From: Spirulina sp. SIO3F2
GTDB taxonomy: Bacteria; Cyanobacteriota; Cyanobacteriia; Cyanobacteriales; Spirulinaceae
NCBI GenBank assembly: GCA_010672165.1
Contig: JAAHHN010000004.1
Span: 1-64,000 of the forward strand
Length of the DNA stretch: 64,000 nucleotides
Reading direction: 5' to 3'
The translations under genes were made by a program, and so were the position numbers. A model generated the notes under the pieces. That model saw nothing but the letters and a program-made list of their open reading frames with translations. It ran no database searches and was not told the origin of the DNA. This document shows, in pieces, positions 1 to 64,000 of this stretch; positions within the stretch are counted from its first letter, which is position 1; every line of letters starts with the position of its first letter.

Positions 1-998
1 TGATCGCGCAGAATATTTGCCAGCGGCTGTTCAGAGAATACAAACAGCGCTAAATCCACCTGGCTCTGAGCCTGTTGCAGAGCGCGACCAATCACGCCGT
101 TGGTGCTGTGTTGCCAAGGCTGGGTGGGTGAGAGGGGCGAAAAATTGAGCGTGACCGTGGAGCTGCCTACTTGCAAGATTTGGGGCGATCGCGGCGGTTT
201 TTGCAAGCCAAACAGACTATCGTTACGGCCGCCCGGCCCATCCCCCCACATAAAATTAAATTCTTGGGCAAACGCTTGGGCCAATATTGGATGTTGAACC
301 ACCAGCAGATTGTTAGCATTGCCACGACTAGCAGGCGCATCCATATCTCCATGTATCCCGCTCAATGTCCAGTTGGCTGATCCCGTTACGATTTGAATAC
401 CATCGACGAGCATAAACTTATGGTGCATTAGCCCGGAGCCTTTACTGCCATCAGCAGTGTCGTCAATCAAGGGGACACCTGCATTGCGCAACATCACAAT
501 CGCATCTGCTTGGGCAATTTCTGCTGCACTGAGTTGACCATCTTGGTTTTGATCCGCCAACATCCGAAACTCTGCCGCCGGATCACCACCACTCGATGAG
601 GGTTCTCGCTCTGACCAGGGCTGGTTATAGGTGTTCTCAATAATCACCCGAACGCTTACCCCAGCTTGATGCTGGGCAATCAGCGCTTGGGCAATACGGG
701 GCAGACGAATCTCTTGTACCGCCACATCCAGTGAGGATTGAGCTTGATTAATCGCTTCGATGATCAGGGTTTCGAGATCATCGCCAGGTCGCTCAATCTG
801 ACGGTAGAGGTCAGTATAGTCAGCATTGCGGGCCAGATTTTGGTTGAAATAGACCTGGATGATCGGGTCTTGGGGCAGCGGTTCAGCACGGGGCAGTGCA
901 GACGAAGAAGAACTGAAGGGGAACCAAGTCGGGGCAGATTTACAACTGATTAAAGCCAAACTGGTAATGACAAGACTTGACCACAATTGAGTACGCAT
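1..998 (-). CDS. PLD-like phosphodiesterase lipoprotein with EF-hand loop (partial)
   Basis: The gene runs off the left edge, so only the first 332 codons are visible; ATG at 996-998. The N-terminus is a lipoprotein signal with lipobox LISC (Cys19), placing it on the outer face of the inner membrane or in the periplasm. Residues about 70-250 form a phospholipase-D-like domain with the HKD motif HHKFMLVD (H192, K194, D199) followed by TGSANWT. PLD-family enzymes cleave phosphodiester bonds by a His-phosphoenzyme; a second HKD motif would be needed and should lie beyond the edge, where a new PLD-like repeat appears to begin. Residues 149-160 (DQNQDGQLSAAE) match a canonical EF-hand calcium loop, inserted before the HKD motif. 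Substrate (lipid or nucleic acid) cannot be told. Confidence 0.85.
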   Translation of the reverse strand, partial: MRTQLWSSLVITSLALISCKSAPTWFPFSSSSSALPRAEPLPQDPIIQVYFNQNLARNADYTDLYRQIERPGDDLETLIIEAINQAQSSLDVAVQEIRLPRIAQALIAQHQAGVSVRVIIENTYNQPWSEREPSSSGGDPAAEFRMLADQNQDGQLSAAEIAQADAIVMLRNAGVPLIDDTADGSKGSGLMHHKFMLVDGIQIVTGSANWTLSGIHGDMDAPASRGNANNLLVVQHPILAQAFAQEFNFMWGDGPGGRNDSLFGLQKPPRSPQILQVGSSTVTLNFSPLSPTQPWQHSTNGVIGRALQQAQSQVDLALFVFSEQPLANILRD

Positions 999-1055
999 AA
1001 GACCAGCGGAGTAGAGCGACGATGACGTTCTCTAGCATAGCCAAAAAGCGATCGC

Positions 1056-1080
1056 GCCTCCCAGAAAATTCTGAGGAGGC
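1056..1080 (-). terminator. Probable terminator hairpin after rpsF
   Basis: GCCTCC and CAGAA (1056-1066) pair with TTCTG and GGAGGC (1069-1080) across a 2-nt loop with a single bulged base. Read on the minus strand it lies 28 nt past the rpsF stop codon. A T5 run follows only after an 8-nt HIP1 octamer, so it is not a textbook intrinsic terminator. Confidence 0.55.
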
Positions 1081-1107
1081 GTGTTTCAATTGATTATTGA
1101 TTATGAA

Positions 1108-1458
1108 TCAATCGTCGGCTGCGCCCACCGCTTCTGCCTCTTCATCATCCTCTGCATCCGTCACCGGGGGCTTATCGAGCTTGATCGTCAGATAACGAAT
1201 CACATCTTCGCTCAAACGCATCGAACGCTCCAGCGGTGCAACCTGTTGGCCATCTGCCTCATAGTGCAGCAGCACATAAATCCCATCCTGGAATTTCTTA
1301 ATTGGGTAAGCCAGGCGACGACGTCCCCAAACATCTGCTTGAATATTGGTGCTACCCAGTTCAGTCAGCAGGTCACTATATTTGGTTATGGCAGTATTGG
1401 TCTGCTCCTCTGACAAGTCAGGGCGCAGCACATACATCATTTCGTAATGTCGGCTCAT
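1108..1458 (-). CDS. rpsF: 30S ribosomal protein S6
   Basis: S6 binds 16S rRNA with S18 in the platform of the small subunit. The 116-residue product starts [15 protein letters not shown] and contains the family's [10 protein letters not shown] segment and a YEADG region. The acidic tail (residues about 98-116, rich in D, E and A) is longer than in E. coli before processing but usual for cyanobacteria. Neither rpsR nor ssb lies beside it, so it appears to be monocistronic. A hairpin lies just past the stop. Confidence 0.96.
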
Positions 1459-1605
1459 ATATATTGAAATCGTTCCTTGTGGACGTAAGGCCTCCCAAAA
1501 ACTGCTTTGCCCTCAGCAACTATAAATTTTTCGCCTCTGGCAAATGGGTTTTGGAGAAGCAAGGCTTTAGAATTTTACTACAAGATTGCAGAGCACCCCA
1601 ATAAC

Positions 1606-2385
1606 ATGGCGCAACGCTACGTTCGAGTTCGTGATTCCCAGGGCCAGATCTTTTATGGTCTACTCCACGCCGATCGCACTCTCCAAGTCCTCGATGCCCC
1701 ACCCTGGCGTAGTGGCCAACCCACAGAGCTTTACTTAGCTCCAGACTCCCACACGGTTCTTGCGCCCTGTGCTCCGACCAAGATTGTGGCAGTCGGCAAA
1801 AACTATGCTGAGCACGCGGCCGAAATGGGGACGCCTGTCCCTCAGGAACCACTGCTGTTTCTCAAGCCCCCCACTACGGTTATCGCTCAGGGTGAAAGTA
1901 TTCTCTATCCCACCGCCTCAAGACAGGTGGAATACGAGGGTGAACTGGCTCTAATCATTGGCGATCGCCTCCGTCATTGTCCGTCTGATCAAGCCCTTAG
2001 CAAAATTTGGGGCTATACAATCGCCAACGATGTCACGGCTCGTGACTTACAACGTAAAGATGGTCAATGGACACGGGCTAAGGGATTTGATACCTTTTGT
2101 CCATTGGGGCCATGGATTGTCCGCGAACTGAGTCATGGGGCTCAGTTGCAAACCTATATCAATGATGAACCAACACCCCGTCAGTCGGCGGCGATTGATC
2201 AGATGGTCTTTAAACCTGCAGAGTTGGTAGCTTACATCTCCAGCATTATGACGCTCCAACCGGGAGATGTGATCCTTACCGGAACCCCCCAAGGCGTTGG
2301 CCCGGTGCAACCAGGCGATCGCGTTCGTGTTGAAATCGAGGGTATTGGTAACTTGAGCAATCCAGTAGAAGCATCTGAGCAATAG
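1606..2385 (+). CDS. Fumarylacetoacetate hydrolase family protein
   Basis: A 259-residue member of the FAH superfamily, metal-dependent enzymes that hydrolyse, decarboxylate or isomerise 2-oxo acid substrates. The fold shows KNYAEHAAEMG near residue 65, the metal-binding EYEGELALIIG segment, NDVTARDLQRKDGQW, the GFDTFCPLGPW loop and the C-terminal LTGTPQGVGP. The ATG at 1606 is preferred over an in-frame TTG at 1507, because the added N-terminus has no family resemblance and the length from 1606 fits. Divergent from rpsF. The exact substrate (acylpyruvate, oxaloacetate or other) cannot be inferred. Confidence 0.9.
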   Translation: MAQRYVRVRDSQGQIFYGLLHADRTLQVLDAPPWRSGQPTELYLAPDSHTVLAPCAPTKIVAVGKNYAEHAAEMGTPVPQEPLLFLKPPTTVIAQGESILYPTASRQVEYEGELALIIGDRLRHCPSDQALSKIWGYTIANDVTARDLQRKDGQWTRAKGFDTFCPLGPWIVRELSHGAQLQTYINDEPTPRQSAAIDQMVFKPAELVAYISSIMTLQPGDVILTGTPQGVGPVQPGDRVRVEIEGIGNLSNPVEASEQ

Positions 2386-2442
2386 GTTTGGTGACCGCAT
2401 TTATTGCTCAAGAATATTTATGGTTGCTACATCAGGATTGTA

Positions 2443-2970
2443 ATGTCATACCTATCGAAGCTAATTAGCCAAGGTGACACCACAAAAATCAGGGCGTTGA
2501 TCACGAAGAACAAAACATTGATCAAAGAATCACGCGGGATGCGGGCGTTAGCCCAGGCTGCGGATGAGGAGAAACTGCAAGTTGTACAACTCCTGCTGGA
2601 GCTGGGTGTGGAAGTGAATGATATTGATAAACTTCTATACACCTATGAAGTTCCCATTGCTCGGGCTGCTCGAAAAGGTAACGAGCAAATTGTTAAGCGA
2701 CTCATTGATGCTGGCGCTAATGTCAATGCATCCAACGATGATCCGGAATATTGGAATCCTTTGATGTGTGGGGTTAGTAGTGGCGTATTGAGTGTGGTTC
2801 AATTACTCGTCGAGGCGGGAGCAAATGTGAATGAATTTAGGCAGGGTGGTAATTCAGCCTTACAGATGGCGATCGACTCTAATTTTCACGAGATTGTTGA
2901 CTACCTTGAGCTATTATCCAGTGCAGAAGTGAAGGACATGATTAGAACCACACAAGAGCAAGGTTGGTAG
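2443..2970 (+). CDS. Ankyrin repeat protein
   Basis: A 175-residue soluble protein built from about four ankyrin repeats. Typical repeat cores are visible: VVQLLLELGVEVND, IVKRLIDAGANVNAS and VVQLLVEAGANVNEF, each ending a 33-residue unit. Ankyrin repeats are protein-binding scaffolds, and no catalytic domain is present. The ATG at 2443 is chosen; the frame is open back to a TTG at 2404. It has no operon partner. A longer ankyrin protein of the same style lies at 29252-30595. The partner protein is unknown. Confidence 0.85.
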   Translation: MSYLSKLISQGDTTKIRALITKNKTLIKESRGMRALAQAADEEKLQVVQLLLELGVEVNDIDKLLYTYEVPIARAARKGNEQIVKRLIDAGANVNASNDDPEYWNPLMCGVSSGVLSVVQLLVEAGANVNEFRQGGNSALQMAIDSNFHEIVDYLELLSSAEVKDMIRTTQEQGW

Positions 2971-3057
2971 TTTTGTGTGTGTTGGTTTGAGGTACAACAC
3001 TTAGTAGTGCATCAGTTTTGCATGGGGTTGTCTCTCGTTACCCTAAGCGGAAGCTAT

Positions 3058-3639
3058 CTATCGCTTAGAGAAAAAGAGCATAATTCTACTCTTAAACCAC
3101 TGTGGCCATTTTCCCTTTTCACATAACTTTTCTAAGCTATCATCACCACAAGTCAACAGACCATTTCTGACCATAGGTGTTTCAATTCGTTTCATAGTTG
3201 GCCGCTGCGTCTTACAAGCAACATACTGTCCCCATTTATTTTTGGATTCATCCCAAATTCCTGCTTTTGCATAGCTATGAATTCTGTACTTATTTTTGAC
3301 TGTGGATTTTGGTGTTGCATAGGTGGTAACGAGATTATCTTTGACTTCCATTGATAGTTGATATGCTCCATGCTCTTCTGAATCTTTGACTAATCCTGAG
3401 AGTTCTGGATCTTCGTGTTGTAGCTCTTGGATAGACTTTGCGAATTCACCAAATTCAAGCCTGTAAGATCTTTGCAGCATCAAGAGCCATCGTGTTTTCG
3501 ATTCATGCTCAGGATCTCTACGGGCGTAAACACATCTTGGCAGCATAATATTTGGCACTACTAGCACTATGAATAGAATGGTCAGAATTGAGACAACACA
3601 AATCAATTCCCAAACTGTAAATCCGGAACTTCTACGCAT
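3058..3639 (-). CDS. Type IV pilin-like (pseudopilin-like) protein
   Basis: The N-terminus MRRSSGFTVWELICVVSIL is a class III prepilin signal: a short basic leader, G|F cleavage site for prepilin peptidase, Glu at mature position 5, then a long hydrophobic helix to about residue 30. The segment RSYRLEFGEFAKSIQEL resembles the conserved region after the helix in cyanobacterial pilin-like G/H-family proteins. Four cysteines lie in the C-terminal 70 residues. At 193 residues it fits a minor pilin or pseudopilin. No pilus assembly genes are adjacent. The pilin-like signal is clear; the role in pilus or secretion is inferred. Confidence 0.8.
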   Translation of the reverse strand: MRRSSGFTVWELICVVSILTILFIVLVVPNIMLPRCVYARRDPEHESKTRWLLMLQRSYRLEFGEFAKSIQELQHEDPELSGLVKDSEEHGAYQLSMEVKDNLVTTYATPKSTVKNKYRIHSYAKAGIWDESKNKWGQYVACKTQRPTMKRIETPMVRNGLLTCGDDSLEKLCEKGKWPQWFKSRIMLFFSKR

Positions 3640-3955
3640 AAGAAAATTGCAAGGTAAATTAAAGCTTTGTGCTTTGAGTTTATTTTTGATGACTTAATTG
3701 CAAATATGCCCAGAAAAAGCTCTAAGCATATCACCACCTGTAGAATTTCCTGGATTCGGGTTGAAGTTGGGAATGTCCTACCGATTCAGGGTGATATCCT
3801 TTCTTTATTCTCTCCCCATAGAGATAAAAAAGGGGTAAGATTAATGCTCGCCTTGGTGTTACCGGGAAAAAACTGTATTGCTTTTGCAAGATACCGTGAT
3901 CGCGCCACGGTTCCTTTCTCTTTACAATATTGGCAATCATTCTCGGAATTGTGGC
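3640..3955. other. Intergenic stretch between pilin-like gene and YchJ gene
   Basis: Divergent spacer of about 316 nt. Short open frames on both strands look like chance or are upstream extensions of the YchJ frame. No hairpin, repeat or RNA gene was recognised. Confidence 0.5.
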
Positions 3956-4462
3956 GTGCTGATCTCAGGAAATCTCCCTCTCCCTCTATCTCTACCGTGC
4001 CCTTGTGGGAGTCAGCAATCGCTGTCCCAGTGTTGTGCCCCATATCTTCAAGAGCAGCGTCGGGCGGCAACGGCTGAGCAACTGATGCGATCGCGCTACA
4101 GTGCCTATTGCACCAAGAATATTGACTACCTCGTAAAGACTCATTATCCTGATTACCGTCAACCCAATAGCCGTCGTCAGATCGCAGCAACGGCGAATAG
4201 TGTGAAATGGCTCGGCTTGACCGTAATTGCTACAGAGCGGGGTCAGCCGGATGATCAAACGGGAGTTGTGGAGTTTGTGGCGCTGTTTCAAGACGGGAAG
4301 CAAGCCGTGCAGCTTCATGAGCGATCGCGTTTCCACAAAGAAAAGGGCCGATGGTTTTATTTAGAGGGTGATATCTTGCCGCCGTTGCTACCGAAGAAAA
4401 ATGAGCCGTGTTGGTGCAAGAGTGGTAAGAAGTTTAAGCAATGCCATGGTAAAAGACGTTAG
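3956..4462 (+). CDS. YchJ/UPF0225 family SEC-C motif protein
   Basis: Two zinc-binding SEC-C-type motifs frame the protein: CPCGSQQSLSQCC near the N-terminus and CWCKSGKKFKQCHG at the C-terminus. The middle contains the family signature AEQLMRSRYSAYCTKNIDYLVKTH and the VEFVALF strand of the NTF2-like YchJ fold. Function is unknown in the family beyond zinc binding. No ATG precedes the first motif; GTG at 3956 gives 168 residues, close to the family norm, while a TTG at 3878 would add 26 residues of unlike sequence. The start is therefore uncertain. Confidence 0.85.
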   Translation: MLISGNLPLPLSLPCPCGSQQSLSQCCAPYLQEQRRAATAEQLMRSRYSAYCTKNIDYLVKTHYPDYRQPNSRRQIAATANSVKWLGLTVIATERGQPDDQTGVVEFVALFQDGKQAVQLHERSRFHKEKGRWFYLEGDILPPLLPKKNEPCWCKSGKKFKQCHGKRR

Positions 4463-4564
4463 TGTTTTGGGGGCGTCCACCAATGGAGTATTAGTACTAA
4501 ATTCAGCGTAATTCAAATAGTAAAATAAATTTGTATTGTTCTTGCAATCGCTGGAGTCTTGCCA

Positions 4565-5620
4565 ATGACTGATGCTAGTCCAATCTTCAATCATCCTGAT
4601 TATCAAACCCTGCTCCACAGCCTAAAAACCCAGATTCGTCAGGCTCAGGTCAAAGCGGCACTGGCAGTCAACCGTGAGTTAGTGTTGCTCTACTGGCACA
4701 TCGGAGCGCAAATTCTGGAGCAGCAAGCTGCCCAAGGTTGGGGCGCGAAGGTGATTGAACAACTCTCCCAAGATCTCCGCCAAGACTTCCCCAGTCTCAA
4801 AGGCTTCTCAACCCGCAACCTCAAATATATGCGGGCATTTGCCAAAACCTATCCTGACTTTGAAATTGTGCAAGGGGTGCTTGCACAAATTACTTGGTAT
4901 CACAACCTGGCATTGCTCGATAAGCTCAAAAGCCCAGAAGCACGACTTTGGTATGCGAAGGCGACGGTTGAATATGGCTGGAGCCGCAATGTTTTGGTGC
5001 ATCAGATTGAAACAAAGCTGTATGAACGCCAGGGGAAAGCGATCAGCAACTTTGCGGCGACTTTGCCCCAGCCCCAATCGGACTTAGTCCAGAACGTGCT
5101 GAAGTCGGAATACAATCTAGAGTTTCTGGAACTGGAGACCACAGTCCGGGAGCGTGAGTTAGAACGTGCCTTGATTCAGCAGATGCAATTATTTTTGCTG
5201 GAGCTGGGGGTGGGGTTTGCGTTTGTGGGGAGTCAATATCGCTTAGAAGTAGGTGGGGAAGAGTTTTTTGTTGATCTGCTATTCTATCATTTGCAACTGC
5301 GGTGTTATGTAGTGATTGAACTCAAGACCACAGCTTTCAAGCCAGCCTATGCGGGGCAGATTAATTTCTACGTCAATGCGGTGGATGATTTGTTGCGTCA
5401 CGAGACCGATCAGCCCACGATCGGCATTGTTTTGTGTCGTTCTCAACATGAGACGATCGTGCGTTATGCGCTCCAGGGTATGAATCAACCGATCGGGGTT
5501 TCTACGTATCGCACGACGGCGGAGTTCCCGGCAGAATATCAGGGTAAGTTACCCTCAGCGGAGGAGTTACAAGCTCAGATGGATAATGTGATGATTTCAC
5601 GTATTGATACAACGATTTGA
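4565..5620 (+). CDS. YhcG-type PDDEXK nuclease (DUF1016)
   Basis: A 351-residue protein with the N-terminal DUF1016 helical domain (YWHIGAQILEQQ, then LSQDLRQDFPSLKGFSTRNLKYMRAFA) and a C-terminal PD-(D/E)XK nuclease core. The metal site is visible as D237 (FFVDLLFYH), E252 and K254 (VIELK), followed by GQINFYVNAVDD. YhcG/RpnC-like proteins are found in mobile and defence-rich regions, sometimes next to restriction-modification genes; none is next to it here. It looks intact, since all motif residues are present. ATG at 4565 is used; a TTG two codons upstream is less likely. DNA is the likely substrate, but specificity is unknown. Confidence 0.9.
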   Translation: MTDASPIFNHPDYQTLLHSLKTQIRQAQVKAALAVNRELVLLYWHIGAQILEQQAAQGWGAKVIEQLSQDLRQDFPSLKGFSTRNLKYMRAFAKTYPDFEIVQGVLAQITWYHNLALLDKLKSPEARLWYAKATVEYGWSRNVLVHQIETKLYERQGKAISNFAATLPQPQSDLVQNVLKSEYNLEFLELETTVRERELERALIQQMQLFLLELGVGFAFVGSQYRLEVGGEEFFVDLLFYHLQLRCYVVIELKTTAFKPAYAGQINFYVNAVDDLLRHETDQPTIGIVLCRSQHETIVRYALQGMNQPIGVSTYRTTAEFPAEYQGKLPSAEELQAQMDNVMISRIDTTI

Positions 5621-5809
5621 ATTCACAGAATTCCAACTTTCGGGTTGGTTTCGTAAGGGATCTTAGTGCGTTATGCAGGAGCAAAGATTGTACCTCTTGA
5701 TAGATTGCTCACTGGCTAATGAATCTTAAATCGAATGACATCGCTCGTGAGCACACTATTACAAAATTCTAATCAGGCTTCATCTGAATTTCTACCGATC
5801 GCCCTCAAA

Positions 5810-5830
5810 ACTCATTACTCGTTACTCATT
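5810..5830. repeat. Heptamer repeat array (ACTCRTT x3)
   Basis: Three contiguous 7-bp units, ACTCATT, ACTCGTT and ACTCATT, run across the 3' end of the M42 peptidase gene, so its stop codon (5815-5817) and last codons lie inside the array. Short heptanucleotide tandem repeats (STRR) are a known class in cyanobacteria. Confidence 0.6.
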
Positions 5831-6870
5831 ACTTCCTCCTCTCCTTCACAATACGCCCGCAAAACTGCTAAACAATTGGCGATCGCCCCCAAATGAGCAA
5901 TCTCATAACCGTGGGTATTCTCTGTCGGGAATCCTAAACAAGCCGCCCGTGCCACATGCCCAAACTTCATGGCAATCGATGCATCACTGCCGAAATGACT
6001 GAGCGCTGCATATTGGATGGGAATATTGATCGCTGCGGCGGCACGGCGTAACTCTGCATTGAGGTCTTCGTCATAGATGCCATAACCATCTTGGGAGAGT
6101 AGCACTGGCCGAGCACCATCCTGGATGGGATATTCCGGCGCGATTGGACAGATCTCTAAAGCAATCAGAGCATCAAGCTTGGTACGCTGGGAAAAATACA
6201 TCGCACCGATCGCACCCACTTCTTCCTTTGCGGATGCGACTAGATAAATATCTTTGTGGGTTTGCTTCAGTTCTTTCGCAAGTGAGAGCAAAATCGCTAC
6301 CGATGCCTTGTTGTCCAATGTATAGCTGGCAATATGATCATGGAGCCGAAAGGGTTGCTTACGATGCAAACCCACCACCACCCGTGTACCGGGTCGGACA
6401 CCCGCGATCGCCAACTCATGGGAGTTGCATTTGGTTTCCACCCAAGCGTGCTCCCAAGTCAGGGGCGTTTTGTCTTGCAGGCGTTGCTGGGGAGACTCAT
6501 GGGAAACATGGCGAGACCCAAAGCAGAGAATACCGGGGAGCGTAGCATTGTCCCCCAAAATATCCACGACCCCCTCGCCATAAACCCAGGGAAACGACCC
6601 CCCCAGTCGGCGAATCTCTAGCCGTCCATTCTGGCGGATGCCTTTAACAATGGCACCGATTTCATCTTTGTGAGCTGTAATAGCGATCGCTCCTGGGCCA
6701 GTGCCTGGGATTTTAGCGATGATATTACCCGCTTCATCTTGCCAATGCTCAACATCTGCCTCAGCAAACTGTTGCAAGATCAAACTATCCACCACTTGTT
6801 CCACACCGCTAGGGGAATGGTGAAGCACTAATGCTTCAATTTGATTGAAAAGCGCATCAAAGTCAGACAC
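5815..6870 (-). CDS. M42 family metallopeptidase
   Basis: A 351-residue di-zinc aminopeptidase of the M42 (FrvX/YsdC) family, typically forming large tetrahedral assemblies that trim peptides in the cytoplasm. Metal and catalytic residues are visible in order: H67 in AHKDEIG, the bridging Asp in YTLDNKAS, the Glu pair in AKEEVGAIGA, the acidic residue in ALEICP and the final His in FPTENTHGYE. The start is a GTG at 6868-6870; the protein begins MSDFDALFNQIEALV, as relatives do. The 3' end coincides with a heptamer array. No operon partner. Confidence 0.9.
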   Translation of the reverse strand: MSDFDALFNQIEALVLHHSPSGVEQVVDSLILQQFAEADVEHWQDEAGNIIAKIPGTGPGAIAITAHKDEIGAIVKGIRQNGRLEIRRLGGSFPWVYGEGVVDILGDNATLPGILCFGSRHVSHESPQQRLQDKTPLTWEHAWVETKCNSHELAIAGVRPGTRVVVGLHRKQPFRLHDHIASYTLDNKASVAILLSLAKELKQTHKDIYLVASAKEEVGAIGAMYFSQRTKLDALIALEICPIAPEYPIQDGARPVLLSQDGYGIYDEDLNAELRRAAAAINIPIQYAALSHFGSDASIAMKFGHVARAACLGFPTENTHGYEIAHLGAIANCLAVLRAYCEGEEEVMSNE

Positions 6871-6967
6871 AGCAGGAACATCCCAAAACAGCTCATTGCT
6901 AAGATTCTACTGTAGAGAAGATTACTTCCTATCAGCATTCTAATTGGGTTAATAATGACCAAAAATC

Positions 6968-9022
6968 TCAAGAGTCCTCATCGCTACCATTGATGGCATC
7001 GATTTGAGCAGGAATAATGATCTCAAATGTTGTTCCTGTGCCGATCTCCGAAGTACAGTTGATTTGTCCGCAGTGGGTTTCAGTAATGATTTTATAGCTG
7101 ATTGATAGCCCTAAACCCGTGCCTTTGCCAATGGGCTTTGTTGTAAAAAAGGGATCAAAGATTCGAGTCTTGACATCATCGGGAATCCCGCCTGCATTAT
7201 CTGTAATCCGAATTCTAACTTGAGGCGGGTTGACTTCATCTTGATAACCTGTAGTGATTTTGATTTCAGGACTGTAGCTTGTGTCTATTTTTCGTTTGTC
7301 CTCCAGTGCATCAATTGCATTCACAATTAGATTCAGGAAAACTTGGTTGAGTTGGGCTGGATAACAGTTAATAGAAGGTAACTCCCCATAATTCTTGCTA
7401 ATCTTAATTCCTGGATGTGTGGGCTTGGATTTGAATTTACTCTGGAGGATAACTAGCGTGTTTTCAAGCCCTTCATGGAGATCAACCGATTTATGCTGGG
7501 CTTCATCAAGTCGAGAGAAGTTGCGTAATGACAAAACAATATCCTTAACTCTTTGCGATCCCATATGGATGGAAGCCAATAACCTCGGAAAATCTTCTTT
7601 AATAAAGTCGATATCAATATTATCAAGCTCATCTTGAATGGCATGATCGGGCTCAGGATAATAGGTTTGGTAAAGAGAGACTAAATTGAGCAAATCCTGA
7701 GCATAACTATTGGCATGGGTGAGATTGCCATAGATAAAACCAATGGGATTGTTGATTTCATGGGCGATGCCTGCAACAAGCTGACCGATGCTGGACATCT
7801 TCTCATTTTGAACAAGCTGAAGCTGGGTGGATTTTAACTCGTCTAAGGTGTCCGTGAGTTGCTCATTCTTGCTCTCAATCGCTTGAAAAGATTCATGAAT
7901 GCGGTGTGTCATATAATTGAAGGCATTGGCTAAGACCTGCCATTCATTAAAGCTTTGAATACTCAAATCACTCGAAAACTGACCTTGGCTGATTTGATTG
8001 GCCGCATGGGTTAATTTCTCAAGGGGGGAAACTAAAAGTCGTGCCACTTGGACACTCAAGATAATGGTTGCTAAAATAGATACAGTTAATATTGTAAAAA
8101 TTGCAGCCATTAATCGACGGATAGGGGCATAGACTTCTTGGAGAGGCAGCTCAACAACCACTTGCCAATTCACACCATAGATTAAAGAGCGTGTCCCCAA
8201 CACGTCAAGACCACGTAAGCCTTGATAAATATGAGTTGAATCCGTTAAATTGTCTTGAAAAACGGCAGAAGCAATACGCGTATCTAACACTTCAAGAATC
8301 GCGTCTTGATCAGTCTCAACATCTGTTCGTTTTCTGGCAATAATTTGATTATGCTGATCGAGTATATAGACATATCCTGTTTCACTAATTTGAGAGCGGG
8401 CAACAACAGAGTTCAAAAAATCTAGGTTGATCGTTGCAACCAGGACACCATCAGGGCGACCATCTGGGTCTTGAATTGGCAAAACCAAGGTGGTGATTGG
8501 CATCTTCAACGACGGTTCAATTTCGATCGCATCAATATATCGGATTTGTTGCTTGATCGCCTTGAACAATTCGGGATCGCGAATTCGCTTGGATGCAAAG
8601 TACTCAATATCTGTATTGATATAAGGGGCGATCGCGGCGAGGAGTTGTCCTTCTGGAGTCACGATCGCCACCATCTCATAGGCATTATTTTCGCGGGTCA
8701 GACTCTCAAGCAGGGTTCGCTGGGTTTCGCTGGGTAATTGTGCTAATCCCCGCACTTTCTGCAAATAGCTCAACTGTTGTTTGAGATCATCCAAACGAGT
8801 TCGTACTTCCATTGCCAAGGCGAGAGCACGTTCTTCCTGGAGTTCTTGGGTTCTGTGCCATTGTGCATGACGACTGAGGACGATGGTAATAATGCCGACA
8901 ATGATTAGGTTGCTCGTAACCAAGCCAATAAAAATAACTCTTAACCCCTGCTCAAGGGATAGTGAACGCAATCTGCTCAACATCTTGTTGAGCATTGTTG
9001 TACATAGACTATTCCCAATCAT
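6968..9022 (-). CDS. Sensor histidine kinase with extracytoplasmic dCache-like domain
   Basis: A 684-residue membrane kinase. Transmembrane helices lie at about 28-50 and 304-326, enclosing a periplasmic domain of about 250 residues that resembles a double Cache sensor ([29 protein letters not shown]). HAMP follows (327-380), then a coiled linker, the H-box [15 protein letters not shown] with phospho-acceptor H421, and a HATPase domain with N box ([10 protein letters not shown]), [28 protein letters not shown]. The transmitter half closely resembles that of the kinase at 18696-20432. It lies 98 nt downstream of a NrtA-like binding protein on the same strand, suggesting that the binding protein presents a ligand to it. 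No response regulator is adjacent. Confidence 0.93.
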
Positions 9023-9120
9023 TAGACTATTACTTATATAAAAAAAAACTTCTCTTCTTAATGAATCTTCACTCTCTTTAAGCTTCGGCGATTGAGCAAA
9101 ACTATGAGTTGCACGTTTCT

Positions 9121-10317
9121 CTAAGTCTCCAGTACCTCATGGCGAGATAACTCAATCGGTAAACCAAAGGATTGGCCGCCTCCTAATTTCCGCATAGCTA
9201 GTCGCACAAATGAATCATCAACGAGATCTGAGACAACCTGATCAGGAGAAAGTTTATCTAAAAATTGGATCTCATCTTGGATAAAGGTCTGCTTCAGTTC
9301 TTGAGCGAGTGCATGAGTATAGGAAGGGAAGGGATAGGGTTGAAAATCAATCCGTTGCGATCGCCATTGGGGATGTAGAATCGCTTTCTGGCGGGTGTAA
9401 TAGTCCTGATCATAGGAATTGAGCACCCGATCCAAAATTGAAACTGGATAGGGAATGTATTTTCCACCATCTAACGAGAGGATATGAGCTAGCTCTGGAC
9501 GATTAGCCCGTGCCCAGAGCTGAGACTTCACAATGGCATTAACAACTTTTTGTGTCCATTGGGGTCGGTGTTGTAGATCGGCTTCATGCATAAACACCAC
9601 ACAACAGGCATGATCTTTCCAGACATCCCCAGTCAGACGCAAAATTTTGCCTAAACCTTGGGTTTCAGCCGCAGAATTATAGGGTTCTGCAACCATGTAG
9701 CCAGCAATATCTTGTTGGATTAAGGCTTTGAGCATATCCGAAGGCGGTAGGACAACCAGCCGAACTTCATTCGTCTCCAAAGCAGTATGGGAGGGCTTGC
9801 TGGTGGGTTTTAAGCCCTGGGCGCGTAGCAAAATTTGCAGCACAACGTTGTGGATTGAATACCACGAGGGAATCGCCAGGGTTGTGCCTGCGAGATGGGC
9901 AGGCTGCTCAAGATCCGGGCGAACCGTCAGCGCGGAACCATTCGTATGATTCCAGGCCACCACCTTACCGGGAAAATTAAAGCCGTAGCGCACGAGCATG
10001 GTGGTGGGCATCAAGAGATGAATGACATTGACCTCTCTACTTATAAAAGCGTCAATAATGGCATCCCACGATCGGTATTGTTGCGGAGGCTCTGGGGTCA
10101 ATCCCTCCGCACGATAAAAGCCTTTGTCGTAGGCGGCCAGCAATGGCGCTGCATCTGTGATCGGCAGATAGCCGATTTTCAGTGGTTGGGCGGATGGTGC
10201 TGCACCCGACCACCATGCAGGGCGATCGCACCCGGACATTATGGCTGAAAGGCCAACCGCAGAAGAAAATAGACGAGTGAGTTTCAGAAATTGGCGACGG
10301 TTGTAGCGCATGATCAT
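9121..10317 (-). CDS. NrtA/SsuA-like ABC substrate-binding lipoprotein
   Basis: A 398-residue periplasmic binding protein of the nitrate/sulfonate/taurine type. The N-terminus reads NRRQFLKLTRLFSSAVGLS followed by a lipobox ending at Cys (SGCD), so it is a membrane-anchored lipoprotein, possibly exported by Tat although only RR, not a full motif, is seen. The mature part starts LKIGYLPITDAAPLLAAYD, typical of NrtA/CmpA relatives, and continues with FPGKVVAWNHTNGSALTV and VVLPPSDMLKALI. No permease or ATPase gene lies nearby; instead a sensor kinase follows on the same strand. Ligand unknown. It may serve sensing instead of transport. Confidence 0.88.
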   Translation of the reverse strand: MIMRYNRRQFLKLTRLFSSAVGLSAIMSGCDRPAWWSGAAPSAQPLKIGYLPITDAAPLLAAYDKGFYRAEGLTPEPPQQYRSWDAIIDAFISREVNVIHLLMPTTMLVRYGFNFPGKVVAWNHTNGSALTVRPDLEQPAHLAGTTLAIPSWYSIHNVVLQILLRAQGLKPTSKPSHTALETNEVRLVVLPPSDMLKALIQQDIAGYMVAEPYNSAAETQGLGKILRLTGDVWKDHACCVVFMHEADLQHRPQWTQKVVNAIVKSQLWARANRPELAHILSLDGGKYIPYPVSILDRVLNSYDQDYYTRQKAILHPQWRSQRIDFQPYPFPSYTHALAQELKQTFIQDEIQFLDKLSPDQVVSDLVDDSFVRLAMRKLGGGQSFGLPIELSRHEVLET

Positions 10318-10580
10318 CGTTTGGGTTCGCGCAAATCTGATGTATAAAGGCGTTGTCTCTCAAGCATCCCAACTCTATCTTTGTAGAGCTTTACTCCGGG
10401 AATGAATCAAGTTCTGTCGTTACAATCATAGCAATCCCTCAAACTTTGTCGATTTTTCGCGTTGTTGGCGAATGAATGAACACGTCCATTGCTTTCCTTG
10501 TTCCCTAGGAGATGAAGAGAGCGCAACAGACCGCATTTTTACAAAAATCGCTATACTGCCTGTTCATGACTGGGCTGCTT

Positions 10581-11417
10581 ATGACTAACCTTGCTGATCA
10601 ATTAACCCATTTACAGAGCCTGTTTCAGGAGATGAATACGGCTTTGATCGCCTATTCTGGCGGGATTGACTCGACCTTGGTGGCGAAGGTTGCTTACGAT
10701 GTGCTCGGCGATCGTGCCCTCGCTGTCACGGCCGTGTCTCCCTCTTTGTTACCGGAAGACCTCGAAGATGCCCAGATCCAAGCTGCCGCGATCGGCATTG
10801 CGCATGAACTGGTGCAGACCCAGGAAATGCAAAATCCGGACTATACGAGCAATCCGGTTAATCGCTGTTATTTTTGCAAAAGTGAACTCCACGATACACT
10901 CAAGCCCCTGGCTTTGGAACGGGGCTACCCCTATGTGGTGGATGGGGTAAATGCAGACGATTTACACGACTATCGTCCTGGCATTCAAGCGGCCCAAGAG
11001 CGGGGGGCGCGATCACCTTTAGCTGAGGTAGGCATCACGAAGTTTGAAGTCCGTCAACTGAGTAAAGAATTGGGGCTGCCGTGGTGGGATAAGCCCTCGC
11101 AGCCCTGTTTAAGCTCCCGCTTCCCCTACGGTGAAGAAATCACGGTGAGCAAGCTGCAACGGGTGGGACGAGCGGAGGTTTATTTGCGTCGGCAGGGTTG
11201 GCAAAATCTGCGGGTGCGTTCAGAGGGAGAAACCGCCCGGATTGAGTTGCCTCCGGAGCAAATTCAAACGTTTGTGGCGGCGACAGAGCTGCCGGAGTTA
11301 GTGCGCCACTTTCAGACGTTGGGTTTTCTCTTTGTCACTCTGGATCTTGAAGGTTATCAGAGTGGCAAGTTGAATCGGGTGTTGAAGAGTCAACCCCGCT
11401 TATCCGGATTGGCTTAG
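10581..11417 (+). CDS. larE: ATP-dependent sacrificial sulfur transferase LarE
   Basis: LarE is a PP-loop ATP pyrophosphatase family enzyme that adenylates the nicotinic-acid-derived cofactor precursor and gives sulfur for the nickel-pincer nucleotide. The PP-loop SGGIDST is at residues 26-32, followed by the family segment NPVNRCYFCKSELHD and the C-terminal PSQPCLSSRFPYGEEIT. The Cys in PCLSSR fits the sulfur-donating position in single-cysteine LarE; other members use clustered cysteines. ATG at 10581 gives 278 residues, the usual length; a frame extension to 10512 adds unlike sequence. larB and larC are not in the window. The 3' end overlaps the convergent cyclase gene by 18 nt. Confidence 0.92.
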   Translation: MTNLADQLTHLQSLFQEMNTALIAYSGGIDSTLVAKVAYDVLGDRALAVTAVSPSLLPEDLEDAQIQAAAIGIAHELVQTQEMQNPDYTSNPVNRCYFCKSELHDTLKPLALERGYPYVVDGVNADDLHDYRPGIQAAQERGARSPLAEVGITKFEVRQLSKELGLPWWDKPSQPCLSSRFPYGEEITVSKLQRVGRAEVYLRRQGWQNLRVRSEGETARIELPPEQIQTFVAATELPELVRHFQTLGFLFVTLDLEGYQSGKLNRVLKSQPRLSGLA

Positions 11418-13769
11418 CTCCCGATAAAGCGCTTGCAGATATTTGGCGATCGCGGGCGGTTGAGCAGTGAACGTCAGATAAAAGCCCTGCTCACTGAGCG
11501 GGTTTTCTTTAACCTTGCCATATATATCTTCGGTCAGGCGAGGATCTGGGTCAGGGGGCTGGAGTGAGAATTTAAGGTTGTTCAAGGGGGCGGGATGGTC
11601 GGCATCCGGTTGCACCCAAATTTCTGCGCCCCGTGCCGAAAGTTGTACCAGTTTACCTGGTAGGGCATGGACATTCAAATGTTTGCCCTCCAGCAAGGAA
11701 TAGGTGAGTTCAATAGGCTGGGCTAGGGGATAAAACACTTCTGGGGTGCGATCGAGATACAACTGATATTCACCGCCAATACCGCCCACATCATAAATGG
11801 CGATCGGGGCGCGAACGCCTTTGGGCATGACTTCTTTTTCTGCATCAATGCGTAGGTCAGCGCCAGCCGCTTGGCGGGTCGTGGGGGAAATCAAAATTTG
11901 CCCCCCTGTCGTATAAGACTCAATCCGATAGGTCAGATTCACTTGAGAGCCCACGATGCCATATTTAGTTCGCTTTTCGGAGCCAATATTGCCCACGACC
12001 ACTTCGCCCGTATTAATGCCAATGCCCATTTCTAACGACGGTAGCTTCATTTTTTGCATTTCTTGATTCACGGCTGTCATTGCCTGTTGCATTGCGACAG
12101 CACAGGCGACCGCCCGTCGGGCATCATCGGGACGGTTGGTGGGGGCGCCAAAGAGCACTAAAATGCCATCCCCCATAAATTCATCGATCGTGCCTTGGTA
12201 GGCGGTGATGACATCAGCCATGTAGCTCAGATAGAGGTTCAGAATATTGACCACCTCTTCTGGGGAGATGCGTTCCGAAAGAGCAGTGAAGCCCCGTAAA
12301 TCAGAGGTAAGAATGGTAATTAGACGCCGCTCCCCGCCCATTTTGAGGCCTTCGGGATTTTCTAAGAGATTCTCCACGACCGCATCGGTGAGATAACGCC
12401 CAAACGTTTTACGGATATCGCCAGCGGTGCGAGCCACATAGGCAGTAATACTAAACTTTGCCAGCATCAAGGCGATTAAAGGGGGAACCAAGGGAATCCA
12501 GAGGGATTGGAGAATGGCAATATAGGCGATCGCGCCCAAAGCCCCCATCACTAGCAAAATTGACCCTAGATTTTGCACATAGCCCCACCAGTTTTTGTCG
12601 GTGTAGCGCACCTGCCAGGCCACAACAGCGCCAATGGCTGACCAGAGCAATAGCCACAAAATTTCCATCGGTTCTGACCAAGTCCGCATCATCGGGCGGC
12701 CATCGAGGACAGCACTTAAGATCTGACTGGCCTGCTGAGCATGGACTTCGACCCCTGGCATAGGGATGGGTGCATGACCCAGGCCGCCACTGGGGGGCGT
12801 TAAAAAGGTATCTTGGGCAGTCACGCCAAGTGCACCGATGAAAATAATCCGATCGGTTGCCCAATCTTCAGGGAGTTGATCTTCGAGTACAGTACTGATG
12901 GGAATCCAATCAAACGCCCGCACACCATTACGGTAGTTAATCAAAAATTGGTAGCCCCCATCTTGCGCCCGTACATAGCCACCATCGTGGGCCCGGAAAT
13001 TTTCAAAAACCGCTTCGCCCATTTGCCACCATTGCTTTTCAGGCGGACAGGATGCAGGTGCAGTATCCCCAGCATCTGAATCCTGGCGGGACAATCGTTG
13101 CCCCAGAAATTGCCACCAAGGTTGGGGACACGACGCAAGGGTGATACCATACCCCTGAGCATCTAGATAGGTGGCTGCGGCTAAGAAACCTAGACTCAAA
13201 CGAGTTTGACCATCTGAGCCTTCTAGCGAAATCAAGCCTCGCCGCACCACCTGATCCGGATCTTCGATGACATCATTGGCCCCAATGAAGAGGGAACTTT
13301 CCCCCGCAGCTTGAGCTTGCTGTTGTCGTTCTAAGAGCGCGGGGGGGGGCGGAACGGTTTCAAATGCACCTTCACCAGCAACTTTTTCAATCCCCAAGAT
13401 GTTGGGAACGGTGCGAAAGACCTCAGAGAGTTCATTATGGCCAGGCTCAACGGGTTGATCGCGAAGATCATCAAGGGCAATGACTTGAGGGTTTTGAATG
13501 TCAAGTTTGGTAATGACTTCGGCGTAAACCTGATCCGGAATATGAATGCGCTTGAGCTTGCTATAGTCTTCTTCGGTGATCCCCACAATGGCGATCCGTG
13601 CGTCTTGCGGTTCTTCAGGGCGCAACCGGAGTAACAGATCATAGGTTGCCCATTCCCAGCCTTGAAGCAGGCCGGTGAGCCGAATCAACAAAACCCCTAG
13701 CGCTACAGAGGGGGTAGCGATCGCTACCCCCCGCCATTGCCAGAACAACGCTTTGCACTGAGTCCACAT
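11400..13769 (-). CDS. CHASE2 domain class III nucleotidyl cyclase
   Basis: A 789-residue membrane protein. A signal-anchor helix (about 15-37) leads into a periplasmic CHASE2 sensor domain (about 40-350), then three membrane helices (about 368-440), then a class III cyclase domain (about 485-635). Catalytic residues are present: metal ligands D490 (SDLRGFT) and D534 (MGDG), transition-state N611 and R615 (VNLTYR). The substrate-selecting pair is E530 and G604, unlike the Lys/Asp or Lys/Thr pair of adenylate cyclases, so GTP is a serious possibility. About 120 C-terminal residues end in a PilZ-like segment (YGKVKENPLSEQGFYLTF); this is tentative. It lies 105 nt downstream of three DUF928 genes on the same strand. 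Confidence 0.92.
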   Translation of the reverse strand: MWTQCKALFWQWRGVAIATPSVALGVLLIRLTGLLQGWEWATYDLLLRLRPEEPQDARIAIVGITEEDYSKLKRIHIPDQVYAEVITKLDIQNPQVIALDDLRDQPVEPGHNELSEVFRTVPNILGIEKVAGEGAFETVPPPPALLERQQQAQAAGESSLFIGANDVIEDPDQVVRRGLISLEGSDGQTRLSLGFLAAATYLDAQGYGITLASCPQPWWQFLGQRLSRQDSDAGDTAPASCPPEKQWWQMGEAVFENFRAHDGGYVRAQDGGYQFLINYRNGVRAFDWIPISTVLEDQLPEDWATDRIIFIGALGVTAQDTFLTPPSGGLGHAPIPMPGVEVHAQQASQILSAVLDGRPMMRTWSEPMEILWLLLWSAIGAVVAWQVRYTDKNWWGYVQNLGSILLVMGALGAIAYIAILQSLWIPLVPPLIALMLAKFSITAYVARTAGDIRKTFGRYLTDAVVENLLENPEGLKMGGERRLITILTSDLRGFTALSERISPEEVVNILNLYLSYMADVITAYQGTIDEFMGDGILVLFGAPTNRPDDARRAVACAVAMQQAMTAVNQEMQKMKLPSLEMGIGINTGEVVVGNIGSEKRTKYGIVGSQVNLTYRIESYTTGGQILISPTTRQAAGADLRIDAEKEVMPKGVRAPIAIYDVGGIGGEYQLYLDRTPEVFYPLAQPIELTYSLLEGKHLNVHALPGKLVQLSARGAEIWVQPDADHPAPLNNLKFSLQPPDPDPRLTEDIYGKVKENPLSEQGFYLTFTAQPPAIAKYLQALYRELSQSG

Positions 13770-13874
13770 GGAGCTTCTCTAAATAGATGGTCTGCAATTG
13801 GAGATGCGCTCTGACTTTAACTCATGATGACTCCAATCTACATCAAGCTGATGGATGTGCAAGTGCTTAAACGA

Positions 13875-14672
13875 TTAATCCACAAAACATTGGGGATCGT
13901 TATCGAGCGTATAAGTTGCGTTTAGATCATCCGCAAAGGGTACGTCTTCAAAACATTTCAGACCTTGAGACTCAAGTAACTCATGCCATGTGTCTGGATT
14001 AGCTTTGCGATCTTGGGCAGTCGTCCGAATTTCTTCGTTCCAGAACAATACGTCAGGGTCAGGATTGCCAATTGAAGCAGTGCAACCGTTCTCACAAGTA
14101 ATGAGTCCTTCTACGGTGCCATTCTCCGGGGTTGAACCGTTACATAACACTGAGAATTGCCAATGATACACCTTGCCCGGCTCTAGCCTAACTTCTTCAA
14201 TTTGATAGCGAGCGATGCGAGGGCCAGTTGCTGCTGTTGCTGGCACCGGTAAATTGTCCTGAAATAAAATTTCGTGATAAGAATAGCGCTGATCTGGATC
14301 ATTGCGGGGAATTAATTCATCAATAACCAGTTCCGCTGTATCAGCTGCAGTTTGGGGTAAGTAAATGAAGAGTGTCGGGTGCGGATCTAAGGTTGTCGTT
14401 GTGTTGTCTTGGGGGGCTAGAACAGTCATCGGCGTGAGGGCATCTAATTTACCATCACCATTGCGATCAAAGCGACTGATCACACAAGCGCCAGCACTTC
14501 GCTTGGGTGCACCACTGGCAGTACGGGAGGGCGCTCCGTCGGAAGGAGAAGAATCAGGAGTATCCACTGCACCAACAGGGGGAAGTATGACTAGGCTAAA
14601 TCCCAACGCACTCGCTACCAAAAGACCAGTTCGTAATTTTTTGTGAAAACCCATATTTTTGTAGAAACCCAT
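13875..14672 (-). CDS. DUF928 protein, paralogue 3 of 3
   Basis: A 265-residue exported protein: signal peptide KLRTGLLVASALGFSLVIL to about residue 36, then the motif GAPSRTASGAPKRS and a DUF928-type core with LTPMTVLAPQDNTTTTLDPHPTLFIYLPQ and GPRIARYQIEEVRLEPGKVYHW. The C-terminus ends NDPQCFVD, nearly identical to its two neighbours. Four to six cysteines suggest disulfides in the periplasm. Function is unknown; DUF928 is largely cyanobacterial. Third in a same-strand tandem set and the one nearest the CHASE2 cyclase. Confidence 0.82.
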   Translation of the reverse strand: MGFYKNMGFHKKLRTGLLVASALGFSLVILPPVGAVDTPDSSPSDGAPSRTASGAPKRSAGACVISRFDRNGDGKLDALTPMTVLAPQDNTTTTLDPHPTLFIYLPQTAADTAELVIDELIPRNDPDQRYSYHEILFQDNLPVPATAATGPRIARYQIEEVRLEPGKVYHWQFSVLCNGSTPENGTVEGLITCENGCTASIGNPDPDVLFWNEEIRTTAQDRKANPDTWHELLESQGLKCFEDVPFADDLNATYTLDNDPQCFVD

Positions 14673-14811
14673 AGCTGCCCTGCCAAGCTTAACGATGAAC
14701 GAAACCTTAAAAAATAGCTACTTCTAGCATACCTGTTTTAAAGAAAGAATGCGAGTCTGTATCAGTAATTGATACGTCTAGATAACCAAGTCTTAAGCCT
14801 TAGAAGCAAGC

Positions 14812-15645
14812 TTAATCTACAAAACATTGTGGATCATCTTCAATGGTGAAATCTACATCAGATTCATCTGAAAAAGGAACTTCTGCAAAACAGGCTAATC
14901 CTTGACTGTCTAAAAGCTCAAGCCATTGTTCTGGATTAGATTGACGCAACTGTGCTGTGAGGGAAACAGTCTCATCCCAAAATCCCTGTTTGGCATAACT
15001 AAGAGCAGTTTGCATAACTTCTTCATCGGTCAATTGGTTTAAATCAGGAACTTTAGACTCAATGGAGCAACCATTTTGGCAGCTTATAATTCCCTCAACG
15101 TGACCAATAGTTGCGATTTGCAAGAGACCATGCTCTTCATTTTCACAGGAGAGACTGAATGACCATTTATAGGTTCTGCCTGGCTTGAGAGCAAAGTCAC
15201 TTAGCGTGTAAGCTGCAATACGTGGACCATTTTCTATACTACGAGGAACAGTTAAAGTATCGTTAAAGTAAACTTCTTTCTCTGGACTCCCATCCAGTTT
15301 TTCATAAACGCTGATTACAGCAGTATTAGCTGGGGATTCAGGTAAGTAAATAAAGAAAGTTGGGTTCTTATCAAAACTGCTAATCGTGTTATTCGTGGGT
15401 GTAATTGCTGTCATTGGGGTCAATTTATCAATAACACCATCACCATTCAGATCTCTGGGTTGAGGAGGTTCACAATAACCACTACGTCGAGGTGCGCCAC
15501 TCGCCGTACGTGGCGGCGCCCCACTAGAAGGGGTTGAACTGGGAAAGCTGATAGCATCTGAGGGCAGTGGCACGATCGCTCCCATGCCAAAGCCTAAAGC
15601 ACTGAGCAGTAGTAAGTTGGTCTTGAAAGATTTGGAGAAGAGCAT
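14812..15645 (-). CDS. DUF928 protein, paralogue 2 of 3
   Basis: A 277-residue exported protein. ATG at 15643-15645 puts a clean signal peptide (SFKTNLLLLSALGFGMGAIV) at the N-terminus; the frame is open further upstream but would overlap the preceding gene's 3' end with unlike sequence. It carries GAPPRTASGAPRRS, LTPMTAITPTNNTISSF, FFIYLPES and GPRIAAYTLSDFALKPGRTY, and ends DDPQCFVD. Compared with paralogue 3 it has an extra segment near residues 200-235 (LTDEEVMQTALSYAKQGFWD) shared with paralogue 1. Role unknown. Confidence 0.82.
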   Translation of the reverse strand: MLFSKSFKTNLLLLSALGFGMGAIVPLPSDAISFPSSTPSSGAPPRTASGAPRRSGYCEPPQPRDLNGDGVIDKLTPMTAITPTNNTISSFDKNPTFFIYLPESPANTAVISVYEKLDGSPEKEVYFNDTLTVPRSIENGPRIAAYTLSDFALKPGRTYKWSFSLSCENEEHGLLQIATIGHVEGIISCQNGCSIESKVPDLNQLTDEEVMQTALSYAKQGFWDETVSLTAQLRQSNPEQWLELLDSQGLACFAEVPFSDESDVDFTIEDDPQCFVD

Positions 15646-15694
15646 AACTATTTTGGAGAATCTCAGATCAGAATTAGAACAGGAAGGCAACATT

Positions 15695-16624
15695 TTAGAA
15701 TTGTGGTGAGTTACCATCCACAAAGCATTTGGGATCGTTTTGAACTGTGAACTCAGCACCACTATCATCTGCGAAAGGTGTATTTGCTAAACAACCTAAG
15801 CCCTGACTTTCGAGTAGCTCTGACCATTGTTTTTGATCGAAGTTGCGTAATTGAGCAGTTAGACTTAACGTCTCAATCCATAACTCTTGCTCTGCATAAT
15901 CTTGCGCTGCTTGAGTTAGTTCAGATTTATTTAAATCTTGTACTCTAGAAATATTTGTATCTGTACTACAGCTCTGGACACAGGTAATCTCACCCCACAA
16001 TGAGTCAGTGAATGGTTCTGGATTACCACAAAGAAGGGCAAAGCTCCATTCATAAGTGCGACCAGGCTCAAGATCTAAATCATTCAATTCATAGGCAACA
16101 ATCCGTGGCCCATCATCCGTGACACTGCTAGGAATAGACAATGTGTTGTTGACATAAACTTCCTTGCGCTCGTAACGAATATTAGGGTTTCCATTCTCAT
16201 CAAGGATAGGTTTATCATCCGCATCTAAAGCAACCACACCGACCTTTTCTTCTACAACAATTTGTGCAGAAGTTGCAGTGTTTTGTGGCATGTAGATAAA
16301 GAAGACAGGATGAGTATGAGCGGTTTGGACAGTATCAGTAACTGGCACAATTGCAGTCATCGGGGTCAGCCATGTTTCGGCATCACCATCATTATTTAAA
16401 TCCGCTTTCTCGACAACTTTACATTCACTCCGACGGGGTGCGCCACTCGCGGTGCGGGGGGGAGCCCCTCCTGATGGCGTGGAACCGGGAAAACTGACAG
16501 CTTGACTGGGTAGGGGGGCGATCGCACCTATCCCCATACCCAAAATGCTGATCAGCAATGGAATCGTGCGTAAGGATTGCTTAAAGCTCAATTTGCTAAG
16601 ACCCCACTTGTTGTGAAAACCCAT
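15695..16624 (-). CDS. DUF928 protein, paralogue 1 of 3
   Basis: A 309-residue exported protein, first of the tandem set in transcription order. ATG at 16622-16624 is preferred over a TTG four codons upstream. Signal peptide SLRTIPLLISILGMGIGAIA, then GAPPRTASGAPRRSE, LTPMTAIVPVTDTVQTAHTH, FFIYMPQN and GPRIVAYELNDLDLEPGRTYEW. An insertion (about residues 135-160, EKVGVVALDADDKPILDENG) is absent from the other two. The C-terminus has the shared NDPKCFVD but runs six residues further. The 835-nt or longer upstream spacer probably holds the promoter of the set. Confidence 0.82.
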   Translation of the reverse strand: MGFHNKWGLSKLSFKQSLRTIPLLISILGMGIGAIAPLPSQAVSFPGSTPSGGAPPRTASGAPRRSECKVVEKADLNNDGDAETWLTPMTAIVPVTDTVQTAHTHPVFFIYMPQNTATSAQIVVEEKVGVVALDADDKPILDENGNPNIRYERKEVYVNNTLSIPSSVTDDGPRIVAYELNDLDLEPGRTYEWSFALLCGNPEPFTDSLWGEITCVQSCSTDTNISRVQDLNKSELTQAAQDYAEQELWIETLSLTAQLRNFDQKQWSELLESQGLGCLANTPFADDSGAEFTVQNDPKCFVDGNSPQF

Positions 16625-17600
16625 AACTATGCTCAAATGCTCAATGATTCAAAATGAAGGGAGATGCTAATTCCAAGATAGCGGTTTCGTTTCGGTGGTG
16701 GCTGGATCAACTGTGCAGATTCACAAGCTGGCCAAGCTGTCTGTTGTGCCTACTGCCGATTCGCTAATGCTCTGATGTGGGCCAAAATTAAAGTCTGTTA
16801 GTGAGATTTTATTGGTCAAAATGCAAAACCTAAGTCGATATAAAATTCAGCGTCACACATATTTTGACCACAATTGCACCTAGAGAAGTTCCGGACATGA
16901 ACAGAAAGACGGCCAGAACCAGGCAAAGGTTGCTTAGAGTCTGAATTATTGTTCATGTCTCTTGTTTGTGCTGCTCATAACCCTTACGTGTGTGGTAAAA
17001 CTTTAGGGCGATTGCTCCTGACGATGGCGGCTATATCCACCATCACTAGTACTCGACGGCGGAAGTAAGCCACCTATTCAAAATCCACCCGATATCTGTC
17101 ATACAGACACTTTGAACTTTGAACTCTGCACTTTGAACTTCCGCCCTGCGGTACTAGGCTATTGGCTCTTAGCAGTCTTTCCCTTGTGGGGGGTTTGTGT
17201 TGAAGCCTCATAACCGCTGAGTAGAATAGTCTATTTGATCTAGTTAAGCCGTTACGCAGCTAATGTTCTTCATTTAGCCCTGAGTGCTAATTTGCCCAGT
17301 TAGATACAAAACTTCACTAGCAAATCTGCGAGTAACCCTTTATCACTAAGGGTAAGCCCTCAGTGAAAATACTAGCCTTAGGTAAACAGACTGACGTAAC
17401 CCAGAGGCTGTCATCAACGAAATATCAAGCAACGCATTGCGATAGAGACTATTCACTCGCTATCGCAACGGTTGGGTTCGGCGTTGTATCGCTTGTCCCA
17501 TAAGAATGTCAGAAGAATTGATGGTGACATGTTCTGCACTCTGCTCTGCCTTGTTTTGTTGGGCTATCTGCCCCAATTCACCCAAACTGCTAACTGTGAC
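16625..17600. other. Long non-coding region with inverted-repeat element
   Basis: About 976 nt without a convincing gene between the divergent DUF928 set and the PhnD-like gene. It holds the 112-bp inverted-repeat element at 17046-17157 and a hairpin at 17343-17366 (TCACT, one mismatch, AGGG, loop TAAG, then the complement). The hairpin has no T-run on either strand. An open frame runs into the PhnD gene from 17472, but the lipoprotein signal starts at 17601. The rest shows nothing recognised. Confidence 0.5.
17046..17157. repeat. 112-bp inverted-repeat (MITE-like) element
   Basis: The ends CTAGTACTCGACGGCGGAAGT (17046-17066) and the complement of 17137-17157 match at 17 of 21 positions. The inside includes a heptamer array of CTTTGAA units (17110-17137). 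No open frame lies within. Size, terminal inverted repeats and lack of coding potential fit a miniature inverted-repeat element or a dispersed cyanobacterial repeat. Confidence 0.65.
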
Positions 17601-18560
17601 ATGAAAACGATCTCTCGACATACATTTAATCCCTTTTCCTTCTGTTTGATTCTGTTAGCGTTGGCGCTATTGGCACCCGCCTGTCGCCCCTCTGCTGATT
17701 TCAACTCCACTCAGGAGACCCAAGCAACTCAAACACCCGCATCCAGCGACGCTGAACTGGAGATTACAGAACTGGCGATCGCTATTCTCCCAGCCCAAAC
17801 AGGAGAGGATGCCAAGGCGAGTTTTAGTAGCCTTGAGGCCTATTTGACGGAACAACTTGGAATTCCCGTCACCCTCACCCTTGCCGAGAGTTACGATGCC
17901 ACGATTGAGATGATGGCTGACGAAAGGGTTTACGTCGCTCATTTGGGGCCGTTTTCTTACATCAAAGCCAAAACACAAAATGATGCCCTTGAATCCATTG
18001 TGACAAGTATTCAAGCGGATACGGGTCGCCCATGGTACACCAGCGTTATCATTGCTAGCAATGCCAGTGGCATTCAAGAGCTGGCTGATATCAAGGGCAA
18101 ACGCTTTAGCTTTGTGAGTGAATCTTCAACCTCTGGTTTTCTCGTCCCTACAGGTGCGTTTAAAGATCTTGAAATTGATCCAGATGTTGATTTTGCCACG
18201 ATCGGTTTTGCAGGCAGCCATGATCAAAATGCTGCTGCTCTAGCCCAAGGACAAACTGATGCGGCTGCGATGACAGCTCAAACCTACCAAGAAGCTAAAC
18301 AGTCGGGTCAACTTCCAGAGGATACATTCACGCTGATTTGGGAATCTGATCCTATTCCTGGTGGTCCCATCGTCATTAATACCAAGCTATCTGAAGATCT
18401 GCAAAGTAAGCTTAAAGAAGCCCTGGTTAATGCGCCGCCTGAAGTGGTTAATGTCATAGAACGCAGTAATGATGAAGGTGCAGGTTATACATTAGTTACA
18501 GATGAAGACTATGACCTGATTCGCCGTTTACATGACTCACTGGGAATTGAAGGGTATTAA
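17601..18560 (+). CDS. PhnD-like phosphate/phosphonate-type substrate-binding lipoprotein
   Basis: A 319-residue periplasmic binding protein of the PhnD family. ATG at 17601 gives a lipoprotein signal (FCLILLALALLAPACRPS) with lipobox Cys. The core has the family features AILPAQTGEDAKASFSSLEAYLTEQLGIPV, YVAHLGPFSYIKA, KGKRFSFVSESSTSGFLVPTGAF, AGSHDQNAAALAQGQTDAAA and PGGPIVIN. PhnD proteins bind phosphonate, phosphite or related oxyanions. No phnC or phnE lies nearby; a histidine kinase follows 135 nt downstream on the same strand. A sensing role is therefore as likely as transport. Confidence 0.9.
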   Translation: MKTISRHTFNPFSFCLILLALALLAPACRPSADFNSTQETQATQTPASSDAELEITELAIAILPAQTGEDAKASFSSLEAYLTEQLGIPVTLTLAESYDATIEMMADERVYVAHLGPFSYIKAKTQNDALESIVTSIQADTGRPWYTSVIIASNASGIQELADIKGKRFSFVSESSTSGFLVPTGAFKDLEIDPDVDFATIGFAGSHDQNAAALAQGQTDAAAMTAQTYQEAKQSGQLPEDTFTLIWESDPIPGGPIVINTKLSEDLQSKLKEALVNAPPEVVNVIERSNDEGAGYTLVTDEDYDLIRRLHDSLGIEGY

Positions 18561-18695
18561 AAGACTTTGCCTAAATATGTTGGCTTGGACGAGAGGATTG
18601 TTGCTTATTCCCTCAGGATTCCAGGCAAATATGGTGATATGCACTAATGTTGAGATTAAAATCCTGTCTCAGTCTACTTTGAAAATCAGACTGCT

Positions 18696-20432
18696 ATGAG
18701 AATTGCAACTAAGCTACTTACATCTTCTGGACTCATTATTGCAGTGATTATTACCTTCTTTGGAGGTGGTACATTGCTATCCCAAAGAATTGGCAGAAAA
18801 GCTGAAATTCAGCATAAAAAGACCCTGTTGATAGTTAATCGTGTCCTAGGTCTTAAGATTTCCCTGCAAAATGAAATTTCTTATCTCAAAGACTATCTTT
18901 TTTTGGATGAGAGTTCAACTCAGATGGCGAAGTTTCAAAAAGAAAAGTCTAATCTTGTCCTGGCCTTAGAACAGCTTCAAAAGCAGTTGCCTGATTCTCT
19001 TACTGTAAAATCAATCCAGGCACGGCATAAGACACTGATTCAACTATCAGATATGCTTAGGGATGGGGGAGATTCCTTAGCTGAAATCAAACAAGATATT
19101 AGTACGATCGATGCTTATGGTCGAGATATTAATTATTTGATTGATAACTTAATTGAGGATGCGATCGCCCAAGAGGAATTTGCCTATCAACGGGTCAAAC
19201 GTCTAGAGTCTTGGCTGTTTATTGCTCAATATACCAGTATTTTAGTTATCTTAGTGCTGCTTGCCTGGCAATTCAAGCAAATTTTTTTACCATTGATTCA
19301 ATCTATTCGAGATTTAAAACTTGGGGTTACGGAAATTGGTACAGGACAATTTCAGAAACGGGTAACCATCGAGACAGGAGATGAAATTGAAGAACTCGCC
19401 TATGATTTCAATTTGATGGCACAGCAGCTTGAGGAATCTTATCACTCTCTAGAAGCTAAAGTTGACGAGCGCACAGCTCAATTCAAAAAAGCTAATCAAG
19501 CCTTAACACAGACTTTACAAGAATTAAGGCAAACCCAAGGGCAGCTCATTCAGAATGAAAAAATGTCGAGCTTAGGTCAGCTTGTTGCAGGAGTTGCCCA
19601 TGAAATCAATAACCCAGTTGGTTTTATTTATGGTAATTCAACCCATATAGCTGGCTATGTTGCAGATCTGTTCGAGATTATCAATTGTTATGAGCAACAG
19701 TATCCCAATCCCCACCCAGTAGTGCTGAGTTTGTATGAAGAACTAGAAATTGACTATCTTAAAACTGATTTACCTGAGGCTGTAAAATCCATGAAGTTGG
19801 GGGCCGATCGCATCCGTGAAATTGTTCTTTCACTCCGTAATTTCTCTCGCCTCGATGAAGCAGAAACTAAGGAAGCAGATATTCATGAAGGCTTGGATAA
19901 TACCCTGATGATTTTGCAAAATCGTACTAAGTTTCAAGCGAAGCGCCCTGCAATCAAAATCAGAAAAGACTATGGTGAGATTCCTCTTTTCTATTGTTAT
20001 CCAGGTCAGCTCAATCAAGTTTTTATGAATATTCTGAGTAATTCGATTGATGCTTTGGAAGAATATCATCGCAACCGAGTTGAAACAAATCAGATATCAG
20101 AAGCTCCTCTGGAAATTCAGATTAAAACACAACAAGTATCAACACCTGTTGCTCATTCTATGTTAGAGGTAGAGAACTGGATTCAAATTACTATTGCAGA
20201 TAATGGCCCAGGGATTAGTGAGTCTGTGCTAAATAAATTATTTGATCCGTTTTTCACAACCAAAAAAGTGGGTAAAGGCACAGGTTTAGGACTTTCGATT
20301 AGTTATCAGATTATTGTAGAAAAGCATGGGGGAGATTTGCGTTGTGAATCAATCCTTGGGCAAGGGGCTAAATTTTTCATCACGTTGCCGATGTTGAAAG
20401 CGGGCCAAATCCTAGAACCTGCGATCGCCTAG
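18696..20432 (+). CDS. Sensor histidine kinase with HAMP domain
   Basis: A 578-residue membrane kinase with helices at about 7-29 and 173-193 enclosing a mostly helical periplasmic region of about 140 residues (four-helix-bundle-like, no Cache motif). HAMP spans 194-250; a coiled coil follows; the H-box LGQLVAGVAHEINNP has phospho-acceptor H302. The HATPase part shows NILSNSIDAL, DNGPGISES and [19 protein letters not shown]. The transmitter shares long stretches with the kinase at 6968-9022 ([22 protein letters not shown]), so the two are paralogues with different sensor halves. Its partner is probably the PhnD-like protein just upstream. No response regulator is adjacent on this strand. Confidence 0.93.
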   Translation: MRIATKLLTSSGLIIAVIITFFGGGTLLSQRIGRKAEIQHKKTLLIVNRVLGLKISLQNEISYLKDYLFLDESSTQMAKFQKEKSNLVLALEQLQKQLPDSLTVKSIQARHKTLIQLSDMLRDGGDSLAEIKQDISTIDAYGRDINYLIDNLIEDAIAQEEFAYQRVKRLESWLFIAQYTSILVILVLLAWQFKQIFLPLIQSIRDLKLGVTEIGTGQFQKRVTIETGDEIEELAYDFNLMAQQLEESYHSLEAKVDERTAQFKKANQALTQTLQELRQTQGQLIQNEKMSSLGQLVAGVAHEINNPVGFIYGNSTHIAGYVADLFEIINCYEQQYPNPHPVVLSLYEELEIDYLKTDLPEAVKSMKLGADRIREIVLSLRNFSRLDEAETKEADIHEGLDNTLMILQNRTKFQAKRPAIKIRKDYGEIPLFYCYPGQLNQVFMNILSNSIDALEEYHRNRVETNQISEAPLEIQIKTQQVSTPVAHSMLEVENWIQITIADNGPGISESVLNKLFDPFFTTKKVGKGTGLGLSISYQIIVEKHGGDLRCESILGQGAKFFITLPMLKAGQILEPAIA

Positions 20433-20493
20433 CCATGATTCTGCAAAGGCTTGAGCGTGCGAGGTGATATTGTGCAATCAGTCCGTACAATTC

Positions 20494-23289
20494 TCAAACA
20501 TAGGGTGTGATGCTCGAAGTCTCTGATGGTACAGACTGCGCCTCCAGGACATCCACAATATAGTCAAAACGATAATGATTAAGACATTGCAGCAGATACT
20601 TTTGCAAGGGTCGCGCTGAACTGGGCATCGCTTGGAGTAACGGTAGCACAAGCGTGTGATCGCATTGTCGAGCTACTGTTTTTAGGGATAGTCGCCAGTC
20701 GTGAGAGAGTTGTCCAAGTAAAGTCTGAAACTGCTCCTGTTGAGACTGATTGACCAGAAAACTGGGTTCGGAGTCAGTGAGGCTGGCAAGAACCGTAGCA
20801 TTGGCCTCGCCGTAGCAATATTGTACATTGAGATGTTCTGCGAGCTTGGTGAAGATCAGCGTTTCATCAAATGGTTTGCGTACAAAGTCATCGCAGCCTG
20901 CTGCGAGAGCCAAAGCGCGATCGGCTTCAAACACCCGCGCTGTCAGCGCAATGATCTTGGTCGGGTTGAGGTGCGCTGCCAGTTCTCGCGCTCGGATTTT
21001 ACGGGTGATCGCATAGCCATCCATCTCCGGAATTTGCGCATCCATCCACACCAGGTGGGGACTAAACGTTTCCCAAAGATGTAAGGCGCTGTCCGCCTCT
21101 GTGGCAATGCGGACATCAAACCCCACTTCACAGAGGAGTTCACTGAGCAAATGACAATGCTCAATCGAATCATCTACGACTAATAGTCGATATTCAGGTT
21201 GGTTGGGGGCTAAATGCAGGACTTGGGGCGCAATATGAGGCCGTTCAATGGCCTGGAGCTGCGATCGCTCCACTGGAATTACAAACTCAAACCGAGAGCC
21301 AACCCCGACGGTGCTTTGTACCGTAATCTCCCCCCCCATCAAGCGCACAAACTGTTGTGAGATCGCCAGCCCCAATCCCGTGCCTTGACCAACATTTTGA
21401 CCACTCTGGGTCTGCTCAAAGGGTTTAAAGAGTTGAGCAAGTTCCTTTGGGGAAATCCCCACGCCCGTATCCACCACGACACAATGTAGTGCCCCACCCC
21501 CTTCGGTGGGCGAAAAATGCATCAGGAGACTCACCTGACCTTGGGTGGTGAATTTGAGGGCATTCCCCAACAGGTTAATCAGCACCTGCCGTAGCTTGCC
21601 TTCATCCGTGCAGATATAACGCGGAGTGTCGGGATGGCGCTCGAACAGGAGATTTAACCCCTGACCCACTGCTTTGAGGTGGAGCATTTCGTAGAGGCGA
21701 TCGCAAAACTGATGTAAATCAAATGGGTTTTTATGGATAGGAATACGTCGAGCCTCAATTTTGGCCAGATCCAAGACATCATTGATCAGTCCAAGCAAAT
21801 GCTCGCCACTGCGATTAATGGTTGTTAAGTGTTCTTGCTGCGGTGGGGTGAGATTAATCTGCCGCTGTAGGAGTTGGGTAAAACCTAGAATGACATTGAG
21901 GGGAGTACGCAACTCGTGACTCATCTTCGCCAAGAAATCACTTTTTGCACGGTTGGCTTGTTCAGCGGTTTCCTTCGCCTGCTGGAGTTCGACCGCACTA
22001 CGAATGCGATCGCTAATATCTTCCAAAATGACCGTCGCATAGCGTGGTATGCCTTCGGCATCATAGGTGAGGGAAACCGTTTTGTTGCACCAAATCACCT
22101 GTCCATCTCGGCGTAGGCACCGTTTTTCTAGGGTATAAGTTCCTAGCTCTCCCGCCCAGAGGGCTTGATAATGCTGAGCGTCCGGGTTTAAATCGTCCGG
22201 ATGAGAAAGCTCCTGAAAACTCAACTGCAATATTTCTGCGGCATCATAACCAAAGATATCGCAATAGCGTTGGTTGACTTTTAGACAGCCCCCCACTTGA
22301 TTATGGTGGGCAATACCGATCGCGGCTTGGTTAAATGTAGCGTTGAGCAGCGCTTCACTCTCGCGGATCGCCTTTTCCGCCTGACGCCGCTGAGTAATAT
22401 CTTCCAGCACCCCCAGCACTCCTACCACTTGACCTTGGGGATCATGGATGGGGACTCGGTTGATATCTAACCAAACTTCTTGCCCAGCGTCATCCAGGCG
22501 TTCTTTAATCGCTACTGTGTGGAGTTGGGGTTGATTGGTTTCAATGATCTGGCGATCGAGAGCCCGATAGCGCTCAGCAACCTCGCGCTCGGGGAGTAGA
22601 TCAAAATCAGTCTTGCCCTCTACAATGGCTGGATCGGTTAATCCCGCAGCGGCAGCCCAACGTTTATTGCACCCTAAAAATACTGAATTTGTATCTTTCC
22701 AAAATACTTGCTGGGGAATGTTGTCAATGATCAGCCGGAGGTATTGTTTTTGTTTTTGGAGTGCAACTTCCGCTTGCTTGCGGGCGCTAATATCTTGCAG
22801 AGCAACAAAAATTCCCTGTGGTTTGCCTTGGGTGTCTTGACGCAGATGGGCACTCAAAATGCTGTAGACCCAATCACCGGGCTGACCGCATCGCTGTTCG
22901 AGATCCGTCAGGGGCTCATGGTTGCTCACGAGGGTTTGTAATTGTTGGCTGAGATGGTTTTGATCGTGAGGATGAATCCACTCTAGAAAAGAGGTTTGCA
23001 AGAGTTCTGCGACAGGAACCTGAATCAGACGACACAGGGCAGGATTAACCTGTAGAATGGTGCCCTCTAAGGATAACTCTGCCATGCCAATGGGGGCGAA
23101 GGCAAAAGGGTTTTGGGTCTCGTTTCCTGAAGGAGAAAGTGCGCTTGGGGTAGCTTGTCGCTCCCGAAAAGCTAACCGACTCAGGCCGAAGCCGATCGCG
23201 CCGCTAAGGGCCATCGCCACTACCCAACCCCAGGCAGGCAACTCCAAGGCTAAGAAGCCAGGCACAAACAACGCGGGATAAGAAATCAT
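20494..23289 (-). CDS. PAS-domain hybrid sensor histidine kinase/response regulator
   Basis: A 931-residue hybrid kinase. One membrane helix (about 17-38) is followed by three PAS domains (about 65-175, 180-300, 305-430, each ending in a PAC-like QDIS, LEDIT or LEDIS). HisKA has [11 protein letters not shown] with H458; HATPase has [21 protein letters not shown] and [13 protein letters not shown] receiver domain starts [11 protein letters not shown] and carries [12 protein letters not shown] with the phospho-Asp and the later Lys in VRKPFDE. The C-terminal 110 residues are helical and could be a degenerate phosphotransfer domain, but no HPt motif is clear. Convergent with the upstream kinase, separated by 61 nt. 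Confidence 0.93.
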
Positions 23290-23453
23290 AGGTGATTGCT
23301 AGAGAGTTGAATGGGGTGAGTCAGGCCCCCTTGACAACAGCCAACCAAGAACCATTCTTTATTATGACCCTTCCCTTCACCTTATTTGGGGCGGGGAATA
23401 TCCCCCTCTCGGAGTAAAACCAGGATGACTGAGAGGCAACTGAGAAGCAGATG

Positions 23454-23894
23454 TTACGATTCGTCTGCTTTGGGCGCTTGCGATCGCGCCGTTAGCTCAT
23501 CAATGGTTTGAATCACCAGCCGCTTCGCTTGCAGTTGCCAACCCCACCGCTGTATGGCGATCGCGGCGGGTAGTGCCAGGGCAGTGCCCAAAAAATCCAA
23601 GGGTTGTCGGAACGAAATGCCGAGAAGCAAGCCTAACCCGGCAATCCCCCAAAAGGGTAAAGCGATGGCCTGGCGTTGCTCAATCACCAAACGGCTGAAA
23701 ATGTTATCGGGAATCTCGGTCAAGAGTTCCTGTTTCACTTGCTGTTGCTGGGCTGGCGTCACTGACAGGCCAATTTTGCGGCGGAGTTTTTCAATCTTGC
23801 GAGCATCGGTGCTGTATTGCGTCAGCTCATCTTCGGCCATCATAACCAAGCGTTCGGTTTGTCCCATGCTCCCCTTCAGTTCATTGTCAATCAT
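23454..23894 (-). CDS. Small two-helix membrane protein, unknown
   Basis: A 146-residue protein. The N-terminal half is charged and helical (residues 1-75, EDELTQYSTDARKIEKLRRKI then AQQQQVKQELLTEIPDNIF); two hydrophobic segments follow at about 77-94 and 98-114; the tail is charged. I recognise no family. Codon use and lack of a better frame support it as real. Two in-frame ATG codons (23894 and 23867) could both serve. It sits alone between the hybrid kinase and the phycobilin lyase gene. Confidence 0.65.
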   Translation of the reverse strand: MIDNELKGSMGQTERLVMMAEDELTQYSTDARKIEKLRRKIGLSVTPAQQQQVKQELLTEIPDNIFSRLVIEQRQAIALPFWGIAGLGLLLGISFRQPLDFLGTALALPAAIAIQRWGWQLQAKRLVIQTIDELTARSQAPKADES

Positions 23895-24058
23895 TACGTT
23901 CTATTGAACAGGGGCAAGCCACATTTGGGCAACCGCATTACTGCATATCCTAATCCTCTATGCCCTTGACTGCATCTCAGATATACGCCTTGTCATTCCT
24001 TGAAGATGCCTCCTACAATGCTCTCGGCAGCGAAAAGAGAGAGATTGGGAGCGGAAAT

Positions 24059-24613
24059 ATGAGTCAACAAGCCTTTGCAGAATTTTTTGAGCATTGTGTT
24101 GGGAATTGGAGCACTGAGCGCACCTATCATTATCTTAATCAGCAAGTGGTGGAGCGATCGCACACAGATTTCCAAATTCAACGTCTGACGTCGGGGATTA
24201 AGACTAAAGTTCTCAATGATAATCAATATGCCATTCCAGATAATCTTGAGCTATTGCAGGGTTTCTCTTTGGCATTCCAGACGGTTTCTGAGACGGGCGA
24301 TCGCGTCAAGCAGCAGCTCAATATTTTGTTTGTGGTGAAAAGTGAGACGGGATCAGTATTAGAGGGGGACTATTTGCGCGATCGTGCCTACGAAGAAGAT
24401 CGACCCATCATCTCACCCTTTAAGTTTGATTCCACCAGCCGGGAGTTATTGATGACCACGACCTACACACGGGTGGTCTCGGTGGATTCGATTATGATGA
24501 TTAATCCCAAATTGCGAATTCGGCGGATTTTTAACTATTTCAAGCCAGAGCCAGGTCAGCCGCTCAAAGATATGGGGTTAGTGGGTTTTGGGGTTGAGCA
24601 GAAAGTATCGTAG
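24059..24613 (+). CDS. CpcS/CpeS-type phycobiliprotein lyase
   Basis: A 184-residue lipocalin-fold protein that attaches phycobilin chromophores to cysteines of phycobiliproteins. The family pattern is visible: FFEHCVGNWSTERTYHYLN at the N-terminus, LNILFVVKSETGSVLEGDYLRD, and LLMTTTYTRVVSVDSIMMINPKLRIRR. ATG at 24059 is preceded by GGGAGCGG, a good ribosome site, and matches the usual length; an upstream in-frame ATG at 23960 would add 33 unlike residues. No phycobiliprotein structural genes are adjacent. Whether it is CpcS, CpcU or another member cannot be settled. Confidence 0.88.
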   Translation: MSQQAFAEFFEHCVGNWSTERTYHYLNQQVVERSHTDFQIQRLTSGIKTKVLNDNQYAIPDNLELLQGFSLAFQTVSETGDRVKQQLNILFVVKSETGSVLEGDYLRDRAYEEDRPIISPFKFDSTSRELLMTTTYTRVVSVDSIMMINPKLRIRRIFNYFKPEPGQPLKDMGLVGFGVEQKVS

Positions 24614-24659
24614 AAGGTCTCTACAATTAAAGTGATCCGTACGATCCTCATAACCAGCA

Positions 24660-25226
24660 ATGACTGCTACTCCCTTGCTACGGAAAACGTTCACTGTCCA
24701 AGAATTTCGTCAAATCCTTGAACTGGATTTTCTCCAGGACACCCGTCTGGAACTACTGAACGGAGAAATTATTGATATGGGTAAAATTGGGCCGCGCCAT
24801 GCTGCTATCGTGCGTCGTCTGACCCGCCTACTGAGTCAACAACTTGACCCCACCCAAGCCACACTCGATGTGCAAAATCCCATTGAAATCAGTCCCAATT
24901 CTCAGCCTCAGCCGGACTTAAGTCTGTTGGTTTCTCGTGAGGATGACTATGAAGCCCGTCATCCTCTGCCCAGTGACGTTGTGCTACTCATTGAAGTGGC
25001 TGACACGACCTTAGAAAGCGATCGCAAGATCAAAGTGCCGCTCTATAGTCAAGCGGGAATTCCAGAAGTGTGGCTGGTTGATCTCAACGGCAAAATGTTA
25101 ACCGCTCACCGCCAACCTAGTCCCCAAGGGTATCGGTTGGTGCAATTGCAGAGTTTTGATGATACGATTTCGCCGTTGCGATTGCCGGATGTATCGTTGT
25201 CGTTGCGCTCTCTTTTTCCGCAATGA
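24660..25226 (+). CDS. Uma2 family (DUF820) endonuclease-like protein
   Basis: A 188-residue member of the large cyanobacterial Uma2/DUF820 family with a PD-(D/E)XK-type fold. Visible are FRQILELDFLQDTRLELLNGEIIDMG, the QPDLSLL Asp, VVLLIEVADTTLESDRKIKVPLY with Glu and Lys, and GIPEVWLVDL. These genes are numerous, often adjacent to unrelated genes and of uncertain biological role; nuclease activity is inferred from the fold. It lies 46 nt after the lyase gene on the same strand and might be read through. Confidence 0.9.
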   Translation: MTATPLLRKTFTVQEFRQILELDFLQDTRLELLNGEIIDMGKIGPRHAAIVRRLTRLLSQQLDPTQATLDVQNPIEISPNSQPQPDLSLLVSREDDYEARHPLPSDVVLLIEVADTTLESDRKIKVPLYSQAGIPEVWLVDLNGKMLTAHRQPSPQGYRLVQLQSFDDTISPLRLPDVSLSLRSLFPQ

Positions 25227-25356
25227 TCTAAATTGCTCTTAAGCTCTTGACTCAAAAAGCAACTCCGCATATAGTTTACTGGTATTCTTGAACTAAATAG
25301 AGACTTGAGTTAGACAGAACTCTACTCAAGTCAAGACTCTGATATCGCAAAAGATC

Positions 25357-26802
25357 ATGAAACCAGTAGAATCAGGCTATCTATCTGAGCTATCAACTAA
25401 AATTCAAACCTTACCTCCAGATGAAGCTTCACCCCATCTTCTAGAGGGAAGTATGCTGATCCTGTTAGCAGGTTTTCCTGACCTTGCTTTGACAGCATTC
25501 ATGCATTTAGTGGAAGGTGAGCTGAAAGTTGGTGAGAAGAGTCGGCTTGCTCCGTCGATTAAATCCATTCTTCCCAGCCTGTTTTGCGCAGTCGGTCAAC
25601 CTTGTCCGGCTATCTTTTCTGATCAGGCAATGTCATTTAGGCAATTGGGAGAGTATATTGCTGAGAATCGTAGGGAATATGAAAGAACTGCAAGTATTGA
25701 TCGATGGTTTCAGGTCAAGATGCCAAGAGATGACTGGAGTCAAGAATTTCTACACGAAATTACTCATCCATCTGTTGATATAGAAAGCAATGAGAGATTT
25801 AAGGTGTATGCTTTTTTGCAAGACCTACATCGAATTATCTCTGTACGCTATATCAGTCGTAAAAAATGGCAAGATGTTGATCGGCTTTTATCACTATTTG
25901 AAGCTGTCATTGATGCCTGGCAGCTTGATGAAAAAGGTTATATGGAGTATGAAATCATTGTATTTGGAATACGAACTTATCTTGAGTTAAGAGATGAAGA
26001 AAAATTAGATCATTATATTCAGAAGCTTTGGCGATCTGAAGATCGACCCATTAGTTATTTGTTTCCACTTCCATATTTTCCTGCGTTAATCGAAAGATTT
26101 GAGCGAGGTGCTTTGCGAACTGAGATCAACTTCAGTCGAGAACAAGTGAAAAACTTTATAGACTCTCTTCAAATTCGTAATCAAAAATCTGAAATCAACT
26201 TTTTTGTGCCAACCGTGGAAGATTGGACTATTCTTCTGACAGAGTTGAGCGAAGCTATATTTAAAGATTTGAGTATTGATGATATTGAAGATGAACAAGA
26301 AAGCCATCCTGATGTTGTCGAGAATAGAAGCTGTCTTAGAGCAGGGGCAACAGAAGATGAGCTTCTGGAATTGGAGCACAATTTGACAATACCTCTACCA
26401 TTAAGCTATAAGAATTTCCTGAGAGCTTCTAATGGCTTCGTTTTTTTGAGTGGATATTGTGAACTATTCGGCACAGATGAGATCAAATGGTTTGCCGATG
26501 AAAACAGTGATTGGATAGAAGCTTGGGATAGCGATGATAGTGATATCACTGATGAGCAGTACTTTCAATACGGAGAACATCAAGATTGTGTTTGGATTCG
26601 GAGCCAGTATATGAAGGCAGCCCTGCAACTTAGTTCTACTGAAGATGGCTATGTCTACTTGCTCAACCCTAAAATCATTGATAATAGGAATGAATGGGAA
26701 GCCTGGGATTTTGGCAATAAATTGCCTGGTGCATATCGATATCGTTCCTTTTGGGAAATGATGAAAGAAATGCATAAAGAATATGTTGATTCTGAAGGCT
26801 AA
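25357..26802 (+). CDS. SMI1/KNR4 (SUKH) domain protein with long unknown N-terminus
   Basis: A 481-residue soluble protein. The C-terminal 150 residues match SUKH/SMI1-KNR4: CLRAGATEDELLELEHNL, PLPLSYKNFLRASNGF, then the acidic strand-rich core ending YRYRSFWEMMKEMHKEYV. SUKH domains often act as immunity proteins against polymorphic toxins or as binding modules. The N-terminal 320 residues are helical and not recognised. Acidic overall, as many immunity proteins are. No toxin gene is adjacent. The gene is somewhat A+T-richer than its neighbours. Confidence 0.8.
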   Translation: MKPVESGYLSELSTKIQTLPPDEASPHLLEGSMLILLAGFPDLALTAFMHLVEGELKVGEKSRLAPSIKSILPSLFCAVGQPCPAIFSDQAMSFRQLGEYIAENRREYERTASIDRWFQVKMPRDDWSQEFLHEITHPSVDIESNERFKVYAFLQDLHRIISVRYISRKKWQDVDRLLSLFEAVIDAWQLDEKGYMEYEIIVFGIRTYLELRDEEKLDHYIQKLWRSEDRPISYLFPLPYFPALIERFERGALRTEINFSREQVKNFIDSLQIRNQKSEINFFVPTVEDWTILLTELSEAIFKDLSIDDIEDEQESHPDVVENRSCLRAGATEDELLELEHNLTIPLPLSYKNFLRASNGFVFLSGYCELFGTDEIKWFADENSDWIEAWDSDDSDITDEQYFQYGEHQDCVWIRSQYMKAALQLSSTEDGYVYLLNPKIIDNRNEWEAWDFGNKLPGAYRYRSFWEMMKEMHKEYVDSEG

Positions 26803-26830
26803 GAATCAACATGTGTCTCACCGAAAAAAA

Positions 26831-26848
26831 TGGGAGCAGGTGCTCCCA
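26831..26848 (-). terminator. Intrinsic terminator of the di-iron protein gene
   Basis: TGGGAGCA (26831-26838) pairs perfectly with TGCTCCCA (26841-26848). Read on the minus strand, the hairpin is followed at once by T7 (complement of 26824-26830) and lies 36 nt past the stop of the gene at 26885-27826. It lies within 50 nt of the convergent SUKH gene and may limit read-through from both sides. Confidence 0.85.
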
Positions 26849-26884
26849 CTAAATTTTCTCCAAATTGGTTGAAAAGAAATGTCC

Positions 26885-27826
26885 TTATGCCATGCGCAAC
26901 CTCGGTCGCAACCCAAACAACCCCTCCAAAATCTCCGGCTGAAGATGCTTGTTCCAATCGCATATTTGGCGAAGCACCCGTGTGAAGATGTAAGCCAATT
27001 CCGCCCCATAACGTAGATTACCGATTTGTAGAATCTCGCTGCTGGTGGTGCGATCGCCCTGGTGATGGTCAAACATTTGAACAAACTGAGCCGTCATACC
27101 CACCAAACGGTTAAAGGTTTGGTCGGCAAAACCCCAGCGGGTCATACCCCAGAACTTGGCCAGGTGGTTGACTTCGTCCTGCATCGGCTGGGCGATCGCT
27201 TGCTGTAATGCTCCTGTCGAATGGGCCATGAGCCAGAGGTAAAGCGAGACTGCACTCCATTCGGTAGTGATACGGCGGATCGCGTGGCGATAGAGGTCTT
27301 CACCCAGATCAATTTCTGGCTCCAACGTTGTGATCGTGTTGCTGTGGGGGGTGAAGGGTTCGCCGACCAGTTGTTGATAGAGCTTGCAAAACGTCGGCGC
27401 ATGTTGGCGTTCTTCCTTTTCCCAAACCCCCACTTCAATCAGTTTCCCCTCGGCATCATAGGAGCCACTAATAAAGCGACTCATCTCCGGATGCACTTGT
27501 TGGAGGTAGTCACGGCTGATTTGGGCATAGTCTCGAATGGGGGCTTCGACTTCTGCTGAAGCCGCGATGAGGCTGGCAAATAGCTCCCGATCGACGCCCA
27601 CAATCTGCTCAGGAGAAATAGCCTGCCAGTCAAACCGTTCCCAAGGCCGTTGATGGGGTTGCTCAAACTGTTGGGGCAGGTCTTGGAGCCGCTGGGTGAG
27701 AACTTGAGGGGCGAGGTAGCTCTCGGCAAGATATTTGAGGCGTTGTTTGGTGTGGAAGTAGTTGGGCTGGGGGTGGTAGTAGCCAGCGAGATCAAGGGTG
27801 GGTTGGGGGCGTAAGCTTGGGGTCAT
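26885..27826 (-). CDS. Ferritin-like di-iron protein
   Basis: A 313-residue, largely helical protein. Candidate carboxylate-bridged di-iron ligands are E139 and H142 in WEKEERQH, E189 in TTEWSAV and E218 and H221 in DEVNH, with a further Glu near 92-94. This EExxH / DExxH spacing is that of ferritin-like oxidases and soluble acyl-ACP desaturases, whose motif WTAEENRH it echoes. The protein has no signal peptide. The reaction is unknown. It is a single gene with a strong terminator; two direct repeats lie about 115 nt upstream of its start. Confidence 0.75.
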   Translation of the reverse strand: MTPSLRPQPTLDLAGYYHPQPNYFHTKQRLKYLAESYLAPQVLTQRLQDLPQQFEQPHQRPWERFDWQAISPEQIVGVDRELFASLIAASAEVEAPIRDYAQISRDYLQQVHPEMSRFISGSYDAEGKLIEVGVWEKEERQHAPTFCKLYQQLVGEPFTPHSNTITTLEPEIDLGEDLYRHAIRRITTEWSAVSLYLWLMAHSTGALQQAIAQPMQDEVNHLAKFWGMTRWGFADQTFNRLVGMTAQFVQMFDHHQGDRTTSSEILQIGNLRYGAELAYIFTRVLRQICDWNKHLQPEILEGLFGLRPRLRMA

Positions 27827-27940
27827 GGCTCAAAGCAGATTGCGGATTAAGGATGCCGCTATTGTGCGCTTTGGGTTTATGAACCCTCAATGAGAGGTGC
27901 AGAGGGGGATGAAGAGGTTTTAAGAGGTGTGAAGTAGACC

Positions 27941-27975
27941 GAAGTTAACCATAGTAATACGAAGTTAACCGTAGT
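27941..27975. repeat. Direct repeat GAAGTTAACC(A/G)TAGT, two copies
   Basis: Two 15-bp copies with 14 identities spaced 20 bp start to start, with a weaker match (GAAGTAGACC) at 27931. The near two-turn spacing and position in a divergent promoter region would suit tandem sites for a regulator on one face of the helix. Confidence 0.45.
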
Positions 27976-28051
27976 GCTTTGTCCTGTTCGACTGCTCCTT
28001 AAACTATGGAATAGGTAAGCTAAGGGGAGGGAGCTAGACGCTAGTGCCTCA

Positions 28052-28070
28052 ACCCCCTTACCAAGGGGGT
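28052..28070. repeat. Short palindromic repeat (ACCCCCTT hairpin)
   Basis: ACCCCCTT (28052-28059) and AAGGGGGT (28063-28070) form a perfect 8-bp stem with loop ACC. A close relative (TCCCCCTT, loop TGT) lies at 53656-53674, so this is a dispersed repeat. Confidence 0.6.
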
Positions 28071-28175
28071 CAGCGTAGCTGGGGGGATTTCGCTAGCAAT
28101 GCTGATCGGTGTAAGTGTTTGAGTCCTATTGGTTGCACCTGACTGAACGATGCTCGCCCAAACTCCAAAATACCC

Positions 28176-29192
28176 ATGTCGGTTACACCCACAGCTCCAA
28201 CTTTTCCCATTGACCCCGATTTAGAGCGCTGGTTTCCGAGCGATCGCCAGCAGCATTACGCCACATTGCTGATGGGACGGGTGGGTTTGACGCGACGGCG
28301 GGCGGAATGTTTTGTGCGGTTGTGGGCTTATTTGGTGTTGAAGCAGCAGCCGGAACTTCAGGGCATCACGCAGCTTGAGCGACCGACGACGGCGGTGAGT
28401 TGCACCTGTCATGAGGCGGCGAATTTGTTTTACTCCGATCAAGAGCGGGGCAGTGATCGCGCCGCTGGAATGATGTTGGATAAGTTGGCGGCGTTGGGGC
28501 TAATTCGCAAGACGTTTAACGGCAATACGCTGGAGATTGCGATCGCGCCATTACCAGAACTCGATGCTGCCCCTACTGAAGCGACGGTGGAGTTTGACCT
28601 GGATACGTTCAACCCCCGCTGTGATGCAATTCCCGTGGCGACGTTGTTGGCGACAAATTACAACTGGCTCAACCGTAACACTGAAGCAACGCCCTACCGG
28701 ATTGCCAAGCTCTTGCGCAGTTGGGCGCAGCAGTATGTAACGGGGATGCGGGTAATGCGCCGTCGAGACAATCAACATCCGATCGCGTTCTACCTGTTTT
28801 ACCCCACTGCGCCGGAATCAGAAGTTCACTTTTTCGGCTTCCCAAATCGGGGCATTCATCTGGGGGGCATCACGGATATTGACCCGTTTGTGATAGCGAC
28901 ACCAGGAGATGAGCGGTGTCAGGCGTTGTTTGTGCGTAGTTGGATGATTGCGGCGCAATATCGGGCGCAGGTGCAAACGGTGTTATTGCAGGATGCTCAG
29001 CAAACAATGCGGCGGATGTTGCAGGATTTTCCGGGGCTATGTGATATTCACACGTTGATGATTCACCCGAGTTATGAGGAAATTACTCAGGCGTTGGGGT
29101 TTCAAAAAACGAGCACGGATTCTCAGTCTTCGATTTCTTGGTTGTATTTGGCGCTGGATCGGTTTTTGGCGATCGAGCAGTTTGATAGATAG
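28176..29192 (+). CDS. Conserved hypothetical protein
   Basis: A 338-residue soluble protein that I do not recognise. The N-terminal 120 residues are helical and basic (GLTRRRAECFVRLWAYLVLKQQ, then MMLDKLAALGLIRKTFNGNTLEI), compatible with a winged-helix-like fold. The C-terminal half (HPIAFYLFYPTAPESEVHFFGF onward) has a strand-helix pattern loosely like acetyltransferases, ending LMIHPSYEEITQALGFQK. No catalytic motif can be named. Its G+C content is similar to core genes and it is full-length in a clean frame, so it is a real gene of unknown role. Confidence 0.7.
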   Translation: MSVTPTAPTFPIDPDLERWFPSDRQQHYATLLMGRVGLTRRRAECFVRLWAYLVLKQQPELQGITQLERPTTAVSCTCHEAANLFYSDQERGSDRAAGMMLDKLAALGLIRKTFNGNTLEIAIAPLPELDAAPTEATVEFDLDTFNPRCDAIPVATLLATNYNWLNRNTEATPYRIAKLLRSWAQQYVTGMRVMRRRDNQHPIAFYLFYPTAPESEVHFFGFPNRGIHLGGITDIDPFVIATPGDERCQALFVRSWMIAAQYRAQVQTVLLQDAQQTMRRMLQDFPGLCDIHTLMIHPSYEEITQALGFQKTSTDSQSSISWLYLALDRFLAIEQFDR

Positions 29193-29251
29193 CAAAATTC
29201 GCTGTTAGTTTCTCTGTCTCAAATCAGTTCACAACTCACTAAAACCAGTCA

Positions 29252-30595
29252 ATGATGGTAGGAAAAAAAATCTTAGATTTGATCCAGTCTATAGAAAACA
29301 AAGACGCTGAAAATGCGAAACGACTGATCAATGAAATTAATAATTTTAGACAGCTAGAGTATGGTGGCAGCTTATCTCCACTTTCTCTTGCAATTGATTC
29401 AGGTCAGACAGAAGTAGCAAAAATGCTGATCGCCTCAGGTGCAGATGTTAACTATTCGGAAGATCATCATTGCAGTCCTCTCACGATTGCGATCGCCAAA
29501 GATGATTTAGAGATGGTTCAGTTCCTCCTCGAACATGGAGCCAGTCCCAATCAGCATTATCTCTACCATCCTTTGGAGGAAGCGATGGGAATCGGAAATC
29601 TGGAGATAATCGAAGCTTTGGTCAATCATCCAGAGATCCTAATCAACGAAGGGAGCTATGAGACTCCTCCTGTTTATATGGCGGCAGCTATGGGGAATCT
29701 TTCAGTTGTCAAACTCTTGGTGGATCAAGGAGCACGCATAGAGAGTTCTTATGGCGAATTGCACAGGTACGAAGAGTACGAAAACAATCAGAATTTTCAG
29801 ATTCCCAATGACTCAGAATTTACGTACTTTTGTGATCTGCTATATGAGGTAGAGAGTTCTTATTCTAATAGTCAAGAAGTAGACATTGAAAATTCTGCTC
29901 TTGCTTGCGCAGCATCGAATGGTCATCAAGATGTCTTTGACTATTTGTATGAAAAGACATCTAATGCTAGAGCAAGGCAATATGCAGCTTTAATACTTCC
30001 AGCAGGTCTTGAGCGTAGAGATAAAATAGATAATTCTCTGCTTCAGAGCCTATTTTTATCTGCTGTAAATAATGATGTTGTTGGTATTCGCAAAAGTATT
30101 GAATCTGGTATAGAGCCCAATACTTTAAATGAAGATGGCTTAACTGCGTTATACGTTGCTACTCGGGTTGCTCCTTGGCCACCTGGAAATACAGAGGCAG
30201 TGAAGCTACTACTTGAGTCTGGTGCAGATCCAAATATTAATTTGAATAATGTTTGCAGATCAACCCCCCTAAAAGAAGCTATTGGTTCTTGTGACATAGA
30301 TATTGTCAGACTATTGGTTGAGTCTGGAGCTAATTTAGAGCAGGAGCTTCCAGGAGGATGGATTCCCATTATTGGGGCTGTAGATGCCATACAAATGCAG
30401 AAAGAATTTTTTGCCGCGATAGGCATAACACGCAACAGCATAGAACTCTTAAAGATTTTGATTGATGCAGGAACTAATGTTGATGCCAAGAATAAAAACG
30501 GATATACGGCGCTTGACATTGCACAAGCGATTGGCTCTAGCAGTGAGATCATTGAACTGTTGATTAACGCTAGTGCTGCTACTGGAACTGAGTGA
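29252..30595 (+). CDS. Ankyrin repeat protein
   Basis: A 447-residue soluble protein with about ten ankyrin repeats covering nearly the whole length. Clear units include LSLAIDSGQTEVAKMLIASGADVN, LTIAIAKDDLEMVQFLLEHG, VYMAAAMGNLSVVKLLVDQG and LDIAQAIGSSSEIIELLINA. A less regular segment (about 170-260) may be an insertion between repeats. There is no catalytic domain and no signal peptide; it is presumably a protein-interaction scaffold. It is A+T-rich compared with the gene just upstream, which could point to separate ancestry. Confidence 0.88.
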   Translation: MMVGKKILDLIQSIENKDAENAKRLINEINNFRQLEYGGSLSPLSLAIDSGQTEVAKMLIASGADVNYSEDHHCSPLTIAIAKDDLEMVQFLLEHGASPNQHYLYHPLEEAMGIGNLEIIEALVNHPEILINEGSYETPPVYMAAAMGNLSVVKLLVDQGARIESSYGELHRYEEYENNQNFQIPNDSEFTYFCDLLYEVESSYSNSQEVDIENSALACAASNGHQDVFDYLYEKTSNARARQYAALILPAGLERRDKIDNSLLQSLFLSAVNNDVVGIRKSIESGIEPNTLNEDGLTALYVATRVAPWPPGNTEAVKLLLESGADPNINLNNVCRSTPLKEAIGSCDIDIVRLLVESGANLEQELPGGWIPIIGAVDAIQMQKEFFAAIGITRNSIELLKILIDAGTNVDAKNKNGYTALDIAQAIGSSSEIIELLINASAATGTE

Positions 30596-30665
30596 GGTTT
30601 GGCATGTTGCCTTTACCTCATAATGAAATAACCCTCATTCCTGAATCGCTTGCAGCAAGAGACGA

Positions 30666-31235
30666 CTAAAACCAACGATTCCCACCACAGCCAGCAAAAT
30701 AAAGGGTTCCGGACTGTGCCTGAATCTGCTCCCGATCGCTCACCACCGCCGCTAAACAATCATCCATCGCCTCACTTAGATACAGCAAAGCATATTCCTG
30801 ATTCAGCAGGTCATCACTGTCCCACATTAAAACCGTCTCTTCGAGCGCTTGGAGTTCTTCCGTGTACTTAAATCGTGCCAGAGAATCAAACACCGCAACC
30901 TTTGGCTTGATTACATCACAGGCGTCTCGGAAGGCTAGGGCGATAGGCAAGGCTTCATCTTGCTCCAAGGGGAGAGCTGGATTATCCTCCGGGAGGGGGC
31001 ACAGTCTAAAAAAGCTAGAGGAAGAGACTTGAAAGCTAATGATTCGGTAGTATTGACCCTCATGCTGATGCACCCAAGTTTCATAGAACACTGACCAGTT
31101 ACATTGAGCCTCTTCAGTCGTCAGAGACATTTCTTTAATGGATGTCGCACCAATCTTAGTCAGGGTTTTCGTTAACGGGACGATTTTTCTCTCTTTGGGG
31201 ATGAAAAACGAGAGGTTGAGGGGAGCCCAATCCAT
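30666..31235 (-). CDS. Hypothetical protein
   Basis: A 189-residue soluble protein, not recognised. It begins MDWAPLNLSFFIPKERKIV and ends YFAGCGGNRWF. ATG at 31233-31235 is preferred to a GTG four codons upstream. The composition is acidic in the C-terminal half (ALEETVLMWDSDDLLNQEY). It converges on the ankyrin gene with 70 nt between stops and has no operon partner. Could be a small immunity-like or adaptor protein, but nothing in the sequence shows it. Confidence 0.6.
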   Translation of the reverse strand: MDWAPLNLSFFIPKERKIVPLTKTLTKIGATSIKEMSLTTEEAQCNWSVFYETWVHQHEGQYYRIISFQVSSSSFFRLCPLPEDNPALPLEQDEALPIALAFRDACDVIKPKVAVFDSLARFKYTEELQALEETVLMWDSDDLLNQEYALLYLSEAMDDCLAAVVSDREQIQAQSGTLYFAGCGGNRWF

Positions 31236-31428
31236 AATTGTTCTCACTAACTTTCATCTCTAACCTAGTGTTCTGTCAGCTCTAATTTTGTGTGTTGTCT
31301 ATCGACAGCACTATTGCCGAGTAAGTGATGTGGAAACAAACAACTCACAGTTTTAAGCTTGACGCTGTACTAGCCGATGGCATCTTCCGCCTGAGCAGCG
31401 CCCAAAACCCGGCCAAGAACGGGTTGTA

Positions 31429-31683
31429 ATGTGCCCCCAATGCGGTGAGCAAATGGCTGATATGGGATTCGATTTTAAGGCCCCAAAAATGAAAGACATC
31501 AAACAATGGGAGAAAGTCCGCATTTTGTTCGAAAATGGATTCAACTTCTATTCATGTGGCTGTTGTGGCCCCGGATATCGCCCTGCTGAGTTGAAGGAAG
31601 TTTACAAGTTCATTCAATCGGCACGCCCAAAGTCGGAAGGAGAAATCCTTCTAGAGAAAATCAAGCGCCAAATAACACGGTAA
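31429..31683 (+). CDS. Small zinc-ribbon-like protein
   Basis: An 84-residue protein with CPQCGE at residues 2-7 and CGCCGPGY near residue 43, enough cysteines for one zinc site. Its start overlaps by one base (TAATG) the stop of a possible 33-codon frame at 31328-31429. In its own frame, coding-like sequence (PPEQRPKPGQERVV) continues upstream of the ATG to a stop at 31360 without any start codon, so the gene may have lost a longer N-terminus. Role unknown. Confidence 0.6.
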   Translation: MCPQCGEQMADMGFDFKAPKMKDIKQWEKVRILFENGFNFYSCGCCGPGYRPAELKEVYKFIQSARPKSEGEILLEKIKRQITR

Positions 31684-32110
31684 TTATCTGACTAAGCCAA
31701 GATTGCGCTGATATGGTTATCACAATTGGCTGCATAGGTACAAGTCCCTATGGCGTGTGTCAAAAAGTTTTTAATTGATCTGGGTTTGAAAGCCTACTAT
31801 GGCGTTGAATTTAATTAGCAGACAACCCGAAGCCATGTAGTTCACATTCTCCATTTTGATGACACCATTGGGCTAGTTCCTTTCGAAGAGTAAGAGATAT
31901 TTCATTGTGAATGGGGAGAATCAATGCGCAAGTGCTCAGAGTCAAAGCTAAAGCTGGGTCGCTGAAACGGTCTAAGGTCATGGGTTTTTGGCATTCTAAA
32001 TCTATACCGTTGTAGCTCAACCAAAAACAGCGATACCCTAGTTAGGGGCAGATTGTGTGAGCATTAAGATCTGCCATCTACCCAATTGCGCAACGCCTCG
32101 GCTCCTCTAC
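31684..32110. other. Spacer with at most one doubtful small frame
   Basis: About 427 nt between the zinc-ribbon gene and the site-2 protease gene. A 56-codon minus-strand frame is listed separately with low confidence. No repeat or hairpin stood out. The protease frame is open back to GTG 32057, but its membrane protein start fits ATG 32111. Confidence 0.45.
31811..31981 (-). CDS. Doubtful small hypothetical protein
   Basis: A 56-codon frame from ATG 31979-31981, MTLDRFSDPALALTLSTCALI then a charged helix. The composition is protein-like, and the region has no other gene, but no ribosome site or family supports it. It may be chance. Confidence 0.25.
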   Translation of the reverse strand: MTLDRFSDPALALTLSTCALILPIHNEISLTLRKELAQWCHQNGECELHGFGLSAN

Positions 32111-33634
32111 ATGTTGAATACCTCTGAAGCAATCACCACCCTTTCTGTCATCCTAGTTGCCTTGGGCTTTTTGGTCTGGGGGTATAACCGTGCCAAGAAA
32201 TATAAGACGCTAGGTATTTTGGCTTGGCTTCAGTCTGTGGTACTGATCACGCCCTGGCTATTTGTATTCGGCTTGTTTGCGGTGGGTATCTATATCAACT
32301 TTGTGGGGATTCTGGCGTTGCTGATTGCCTCCTCAGGAATTTATATCTATCTGGGTAATCGCTTGCGGGCGGAAGGGCAAGCGGAACTATTGCGCCAGCG
32401 GGCAGCCCAACGTTTGGCGCAAGATCGCGTTAATTCATTGGACGCTACAACAGCGTCTGCTGAGACGACAAGAAACATTGCGATCGCTCCAGAGTCCGAC
32501 GAAACCGACACCATTCCTAAGATTCCTAGCGAAGATCTCCAGAAAATCAAGGAGATTTTTGGGATTGATACCTTTTTTGCCACTGAGACGATTTCCTACC
32601 AGGAAGGCGCAATCTTTAAGGGCAATTTGCGGGGCGAGACGGAGTCAACTTACGAAAAACTCTCTAATAAGTTGCGCGATCGCTTTAACGACAAGTATCG
32701 TCTGTTCTTGGTGGAAAATCCTGAAGGCAAGCCAATTGTGATTATTCTGCCCAGTAGCAGCGATCCGCAATCGATGACTTTAGCTCAGAAAAATCTAGCG
32801 GCAGTTTTGGTCTTGGCTACGATCGCCACCTGCACTGAAGCCGCTGGTCTGCTGATGGGTTTTGATTGGTTTAGTGAACTGGGTCGCTTTAGTGAGGCAC
32901 TGCCGATTGCGGCAGGCGTGTGGTTTGTGGTGGCAGTGCATGAGGTGGGGCATCGTTTCTGGGCCAAGCGTCATAATGTCCACTTGAGTTTCCCGTTCTT
33001 GCTACCGAGTTGGCAGATCGGTACATTTGGTTCAATCACGCGGTTTGAGTCATTTCTGCCCAACCGCAGTATCTTGTTTGATGTTTCGTTTGCCGGGCCA
33101 GCCGCTGGGGGGATTGTGTCGATCCTCATGGTCGTTCTGGGCTTACTCCTCTCCCATCCAGGCAGTTTATTTACGCTACCGACCGAATTCTTCCAAGGCT
33201 CGATTTTGGTGGGTACATTAGCCAAAGCGATTTTGGGTTCGCAATTAACCGAGGTAACCGTTGATATTCACCCGCTAACGATGGTGGGTTGGATTGGTTT
33301 GGTGATTACGGCGCTGAACCTGATGCCAGCAGGACAGTTGGATGGGGGGCGAATTGTTCAAGCCATTTATGGGCGTAAAACAGCACGGCGCACGACGATC
33401 GCAACGCTGATTGTGTTGGGCTTGGTGGCGATCGTTAATCCAGGGAATCCGATTCCCCTCTATTGGGGAATTGTGATTTTGTTCTTGCAGCGCGATCTAG
33501 AGCGTCCGAGTCTGAATGAATTGACAGAACCGGATGATGCACGGGCGGCTTTAGGATTATTGGTTTTATTTTTGATGCTAGCCACTTTAATTCCCTTGAG
33601 TCCAGCTTTAGCAGGTCAGTTAGGGATTGGGTAG
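32111..33634 (+). CDS. Site-2 protease family (M50) membrane metalloprotease, EGY-like
   Basis: A 507-residue intramembrane zinc protease. Two N-terminal membrane helices precede a charged cytoplasmic segment (about 90-230) with LRGETESTYEKLSNKLRDRF typical of EGY-type plant and cyanobacterial members. The catalytic zinc motif HEVGH lies near residue 277, within a membrane segment, and the third ligand Asp is in NLMPAGQLDGGRIV. Six or more further helices follow. S2Ps cleave membrane-bound regulators; the substrate here is unknown. ATG 32111 is chosen over GTG 32057 because the latter adds unlike residues. Confidence 0.9.
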   Translation: MLNTSEAITTLSVILVALGFLVWGYNRAKKYKTLGILAWLQSVVLITPWLFVFGLFAVGIYINFVGILALLIASSGIYIYLGNRLRAEGQAELLRQRAAQRLAQDRVNSLDATTASAETTRNIAIAPESDETDTIPKIPSEDLQKIKEIFGIDTFFATETISYQEGAIFKGNLRGETESTYEKLSNKLRDRFNDKYRLFLVENPEGKPIVIILPSSSDPQSMTLAQKNLAAVLVLATIATCTEAAGLLMGFDWFSELGRFSEALPIAAGVWFVVAVHEVGHRFWAKRHNVHLSFPFLLPSWQIGTFGSITRFESFLPNRSILFDVSFAGPAAGGIVSILMVVLGLLLSHPGSLFTLPTEFFQGSILVGTLAKAILGSQLTEVTVDIHPLTMVGWIGLVITALNLMPAGQLDGGRIVQAIYGRKTARRTTIATLIVLGLVAIVNPGNPIPLYWGIVILFLQRDLERPSLNELTEPDDARAALGLLVLFLMLATLIPLSPALAGQLGIG

Positions 33635-33676
33635 CGTATTTCAGGAACAGGATTATCTGGCATGTTTGCTGCGTCG

Positions 33677-33693
33677 GCGGGCAAGATGCCCGC
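33677..33693. repeat. Short palindromic repeat GCGGGCA-AGA-TGCCCGC
   Basis: A perfect 7-bp stem with loop AGA, embedded in TCGGCGGGCAAGATGCCCGC followed by GCTACGG. Sequences of this form are dispersed between genes in many cyanobacteria. It lies between the protease gene and the ABC permease genes. Confidence 0.6.
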
Positions 33694-33819
33694 GCTACGG
33701 ATACAAATTATTTTCAAAGTGTGCGATCCAGGCAACATTCTGACGTTTTGTTACGCTGACTGGCCGAGCTGAAGGGAGAACTTGCAATATAGAGGCAATT
33801 TAAAGCTCTTGCGACCTCT

Positions 33820-34728
33820 ATGATCTCTGATCCCATTCGTCAACGGGAACAACGCACAGGCTGGCTATTAATTCTGCCTGCCCTGCTTGTCTTAGCCCTG
33901 GTGTTTGCTTACCCCATTCTCCGGGCTTTTTGGCTCAGTCTCTTTACCCAAAACCTCGGAACACAATTGCTGGCTGAATTTTCAGGACTCAGTAACTATG
34001 GCCGCCTGCTGGGGGATGGTCGGTTTTGGCAAAGCCTCTGGAACACCACAGTTTTTACCAGCGCTAGCATCATTATTGAACTAACATTGGGTTTAGTTTT
34101 TGCCCTCGTGTTGCATCAGAGTTTTCGCGGTCGCGGCCTGATTCGCACAGTGGTCTTAATTCCTTGGGCGTTGCCGACTGCGGTTATGGGCTTGGCATGG
34201 GCGTGGATTTTCAATGATCAATATGGGATTGTCAATAGCATCCTCAGTGGCTTGGGGCTAATTTCTGAGAACATTACTTGGCTGGGTGAACCAACGCTAG
34301 CGATGCTGACTCTGGTGTTTGCCGATGTTTGGAAGACAACCCCCTTTGTAGCGATTTTGCTGCTGGCAGGGTTACAGTCGATTTCTGATGATCTCTATGA
34401 AGCCCACGCGATCGATGGGGCGACGCCCTGGCAAAGCTTTCAACAGATCACCTTACCGTTGCTGACGCCGCAAATTTTGATTGCGCTGCTGTTTCGTTTT
34501 GCCCAGTCTTTTGGGGTGTTTGACTTGGTGCAGGTGATGACGGGCGGTGGGCCGGCGGGGGCAACTGAGATGGTCTCCATCTATATTTATGCAACAGTAC
34601 GGCGCTACCTCGATTTTGGTTATGGGGCAGCCTTGGTGGTGGTAACTTTTTTGTTGCTGATTCTGGCGGTGGCGCTCACAGCCTATGGTTTGTCGAAAAC
34701 ACGGATCAACTTATCGGGGGAACGTTAA
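33820..34728 (+). CDS. ggtC: Sugar/osmolyte ABC permease, GgtC-like
   Basis: A 302-residue MalF/UgpA-type permease with six membrane helices (RTGWLLILPALLVLALVFAY first) and the EAA loop DDLYEAHAIDGATPWQSFQQITLPLL that docks the ATPase. Organisation and sequence style match GgtC of the cyanobacterial glucosylglycerol/sucrose/trehalose importer, but substrate is inferred from family, not seen. It is followed 3 nt later by its partner permease and then by an ATPase gene, suggesting one operon. Confidence 0.88.
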   Translation: MISDPIRQREQRTGWLLILPALLVLALVFAYPILRAFWLSLFTQNLGTQLLAEFSGLSNYGRLLGDGRFWQSLWNTTVFTSASIIIELTLGLVFALVLHQSFRGRGLIRTVVLIPWALPTAVMGLAWAWIFNDQYGIVNSILSGLGLISENITWLGEPTLAMLTLVFADVWKTTPFVAILLLAGLQSISDDLYEAHAIDGATPWQSFQQITLPLLTPQILIALLFRFAQSFGVFDLVQVMTGGGPAGATEMVSIYIYATVRRYLDFGYGAALVVVTFLLLILAVALTAYGLSKTRINLSGER

Positions 34729-34731
34729 ATT

Positions 34732-35604
34732 ATGGCTACTGTGAAAACCGCAGACAAACCACGTTGGCTACTTTGGGTTGGCGTGGTGGCGATCACGCTC
34801 TTCTGTCTCGCTCCCGTCCTCTGGCAACTCCTCACCTCGCTTAAAACAAATGATGCGCTGATTGTGATCCCGAAAAGCGATGGTGCAGATTTGGGCACAC
34901 TTCTCTCACTCTTTTTGCCAATTCATCTAACCAGTGAACATTATCAGCAGTTGGGAGGGATTTTTGCTCGCTATATGTTTAATAGTGGGCTGGTTTCGTT
35001 GGTTTCCACATTGCTTTGTTTGGCGATCGGCGCACCGGCCGCCTACACGTTGGCTCGGCTCAAGTTACCCGGAGAAAGCCTGATCCTGGGAGTTGTACTG
35101 ATTGTGAGCTTGTTCCCTTATGTACTACTCTTTCTCGGGTTATTAGAGCTAGTTAAGTTTCTTGATTTAGGCAACAACTATTTAGCGCTGATTGTGCCCT
35201 ATACCGCGATTAACTTGCCCCTGACAATTCTGGTACTCCGAAGCTTTTTTCAACAATTGCCCAAGGATCTAGAAGACTCGGCCAAAGTAGATGGCTACAA
35301 CACAGTGCAAATGCTCTGGAAAATTGTCTTACCGATGACTGTTCCTGCCCTTGTCACAACCGGAATTCTGACCTTTATCTTTGCTTGGAATGAGTTTATC
35401 TTTGCCCTAACGTTTATCACCCAAGATCAACTCCAAACGATTCCGATCGCGGTGGCTAAAATTGGTGGCGCATCTGCTTACGAAATTCCCTATGGCGCGA
35501 TCGCGGCAGCCACAATTCTTGGCACATTGCCCTTGATTGCGCTGGTTTTAATCTTCCAACGGCGGATTGTTCAAGGGATTACGGCTGGAGCAGTTAAAGG
35601 CTGA
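34732..35604 (+). CDS. ggtD: Sugar/osmolyte ABC permease, GgtD-like
   Basis: A 290-residue MalG/UgpE-type permease with six membrane helices and the EAA loop KDLEDSAKVDGYNTVQMLWK then IVLPMTVPAL. It starts 3 nt after the GgtC-like gene, so the two are translationally close and probably form the heterodimeric channel. The C-terminus ends with IFQRRIVQGITAGAVKG, typical of MalG relatives. Confidence 0.88.
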   Translation: MATVKTADKPRWLLWVGVVAITLFCLAPVLWQLLTSLKTNDALIVIPKSDGADLGTLLSLFLPIHLTSEHYQQLGGIFARYMFNSGLVSLVSTLLCLAIGAPAAYTLARLKLPGESLILGVVLIVSLFPYVLLFLGLLELVKFLDLGNNYLALIVPYTAINLPLTILVLRSFFQQLPKDLEDSAKVDGYNTVQMLWKIVLPMTVPALVTTGILTFIFAWNEFIFALTFITQDQLQTIPIAVAKIGGASAYEIPYGAIAAATILGTLPLIALVLIFQRRIVQGITAGAVKG

Positions 35605-35763
35605 TCTTTCAGCTATCGATTCGCAGTTGCCAGTGCGCAGTTTTTGGGAGGCTCAATCGTCATGTAGTTAAGTTGATTGGTAATCTCAAAAATCCCCTTA
35701 GAAAATACTTCGTCTTAATCAAAGCGATTTGATTCGGTGAGTGATGCCCACCGACAAGTACAA

Positions 35764-35791
35764 CTTTGAATCTTGAACTCTGAACTCTGAA
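35764..35791. repeat. Heptamer repeat array just upstream of ATPase gene
   Basis: Four contiguous 7-bp units, CTTTGAA, TCTTGAA, CTCTGAA and CTCTGAA, end 8 nt before the ATG at 35800, in the place where a ribosome site would lie. The same CTTTGAA unit makes an array inside the element at 17046-17157. Confidence 0.6.
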
Positions 35792-35799
35792 CCCAAAAA

Positions 35800-36870
35800 A
35801 TGGCTACTCTAGAACTCCAAAACCTTCGTAAACAATTCGCGCCCAATGTCATCCCCGTCAAAGACATCAGCATCACAGTCCATGATGGCGAATTTTTAAC
35901 GCTTTTAGGGCCGTCAGGTTGTGGAAAATCCACCCTCTTACGCCTGATCGCGGGGTTAGAGCAGGCAACCAAAGGCCAAATTCTGGTGGGGGGGAATCCC
36001 GTGACGAGTTTTTCTCCGGGCGATCGCAATATGGCAATGGTCTTTCAAAGCTATGCCCTCTATCCCCATATGACCGTGGCTGAAAATATTGCTGCCTCGC
36101 TCAAGATTCGCAAGACGCCCACCCCTGAGATTCAAACCCGCGTGGCCACCGTCGCTGAGAAATTGGGCTTATCTCATTTGCGCGATCGCAAACCGGGGCA
36201 GCTCTCGGGGGGACAACGGCAGCGGGTCGCTCTGGCTCGGGCATTAGTGCGTAACCCAGAAGTATTTTTGCTTGATGAACCCTTGAGTAACCTGGATGCC
36301 TTACTCCGGGAGCAGGTGCGCGAAGAACTCAAACAAATTTTTAGTGAGCAGAACAAGCCTGTCGTTTATGTCACCCATGACCAAACCGAGGCCATGACCT
36401 TATCGAGTAAAGTTGCCGTGCTATTGGATGGCTTGGTGCAGCAACTCGATCCGCCTGCACGGATTTATACCCACCCCGCCAATAAGTTTGTAGCTGGGTT
36501 TGTGGGCAGCCCCCAAATGAATTTATGGTCATTGAATTGTGAGGCAGGGGCTGCAATTTGTGGGGACTATCGTATTCCATTGCCAGCCCTCTCAGAGCCA
36601 CCAAGCGCGATCGATCTGGGTATTCGCCCCGAGGATGTTCGTTTGGTGAACGAAGGTGAGACCCCCACGGTAGAGGGCAAAGTTGTGTTGACGGAAAACT
36701 TTGGCCGAGAGCAGTTAGTTAGTGTCCAAATTGCGGGAAGTTCGGAGAAGGTTCGGGCGCTGATTCCCCCTGAGCAATCCTGGGATGCTGAAAAGGTGGG
36801 TCTTGTCTTTGAAGTACAGAAACAACACTGGTTTGATGCTCAAACGGGAGCACGGTTGGTAGCGGAATAG
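35800..36870 (+). CDS. ggtA: Sugar/osmolyte ABC ATPase, GgtA/MalK-like
   Basis: A 356-residue ATPase: Walker A GPSGCGKST (about 44-52), Q-loop VFQSYALYPHMTV, signature LSGGQRQRVALARAL, Walker B VFLLDEPLSNLDA, H-loop VTHDQTEAM, then a C-terminal OB/TOBE regulatory domain (DLGIRPEDVRLV). This MalK-type subfamily powers carbohydrate importers and would couple to the two permeases upstream. A 195-nt gap with a heptamer array separates it from them. In Synechocystis ggtA is unlinked to ggtBCD, whereas here it is linked and the binding protein GgtB is missing. Confidence 0.9.
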   Translation: MATLELQNLRKQFAPNVIPVKDISITVHDGEFLTLLGPSGCGKSTLLRLIAGLEQATKGQILVGGNPVTSFSPGDRNMAMVFQSYALYPHMTVAENIAASLKIRKTPTPEIQTRVATVAEKLGLSHLRDRKPGQLSGGQRQRVALARALVRNPEVFLLDEPLSNLDALLREQVREELKQIFSEQNKPVVYVTHDQTEAMTLSSKVAVLLDGLVQQLDPPARIYTHPANKFVAGFVGSPQMNLWSLNCEAGAAICGDYRIPLPALSEPPSAIDLGIRPEDVRLVNEGETPTVEGKVVLTENFGREQLVSVQIAGSSEKVRALIPPEQSWDAEKVGLVFEVQKQHWFDAQTGARLVAE

Positions 36871-36885
36871 TTCACTTTAGATGAC

Positions 36886-37692
36886 TCACTTTCTGGCGAT
36901 CGCGTACAAAACCTCAACTTCAAGCTGTGTGATGTTCTGGTTGCGGAGCTGCTCCAGGTTTGCTGATCGAATCCGCTCCCGAACCGCTGGCTCTAATTGC
37001 TCAATCAGGCCTCGCACGCCACCACCCAGTAGCATTGTCCACCAATCTTCGGGAGTATGGAGTGGCTGAAAATCAGTTTCAGAGATAACGTCAACTTGGG
37101 TTGCTCCCCCGGCTTCAAGTAAGGTTCGCAAGGCTTCCGGTTCAACAATGCGATCCCACGGGGCTTCCGTTTTAACCAAATCGGGACGTTCGGCAGTGAG
37201 CACCTCCCAAAACATTTGACCTGCGGGTTCAAAGACAGACTTGCCCCAGGATGTAATCGCTAGTTGTCCCCCCGGGCGCACCATCCGCCAGAGTTCTTGG
37301 ATACCCTGCTCCATATCAGGTACAAAGAAAATACCAAACACCGAGACGATCGCGTCAAAACTGGCATCCGGTAAGCCCAACTTCTCAAAATCCCCCATCT
37401 GAAATTCAATATTGATTAAGCCCTGTTTTTGGGCTTTCGCTCGCCCCAAGTCTAAGAGCGCATCGGCTAAATCAACACCCAACACCGAACCCGTTGGCCC
37501 CACCTGATGTGCAGCAACCAGTGCAGAAGCACCCGTCCCACAACAGACATCCAGAATGCGATCGCCAGTTTGGAGCTGCAAACGGTCAACTGTTCGTTGG
37601 CCATAGCGATGCCAAAAGGAGAGGGCGGGTGCATCAAAGGTGTCGGCTGCCCGGTTAAAGGTGTTGATAATTCGTTGATAATGTTCCTGCAT
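36886..37692 (-). CDS. Class I SAM-dependent methyltransferase
   Basis: A 268-residue methyltransferase of the UbiE/MenG-like group. The SAM motif I is ILDVCCGTGASALVAA, followed by VLGVDLADALLDLGR (motif I acidic loop), GDFEKLGLPDASFDAIVSVFGIFFV and a post-motif MVRPGGQLAITSW. The substrate is unknown; small-molecule methylation is most likely. It converges on the ABC ATPase gene with 15 nt between stops. Confidence 0.87.
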   Translation of the reverse strand: MQEHYQRIINTFNRAADTFDAPALSFWHRYGQRTVDRLQLQTGDRILDVCCGTGASALVAAHQVGPTGSVLGVDLADALLDLGRAKAQKQGLINIEFQMGDFEKLGLPDASFDAIVSVFGIFFVPDMEQGIQELWRMVRPGGQLAITSWGKSVFEPAGQMFWEVLTAERPDLVKTEAPWDRIVEPEALRTLLEAGGATQVDVISETDFQPLHTPEDWWTMLLGGGVRGLIEQLEPAVRERIRSANLEQLRNQNITQLEVEVLYAIARK

Positions 37693-37979
37693 CGTGAATG
37701 GGTTAGAGCTTCAGTAAAAATACTGAAGTTCATGATCAGTAAACAATTTATTAAAGGAATAACACTGATAAAGATCAATGCACATCAACATTTGCTGAAA
37801 ATGCCTGTCCTAAGATTCGCACAGCAAGGGACAATGTGAATAAAGTTATGCCCTAAAAACTGAAAGGATCTTTTCAGATGTTCTGATCTCGGGTGTTACT
37901 CACAGAAGACAGGCATAATGCCCTCGTTTGAGCACGTTAATCGATGGGTCGTCCTCTTGTAAGCTGCTGACTGCTACTC

Positions 37980-39458
37980 ATGCGTTCATCCCAATCTGAT
38001 TTCCCCACACCTGAGTTCTCTGAGAGTGACCTCCGTCACCCTAGTACAGCCCTCTTTAGTCGCGGTATTCGTTTTGGTTGGTTACGGAGTATACTCTTCA
38101 TCGTTTTAGATGCTGCAATGGTGACAATGGCTTGGGTGTTTGCCAAACGGTTAGCGGCGGCTGTTCCCTGGTTTCAAACCGTGGGTTCATTTTCACTACT
38201 CTCTCGTAATCCTCAGCAAGTGGGTTTCCTAGCGCCTATTTTGATCATTACTCTGGGGATGATTGCCGCAGCAGGATTGTATGGTGAGCGGAGCTTTCGC
38301 CGTCGTTATAGCAATTTAGTCATTTGTTTAACCCTGTCTCAGATCTTGCTGGTTACGATTACCTTTTTATATCAACCGGGTGTGATGTTTTCTCGCTCCA
38401 CATTCTCACTGGCTTGGATTCTCACTGTCATTCTGGTCATTCTTGGACGTTGGTCTGCAGAAATAACAATTACACTGCTACGCCAAGGTGGAACAATCAC
38501 TCGAAAAATTGCCTTGGTGGGCTATCCCGATGATATGGAACGGGCAGCTTTGATGTTGCATTTGGTCAGTAAGAAAGAGTTTACCATTGTTGCCCAATTT
38601 GATATCCGTAACCTGGACGATCTAGAACATTGGCATACACAACTCCATCAGATGTATGCGGAAGAAGTGGGTGAAATTTTCATGTGCTCTTGGCAATCTG
38701 TAACCAATCCGATGGAATTTTACTGGAATATAAAAACCACAGGTTTGAATCTCCGTATCTTGCCTGTGGATTTGGAAATTCCGAACCAACGTCCCAAGAT
38801 TGAGATGATTGGTAGTCTACCCACCATTGTCTTTTCTCCGCCCGCTCTCTTGGGCACAGACTTTTGGTTGAAGCGTATCTTTGACCTAATTGCCTCAGCA
38901 GCAATTTTGATCCTTGCCAGTCCGTTATATATCACCCTGGCAATTTTAATTAAGCTCGATTCGCCTGGACCCATTTTTTACAAGCAAAAGCGGGTGGGAT
39001 TACGAGGGCGACAAATTAAAGTCTGGAAGTTCCGCACGATGGTGCAGAATGCCGACAAGCTCCAAGCCAAATTGGAGTCCCAAAATCAAACTGATGGTGT
39101 TTTGTTCAAAATCAAAGATGATCCGCGCATTACATCTGTGGGGAAATTTCTACGTCGCTACAGCTTGGATGAAATTCCTCAGGTGATCAATGTGCTACTC
39201 GGTAATATGAGTCTCGTGGGACCTCGGCCGTTGCCGTTGCGGGATGTGGAGCGGTTTGAAGAACATCATCATCTGCGTCACAACGTGATGCCAGGAATCA
39301 CAGGCTTATGGCAGGTCTCGGGGCGATCGGACATTATTGATTTTGATGAAGCGTTTAAACTTGATATCACCTATATCCAGAACTGGTCGTTGGGGCTGGA
39401 CTTTCAGATTCTGATGCGCACGGTCAAGGTCGTCCTCGGCAAGGATGGAGCGTATTGA
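37980..39458 (+). CDS. Polyprenyl-phosphate sugar-1-phosphate transferase (WbaP/CpsE-like)
   Basis: A 492-residue membrane protein that starts lipid-linked polysaccharide synthesis by moving a sugar-1-phosphate from a nucleotide sugar to undecaprenyl phosphate. The N-terminal half has four to five membrane helices and a CoA-binding-like domain (KIALVGYPDDMERAALML). The C-terminal catalytic domain has FWLKRIFDLIASAAIL, LDSPGPIFYKQKRVGLRG, VWKFRTMV, LRRYSLDEIPQVINVL, MSLVGPRPLP and PGITGLWQVSGRSD. It may feed the glycan pathway whose operon starts at about 53.7 kb. It ends 3 nt from the convergent rnz stop. Confidence 0.92.
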   Translation: MRSSQSDFPTPEFSESDLRHPSTALFSRGIRFGWLRSILFIVLDAAMVTMAWVFAKRLAAAVPWFQTVGSFSLLSRNPQQVGFLAPILIITLGMIAAAGLYGERSFRRRYSNLVICLTLSQILLVTITFLYQPGVMFSRSTFSLAWILTVILVILGRWSAEITITLLRQGGTITRKIALVGYPDDMERAALMLHLVSKKEFTIVAQFDIRNLDDLEHWHTQLHQMYAEEVGEIFMCSWQSVTNPMEFYWNIKTTGLNLRILPVDLEIPNQRPKIEMIGSLPTIVFSPPALLGTDFWLKRIFDLIASAAILILASPLYITLAILIKLDSPGPIFYKQKRVGLRGRQIKVWKFRTMVQNADKLQAKLESQNQTDGVLFKIKDDPRITSVGKFLRRYSLDEIPQVINVLLGNMSLVGPRPLPLRDVERFEEHHHLRHNVMPGITGLWQVSGRSDIIDFDEAFKLDITYIQNWSLGLDFQILMRTVKVVLGKDGAY

Positions 39459-39461
39459 GCC

Positions 39462-40394
39462 TTAACGATGGCGTTCTAGGGCATAGGTAAAAAAGTCATG
39501 GGCAAGTTTGGTATTCGGGAAAATCGCTTGAGCCTCAGCTAAGAGATCTTCCAGTTGAATAGCGTTTCCTGGTGCATAGCGGGGGCTAAAGTGTGTCATC
39601 AAAAGGGTTTGTACTTGAGCGAGCTGGGCAACTTGAGCTGCCATTGTCGAGGTGGAATGGAGGCGATCGAAGGCCATTTGGGCGTCCTGATGGGCAAAGG
39701 TTGCCTCATGGATGAGCACATCTACCGATTGAGCCAGTTCTACAGCCGCGTCACAAAACACAGTATCTGTACAATAAGACCATTTACGCCCCACTTCTGG
39801 CTTGCCGCAGAGTTCTGTTCCCCGAATGGTACGACCATCGTCCAGGGTAACGGTTTTACCCTGTTTGAGCTGCCCATAAATGGGTCCCGGTGGAATTCCG
39901 AGCGCTTGGGCTTGTTCGAGTTGAAACCGACCCGGACGATCTTTTTCTACAATGCGATAGCCATAGGCCGGCACTCGATGGGTTAATTTGGCGCAAGAGA
40001 CACAAAACTGGTCATCTTCATACACAATCCCTGTGCTGATGCGATGAACTGTAATGCGTCGGGCAATATCCATATAGGAGTAACGGCTACAGGCATCAAT
40101 ATAGTCTTTAAGACCGCCTGGACCATACAGATCAATAGTTTGCCCCGTTCCAGCTAGACCACAACTGGCGATCAAGCCCATCAATCCAAAAATATGATCG
40201 CCGTGCAGGTGGGTAATGAAAATGCGGCGGATCTGTGAGGGTTTAAGGTCGCTGCGTAACAATTGATGTTGAGTGCCTTCTCCGCAGTCAAAGAGCCAAA
40301 CCTCGGCTTGTTGCGGTAAGCGAAAGGCGACGCTGGATACATTGCGCGATCGTGTTGGTACTCCAGAACTGGTTCCAAGAAACGTAATTTCCAC
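39462..40394 (-). CDS. rnz: Ribonuclease Z
   Basis: tRNA 3'-end endonuclease of the metallo-beta-lactamase fold, 310 residues. The zinc motif HLHGDH (H62, H64, D66, H67) is intact, with further ligands in THRVPAYG, DTVFCD and MTHFSPRY. The start is taken as the GTG at 40392-40394, where the protein begins with the family's EITFLGTSSGVPTRSRNVSS; the frame is open to an ATG at 40505 but that adds 37 unlike residues. A long substrate-binding arm (GPGGLKDYIDACSR, GIPPGPIYGQLKQG) is present. Confidence 0.94.
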   Translation of the reverse strand: MEITFLGTSSGVPTRSRNVSSVAFRLPQQAEVWLFDCGEGTQHQLLRSDLKPSQIRRIFITHLHGDHIFGLMGLIASCGLAGTGQTIDLYGPGGLKDYIDACSRYSYMDIARRITVHRISTGIVYEDDQFCVSCAKLTHRVPAYGYRIVEKDRPGRFQLEQAQALGIPPGPIYGQLKQGKTVTLDDGRTIRGTELCGKPEVGRKWSYCTDTVFCDAAVELAQSVDVLIHEATFAHQDAQMAFDRLHSTSTMAAQVAQLAQVQTLLMTHFSPRYAPGNAIQLEDLLAEAQAIFPNTKLAHDFFTYALERHR

Positions 40395-40570
40395 CTGCTG
40401 AGCGTTGAATTTTTCTTTATCTTGACGCGATCGCTGACTGAAAACAAGGCTAAATTTAGAGTGTGCTATCCGGTAGCGCCCAAAACTGCTCCCAAAGCCC
40501 ATCATTCCGAGGTAGAGCTAGACAATCCCCATACAAAACCATTCCTCTAAATGAGCAAAAATGCCTAAAA

Positions 40571-40604
40571 TAGAGGTATGCGAGTCGGGTGTGCAATACC
40601 TCTA
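40571..40604 (+). promoter_or_regulatory. Leader hairpin TAGAGGTAT/ATACCTCTA
   Basis: Perfect 9-bp inverted repeat with a 16-nt loop, 16 nt upstream of the strong ribosome site of the mini-ORF. It could act at the RNA level in the leader or at the DNA level as an operator. Confidence 0.5.
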
Positions 40605-40634
40605 AAGGGTTAATTCAACTGAGGAGGTGACAGA

Positions 40635-40670
40635 ATGATTGGTGAAGACTCAGCACACACCGTACAGTAA
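40635..40670 (+). CDS. Possible 11-residue leader peptide
   Basis: ATG at 40635 follows GAGGAGGTGA (40621-40630), an almost full complement to the 16S rRNA 3' end at a spacing of 4 nt, stronger than any ribosome site on the larger genes here. The frame is MIGEDSAHTVQ then TAA. It lies 252 nt upstream of the gene at 40923. It may be a translated leader or a site where ribosome occupancy matters more than the peptide. Confidence 0.4.
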   Translation: MIGEDSAHTVQ

Positions 40671-40809
40671 TTACAAAATAGGTTGGCTCCACATCACGAT
40701 ACGACAACTGTTAGCTGGAAAGCAGCTTACCTAATGTTGCTCATGCTGTAGGCAATTTACTCCTGTTGAGTCGACCTATGGGTGAATCAGTATAACTAGA
40801 GTCGGTGTG

Positions 40810-40865
40810 CTGCTCAGTACCCGAAGTTTCTTCGATCGCTTGTGTGCTTAGTCACGGTCGAGCAG
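40810..40865 (+). ncRNA. Nested hairpin in leader (candidate structured RNA)
   Basis: CTGCTC (40810-40815) pairs with GAGCAG (40860-40865), enclosing a perfect hairpin CGAAG-TTT-CTTCG (40822-40834). With the upstream hairpin and the T7 run at 40897-40903 this outlines an RNA of about 300 nt. No known RNA family was recognised. Confidence 0.35.
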
Positions 40866-40922
40866 GTTTATCACCTTTAGACTAAGGATTAGAGTGCTTT
40901 TTTTGCCCTTGATGTAGCATTT

Positions 40923-41444
40923 ATGTCCCAGCAGGCCCTCAGCCGAAATCCTTTATTTCGCCCAACCCAAGTGCTTAACCAGTTGCACAGTGGGCAACTG
41001 TTTTATGTGCGGGCCAATCGAGGTAATGGTATGGTCATTTGTCACACCCATTATGCTGAAATTGTTGGCCCTGGTAGTGCTGTGGGGGGGGTAATTGATC
41101 TCGATTGTGTTCGTTTGCTGCCGCTGGGCAAAGTAGCACTGACTTATCCCGAATCTCGCGATCGCAAACGCCAATCACACCAGGTTCGTCGTCAATGGAT
41201 GGCTGCCACTCGTAAAATCGTTGACTGCACTGTGCCTCTGAAACGCGCTCAGCTTATCATTTCAACCATGAGTCGTTATTTTGGGTCGGCGGTGGTAGCG
41301 AACTTGGAAGATGAGGTACTGAGTAATATTGTGGGGGTGTTACCTGACACCCTAACCTTGGCTCGCCAAGCCCATAAACAACAGAAGGCTCGGAAACTAC
41401 GCCTATCTCAAGCATCTCGTATTGCTGCTACCGTCAGGTCCTGA
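40923..41444 (+). CDS. Conserved hypothetical protein
   Basis: A 173-residue basic soluble protein, not recognised. It contains GQLFYVRANRGNGMVICHTHYAEIVGPG near the N-terminus and a charged C-terminal helix (ARQAHKQQKARKLRLSQASR). The sequence suggests a small beta domain followed by helices, compatible with nucleic-acid binding, but no motif proves it. It has an unusually long structured leader with a mini-ORF, and its last 72 nt are part of a duplicated segment copied again 180 bp downstream. Confidence 0.7.
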   Translation: MSQQALSRNPLFRPTQVLNQLHSGQLFYVRANRGNGMVICHTHYAEIVGPGSAVGGVIDLDCVRLLPLGKVALTYPESRDRKRQSHQVRRQWMAATRKIVDCTVPLKRAQLIISTMSRYFGSAVVANLEDEVLSNIVGVLPDTLTLARQAHKQQKARKLRLSQASRIAATVRS

Positions 41445-41479
41445 CAAGATTTGAGCGTTGAAATCGCGTAGTGCCGAGC
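41373..41479. repeat. Direct duplication, copy 1
   Basis: This segment covers the 3' end of the gene at 40923 and its downstream flank. It recurs at 41558-41658 with a few substitutions and small deletions; CAAGCATCTCGTATTGCTGC and CCTGACAAGATTTGAGCGTT are shared exactly. Confidence 0.75.
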
Positions 41480-41557
41480 CACTATCACATTAACACAAAT
41501 CACTAGACTACGGTTGCAAGACAGCAAGTCGATGATGCGAGAAGACTAACTTTAATG

Positions 41558-41658
41558 CATAAAAAACAGCCCGGGAACTACGCCTATTTCAAGCATCTCG
41601 TATTGCTGCTACTTCCGTCCTGACAAGATTTGAGCGTTGAGATCGCGTAGTGCCGAGC
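41558..41658. repeat. Direct duplication, copy 2
   Basis: Second copy of the 41373-41479 segment. A 3-nt loss and other changes destroy the coding frame, so it is a relic of the gene's 3' end lying between that gene and thf1. Confidence 0.75.
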
Positions 41659-41682
41659 TAAGCGCTATTCTAAAGCAAGCAT

Positions 41683-42384
41683 TTAGGAGTCGCTTGGCAC
41701 TGAATCAGCAGGAGCTTGCTCTGCTTCGCGATTCTCCCGTTGCTTACGGCTTGCTTCAAGGGCATCGGCGAGAACTTCTTTGGCTTGACTGAGCTTATCC
41801 AAATTACTTTGATAAAGTTCTAGATCTTTTTTGAGTTTTTCCGCAGGCAGATGCAGGGTCTTACCCATTTCTTGTAACGTTATTTGAGCCTGTTCTTGGT
41901 CAAGTGCTTCATCTGTAGCTTGCTCTAATACTGTGTAGAGACCAATCGCAAACAGACGACTGTACTTAAAGGAATCATTGAAGGCGATCGCCTTAAGCGC
42001 ATCGTAAAGTGGCTGGGCTGCCGCGACAGACACCAACGCACTGTCCCAAGTAGCGAGTTGTTCAGGGGTAAGTTGAGTCGCAATTGTGTTCAAAGTCTGA
42101 GCATCTTGGCGACATTGCTCAGGGCTATTACCAACCGCAGTGCAAAGGGCACTAAAGATGGAATCCAAATCTGAAATGGGTGTATACCCTGACATGAAGC
42201 GATCGAATGCTGTAGTGACACCCAAAGCATAGACGGAGTCATATCGAAAAGCCGCATTGACTGAGAGCAGATGCATCTCCACCATCAGCTCTTCGATGAC
42301 GCGTCGGTAAATCGAATTAATTGGACGGGTGTGCTGGGCGTAAAAGTCGCGTTTCGCATCTGAGACCGTTCGAACAATATCCAC
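41683..42384 (-). CDS. thf1: Thylakoid formation/PSII biogenesis protein Thf1 (Psp29)
   Basis: A 233-residue protein needed in cyanobacteria and plants for normal photosystem II biogenesis and FtsH2/FtsH3 protease amount; it acts at the thylakoid membrane surface. It begins with the family's RTVSDAKRDFYAQHTRPINSIYRRVIEELMVEMHLL and continues FRYDSVYALGVTTAFDRFM and AFNDSFKYSRLFAIGLYTVLE, ending in a charged coiled coil. The start is uncertain: GTG at 42382-42384 gives a typical N-terminus, and a TTG at 42408 adds eight residues. No ATG precedes the conserved part. Confidence 0.93.
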   Translation of the reverse strand: MDIVRTVSDAKRDFYAQHTRPINSIYRRVIEELMVEMHLLSVNAAFRYDSVYALGVTTAFDRFMSGYTPISDLDSIFSALCTAVGNSPEQCRQDAQTLNTIATQLTPEQLATWDSALVSVAAAQPLYDALKAIAFNDSFKYSRLFAIGLYTVLEQATDEALDQEQAQITLQEMGKTLHLPAEKLKKDLELYQSNLDKLSQAKEVLADALEASRKQRENREAEQAPADSVPSDS

Positions 42385-42513
42385 AAGTGCTGATGGGCAA
42401 AAGAACAACGCTTTCTATTGTTGCATAAGCCCTCCACTTTTCTGGGCGAAGGTTATGACTGCTAGCAAAGGGTGAGGCACAACCACTGTTTGGAGGAAGT
42501 CGTCCTCAACCCG

Positions 42514-42882
42514 CTAGCTAGCCATACCTCTCGCTCCGCCTTCTAACGCTTCTTCTTCTGTTTCAAAAATCTCGAAGACCGAATCCATCATCGTGACTTC
42601 AAAAACCAGCTTGGCTTCAGGATGAACATTACAAATTCGGAAGCTACCGCTGACCTTGTCTGCATCTCGCATCCCTGCGACTAAAGAGGTTAAACCAGAA
42701 CTGTCGATGAAATTGACTTGGCTAAGGTTCACAACCACATGGGAACTGAGCCGGGAAATGCATTCTTGCAACTTGAGCCGGAACTGCCAAGCTGTGGTGA
42801 TATCTAAGCGACCACTCGGAGCCAAAATAATGACCTTAGTGTCATCTGGGGTGGTATGTTCTTTCTGTTCAATGTGAATCAC
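42514..42882 (-). CDS. STAS domain anti-sigma-factor antagonist-like protein
   Basis: A 122-residue STAS domain protein of the SpoIIAA/RsbV type. The phosphorylatable motif is FIDSSGLTSLV (DSSG, residues 60-63), preceded by HVVVNLSQVN. Such proteins relay PP2C/HPK-like partner-switching signals; no partner kinase or phosphatase lies beside it. The start is GTG at 42880-42882. The acidic C-terminus ends EEALEGGARGMAS. It lies 130 nt upstream of thf1 on the same strand, so co-transcription is possible. Confidence 0.9.
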   Translation of the reverse strand: MIHIEQKEHTTPDDTKVIILAPSGRLDITTAWQFRLKLQECISRLSSHVVVNLSQVNFIDSSGLTSLVAGMRDADKVSGSFRICNVHPEAKLVFEVTMMDSVFEIFETEEEALEGGARGMAS

Positions 42883-43307
42883 GCGTCAATTCGCCTCAAA
42901 CTTGAGTACAGGTCTTATGTGATCTATGATCTATAGAGGTCGTCCAACCCGATTATATGGTATCAGCATAGCATCGCCACAACAGAGAACTGAGCACAAA
43001 GCGACGTCGATCAGTTTGAAGCAAATGCTCCAGCAACCAAACAGATTCAGCCGCTCGATTAAATTAAATTGCGACTAAGTTGCATGGCTAAACTCTAAGT
43101 GCGACCAAGCCGGATTCCGCTTACCTGCAAAATCCAGGCACTATGTTGACCTATCGACGATACCTGGTGTAAACACCATGTTCCAGATTGAACCTTTTGG
43201 ATTGTCCTTGAAAACAACCGCTGATACCAGCCATCACTTTGTCCACAGACTGGCTCGTTAAATCCGGATAACCTCATAAAAGCTCTATGGCTATCTAAAT
43301 AGAATGT
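42883..43307. other. Spacer between STAS gene and hemF
   Basis: About 425 nt; a 60-codon frame at 43095-43277 has no support. I see no hairpin with a T-run for hemF termination and no repeats. Confidence 0.5.
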
Positions 43308-44348
43308 TTAAACTGCTGACCCTGGCCAGTGAATCCAGTCTTGAGGTTTCAAAAAGGTTTCATAGAGCTGGGCTTCTGGTGTTCCTGCTTCAGGATAATA
43401 GCTATATTCCCAGCGAACCAGTGGCGGCAGGGACATTAGAATAGACTCTGTCCGGCCATTCGTTTGCAGCCCAAAAATCGTACCGCGATCATAAACCAAG
43501 TTAAATTCAACATAACGTCCGCGACGATAGAGCTGGAAATCCCGTTCGCGTTCACCATATTCGATGGCTTGACGGCGTTCGGCAATCGGGACATAAGCGT
43601 CTAAAAAGCTCCGACCACAGTCTTGAACAAACGCAAACAAGTCTTCCCAGGAGCGGGGCTCAAGTTCATCAAGACTCCGACTGTACTGAGATGCGGATTT
43701 TTCAGGATGCGGCCCACGATACAGCTTGCCCTGACCATCTTGGTAGTCAAAAAAGATACCGCCAATCCCTCGGGTCTCTTGACGATGCTTGAGATAAAAA
43801 TATTCATCACACCAGGGTTTAAAGACGTTGTAATACTCAGGGTGATGACGATCGCAAGCGGCTTTAAACGTTTTGTGAAAATGCTGTGCATCCTCAGCAA
43901 ATGGGTAATACGGTGTAAGATCTGCCCCCCCCCCAAACCACCAAACCGGGCCCGCTTCAAAATACCGATAGTTGAGATGCACAGTGGGGATGTATGGACT
44001 TTTGGGGTGCAACACCATAGATGTGCCTGTAGCATAGAACGAATGGCCTGCTGCCTCGGGGCGATGCTTCAGAATCGAGGGAGGCAACGTCTTGCCCCAA
44101 ACCTCTGAAAAATTAACACCCCCTTGCTCAAAAATCCGCCCTTCAGACATGACGCGCGATCGGCCGCCACCTCCCTCAGGGCGTTGCCAAGCATCTTCCT
44201 GGAACTGGCCCACCTTATCGAACGTCTCCAAACCTTGACAAATCTCATCCTGTAGCGACTGCATAAATGCGCTAATGCGATCGCGGGAATCCTCAGGAGG
44301 CAAATACTTTGTTGAAGTTCTCTTAATCGACGGAGCCGAAGCGGTCAT
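43308..44348 (-). CDS. hemF: Oxygen-dependent coproporphyrinogen III oxidase
   Basis: Converts coproporphyrinogen III to protoporphyrinogen IX with O2, in haem and chlorophyll synthesis. The 346-residue protein is the usual length. Signature stretches are [87 protein letters not shown] and [11 protein letters not shown] 44346-44348 lies 4 bp from a perfect 10-bp palindrome. Single gene. Confidence 0.96.
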
Positions 44349-44351
44349 ATA

Positions 44352-44361
44352 AGGTATACCT
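44352..44361. promoter_or_regulatory. Palindrome AGGTATACCT next to hemF start
   Basis: Perfect 10-bp palindrome ending 4 bp from the hemF ATG. Too close for an upstream promoter element; it could be an operator over the transcript start or chance. Confidence 0.3.
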
Positions 44362-44457
44362 ACTATTTACAAGTAAAGATTGATAGCTAATGTGAGATTA
44401 GTGTAGAGCCACAAGAAAACCCTTTAAGGCTTTGATAATACCTAGGTTTGCCCTTTA

Positions 44458-44469
44458 GGGTAATTACCC
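44458..44469. promoter_or_regulatory. Palindrome GGGTAATTACCC in hemF upstream region
   Basis: Perfect 12-bp palindrome about 110 bp upstream of hemF and 350 bp upstream of the divergent gene. Size and symmetry fit a dimeric repressor or activator site; no regulator is identified. Confidence 0.4.
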
Positions 44470-44819
44470 AGGAAGCGTAGGCAGCTAAGCAGTAGCGCAC
44501 TCCACTGATTCAGTCTCACACAATGTCTTAAGCTTTGCTTAGCAATGGCTTGAGAACTAATGTTTATGACAACCCTATTAGGTTTTGTCAACTCTACCTT
44601 AAATTGTTGGGTTTCGATCTTCTCATGATTTCTTGGCTAAACTTCATGAGAACTTACAATTCGCAACACAGTGATCGCTTTACAGCAACTATTTCCGCCG
44701 AGATTGGCTTAATTTATATAGAGAGACCAATTGGAGAATTGCGCTAGAGACCACTTTGAGACCGATAACAATTTTCTACAATTAGTGGCCGAACTGGGAA
44801 TTTTCAAATAACAAGCTGC

Positions 44820-45290
44820 ATGATCTATCAACTGTCCTTCAAAATCTTGATTGCACGGGGCAAGCTGTTTTGTCAGTGTTCACTCAACAAGCGCTACCGT
44901 GTGTTGTGCCAAGCACCTGTTGATACCCTCTGGCAGAAAATCAGCAATTTGGCGGATGTATCATGGAATCCATTGTTAGACCGAGTGAATGTCCCCAAAG
45001 GTTTAGTGCCTAAACCAGGTTTGATCTATCAGGTTGTGACCCGGTTTACCCCCATCCCTGTGCGAATTTTTGTGGAACAAGTTGATCCTCGCAAGTTGTT
45101 GAGTATTCGTTTTCTGGCGATTCCTGGGGTTGAAAATCGGGTCAGTTACCAATTCGAGTCCACAGTCTGTGGAACATATATTTCCTACTCAGTCACCATG
45201 CAAGGTTGGCTCTCTCCGTTATGGTGGTGGGTGGTACGTCCCTATGCCGCCCGAGTGGCGCTGAGTCTTGCTCAAGCTGTTGAGGGGTAA
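44820..45290 (+). CDS. SRPBCC (START/polyketide-cyclase-like) family protein
   Basis: A 156-residue protein with a helix-grip fold pattern: APVDTLWQKISNLADVSWNPLLD, IRFLAIPGVENRVSYQFE, TYISYSVTMQGWLSPLWWWVVRPY. This family binds hydrophobic ligands in a central cavity; the ligand here is unknown. The N-terminal 25 residues are extra compared with simple relatives, so an internal start is possible. It lies 85 nt upstream of the mrp-like gene on the same strand. Confidence 0.8.
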   Translation: MIYQLSFKILIARGKLFCQCSLNKRYRVLCQAPVDTLWQKISNLADVSWNPLLDRVNVPKGLVPKPGLIYQVVTRFTPIPVRIFVEQVDPRKLLSIRFLAIPGVENRVSYQFESTVCGTYISYSVTMQGWLSPLWWWVVRPYAARVALSLAQAVEG

Positions 45291-45374
45291 AACTTCTGAG
45301 CACGAACGTGTAGGATCAACTCACATCAAATTTCCTGAGTTTTTGCATATCGCGTTCTGAACGCATCATTATCA

Positions 45375-46442
45375 ATGGTTGATCCAACTGCTGTTTTAGA
45401 GATACTCCGGCCGATTCAAGACCCAGAACTCCAGAAGAGTCTTGTCGAGCTGAATATGATTCGGGATATTCAGGTGGTGGGGACAGATACCGTGCGATTG
45501 ACGCTGGTGCTGACCACACCTGCTTGTCCGCTACGGGAATTTATTGTTGAAGACTGTACTAAAGCAGTTCAGCAACTCCCGGGCATTGAACAGGTTGAGA
45601 TTGAAGTCACCGCCGAAACGCCACAACAAAAAGCCTTGCCCGATCGCCAAGGCATTGACTCTGTGCGGAATATTATTGCCATCTCCAGTGGCAAAGGCGG
45701 TGTGGGCAAGAGTACGATCGCGGTGAATGTTGCGGCGGCGCTAGCCCAAAGCGGTGCCCAAGTGGGTTTGCTCGATGCCGATATTTATGGTCCCAACGGT
45801 CCCACCATGATGGGATTGGCTCAGGCAGTGGTAGAAACTCAACCAGATGCCCAAGGCACTGATATTTTGCAGCCCGTGTTTAATCATGGGGTTAAACTGG
45901 TCTCAATGGGTTTTTTGATTGACCCCGATCAGCCTGTGATTTGGCGAGGGCCAATGCTCAACAGTATTATTCGTCAGTTTCTCTATCAAGTGAATTGGGG
46001 AGAACTAGACTATTTGGTGGTAGATTTGCCCCCTGGAACTGGCGATGCGCAATTGACTCTGGCCCAAGCTGTACCTATGTCTGGAGTGGTAATCGTTACC
46101 ACACCCCAAATGGTTTCTCTTATTGATGCCCGACGCGGGCTCAAGATGTTTGAGCAACTCGGGGTCAAGGTGCTCGGGATCGCTGAGAATATGAGCTATT
46201 TTGTGCCGCCCGATCAACCTGAGAAACAATACGATCTCTTCGGCTCTGGGGGTGGTGCAAAAACCGCTACGGAGTTGCAAGTTCCATTGCTTGGCCAAAT
46301 TCCTTTGGAAATTCCGGTGCGCGAAGGGGGCGATTGTGGGATTCCGATTGTGATTGCGCAGCCTGATTCAGCTTCGGCTCAGGCTTTAGTGAAACTGGCT
46401 AGGGCAATTGCGGGTAAGGTTTCTGTGGCCGCACTGACTTGA
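45375..46442 (+). CDS. mrp: Mrp/ApbC-type iron-sulfur cluster carrier ATPase
   Basis: A 355-residue P-loop ATPase that carries Fe-S clusters in the cytoplasm. The N-terminal MIP18 (DUF59) domain has LRPIQDPELQKSLVELNMI and TPACPLREFI. The deviant Walker A GKGGVGKST is at 106-114, with DADIYGPNGPTMMG, WRGPML and DLPPGTGDAQLTL following. The cluster-binding CxxC near residue 260 of many relatives is not seen (that region reads ENMSYFVPPDQPEKQYDLFGSGGG), as is common in cyanobacterial members. Single gene. Confidence 0.93.
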   Translation: MVDPTAVLEILRPIQDPELQKSLVELNMIRDIQVVGTDTVRLTLVLTTPACPLREFIVEDCTKAVQQLPGIEQVEIEVTAETPQQKALPDRQGIDSVRNIIAISSGKGGVGKSTIAVNVAAALAQSGAQVGLLDADIYGPNGPTMMGLAQAVVETQPDAQGTDILQPVFNHGVKLVSMGFLIDPDQPVIWRGPMLNSIIRQFLYQVNWGELDYLVVDLPPGTGDAQLTLAQAVPMSGVVIVTTPQMVSLIDARRGLKMFEQLGVKVLGIAENMSYFVPPDQPEKQYDLFGSGGGAKTATELQVPLLGQIPLEIPVREGGDCGIPIVIAQPDSASAQALVKLARAIAGKVSVAALT

Positions 46443-46644
46443 GCACCCCCTCCACCTTGTCAAGGATTATCAGGAGCCGTTAGGGATGAGATGACAAGTT
46501 TTGTTACGTTGCTGGCATAATTGTAAAAACACTTGAGTTTCCTCTATCTCTCTAGTCCGGAGGTAAGAGCTTGTCTCAAGTCAATCCACGCTAAATTCTT
46601 GATGACTGTTTCATTCACCGTTTAATTGTTCAGCTTGTAGACCA

Positions 46645-47928
46645 ATGCAAAGAGTTTATAGAGAAAGAGCCGCTTGGCACAATTGGATTGCAGATTGGGA
46701 CAATTTAGATGTTGTGTTGATCCTGTTAGTCTCGGGTCTCACCTTTTTTGGGGGGTTAGCCATCCAGAGTACGGAGGTGAGCCAAAAGCTAGGGTTTGCT
46801 GGTCATTGCTGGCAACATTGGCTCCTCGGGATTTTTGGTGTGGGTCTTGCCCTATTTATTGCCCGTTGCCGCTATGAGGTTTTAATCCAATGGCATTGGG
46901 TAATCTACGGTCTGACCAATGCTTCCTTGCTGGCAATCAAATTGGGGTTTGGGGTTAATGTGAATGGCTCCGATCGCTGGCTCAATATTTTGGGGTTTAA
47001 TGTCCAGCCCTCCGAATTTGCCAAAGTCGGTTTAATCATCACTCTTGCAGCTCTTCTACATACTCGACCCGCCTCAACCTTACCTGGCATTTTTCGAACT
47101 TTGGCAATTATGTCAGTGCCTTGGGTCTTGGTCTTTTCCCAACCCGATCTGGGTACGTCTTTAGTGTTTGCTGCGATCGCCATTGGGATGCTCTATTGGG
47201 CAAACGCTCATCCTGGGTGGTTGGTGCTCATGATTGGTCCCTTGGGTTCAGCGATTACGTATGGCCTTTCTAAACCCATTTGGGCAGGTTGGATTGGTGT
47301 GATGGTTCTTGTTGCTTGGTTCAGCCTCCCCTCACCGTGGAAGCGTTTGGGAGCAATCTTGGTCATGGTAGGTAACGGCATTTTCGGTTTCTTGGGCCAG
47401 TATTTCTGGACAAAGGTGCTTGAACCTTATCAAAAAGCACGTCTGACCCTGTTCCTAGCCCCTGAGAATGATCCATTGGGTGGTGGCTATCACCTGATTC
47501 AATCCCGAATTGCGATCGGTGCAGGTCAACTGTGGGGGCGGGGACCCTTTCAAGGTACCCAAACCCAATTAGATTTCATTCCCGAGCAACATACGGACTT
47601 TATTTTTTCGGCGGTGGGGGAAGAACTGGGCTTCATTGGTAGCATTGCCTTGTTAATTGTGTTCTGGTTGATTGCTTTGCGTTTAATCATCATTGCTCAA
47701 AACGCCAAGGAAAATTTTGGCTCGTTGCTGGCGATCGGCGTTCTGTCCATGATCGTGTTTCAGGTGGTTATTAATATCAGCATGACAATTGGGCTCGCAC
47801 CAATTACAGGTCTGCCATTGCCTTGGATGAGTTATGGGCGATCGGCGCTACTGACCAATTTTATTGCCCTGGGTCTAGTGGAATCAGTGGCTAACCATCG
47901 ACCGCGCATGATGAATTTTCGACGTTAG
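46645..47928 (+). CDS. rodA: Rod shape-determining protein RodA (SEDS glycosyltransferase)
   Basis: A 427-residue polytopic protein with about ten membrane helices. SEDS proteins polymerise peptidoglycan with a class B PBP in the elongation complex. Diagnostic stretches are GSDRWLNILGFNVQPSEFAKVG, FSQPDLGTSLVF, LEPYQKARLTLFLAPENDPLGGGYHLIQS, GRGPFQGTQTQLDFIPEQHTDFIFSAVGEELGF and GLPLPWMSYGRSALL. The FIPEQHTDFIF segment indicates RodA and not FtsW. No mreBCD or pbp2 nearby. Contains no truncation. Confidence 0.93.
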   Translation: MQRVYRERAAWHNWIADWDNLDVVLILLVSGLTFFGGLAIQSTEVSQKLGFAGHCWQHWLLGIFGVGLALFIARCRYEVLIQWHWVIYGLTNASLLAIKLGFGVNVNGSDRWLNILGFNVQPSEFAKVGLIITLAALLHTRPASTLPGIFRTLAIMSVPWVLVFSQPDLGTSLVFAAIAIGMLYWANAHPGWLVLMIGPLGSAITYGLSKPIWAGWIGVMVLVAWFSLPSPWKRLGAILVMVGNGIFGFLGQYFWTKVLEPYQKARLTLFLAPENDPLGGGYHLIQSRIAIGAGQLWGRGPFQGTQTQLDFIPEQHTDFIFSAVGEELGFIGSIALLIVFWLIALRLIIIAQNAKENFGSLLAIGVLSMIVFQVVINISMTIGLAPITGLPLPWMSYGRSALLTNFIALGLVESVANHRPRMMNFRR

Positions 47929-48007
47929 GCGTTTGAGTGAGCGATTCACTGTATTCAGTTCGCTTACAATTGCCATGACATAGCTTTAAATCCAAAAATT
48001 CTTAGGT

Positions 48008-48024
48008 GGTGGGCAATGCCCACC
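48008..48024. repeat. Short palindromic repeat GGTGGGC-AAT-GCCCACC
   Basis: Perfect 7-bp stem with loop AAT followed by CTAC, a pattern dispersed in many cyanobacterial genomes. It lies in the 151-nt spacer between rodA and ndhS and could form a hairpin in transcripts. Confidence 0.6.
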
Positions 48025-48079
48025 CTACGAAATCCATCTATATACCTATTTTTTCCACTATTCCTAAGGAGACCCTCTG

Positions 48080-48262
48080 ATGCTATTACCTGGTGCGATC
48101 GTCCGTGTAACGAATTCTGATGACATCTACTTTCAGTTTGAAGGGCTGGTGCAACGGGTTAGTGATGGACGTGTGGCTGTGTTATTTGAAGGGGGAAATT
48201 GGGATAAGATTATTACCTTTCGGCAAACTGACCTCGAAGCTGTGAGTCTAAGAAAAAAATAA
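48080..48262 (+). CDS. ndhS: NDH-1 subunit S
   Basis: A 60-residue SH3-like subunit of the photosynthetic NDH-1 complex that forms part of the ferredoxin-binding site for cyclic electron flow. The sequence [20 protein letters not shown] and [20 protein letters not shown] is close to the family core. A strong ribosome site (TAAGGAG) lies 9 nt before the ATG. Short but full-length for cyanobacteria; it is monocistronic, with a palindromic repeat 55 nt upstream. Confidence 0.93.
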
Positions 48263-48438
48263 ACCTGATTTTTGTTCTGTACTCAGGTGAATATGACCTG
48301 TTCTCTGTCATCCATTAAGTGAGATTTCAACTAGGTCTGATGATCTAATATAAAGCGAATCAGCTAGGATAATGATTGGCTAGTTTGTAAGCCCTATCAT
48401 TAATCCATACTTAACCTAATTGTGAGGTGAGCCTTGCA

Positions 48439-49089
48439 ATGCGTGTCCCTCTGCCCCAATTCACCCCTGAGAACCGCCACCCTGAACAGATGGGTGAGGT
48501 GATCGAAACTTCGACAATCGGCTTTTTGGCTCAATGCCTGGAGCCAGAAACCCTGGACTTTCCGAAAATGCCTCCTTTTGGGAGTTGGGTGCAAGCGACT
48601 GATGAGGAATCGGGGAATCAAGTGCTAGCGGTTGTCACCCATGTCACCACCAGCCCGATCGACTCAGTGCATCGAGCCCGGGCGTTGGGGCTCTCGCTGG
48701 CGCAGTTGCGAGAGGAGCAACCACAAATTTTTGCCATGCTCAAGACGGAGTTTCAGGCAGCGATTGTTGGCTTTATGACCGATGAGGGCGATCGCCCTAC
48801 CAAGATTTGGCAATATCTCCCGCCTCGGCCGCCCCAGATTCACCAAGCAGTGTATTGTTGCGTCCCCAACACAGTTTTGCAGTTCAGTGAAGAGTTGAAT
48901 TTTTTGCGGACGTTGCTGCAAGTGAGTAATGTGCCTACTGAGGCACTAGTTGCTGCTGCCTTACGAGAAATTTTCCAGTTGCGGCGGGGCGATCGCGCTT
49001 GGCTAGTCAATGCAGGGCGAACACTTGGCGTCCTGCTCAAGGATGATTACGATACCTTGCGTTACATTTTGGCCCAAGTCCATTTGTAA
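48439..49089 (+). CDS. HAS-barrel domain protein
   Basis: A 216-residue soluble protein with an N-terminal HAS-barrel-like domain (MGEVIETSTIGFLAQCLE, PPFGSWVQATDEESGNQVLAVVTHV), as occurs at the N-terminus of HerA-type ATPases; no ATPase domain is attached. The C-terminal 100 residues are helical. Function is unknown. ATG at 48439 has GAGGTGA 6-12 nt upstream; a GTG at 48427 inside that ribosome site is less likely. Related stand-alone proteins are common in cyanobacteria. Confidence 0.75.
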   Translation: MRVPLPQFTPENRHPEQMGEVIETSTIGFLAQCLEPETLDFPKMPPFGSWVQATDEESGNQVLAVVTHVTTSPIDSVHRARALGLSLAQLREEQPQIFAMLKTEFQAAIVGFMTDEGDRPTKIWQYLPPRPPQIHQAVYCCVPNTVLQFSEELNFLRTLLQVSNVPTEALVAAALREIFQLRRGDRAWLVNAGRTLGVLLKDDYDTLRYILAQVHL

Positions 49090-49120
49090 TCTGAACAACC
49101 CACAATCTGGGGATATCATC

Positions 49121-49744
49121 ATGACATCATCGGAATCGACAGAGACTGAGCCGTTAAGCTGGCAACGTTGGAATGCTCGCTACGGTGAGGCGAATACACC
49201 TTGGGATTTGGGGCAGCCTGCCCCTGGTTTGGTGGCCACGTTGCAAGGGCGCTCAAAGCCGTTGTTAGACCGCATTGCTGTCTTAGGCTGTGGTCGGGGT
49301 CATGATGCGGTGTTTTTAGCTCAGCAAGGCTTCGAGGTGGTAGGAATTGATTTTTCTCCATTGGCGATCGCTGCTGCCCAAGAATTAGCACAGCTCAACG
49401 ATGTAACCATTGATTGGCAACAGCAGGATATTTTCAACCTTGCTTCTGCTCTTCACGGCACATTCGACATCGTGTTTGAGCATACCTGTTTTTGTGCGAT
49501 CGCTATCGAGCAAAGAGCTGCCTACTGCGATGTGGTACATCAACTGCTTAAGCCTCAAGGTCAACTGTGGGCCGTTTTCTTCACCCACAATCGCCCTGGT
49601 GGGCCGCCCTTCGGTTCTTCAACTGAGGAATTACGCTCTCTGTTTGAGTCTCGGTTTACGATTCAGACCTTGGAACCCATTCAGAACTCCATCCCCAAGC
49701 GCCAAGACGAAGAGCATTGGGGAGTATTGCAACGGCGAGATTAA
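49121..49744 (+). CDS. TPMT-like SAM-dependent methyltransferase
   Basis: A 207-residue methyltransferase of the thiopurine methyltransferase-like group. Signatures are SWQRWNARYGEANTPWDLGQ, the SAM motif VLGCGRGHDAVFLAQQGFEV, GIDFSPLAIAAAQELA and FEHTCFCAI. Substrates of bacterial relatives include thiols, halides and metalloids such as tellurite and selenium compounds; which applies here is unknown. ATG at 49121 gives the expected start; the frame is open upstream into the preceding gene. The stop overlaps the convergent gene by 4 nt. Confidence 0.88.
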   Translation: MTSSESTETEPLSWQRWNARYGEANTPWDLGQPAPGLVATLQGRSKPLLDRIAVLGCGRGHDAVFLAQQGFEVVGIDFSPLAIAAAQELAQLNDVTIDWQQQDIFNLASALHGTFDIVFEHTCFCAIAIEQRAAYCDVVHQLLKPQGQLWAVFFTHNRPGGPPFGSSTEELRSLFESRFTIQTLEPIQNSIPKRQDEEHWGVLQRRD

Positions 49745-50130
49745 TCAGAATATTGGGTCGGACTTGTGTCAGGTTCAGGTTGATGTTTTGGGTTGGTGTC
49801 CAACCAAAATGATGCGGTTAATCCAAGAACAAAGCTGAGCATGAGTAATAATGCCACAATCAGGCGATTACGCCATGTTCGAGCAGGTGGTGCGGAGCGC
49901 AAGGGCAGAGCTGCAGGCCTGGGCAATGGTAAGGGCAGGATTTCATTAGCTCTGATTCGGGCTTGGAGAGTGGTGGCAGCTTCTTGTTGAATTGCGGCCA
50001 ACGCCGCCTCAGCACTGGCAGCAAGACAATATAGCTCAGGGAATTCAGCACAAACCCCTTGAAAAGCTTGATGGGTTTGAGACCAGCCCACATTGTAAGT
50101 GTATTGCTGGCTGTCAGGAATTGTGATCAT
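49741..50130 (-). CDS. HicB-like domain protein with C-terminal membrane helix
   Basis: A 129-residue protein. Residues 1-60 resemble a HicB-type antitoxin fold (YTYNVGWSQTHQAFQGVCAEFPELYCLAASAEAALAAIQ). Residues about 88-108 are a membrane helix (RLIVALLLMLSFVLGLTASFW) followed by a short polar tail. No HicA toxin is adjacent. A membrane-anchored HicB-like domain is unusual and may have left toxin-antitoxin duty. It lies 9 nt downstream of the glutathionyl reductase gene on the same strand, so the two may be co-transcribed. Confidence 0.7.
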   Translation of the reverse strand: MITIPDSQQYTYNVGWSQTHQAFQGVCAEFPELYCLAASAEAALAAIQQEAATTLQARIRANEILPLPLPRPAALPLRSAPPARTWRNRLIVALLLMLSFVLGLTASFWLDTNPKHQPEPDTSPTQYSD

Positions 50131-50139
50131 CAGTTTTCC

Positions 50140-51117
50140 TCACGAATCGCCACGCCCATGCGGGATTGTGAAATCAATGTCGGGGCCAAGGGGCACGATA
50201 CGGGTTGGGTTAATGGTTTCGTGGCTTTGATAGTAATGTTGCTTGATATGGGCAAAATTAACCGTCTCGGCGACCCCCGATGTTTGATAGAGTTCCCGAA
50301 CATATCCCCAGAGATTGGGGTAATCTACGATACGGCGCAGATTGCATTTGAAATGTCCGACATAGACGGGGTCGAAGCGAACCAAGGTTGTAAAGAGTCG
50401 CCAGTCTACTTCTGTGAGGCGATCGCCACACAAATAACGCTGAGTTTCTAGCCGAGCTTCAAGCCAATCAAAAGAGTCAAACAAAGGATAGAGCGCTTCT
50501 TCATAGGCAGCTTGAGTGGTAGCAAAACCACATTTATAAACGCCATTATTGATTGTGCTGTAGACGCGATCGTTGAGGGCGTCAATCTCCGCACGGAGTT
50601 CAGCGGGGTAATAATCTCCGGGTTGAGCCCCGAGCGAGTCAAAAGCGGAATTAAACATCCGAATAATTTCGGCGGACTCGTTATTGACAATCGTCTGGGT
50701 TTGCTTGTCCCACAAAATTGGCACAGTGACCCGTCCGGTATAGTTTGGCTGGGCATGGGTGTAGATTTCATGGAGCACCTGAGCCTTAAAAATGGGGTCA
50801 GCGATTACCCCATCTCCCGGTTCAAACGTCCAACCACGATCGCCCATAAACCAATGCACAACCGAGAGGGAGATCATATCCGTAAGACCCTTAAGTGCTC
50901 GGAAGATTAATGTGCGGTGGGCCCAGGGACAGGCTAAAGACACATAAAGGTGATACCGTCCGGTTTCAGCTTTGAAGCCACCTGTTCCTGTTGGGCCAGG
51001 GCTGCCATCGGGGGTAATCCAGTTCCGAAATTGAGATGCTTTACGAACAAAACGTCCACCTGTTTTTTGGGTGTCATACCACTGATCCTGCCAGACTCCA
51101 TCGACCAGAAGACCCAT
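50140..51117 (-). CDS. Glutathionyl-hydroquinone reductase (GST xi class, YqjG/ECM4)
   Basis: A 325-residue enzyme that reduces glutathionyl-hydroquinones in the cytoplasm. The catalytic motif is SLACPWAHR with Cys63, not the Ser or Tyr of classic GSTs. Other signatures are TVPILWDKQTQTIVNNESAEIIRMFN, NDRVYSTINNGVYKCGFATTQ, RYLCGDRLTEVDWRLFTTLVRFD and FKCNLRRIVDYPNLWGY. Length and motifs are complete. It heads a possible two-gene unit with the HicB-like protein. Confidence 0.93.
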   Translation of the reverse strand: MGLLVDGVWQDQWYDTQKTGGRFVRKASQFRNWITPDGSPGPTGTGGFKAETGRYHLYVSLACPWAHRTLIFRALKGLTDMISLSVVHWFMGDRGWTFEPGDGVIADPIFKAQVLHEIYTHAQPNYTGRVTVPILWDKQTQTIVNNESAEIIRMFNSAFDSLGAQPGDYYPAELRAEIDALNDRVYSTINNGVYKCGFATTQAAYEEALYPLFDSFDWLEARLETQRYLCGDRLTEVDWRLFTTLVRFDPVYVGHFKCNLRRIVDYPNLWGYVRELYQTSGVAETVNFAHIKQHYYQSHETINPTRIVPLGPDIDFTIPHGRGDS

Positions 51118-51306
51118 AATGTTGTTGCTTTAAGTGCTTACTTCCCGTTGTGCCACTATTTTAGTCCTGTTGAGCACCACTTGTATGGGATTAACTACGA
51201 TCACCTCGGTGGCGTTGACTGTGTGTCCGATAGAGAACGTACATTTGTCCCCACATCAGGTGACATAATTTAATTAGCATAATTCACTCTTTCCCCTTGC
51301 CCTCTA

Positions 51307-52779
51307 ATGCCCCGCCTGCCAAAGCTCACCTACGATCGCGGCACATTGCTGCTGCATCCGCCACCCCGTAACCGGAGTTGGATGGACTGGGCAACGTGGG
51401 ACGATCGCGTGGAAAAATTTCGGATTCCCGCGATGGCCTATCGTGATCTGCTCGAAGGCCTCCAAGCTGACAACATTACTATCTTGGACGAAGCCAAAGG
51501 TTTTGGCCCCCTTGCCCTACAACCTGCCCTCACCCTTACCCCCTATCCCCATCAACAGGAAGCCCTCACCGCCTGGAAAAAAAACGATCGCCAAGGTGTG
51601 ATTGTGTTACCCACTGCTGCGGGGAAGACCTATCTAGCGCAACTGGCGATTGAATGTACGCCCCGCGACACCTTAATTGTTGTGCCCACGTTGGATTTGA
51701 TGCAGCAATGGTATGCCCAACTAGAAAAAGCATTTCCGGGGACGGAATTGGGGTTACTCGGAGGCGGCAGCCGCGATCGCACGGCGATTCTGATCGCCAC
51801 CTACAACAGTGCCGCAATTCACGCTGAGACTCTCGGGAACCGCTACGGCCTGCTCATTTTTGATGAATGTCATCATCTACCCACGGACTTCTTCCGGGTC
51901 ATTGCTGAATATGCGATCGCCCCTTATCGCCTGGGTCTCACGGCCACCCCAGAGCGAGCCGATGAAGCCCATACCGACCTTGATCAGCTCATTGGCCCCA
52001 TTCTCTATCGAAAGTCTCCCGATGACCTTTCTGGTCAGGCTCTGGCTGATCATGAAGTGCGACAAATCAAAGTCACGCTGACGCCTGAAGAGCGATCGCA
52101 GTACGACGAGGCGATCGCCACGCGCAACAATTTTCTCCAAGCGTCCAATATTTTCCTAGGGAGTCTTAATGGCTGGCAGCAGTTTGTGCAGGCTTCAGCG
52201 CGATCGGCGGCTGGACGCCGAGCAATGCTAGCCCATCGACAAGCCAAGGAAATTGCTCTGGGAACGACAGGTAAACTGCGGGTGCTCACTGAGATCTTCA
52301 TGGAGCATTACCCCACCCGTATCCTGATTTTCACCAACGATAACGCCACAGTCTACCGCATCTCCCAAGACTTTCTGATTCCTGCCCTGACCCATCAAAC
52401 CCCGGTTAAAGAACGCCATGAGATTTTACGGCGGTTTAAAGCAGGTGACTATGGCGCGATCGTGGCCTCCCACGTGCTCAATGAAGGGGTCGATGTGCCG
52501 GATGCCGAAATTGCCGTGATTCTTTCTGGCACCGGCTCCAGTCGAGAATATATCCAGCGCTTGGGGCGGGTGTTACGTAAGAGCAAGCAACGCCATAAGC
52601 AGGCAATTCTCTATGAAGTTGTGACAGAGGACACAACAGAAGAGCGAACTTCGGCGCGGCGACGCCGTCAGACTCAGCCCCAAGGACAACTCGAACTCTT
52701 ACCAAGCTATGGCTTTGAGCAGCCTACTGTACCGCGGGCCGCCGAGGAAAATCGAACAGAGGAGAATTGGAATAGCTGA
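51307..52779 (+). CDS. XPB/SSL2-like DEAD/DEAH-box helicase
   Basis: A 490-residue superfamily 2 helicase. The N-terminal 75 residues (LPKLTYDRGTLLLHPPPR onward) resemble the small domain before the core in bacterial XPB-like proteins. Walker A is LPTAAGKTYLA, motif II FDECHHLPTDFF, motif III LGLTATP, and motif VI YIQRLGRVLRKSKQ. The domain 2 motif HVLNEGVDVPDAE is intact. Likely DNA translocase in repair or transcription, by family. It is divergent from the GST gene; possible hairpin-rich downstream region. Confidence 0.9.
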   Translation: MPRLPKLTYDRGTLLLHPPPRNRSWMDWATWDDRVEKFRIPAMAYRDLLEGLQADNITILDEAKGFGPLALQPALTLTPYPHQQEALTAWKKNDRQGVIVLPTAAGKTYLAQLAIECTPRDTLIVVPTLDLMQQWYAQLEKAFPGTELGLLGGGSRDRTAILIATYNSAAIHAETLGNRYGLLIFDECHHLPTDFFRVIAEYAIAPYRLGLTATPERADEAHTDLDQLIGPILYRKSPDDLSGQALADHEVRQIKVTLTPEERSQYDEAIATRNNFLQASNIFLGSLNGWQQFVQASARSAAGRRAMLAHRQAKEIALGTTGKLRVLTEIFMEHYPTRILIFTNDNATVYRISQDFLIPALTHQTPVKERHEILRRFKAGDYGAIVASHVLNEGVDVPDAEIAVILSGTGSSREYIQRLGRVLRKSKQRHKQAILYEVVTEDTTEERTSARRRRQTQPQGQLELLPSYGFEQPTVPRAAEENRTEENWNS

Positions 52780-53127
52780 TTTTATCCCTATCCAGATGGT
52801 AAATATTTAAGCTGACATACATGGGCTAGGGGCTGTCGTTAGCTAGACTTCAAACTCTTACGATGACTGACGTATAGCCCCTTTTTCTGTTTTTAGGCCC
52901 AGGCGCTCTATCTCTTATTCCGTCAGACTTCTGGGATTAACTGACGGCATGTTCTAGGAAAGTGCGATTCATGTCGGTGATTTTGATGATTTTGGAACCG
53001 ACATTCCGCTTAGACTGAAGAAAGAAAGGCGCGTCAGCTTCCGTTTTGACGAAAAATCGTGTATCGTGCATTAACGGAAAGCTAAAGAATATATTTGTTG
53101 TTTTGGAAGCGGGCTTTGACGGTCTTC
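52780..53127. ncRNA. Hairpin-rich intergenic region (candidate structured RNA)
   Basis: Within 348 nt lie four inverted repeats: GGGGCT with AGCCCC followed by T5 (about 52830-52885, long loop), CCGTCAG/CTGACGG (52920-52926, 52941-52947), ATGTCGGT/ACCGACAT (52971-52978, 52997-53004) and AGCTTCCGTT with its near complement (53036-53045, 53073-53083). The first resembles a terminator of the helicase transcript or of a small RNA; the others suggest a structured leader for the gene at 53128. No RNA family was recognised. Confidence 0.4.
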
Positions 53128-53601
53128 ATGATCTCAGTCCCTTCGCCGCAGCCTTCTCAAATTCAATTGGAGGTCGAAGTGCAGAAAAGGTGTACCCGAA
53201 ATCGGAAGCGCTCCAAACGACGAGCGATCTTTTGCCCCGAGCACGGCTGCTATCTGGACAGTGTTAGCCAAAAGTACCCCCTATATACAGAATCAGTAGG
53301 GAAATTACGCTCATGCGGTATTAGTCGTCTATCTGCCTTGATGCTTGTTGCAACTCGGACTGCGGTTCCTCTAGTAGGAGAATGGCTAGAAGCATTTTGG
53401 TGTTCAGACTGCCAACAGACCTATTGGTATCATGTACAGCGTGTTGGAGATCGTGAATACAAGATCCACCCTGCCCCTCAGCAACTTTGGAGTCAAGTGA
53501 GTGGTGTTATTCACCCGAGCGGTAATCCTTCAGTTGGCGAATTCACACGTCGGCAGGCCCGTTTAGGAGCAAAGATTCGTGATTTTCAATCTGTTGGCTA
53601 A
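53128..53601 (+). CDS. Conserved zinc-ribbon-like hypothetical protein
   Basis: A 157-residue basic protein with cysteine pairs that could bind zinc: CTRNRKRSKRRAIFCPEHGC and WCSDCQQTYWYHV. The C-terminus has a patterned HPSGNPSVGEFTRRQARLGAK segment. I recall similar proteins of unknown role in cyanobacteria, but cannot name the family. ATG at 53128 is chosen; an in-frame TTG-type start at 53095 is possible. It precedes the glycan operon by 140 nt on the same strand and has a structured upstream region. Confidence 0.7.
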   Translation: MISVPSPQPSQIQLEVEVQKRCTRNRKRSKRRAIFCPEHGCYLDSVSQKYPLYTESVGKLRSCGISRLSALMLVATRTAVPLVGEWLEAFWCSDCQQTYWYHVQRVGDREYKIHPAPQQLWSQVSGVIHPSGNPSVGEFTRRQARLGAKIRDFQSVG

Positions 53602-53655
53602 CACCTTCTTTATATAGCGGTTTTCATAAGTATGCGGTACGTTAATCCCCCTCAA

Positions 53656-53674
53656 TCCCCCTTTGTAAGGGGGA
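53656..53674. repeat. Short palindromic repeat (TCCCCCTT hairpin)
   Basis: TCCCCCTT (53656-53663) and AAGGGGGA (53667-53674) form a perfect 8-bp stem with loop TGT, preceded by a partial direct repeat AATCCCCCTC. Related to the element at 28052-28070. It lies upstream of the ABC exporter gene and could weaken transcription from the left. Confidence 0.6.
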
Positions 53675-53742
53675 GGAACGATCCTCATCTTTTCACAAAA
53701 GGCTATAATACGTAAGCTTGCTTTATCCTCACGTTCTATTCA

Positions 53743-55572
53743 TTGAAAGCTTTGTTGAGACGTAGAGCACTTTTAGTTGAGTTACGCTCACTACTATCCT
53801 ATGTAAGCAAGAGTAGAAAGAAGCAGCTTAGTCTACTGTTTTTTCTCATGCTTCTATCCGCGTTGGGTGAGCTTGTAAATTTAGGCTCTATACTGCCTTT
53901 TTTGCATGCATTAAGCAATGCGAAGCAGCTAATGTCTAAACCTTCGCTTCAACCAGTTATTAATTTTTTAAATATTCAGTCACCATCACAGGTCGTATGG
54001 TATTCAACAGGTTTATTTGTTTTTGCTGTGCTGATCACAAATATTTTAAGAATTTTAACTCTATACTTCCAAACACATTTATCTGCACGGATAGCGAGTG
54101 ATCTAGGATGCTTACTGTATCAACGTGTTATTTTTCAACCCTATCGTTTTCACCTTCAGAGTAATAGTAGTGACCTCATCAATCTAGCTTTAGTCGATGC
54201 AAATGCGCTAGCTAGCGGAGTTGTTATTCCATGTCTTCTGCTCATAACGAATAGTTTGGTTGTTATTGGTGTTGTCCTTGGGTTGCTAGCAATTTCATTG
54301 CGGGTAACAGTAATTACTGTCTTAATTTTAGGTTTGACCTATGTTTCTATATACCGTTGGCGTCGTTCGACTCTTTTAAAAAATAGTCAGTTAATTACTC
54401 AACACAACCAAAGGCAAATTCAAGTTGTACAAGAGAGCTTGGGTGGCATTCGTGAAGTAATCATTGGTAATACGCAAAATTTCTTCCAAGCATCCTACGA
54501 AACATCTAACCGAGCAACTCGGAAAGCCTTAGCCTCCAACATCACCACTTCTTCAACACCACGTTATGGCGTTGAGATGTTAACGATGGTGTTAATGGGA
54601 GGTTTGGCGCTCAGTCTGGGACATAATGGTGACTTTAGCCAAGCTGTGCCGATTTTGGGCAGTTTAGCTATAGGAGCAAATCGTTTACTGCCAGTCTTAC
54701 AACAATCTTTTTCTGCTCTAGCAAATATCCAGAGCGCTCGCAGCTCACTGCATCGAGTCTTAGATGGCTTGAGTCGCTCAATTGATCCGCTACAGGCGTA
54801 TCCAGTCTCTCAACCGCTACCAATCAACCAAGAACTCAGACTTGAAAAGGTTTGGTTTCGCTACAAAGCTGATGAAGATTGGATCTTACGCGATTTAGAT
54901 CTATCGATCCAAGCTAGAACTATGGTGGGGTTCGTGGGGGCAACGGGTAGTGGAAAGAGTACAACAGCTGATCTAATTTTGGGTCTTCTACAGCCTGAAA
55001 AAGGAAAAATTCTGCTGGATAGCCAACCGTTAGAAGATGAACGCTTGCGGGCCTGGCAGCTTGGGATTGCCCACGTACCTCAGCACATATTTCTGGCAGA
55101 TGCAACCATTACGCAGAATATTGCGTTTGGCATTCCCTATGATTTGATCGATCATGCTCAAGTGCGCAAGGCAGCAAAGCTTGCCCAGATTGATAATTTT
55201 GTCCAAGACTTAACTCAAGGTTACGACACAATGGTTGGGGAAAATGGCGTCCGTTTGAGTGGCGGCCAACGGCAGCGAGTGGGGATTGCCAGGGCACTAT
55301 ATCGTGGGGCTGCCGTCATCGTTTTTGATGAGGCAACGAGTGCTTTAGATAACCAGTCAGAGCAAGAGGTCATGAATGCAATTGAAAGCCTGAGCCATAA
55401 TCTAACAATTATCCTCATTGCACATCGGCTGAGTACTGTCAAAAAATGTGATTGTATTTTTGAGTTCCAAAGTGGGCAGATCACCAATCAAGGCAGCTTT
55501 AAGCACCTTTCATCTATATCTCCGTCTTTTCGAGCTAATTTATCGACTCAGAGCATTACGCCATCATCTTGA
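53743..55572 (+). CDS. ABC exporter (MsbA-like half-transporter)
   Basis: A 609-residue half-transporter with six membrane helices (first FLMLLSALGELVNLGSILPFL) and a C-terminal ATPase: Walker A GATGSGKSTT, Q-loop VPQHIFL, signature LSGGQRQRVGIARALYRG, Walker B VIVFDEATSALD, H-loop IAHRLST. By family it exports lipids, lipid-linked glycans or peptides as a homodimer. The start is a TTG at 53743; no ATG precedes the first helix. As the first gene of the glycan block, it is a candidate exporter of the product. Confidence 0.9.
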   Translation: MKALLRRRALLVELRSLLSYVSKSRKKQLSLLFFLMLLSALGELVNLGSILPFLHALSNAKQLMSKPSLQPVINFLNIQSPSQVVWYSTGLFVFAVLITNILRILTLYFQTHLSARIASDLGCLLYQRVIFQPYRFHLQSNSSDLINLALVDANALASGVVIPCLLLITNSLVVIGVVLGLLAISLRVTVITVLILGLTYVSIYRWRRSTLLKNSQLITQHNQRQIQVVQESLGGIREVIIGNTQNFFQASYETSNRATRKALASNITTSSTPRYGVEMLTMVLMGGLALSLGHNGDFSQAVPILGSLAIGANRLLPVLQQSFSALANIQSARSSLHRVLDGLSRSIDPLQAYPVSQPLPINQELRLEKVWFRYKADEDWILRDLDLSIQARTMVGFVGATGSGKSTTADLILGLLQPEKGKILLDSQPLEDERLRAWQLGIAHVPQHIFLADATITQNIAFGIPYDLIDHAQVRKAAKLAQIDNFVQDLTQGYDTMVGENGVRLSGGQRQRVGIARALYRGAAVIVFDEATSALDNQSEQEVMNAIESLSHNLTIILIAHRLSTVKKCDCIFEFQSGQITNQGSFKHLSSISPSFRANLSTQSITPSS

Positions 55573-55668
55573 CAGCGATCGCTATTCTCTGAGTAGTAGT
55601 AATTCTACCTTCCTCTCGCTTGATTTAGAGTATAGCCTCAGAGTTCTGGGGCAATTACCCTAACTTTT

Positions 55669-56268
55669 ATGGAACACTATATTCAAAACTACACCGACGG
55701 TTTAAAAAGTGCGCTTAGTCAAGCTGCCATGAACGTTATTCCTGAGTTGGGTAATGCACTCTTGCAAGCATGGAAGCAAGAAAAAGCAATCTATCTTTGC
55801 GGCAATGGTGGTAGTGCGGGTAATGCAGTGCATTTAGCGAATGACCTACTCTATGGTGCTGGTATGCAGATCGGCAAGGGACTAAGGGTTGAAGCACTCA
55901 GTGCAAATCCTGCTGTATTGACTTGTCTGGCGAATGATTTAGGCTATGAAGAAATTTATAGCTACCAACTCCAGGTCAAGGCTAATTCTGGCGATGTGCT
56001 GATCGTGCTCTCTGGCAGTGGTAATTCCCCAAATGTTGTGAAGGCTTTAGAAGTGGGGAATTTAATGGGTATGCGAACTTTTGCAATTCTGGGTTTTTCT
56101 GGTGGGCATTGCAAAGAACTTGCTCAAGTGCCTCTCCACTTTCCCGTTGATGATATGCAAATTGCAGAAGATATCCAGCTAATCGTTGGACATATTTGCA
56201 TGCAGTGGTTGTGCAATGAATCACGTCAGTATCAACAAGAAACCAACAGTAAGCTGCACGTTACTTAA
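55669..56268 (+). CDS. SIS-domain sugar-phosphate isomerase, GmhA-like
   Basis: A 199-residue SIS protein similar to sedoheptulose-7-phosphate isomerase GmhA: YLCGNGGSAGNAVHLANDL, TCLANDLGYEEIYSYQL, DVLIVLSGSGNSPNVVKAL and AEDIQLIVGHI. The His in VGHI fits GmhA's catalytic His. GmhA's catalytic Glu lies in a segment like HFAEEL; here it reads HLANDL, so Asp replaces Glu. It is therefore probably a keto-aldose phosphate isomerase, but the substrate may not be heptose. It starts 96 nt after the exporter. Confidence 0.85.
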   Translation: MEHYIQNYTDGLKSALSQAAMNVIPELGNALLQAWKQEKAIYLCGNGGSAGNAVHLANDLLYGAGMQIGKGLRVEALSANPAVLTCLANDLGYEEIYSYQLQVKANSGDVLIVLSGSGNSPNVVKALEVGNLMGMRTFAILGFSGGHCKELAQVPLHFPVDDMQIAEDIQLIVGHICMQWLCNESRQYQQETNSKLHVT

Positions 56269-56283
56269 GTGAAATATTAAAGG

Positions 56284-57273
56284 ATGAAATCTATTGTTAC
56301 AGGCGGAGCTGGTTTCATTGGTAGTCATTTAGTTGACTTGCTAATCAAGCACAATCATCATGTGGTTGTGTTAGATGACTTTAGTACAGGACGGCCAGAG
56401 AATCTCAAACATATGGATGGGGATGTTGAGCTATGTGAATGTAATTTAGCTGAGCAGGGCAATTGGGTTAACTTATTTCACGGTGTAGACTGGGTATTTC
56501 ACTTGGCTGCCTTGGCAGATATTGTTCCTAGCATTCAACAACCCCAAGCTTATTTTCAGTCTAATGTGGACGGTACTTTTAATGTCATTCAAGCTAGTGT
56601 AGGAGCGGGGATTAAGCGTTTTGTTTATGCAGCATCTTCCTCCTGTTATGGTATTCCTGCTGTTTATCCAACCCCTGAAACGGCAGATATTCGACCTCAA
56701 TATCCCTATGCATTGACCAAGCGTCTCGGCGAAGAGTTGGTACTGCATTGGGCGAATGTTTATCAGCTACCAGCCCTATCCTTACGTTTTTTTAATGTTT
56801 ATGGACCTCGATCGCGTACCTCAGGAACCTATGGGGCTGTATTTGGGGTTTTCCTGGCGCAAAAGCTGAACAATCAGCCGTACACCATTGTTGGAGACGG
56901 TACACAAACACGAGATTTTACATATGTAACCGATATTGCGTCAGCGTTATTTACCGCAGCCAGTAGCGATCGCACTGGTGAAATTTATAATGTTGGGTCT
57001 GGTCAAACGGTTTCTGTAAACCGTCTAGTTGAGCTTTTAGGCGGAGAGAGTGTCCATATTCCTAAACGACCGGGTGAGCCAGATTGCACATTTGCAGATA
57101 TTAGCAAAATCAAGGCTGACTTAGGTTGGCATCCTCAAGTTCCGATTGAAAAAGGAGTAGCTGAGGTAATTCAGAACATTGATTACTGGCGTCATGCTCC
57201 TGTTTGGACGCCGGATACCATTGCGGGTGCAACTAAGGACTGGTTTAAATATTTGTCCAATAGTCCTTCTTGA
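56284..57273 (+). CDS. NAD-dependent epimerase/dehydratase (UDP-sugar 4-epimerase-like)
   Basis: A 329-residue extended SDR. NAD-binding TGGAGFIGSHLVDLL at the N-terminus, Ser in YAASSSCYG, and the catalytic pair in YPYALTK (Tyr and Lys). FFNVYGPRSRTSGTYGAVFGVFL and DFTYVTDIASAL are typical of the UDP-glucose 4-epimerase and WbpP-like group that acts on UDP-hexose or UDP-N-acetylhexosamine. The nucleotide sugar is not determined. It lies 15 nt after the SIS gene. Confidence 0.9.
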   Translation: MKSIVTGGAGFIGSHLVDLLIKHNHHVVVLDDFSTGRPENLKHMDGDVELCECNLAEQGNWVNLFHGVDWVFHLAALADIVPSIQQPQAYFQSNVDGTFNVIQASVGAGIKRFVYAASSSCYGIPAVYPTPETADIRPQYPYALTKRLGEELVLHWANVYQLPALSLRFFNVYGPRSRTSGTYGAVFGVFLAQKLNNQPYTIVGDGTQTRDFTYVTDIASALFTAASSDRTGEIYNVGSGQTVSVNRLVELLGGESVHIPKRPGEPDCTFADISKIKADLGWHPQVPIEKGVAEVIQNIDYWRHAPVWTPDTIAGATKDWFKYLSNSPS

Positions 57274-57298
57274 CAAGACAAGAGTTTAATTCGAACAA

Positions 57299-58291
57299 AT
57301 GAATTATAAAATTGAGAGCATTTATATTACTGGTGGTGCTGGATATGTCGGGGCAAGGCTTGTTCCTCGATTACTTAGTGAAGGATATCAAGTTACGGTT
57401 TTGGATTTAATGATTTATGGAGATGCAGTTTTAGAACCTCATCCCAAATTGAAGCTAATTCAAGGCGATATTCGAGATCAGCAGCTTTTGCAGAAGACAA
57501 TTTCAGGGCATGATGCGGTTATTCATCTTGCTTGCATTTCCAATGACCCCAGCTTTGAGCTTAACCCTAAGCTTGGCAAGTCGATAAACCTTGATGCATT
57601 TGAACCTTTAGTTAAAATAAGCCGGCAATCTGGTGTCCAACGATTTATATACGCTTCTTCTTCCTCTGTGTATGGAATCAAGGAAGAACTCAATGTATAT
57701 GAAGAAATGCCGTTGGAGCCATTAACAGACTACTCAAAGTTCAAGGCAGAGTGTGAGCAGATTCTTTCCCGGTATCAAACTTCCGATTTCACTACGATCA
57801 CGATTCGTCCTGCAACAGTTTGTGGTTATTCGAAGCGACAACGTTTAGATGTTGTCGTTAATATTCTTTCTAACCTGGCATTCCATAAGCGTGAAATAAC
57901 CGTGTTTGGAGGTGAACAGTTACGTCCTAATATTCATATAGAGGACATGGTTGAAGCTTACTTAGTTCTTCTTAATGCTCCTAAGGAGAAAGTGGCTGGG
58001 GAAATTTTTAATGCTGGTTATGAAAATCAACCCGTTCGTGAATTAGCAGAGATTGTTCGGCAAGTAATGGGTGATGATATTAATGTTGTGCAAACCCCGA
58101 CCGACGATAATCGCTCTTACCATATTTCTTCCAAGAAGATTGCTCAAAAGTTGGGTTTTATCCCACAGCATTCTATTCGTGAAGCGGTCGAAGATATGAA
58201 GGAAGCGTTTGAATCGGGTTTGCTACCTGACTCATTAACCAATGAACGGTACTTCAATATCAAGCGTATGCAATCCATCAATCTTCAATAA
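57299..58291 (+). CDS. NAD-dependent epimerase/dehydratase, second
   Basis: A 330-residue extended SDR with TGGAGYVGARLVPRLL, YASSSSVYG and the catalytic DYSKFK (Tyr, Lys). The sequence IRPATVCGYSKRQRLDVVVNIL is typical of GDP/CDP-sugar epimerase or reductase groups and differs from the gene upstream. DPSFELNPKLGKSINLDAF is also typical. Its substrate is unknown. It ends 1 nt before the next gene's ATG. Confidence 0.88.
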   Translation: MNYKIESIYITGGAGYVGARLVPRLLSEGYQVTVLDLMIYGDAVLEPHPKLKLIQGDIRDQQLLQKTISGHDAVIHLACISNDPSFELNPKLGKSINLDAFEPLVKISRQSGVQRFIYASSSSVYGIKEELNVYEEMPLEPLTDYSKFKAECEQILSRYQTSDFTTITIRPATVCGYSKRQRLDVVVNILSNLAFHKREITVFGGEQLRPNIHIEDMVEAYLVLLNAPKEKVAGEIFNAGYENQPVRELAEIVRQVMGDDINVVQTPTDDNRSYHISSKKIAQKLGFIPQHSIREAVEDMKEAFESGLLPDSLTNERYFNIKRMQSINLQ

Positions 58292-58292
58292 T

Positions 58293-59399
58293 ATGCATGT
58301 TCGTTATTCTTATCTCCCGCAGCAGTTCGAAAATTGTGATGATCTGTGGGAGAATCTCAAACAATTTGTTCCAACAGGAGACTTCACACTCGGTAAGCCC
58401 TTACAAGAGTTTGAAGAGAAATTTGCCCAATTGATTGGGACAGAGTTTGCAATTGGTGTCAATTCCGGTACTGATGCGATTAAGTTGTCACTTAAGGCTT
58501 TAGGTGTTGGCTTTGGGGATGAAGTGCTTACTGCAGCCAATACTTTTGTTGCAACTGTTGGCGCGATCGCTGAAATCGGAGCAATACCAGTATTCGTTGA
58601 TTGTGATGACACGTTTTGTATGGATGTCTCACAGGTGGAAAACGCTATCACTGAACGTACGAAAGCAATTGTTCCTGTTCATTTCACCGGTTACATGACG
58701 GATATGCGTCAACTCCTGCCGATTGCCCAACAGCATCAATTACCTATTGTTGAAGATGCCTGTCAGTCTATTCTGGGTGCTATCGATGGAAAAAACGCTG
58801 GAACTTGGGGGAATAGCGGTGCATTTTCGCTACATCCGCTTAAAAACCTAAACGTTTGGTCAGATGGCGGTATTATCGTAACCGATGATGAGGAGCTTGC
58901 GGAAAAGTTAAAGCTGTTACGCAATCATGGTCTGCGCGATCGTGATACTGTTGAAGTCCTTGGCTATAACTCTAGACTAGATACAATTCAGGCTGTGGTG
59001 GGTAATTGGCTAATTTCCCAGACTGAAGATATTGCTCAGAAGCGTATCGACAATGCTCGCTATTATGATGAACATCTTAGGAAGATACCTGGGATTGAAA
59101 TTCCGCCTCGACCGGCTGACTATCGTATTGTCTATCACTTGTATATTGTCTTTGCGGAACATCGTGATCGTTTATTGGACTATTGCCTAGCGCAGGATAT
59201 TGAAGCAAAAATCCACTATCCAACTCCTATTTATCGTCAGTCAGCACTGGCACACCTGCAATATAAGGAAGGAGATTTTCCCGTTGCCGATCGCCATGCG
59301 CAAACGATTATTTCCTTTCCTTGTGATCAGCATTTGTCTCAAGCTGAGATGAATTATGTCATAGAGACAGTTACGGAATTTTACAATTCAGAAGTTTGA
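58293..59399 (+). CDS. DegT/DnrJ/EryC1/StrS aminotransferase, first
   Basis: A 368-residue PLP enzyme. Sugar aminotransferases of this family use glutamate or glutamine to aminate a keto-nucleotide sugar. The PLP lysine is in SLHPLKNLNVWSDGG; VNSGTDAIKLSLKALG and VEDACQSILG are also typical. ATG at 58293 gives the family start; the frame is open 17 codons upstream over the preceding gene. It is a paralogue of the next gene. Confidence 0.92.
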   Translation: MHVRYSYLPQQFENCDDLWENLKQFVPTGDFTLGKPLQEFEEKFAQLIGTEFAIGVNSGTDAIKLSLKALGVGFGDEVLTAANTFVATVGAIAEIGAIPVFVDCDDTFCMDVSQVENAITERTKAIVPVHFTGYMTDMRQLLPIAQQHQLPIVEDACQSILGAIDGKNAGTWGNSGAFSLHPLKNLNVWSDGGIIVTDDEELAEKLKLLRNHGLRDRDTVEVLGYNSRLDTIQAVVGNWLISQTEDIAQKRIDNARYYDEHLRKIPGIEIPPRPADYRIVYHLYIVFAEHRDRLLDYCLAQDIEAKIHYPTPIYRQSALAHLQYKEGDFPVADRHAQTIISFPCDQHLSQAEMNYVIETVTEFYNSEV

Positions 59400-59404
59400 G
59401 CTAG

Positions 59405-60505
59405 ATGCCCAAGATCCCCTATGTCAACCTAGCAGCACAATGGACTGCTGAACGGCAAGAATTGCTGCCGATTGTTGAGCAAGTCCTTGCCTCAGGCCAG
59501 TACATTGGGGGCAATATCATTCAAGAGTTTGAAGTTCAAGCAGCAAAAGCCTGCCAAACAAAGTACTGTGTTGCTCTTAATAGCGGCACGGATGCATTGG
59601 TATGTGGCTTGCTTGCTCTTGGTGTTCAAGCCGATGATGAAGTTATTACCCCCCCTAACTCGTTTATTGCGTCCACCGCAGCAATTGTCCATCTGCGAGC
59701 AAAGCCCATTTTTGTTGATGTTTTACCCGACCAAAACATTGACCCTGCCAAAATCGAGGCTGCAATCACATCTCGAACAAAGGCAATTATGCCCGTTCAC
59801 CTTACAGGACGGATGGGACGGATGGATGAAATTAGGGCGATCGCCGAACGCCATGATATTCCCCTTATCGAAGATGCGGCCCAGTCCATGGGCTCTCGAT
59901 ATCAAGACATTCCCAGTGGCAAGTGGGGAGAAGTGGGCTGTTTTTCGGCCCACCCCTTGAAGAATCTTAATGCTTGTGGTGATGCCGGTTTTTTAACTAC
60001 AGATAGTGATGAAATTGCACAACGAGTTCGCTTAATGCGAAACCACGGGCTCATTGATCGCAATACCGTTGAGCGATTTGGTTATGTCTCGCGAATGGAT
60101 GCTTTGCAAGCGGCTATCTTGAGCTATCGCCTGACGGAGTTAGATGGGGTTATTGAAAAACGTCAACGTAATGCTACCCTTTACCGAGAGCTGATTCATC
60201 AAGAGCATATTTTCATTCCAGAGGATCGAGGTCAGGAATTTAATACCTACCATACATTCGTCATTCAGACTCGACAACGAGATGAGCTGAAGGCATATTT
60301 ATTGAGCCAGGGAATTGAAACTGCAATTCATTACCCGATTCCCATTCATCTACAGCCTGCTGCCAATTACCTGGGTTACTCTAGAGGTAGTTTTCCTGTG
60401 ACTGAAGAACAGGCGACTCAAATTTTAACTCTGCCAGTTCATCAGTATCTTGAACCTCAGGAGATTGAATGCATTGCACAACATGTCAATACCTTTTTTG
60501 CATAG
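59405..60505 (+). CDS. DegT/DnrJ/EryC1/StrS aminotransferase, second
   Basis: A 366-residue PLP enzyme with LNSGTDALVCGLLALG, IEDAAQSMGSR and the PLP lysine in SAHPLKNLNACGDAG. It has the same motif order as its upstream neighbour and shares RNHGL-DR-TVE, but differs in the DAG versus DGG after the lysine and over most of its length. Thus the pathway seems to have two amination steps or one aminotransferase with another role. It abuts the next gene with no gap. Confidence 0.92.
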   Translation: MPKIPYVNLAAQWTAERQELLPIVEQVLASGQYIGGNIIQEFEVQAAKACQTKYCVALNSGTDALVCGLLALGVQADDEVITPPNSFIASTAAIVHLRAKPIFVDVLPDQNIDPAKIEAAITSRTKAIMPVHLTGRMGRMDEIRAIAERHDIPLIEDAAQSMGSRYQDIPSGKWGEVGCFSAHPLKNLNACGDAGFLTTDSDEIAQRVRLMRNHGLIDRNTVERFGYVSRMDALQAAILSYRLTELDGVIEKRQRNATLYRELIHQEHIFIPEDRGQEFNTYHTFVIQTRQRDELKAYLLSQGIETAIHYPIPIHLQPAANYLGYSRGSFPVTEEQATQILTLPVHQYLEPQEIECIAQHVNTFFA

Positions 60506-62200
60506 ATGAGAGTAGGTATTGACTTAGACAACACAATCTTGTGCTATGACAAAGCTTTTTTGATGGCAGCAAGTCAGGTTGGACAAGTCCTACCTGAGAA
60601 TCTAGCTACTAAATCACAAATTCGTAAGTTTATACGGTCTCAACAGGATGGAGAATTATTGTGGCAACGCCTACAAGGTTTAGCCTATGGAGTCTGTACT
60701 GTAGAGTATGCTGAACTTTTTCCAGGAGTTCAGCGATTTCTTTGGCGGTGTTTAAATAGAGCTTATGATGTTTTTGTTGTAAGTCATAAGACAGAGTATG
60801 GGCATTTTGATTCATCTCGTATATCTCTTCGAGAATCAGCAAAAGCCTGCCTCCGTAATAATGGCTTGCTAGATACCAACAATTCATTATTACCTTGTAT
60901 CTTTTTTGAAAGTACTCGTCCTGAGAAAGTTGCTCGGATTGAAGCTTTAAACCTTGATGTTTTCATCGATGACTTGCACGAAGTTTTTGAAGATTTAGAA
61001 CAGTCGAGATGTAGTGAAGTTCGTAAAATTTTATTTTCTCCGGGTTCTGATGAGATGCGTGAAGATCTCAATCAAGTATGTACAAATCTGACGGTCTGTT
61101 CAAACTGGCAATCAATTGATAGCGTGATTAATGGAGCATGGGTGCACAGTGAACTTGAGTCAGCAGTCCGGATTTTTAATATTTCTTCCCCTATCCAAGA
61201 TATTCGAAGCATCAAGCGAGGTGGCAACGCCGGTGTTTATAACATTACGTTATCTAATGAGCATCAAGATAATTGCAATGAGATGCGTCAGGCATTTAAG
61301 CTCAAAATCTATCCCATTGACGCCAAACACAATCGCCTTCGTTCCGAGTTTGAGGGGATTTTAAACCTAAAGAAACAAGGTATTCGCTGTCTACCTCAGC
61401 CGATTGCCTCGAACCCAGATCTGGGTATTGGTTTATTTGAATGGCTTCCTGAAGCCACTGGACAGCAAACAAAATTCGACCCAATCGACCAATGTTTACA
61501 ATTCATCACTCAATTGCAGCAGCAAAGCCGTACTGACCTATGGCATAATTTCCCTTCAGCCTCAGCTGCTTGTTTTAGTGGTTCTGCTATTGTTGAGCAA
61601 CTTCATACACGGCAACAACAATTTGAGGCTGCTCGAATTCTAAATCCTGCTCTTGATCACTTTCTGAGCTGTGATTTTCATCCCTTATTTGCTGATATTC
61701 TGACTTGGTCAGAACGGAATTGGCCCAAGTCAGGCGCTGGTTTTAATGAGGATATCCCTAGATCTCAACAAACGCTTAGCCCATCAGACTTCGGCTTACA
61801 CAATAGTATCCAAACTCCAAAAAATACTCTCGTATTCATTGATTTTGAGTACTTCGGCTGGGATGATCCAGCAAAGCTAGTCTCAGATTTTTTCTTCCAC
61901 CCTGGAATGTCTTTAACTGATGAACAGAGGCGTCAGTGGGTTTTGGGCTGTTTAGATATCTATGGACATCAGCTTATTCCTAGACTTCAAGCTGCTCTGC
62001 CACTTTTTGGACTAATTTGGTGTTTGATTATTTTGAATGATTACCGGGATGAAGTGTGGGAACGGCGAATGCTAGCCGATGATTCGCAGAAACTCAATAG
62101 AGTAGAAGTTTTGACCTCAAAGCTGAGACAGTCCAAGCGTCTGCTCGGTCATTTACGTTCGGATTATGCAACATTCATCTCCAACTATGTCTGTTCCTAG
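60506..62200 (+). CDS. HAD phosphatase-like / APH-type kinase fusion
   Basis: A 564-residue two-domain protein. Residues 1-210 are HAD-like: DLDNT (nucleophile D6, acid D8), motif II VVSHKT, motif III Lys in RPEKVARIEAL and IDDLHEVF. Residues about 225-560 are an aminoglycoside-phosphotransferase-type kinase: RGGNAGVYNITL as nucleotide loop, FKLKIY with a Lys, LSPSDFGLHN as the catalytic loop (Asp, Asn) and FIDFEYFGWDDP as the metal-binding loop. The catalytic loop has Ser in place of the usual His (HxD to SPSD). It may dephosphorylate one position and phosphorylate another on the same sugar, as in GmhB plus a sugar kinase. Start abuts the preceding stop. Confidence 0.85.
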   Translation: MRVGIDLDNTILCYDKAFLMAASQVGQVLPENLATKSQIRKFIRSQQDGELLWQRLQGLAYGVCTVEYAELFPGVQRFLWRCLNRAYDVFVVSHKTEYGHFDSSRISLRESAKACLRNNGLLDTNNSLLPCIFFESTRPEKVARIEALNLDVFIDDLHEVFEDLEQSRCSEVRKILFSPGSDEMREDLNQVCTNLTVCSNWQSIDSVINGAWVHSELESAVRIFNISSPIQDIRSIKRGGNAGVYNITLSNEHQDNCNEMRQAFKLKIYPIDAKHNRLRSEFEGILNLKKQGIRCLPQPIASNPDLGIGLFEWLPEATGQQTKFDPIDQCLQFITQLQQQSRTDLWHNFPSASAACFSGSAIVEQLHTRQQQFEAARILNPALDHFLSCDFHPLFADILTWSERNWPKSGAGFNEDIPRSQQTLSPSDFGLHNSIQTPKNTLVFIDFEYFGWDDPAKLVSDFFFHPGMSLTDEQRRQWVLGCLDIYGHQLIPRLQAALPLFGLIWCLIILNDYRDEVWERRMLADDSQKLNRVEVLTSKLRQSKRLLGHLRSDYATFISNYVCS

Positions 62201-63002
62201 CTTAGATAGTAGATCACGATATCTTCGTCGATTGGTTATTAAGATGATTGAAGTTGGAGGGCGGGGTCATATTGGCCCAGCCCTTTCCTTGATCGAAATT
62301 TTGCGTGTACTGTATGACTCGGTCTTAAGGTATCGTCCCAGTGAATCTGAATGGCCAGAACGCGATCGCTTCATCTTGAGTAAAGGACATGGGTGCTTAG
62401 CGCTCTATGCCGTATTGGCAGATAAGGGATTCTTACCTTTAGAAGAGTTAGAAACCTACGGCAAGTCCACATCTCGATTGGGAGGACATCCTGAGCGTCA
62501 TAAAATTCCCGGAATTGAGGCATCTACTGGTGCATTGGGTCATGGATTACCCATCGGTGTTGGTATGGCTATAGCTGCAAAAATTCGCAAACAGTCTCAG
62601 CGCATTTTTGTTGTCACAGGGGATGGTGAAATTAATGAAGGTTCGGTTTGGGAAGCTGCAATGTCAGCCTCAAAACACCAGTTGTCTAATTTGACAGTAT
62701 TGGTTGATTACAACAAACTCCAATCCTATGGCCCAACCAAGGAAGTATTGAATCTAGAACCCCTAGTAGAGAAATGGCAAAGCTTTGGGTTTGCAGTTAA
62801 AGAAGTAGATGGTCATAATGTCTCTGAGTTAGAACAGCTATTCAAAAAATTACCCCTGAACTCTCAAAAACCAACAGCAGTTATTTGCCATACGATAAAA
62901 GGGAAAGGCTTACCTTTTGCAGAAGGGCAACCCGAATGGCATCATAAATCTCGCTTAAGTGAAACACAAATTTCTGAAATGTATGCATGTTTGGAGGAGT
63001 AG
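62187..63002 (+). CDS. Transketolase, N-terminal subunit
   Basis: A 271-residue thiamine-diphosphate-binding subunit. The ThDP/Mg motif is VTGDGEINEGSVWEAA ... VDYNKLQSYG (GDG to N); SKGHGCLALYAVLADKG, GGHPERHKIPG and STGALGHGLPIGVGMA are typical. Together with the next gene it makes a split transketolase. The start is placed at ATG 62187, overlapping the preceding gene by 14 nt; ATG 62166 is also possible. The location suggests it moves a two-carbon unit within the glycan pathway, not in the Calvin cycle. Confidence 0.92.
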   Translation: MSVPSLDSRSRYLRRLVIKMIEVGGRGHIGPALSLIEILRVLYDSVLRYRPSESEWPERDRFILSKGHGCLALYAVLADKGFLPLEELETYGKSTSRLGGHPERHKIPGIEASTGALGHGLPIGVGMAIAAKIRKQSQRIFVVTGDGEINEGSVWEAAMSASKHQLSNLTVLVDYNKLQSYGPTKEVLNLEPLVEKWQSFGFAVKEVDGHNVSELEQLFKKLPLNSQKPTAVICHTIKGKGLPFAEGQPEWHHKSRLSETQISEMYACLEE

Positions 63003-63008
63003 CTTGCC

Positions 63009-63935
63009 ATGCGAAGAACAGCATTGAACAGCGTTTATGAATTAGCACAAACCGATGATCGAATAGTCTTTATTGGTTCTGATCTTGGACCGGGTGTGCT
63101 AGCGGAGATGAAGCAAGCTATGCCAGAGCGCTTTTTTATGGAAGGCGTGAGTGAACAGCATATCGTTGGTATGGCTGCAGGTCTAGCAATGGAAGGATTT
63201 ATTCCTTATGTGAACACTATTGCTACGTTTTTAACGCGGCGCTGTTATGAGCAGGTTGCGCTTGATCTCTGCCTACAAGATTTACCAGTGCGATTGATTG
63301 CTAATGGTGGTGGCGTTGTATATGCTCCCCTTGGTCCAACCCATTTAGCAGTTGAGGATATTTCTCTCTTCCGTTCTTTGCCGAATATGACAATCCTTTC
63401 CCCTTGTGATGCTCAAGAAATGGGTCATCTCATGCAGCAGACTGTAGATTGGTCTCACCCAATCTACATTCGTTTGGCAAAAGGTGGTGATAAAATTGTG
63501 AGCCGAGCTGATTCAAAGCCCGAGATTGGGAAAGCAGAACTGCTACGAGAGCCCGGTAACGGTTTATTTGTGACCACTGGAGTTATGGCTCAGCTAGCGC
63601 TTGAGGCGGCTGAACAGTTAGAGAAAGATGGTATTGGTTGTGGTGTTTTGCATCTTCATACGGTCAAGCCTTTAGATGGTGAGAGTTTGTCGCAATGGTT
63701 ACCTCAAGCTCGCCACATCATTACTGTTGAAGAGCATACTTTGATTGGCGGCTTAGGTAGTGCATTACTTGAGTTTTGTAGCGATCATTTGCCAGCCCAA
63801 ACATCTAAAATACGGCGAGTCGGCATCCCTGACCATTTTGCAGATCGGTATGGTAGTCAGACTTCCTTATGGATGCATTGGGGAATTACGGTGGAGACCC
63901 TCTACCAACAGATGCATCGAGCAATTACAGGCTAA
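63009..63935 (+). CDS. Transketolase, C-terminal subunit
   Basis: A 308-residue subunit with pyrimidine-binding and C-terminal domains. The activating Glu is in MEGVSEQHIVGMAAGLA; GGGVVYAPLGPTHLAVEDISLFR, PIYIRLAKGGD and VEEHTLIGGLGSALLE are typical. It starts 6 nt after the N-terminal subunit. Two-subunit transketolases of this kind appear in bacterial secondary pathways and surface sugar clusters as well as in archaea. Confidence 0.92.
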   Translation: MRRTALNSVYELAQTDDRIVFIGSDLGPGVLAEMKQAMPERFFMEGVSEQHIVGMAAGLAMEGFIPYVNTIATFLTRRCYEQVALDLCLQDLPVRLIANGGGVVYAPLGPTHLAVEDISLFRSLPNMTILSPCDAQEMGHLMQQTVDWSHPIYIRLAKGGDKIVSRADSKPEIGKAELLREPGNGLFVTTGVMAQLALEAAEQLEKDGIGCGVLHLHTVKPLDGESLSQWLPQARHIITVEEHTLIGGLGSALLEFCSDHLPAQTSKIRRVGIPDHFADRYGSQTSLWMHWGITVETLYQQMHRAITG

Positions 63936-63938
63936 ATC

Positions 63939-64000
63939 ATGTTCTTGTCAGAAGCAGAGCAAGAGCTTTCGGCAGCGTATTTAAAGCAAGGGTATGTTAT
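63939..64000 (+). CDS. Start of next operon gene (partial)
   Basis: ATG at 63939, 3 nt after the transketolase stop, opens MFLSEAEQELSAAYLKQGYV to the edge. The short piece resembles the N-terminus of phytanoyl-CoA dioxygenase-type Fe(II)/2-oxoglutarate enzymes, but 20 residues cannot settle it. Its position makes it the next gene of the operon. Confidence 0.55.
   Translation, partial: MFLSEAEQELSAAYLKQGYV

Follow-up and report, generated by a model that had tools for sequence, protein, structure and literature searches.

A lipoprotein gene of the PhnD family and the histidine kinase gene that follows it, found in the 64,000-nucleotide stretch of Spirulina sp. SIO3F2 analysed here (the window), form a pair that has been passed on as one unit in many other cyanobacteria. 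The pairing is well supported as lying well beyond chance, since the next gene on the same strand is a kinase at 29 of the 31 cyanobacterial loci with an orthologue of the binding protein, and the two genes very probably encode a two-part extracytoplasmic receptor in which binding protein and kinase are partners. The conserved unit is the binding protein together with the sensor domain of the kinase; the transmitter has been swapped several times, being that of a direct kinase at some loci and that of a hybrid-kinase relay at others.

The position and identity of both genes bear out the sequence-only reading, which had seen here a PhnD-like lipoprotein upstream of a histidine kinase (Table 1). 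With its start taken as the ATG at 17601 (the mechanical open reading frame begins with a TTG at 17472), the lipoprotein matches PF12974 (E 4e-59; 200.3 bits, cut-off 27) and TIGR01098 (203.1 bits, cut-off 112 bits) and, on these two scores, is assigned to the PF12974 phosphonate/phosphite/phosphate binding superfamily; against TIGR03431, the PhnD equivalog, it reaches 214.6 bits, under the cut-off of 261.1 bits. The Cys behind its signal peptide shows no variation across 20 aligned orthologues. The kinase matches HAMP, HisKA (weakly) and HATPase domains and possesses H- (His302), N-, G- and F-boxes, features by which it is classed as a HisKA-type histidine kinase. Its AF2 model (mean pLDDT 77, pTM 0.39) is entirely helical from one hydrophobic segment to the other. 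Most matches of a fold search with the model of the entire kinase were DHp/CA domains, so that this search was uninformative on the fold of the sensor region. No terminator-like site was found on the + strand of the gap between the genes, a Pho box sought upstream of the window gene did no better than in shuffles, and neither a phosphorus-metabolism gene nor a response regulator is adjacent to the pair. Elsewhere in the window, three DUF928 genes stand in tandem (13875-16636).

Table 1. Features of the binding-protein/kinase pair, in positions of the window.
Feature	Position	Strand	Basis
PhnD-family (PF12974) periplasmic binding lipoprotein, 319 aa	17601..18560	+	
Signal peptide and lipidation-type Cys28 (LLAPAC)	17601..17684	+	sequence
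Pocket Tyr98 (Te_PtxB Tyr55, Ec PhnD Tyr47)	17892..17894	+	alignment; PMC5700983
Pocket Tyr146 (Te_PtxB Tyr100, Ec PhnD Tyr93)	18036..18038	+	
Oxyanion-binding motif Ser176-Thr177-Ser178	18126..18134	+	
Pocket His207 (Te_PtxB His160, Ec PhnD His157)	18219..18221	+	
Gln227, at the position of Ec PhnD Glu177 (amine-binding)	18279..18281	+	PMC5908839
Gly255, at the position of the Te_PtxB Tyr208 cap and Ec PhnD Asp205	18363..18365	+	
Intergenic gap, 135 bp	18561..18695	+	
Sensor histidine kinase, 578 aa	18696..20432	+	
Predicted periplasmic helical sensor region, residues 31-172, flanked by two hydrophobic segments	18786..19211	+	AF2 model, hydropathy
HAMP domain, residues 200-247	19293..19436	+	
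Phospho-acceptor His302 within HEINNP	19599..19601	+	
HATPase_c catalytic domain, residues 438-566	20007..20393	+	

The survey of cyanobacterial genomes for binding-protein genes adjoining this kinase type, proposed along with that reading, was carried out on 59 relatives and on 388 genomes of the class, in which orthologues of the binding protein were collected, and it established the recurrence of the window pairing at 29 of the 31 loci with a neighbourhood examined. At 19 of the 29 kinase-linked loci the genes share 4 bp, from which the window differs by its 135-bp spacing, and the sensor region of the window kinase was found in all 29 partner kinases, in 27 through blastp and in two (L113/G359 and L117/G419) through the sensor matches of the genome search. 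The two exceptions are an orphan binding protein in a genome where the sensor kinase sits on a different contig (G001) and a binding protein with a decayed C-terminus and an absent kinase (G188); farther matches of the orthologue search (L123-L128) are phnCDE operons. Conserved flanking genes at the orthologous loci were limited to kinases, some close relatives excepted, and the attempt to derive a function from conserved neighbours was rejected on this ground. The convergent hybrid kinase, named earlier as a place to look for a shared response regulator, did not appear as a conserved neighbour in those orthologous loci that were inspected. A contig scan with a single protein gave no match, whereas an alignment-based scan did, with Chlorogloeopsis fritschii PCC 6912, whose orthologue lies on contig NZ_AJLN01000104.1, and Nostoc parmelioides, both with an adjoining kinase, among the matches listed; the literature searched held no description of the cyanobacterial pair. 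Outside cyanobacteria, among the matches listed, relatives of the binding protein are mostly found in phnCDE. PhnD-like proteins also occur there beside GGDEF proteins or histidine kinases (L202 3986 onward; L222 3866-4849; L205, L236, L237 and L238), so that such pairs have a wider distribution.

A transmitter of the same type in this kinase and in that of a first pair of the window had been taken as the mark of a repeated design. The match itself holds (45% over residues 129-566), but it was rejected as a sign of special design because this transmitter occurs in about 90 kinases of the genome; indeed, some 90 places score above 200 bits against the window kinase, and the first-pair kinase is approximately the 7th best match. 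Within the clade of the window, 18 kinases have a HEINNP transmitter fused to the sensor and 12 are hybrids that combine a receiver with a HELRTP transmitter. At 10 of the 12 hybrid loci, a receiver-kinase from the HEINNP family comes next (at one of them, L119, the transmitter was matched and the motif was not), the other two being L100, where none was seen, and L116, which ends at a contig edge; the last kinase is thus of the HEINNP type at most loci, in either layout. Furthermore, the layout changes at least five times on the binding-protein tree while the distances of binding proteins and sensors stay correlated (Mantel r 0.89, a value that shared descent alone could give), a pattern suggesting that the receptor has the sensor domain as its partner and that a transmitter held in common is not the defining trait of the design.

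The pocket was compared over 32 clade members, with the roles of its residues taken from PMC5700983 and PMC5908839. The head-group set Y-Y-STS-H is complete in the window protein and in 23 of the 32 members, each column being kept in at least 26; one or more pocket residues are changed or absent in nine. The model of the binding protein (pLDDT 87) has PtxB (Z 31.2, 258 aa, 2.4-2.6 A) and ArrX (Z 30.0, 248 aa, 1.9 A) as its closest folds, rows of the fold search within 1 Z counting as near ties. PtxB, PhnD, PhnD1 and GpxB share with it the fold (Z 27-31) and the residues for a PO3 head; these proteins are components of ABC transporters. The phosphite cap Tyr208 of Te_PtxB and its partner Asp22 are replaced by Gly255 and Ala65, with the capping Tyr occurring in no clade member, and the amine-binding acids Glu177 and Asp205 of E. 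coli PhnD by Gln227 and Gly255, two positions held by Arg223 and Thr247 in GpxB (PMC12718374). Hence, of the earlier proposal of phosphate, phosphite or phosphonate, a PO3-type head group is supported by the pocket residues, whereas phosphite is disfavoured by the loss of the capping Tyr and its Asp, and 2-aminoethylphosphonate by Gln and Gly at the positions of the two acids. A role in phosphonate catabolism, or as a C-P lyase regulator, was ruled against, since PhnJ, present in this genome, does not track the binding-protein clade over 388 genomes (2 of 27 genomes with the binding protein against 36 of 361 others; no association). GpxB, which binds glycerol phosphates, is likewise devoid of the cap (PMC12718374), so that by analogy a larger phospho-ester is a possible ligand. 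As a reasoned prediction, the ligand is probably a phosphorus-type compound.

It is conceivable, at appreciably lower likelihood, that what the binding protein detects on behalf of the kinase is an anion without phosphorus, such as arsenate, sulfate, thiosulfate or another small anion held by the Ser/Thr/His/Tyr cluster. ArrX, one of the closest folds, binds arsenate, the binding residues alone do not set specificity according to the AioX study (PMC5908839), and TtrS senses tetrathionate through a PhnD-like domain (PMC5408782); on the other hand, the full Y-Y-STS-H set is closer to the phosphorus-binding PtxB and PhnD than to the ArrX fragment, which has MSFSG at the STSG stretch, and no arsenic or sulfur genes recur beside the pair. 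With regard to architecture, AioX/AioS, ArrX/ArrS and ArxX/ArxS consist, as in the window, of a PF12974-type periplasmic protein adjoining a membrane histidine kinase; AioX as well as ArrX is among the folds closest to the window protein, and the pocket Tyr, Tyr, Ser, Ser and His of AioX (PMC5908839) are common to both. In contrast to AioX and ArrX, the window protein has no Cys106 (Gly116 occupies this column, and the protein is without Cys after residue 30) and belongs to a cyanobacterial clade, and neither a regulator nor an arsenic oxidoreductase gene adjoins the pair. Our best reading is that the pair would work like AioX/AioS and ArrX/ArrS, from which it departs in Cys106 and in the arsenic genes.

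LuxP/LuxQ and TorT/TorS follow the same logic of a binding protein combined with a kinase. Their binding proteins are structurally and phylogenetically distinct (PMC5908839). In TtrS-type kinases, the PhnD-like fold steers a histidine kinase from within the kinase itself, whereas the window protein is a separate lipoprotein. According to a title cited in PMC10380989, XAC2383-XAC2382 of Xanthomonas citri associates a PhnD-like receptor with a diguanylate cyclase; as far as this title tells, a PhnD-like periplasmic receptor is joined there to a membrane signalling enzyme as in the window, the output being a diguanylate cyclase.

By genome, 26 have both the binding protein and the sensor, one the binding protein only, four the sensor only and 357 neither (Fisher p 3e-35, kinship not corrected for). 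Sensor kinases of this type exist with no binding protein adjacent to them (G156, G203, G217 and contig C447 of this genome, L035 7266-9068, the last a full-length paralogue of the window kinase at 51%), as would suit a kinase that senses alone through its helical domain, the lipoprotein merely modulating or buffering the ligand. Such a division of roles is improbable given that the binding protein is present in 26 of the 30 sensor genomes and the sensor in 26 of the 27 binding-protein genomes, and that the sensor region matched no ligand-binding domain of Pfam. At a further locus (L138 5564-10827), a same-type sensor kinase without an adjacent PhnD-like protein precedes receiver-kinase, ArsR-like and PstS-like genes, the last two named from sequence only.

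Phylogenetic analysis of 95 PF12974 proteins, in which ArrX was represented by a fragment and AioX was left out, assigns the window protein to a clade (support 100/99) whose 31 rows are kinase-linked except for two. Kinase linkage also prevails in a second clade of 24 rows (support 100/100), that of the type on contig C16, and the PtxB-, PhnD- and HtxB-type clades and another transporter-type clade adjoin phnC/phnE; over the whole tree, kinase linkage requires 8 changes against 30.7 in shuffles. The binding proteins of the window type form one clade, strongly supported by the tree, apart from the PhnD/PtxB transporter proteins. The ArrX fragment falls outside the window clade, their joint grouping being compatible with the data (p-AU 0.235), and XAC2383 groups with a protein on contig C168 of this genome, away from the window clade. 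That the window protein is an orphan transport component feeding phnC/phnE elsewhere, with the kinase an unrelated neighbour, is very unlikely, for while its PF12974 fold and name and the presence of phnC/phnE in the genome would allow it, these genes (contig C429) follow their own phnD, the clade is separate from the transporter clades, the score stays below the PhnD equivalog cut-off and a kinase adjoins nearly all orthologues.

Searches of the genome gave eight PF12974 matches, six of which, the window's included, precede a kinase gene. The other two are PhnD-like, one being that of contig C429, with its own phnC and phnE, and the other lying on C218 behind a gene named GntR-like from its sequence; no phnC/phnE was found near the window pair. 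The binding protein of contig C422 fits NMT1 better than PF12974. The first pair of the window (6968-10317), 7.3 kb from the second, consists of an NMT1_2 binding protein and a dCache kinase, and it has a counterpart in a further genus of this family (L287 3188-6681; 57% identity, 77 bp spacing, 33% in the dCache region). The idea of a repeated sensing design is therefore upheld, as both pairs recur and five further binding-protein/kinase pairs exist in this genome. On contig C16 of this genome (L033 8535-14460), two binding proteins of a second PF12974 type, each followed by a kinase, form a tandem array; this type is kinase-linked in most surveyed relatives. Up to four tandem binding proteins lie near kinases at two other loci (L159 4284-8546 and L173 4650-13063). 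On contig C168 (L031 7725-10871), the binding protein closest to XAC2383 precedes a histidine kinase, not a diguanylate cyclase.

We propose a scheme that extends to the physical contact, the ligand, the activating state and the cognate regulator with its output. The lipoprotein, probably tethered in the periplasm through Cys28, would close on a tetrahedral oxyanion head, most likely phosphate or a PO3/PO4-headed compound, and one of its states would dock onto the kinase at its helical periplasmic sensor domain. The resulting change would travel via TM2, HAMP and the signalling helix to His302, altering autophosphorylation or phosphatase activity, and the phosphoryl group would pass to a regulator encoded elsewhere. 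More tentatively, the clade may serve cyanobacteria specifically, and apart from SphS/SphR, to sense phosphate or phosphate esters outside the cell, with one receptor-sensor module plugged either directly into a kinase of the HEINNP type or into a hybrid kinase relaying to a REC-HEINNP kinase.

The pair points to a little-studied way of sensing an external nutrient or toxic ion, and the survey brings out a cyanobacterial kinase-linked clade that keeps a phosphorus-binding pocket, and at least one other large clade linked to kinases. It thereby becomes directly testable whether binding proteins, and not transport, let cyanobacteria perceive a phosphorus compound outside the cell. Furthermore, the swap between direct kinase and relay around the same receptor constitutes a natural case of modular rewiring.
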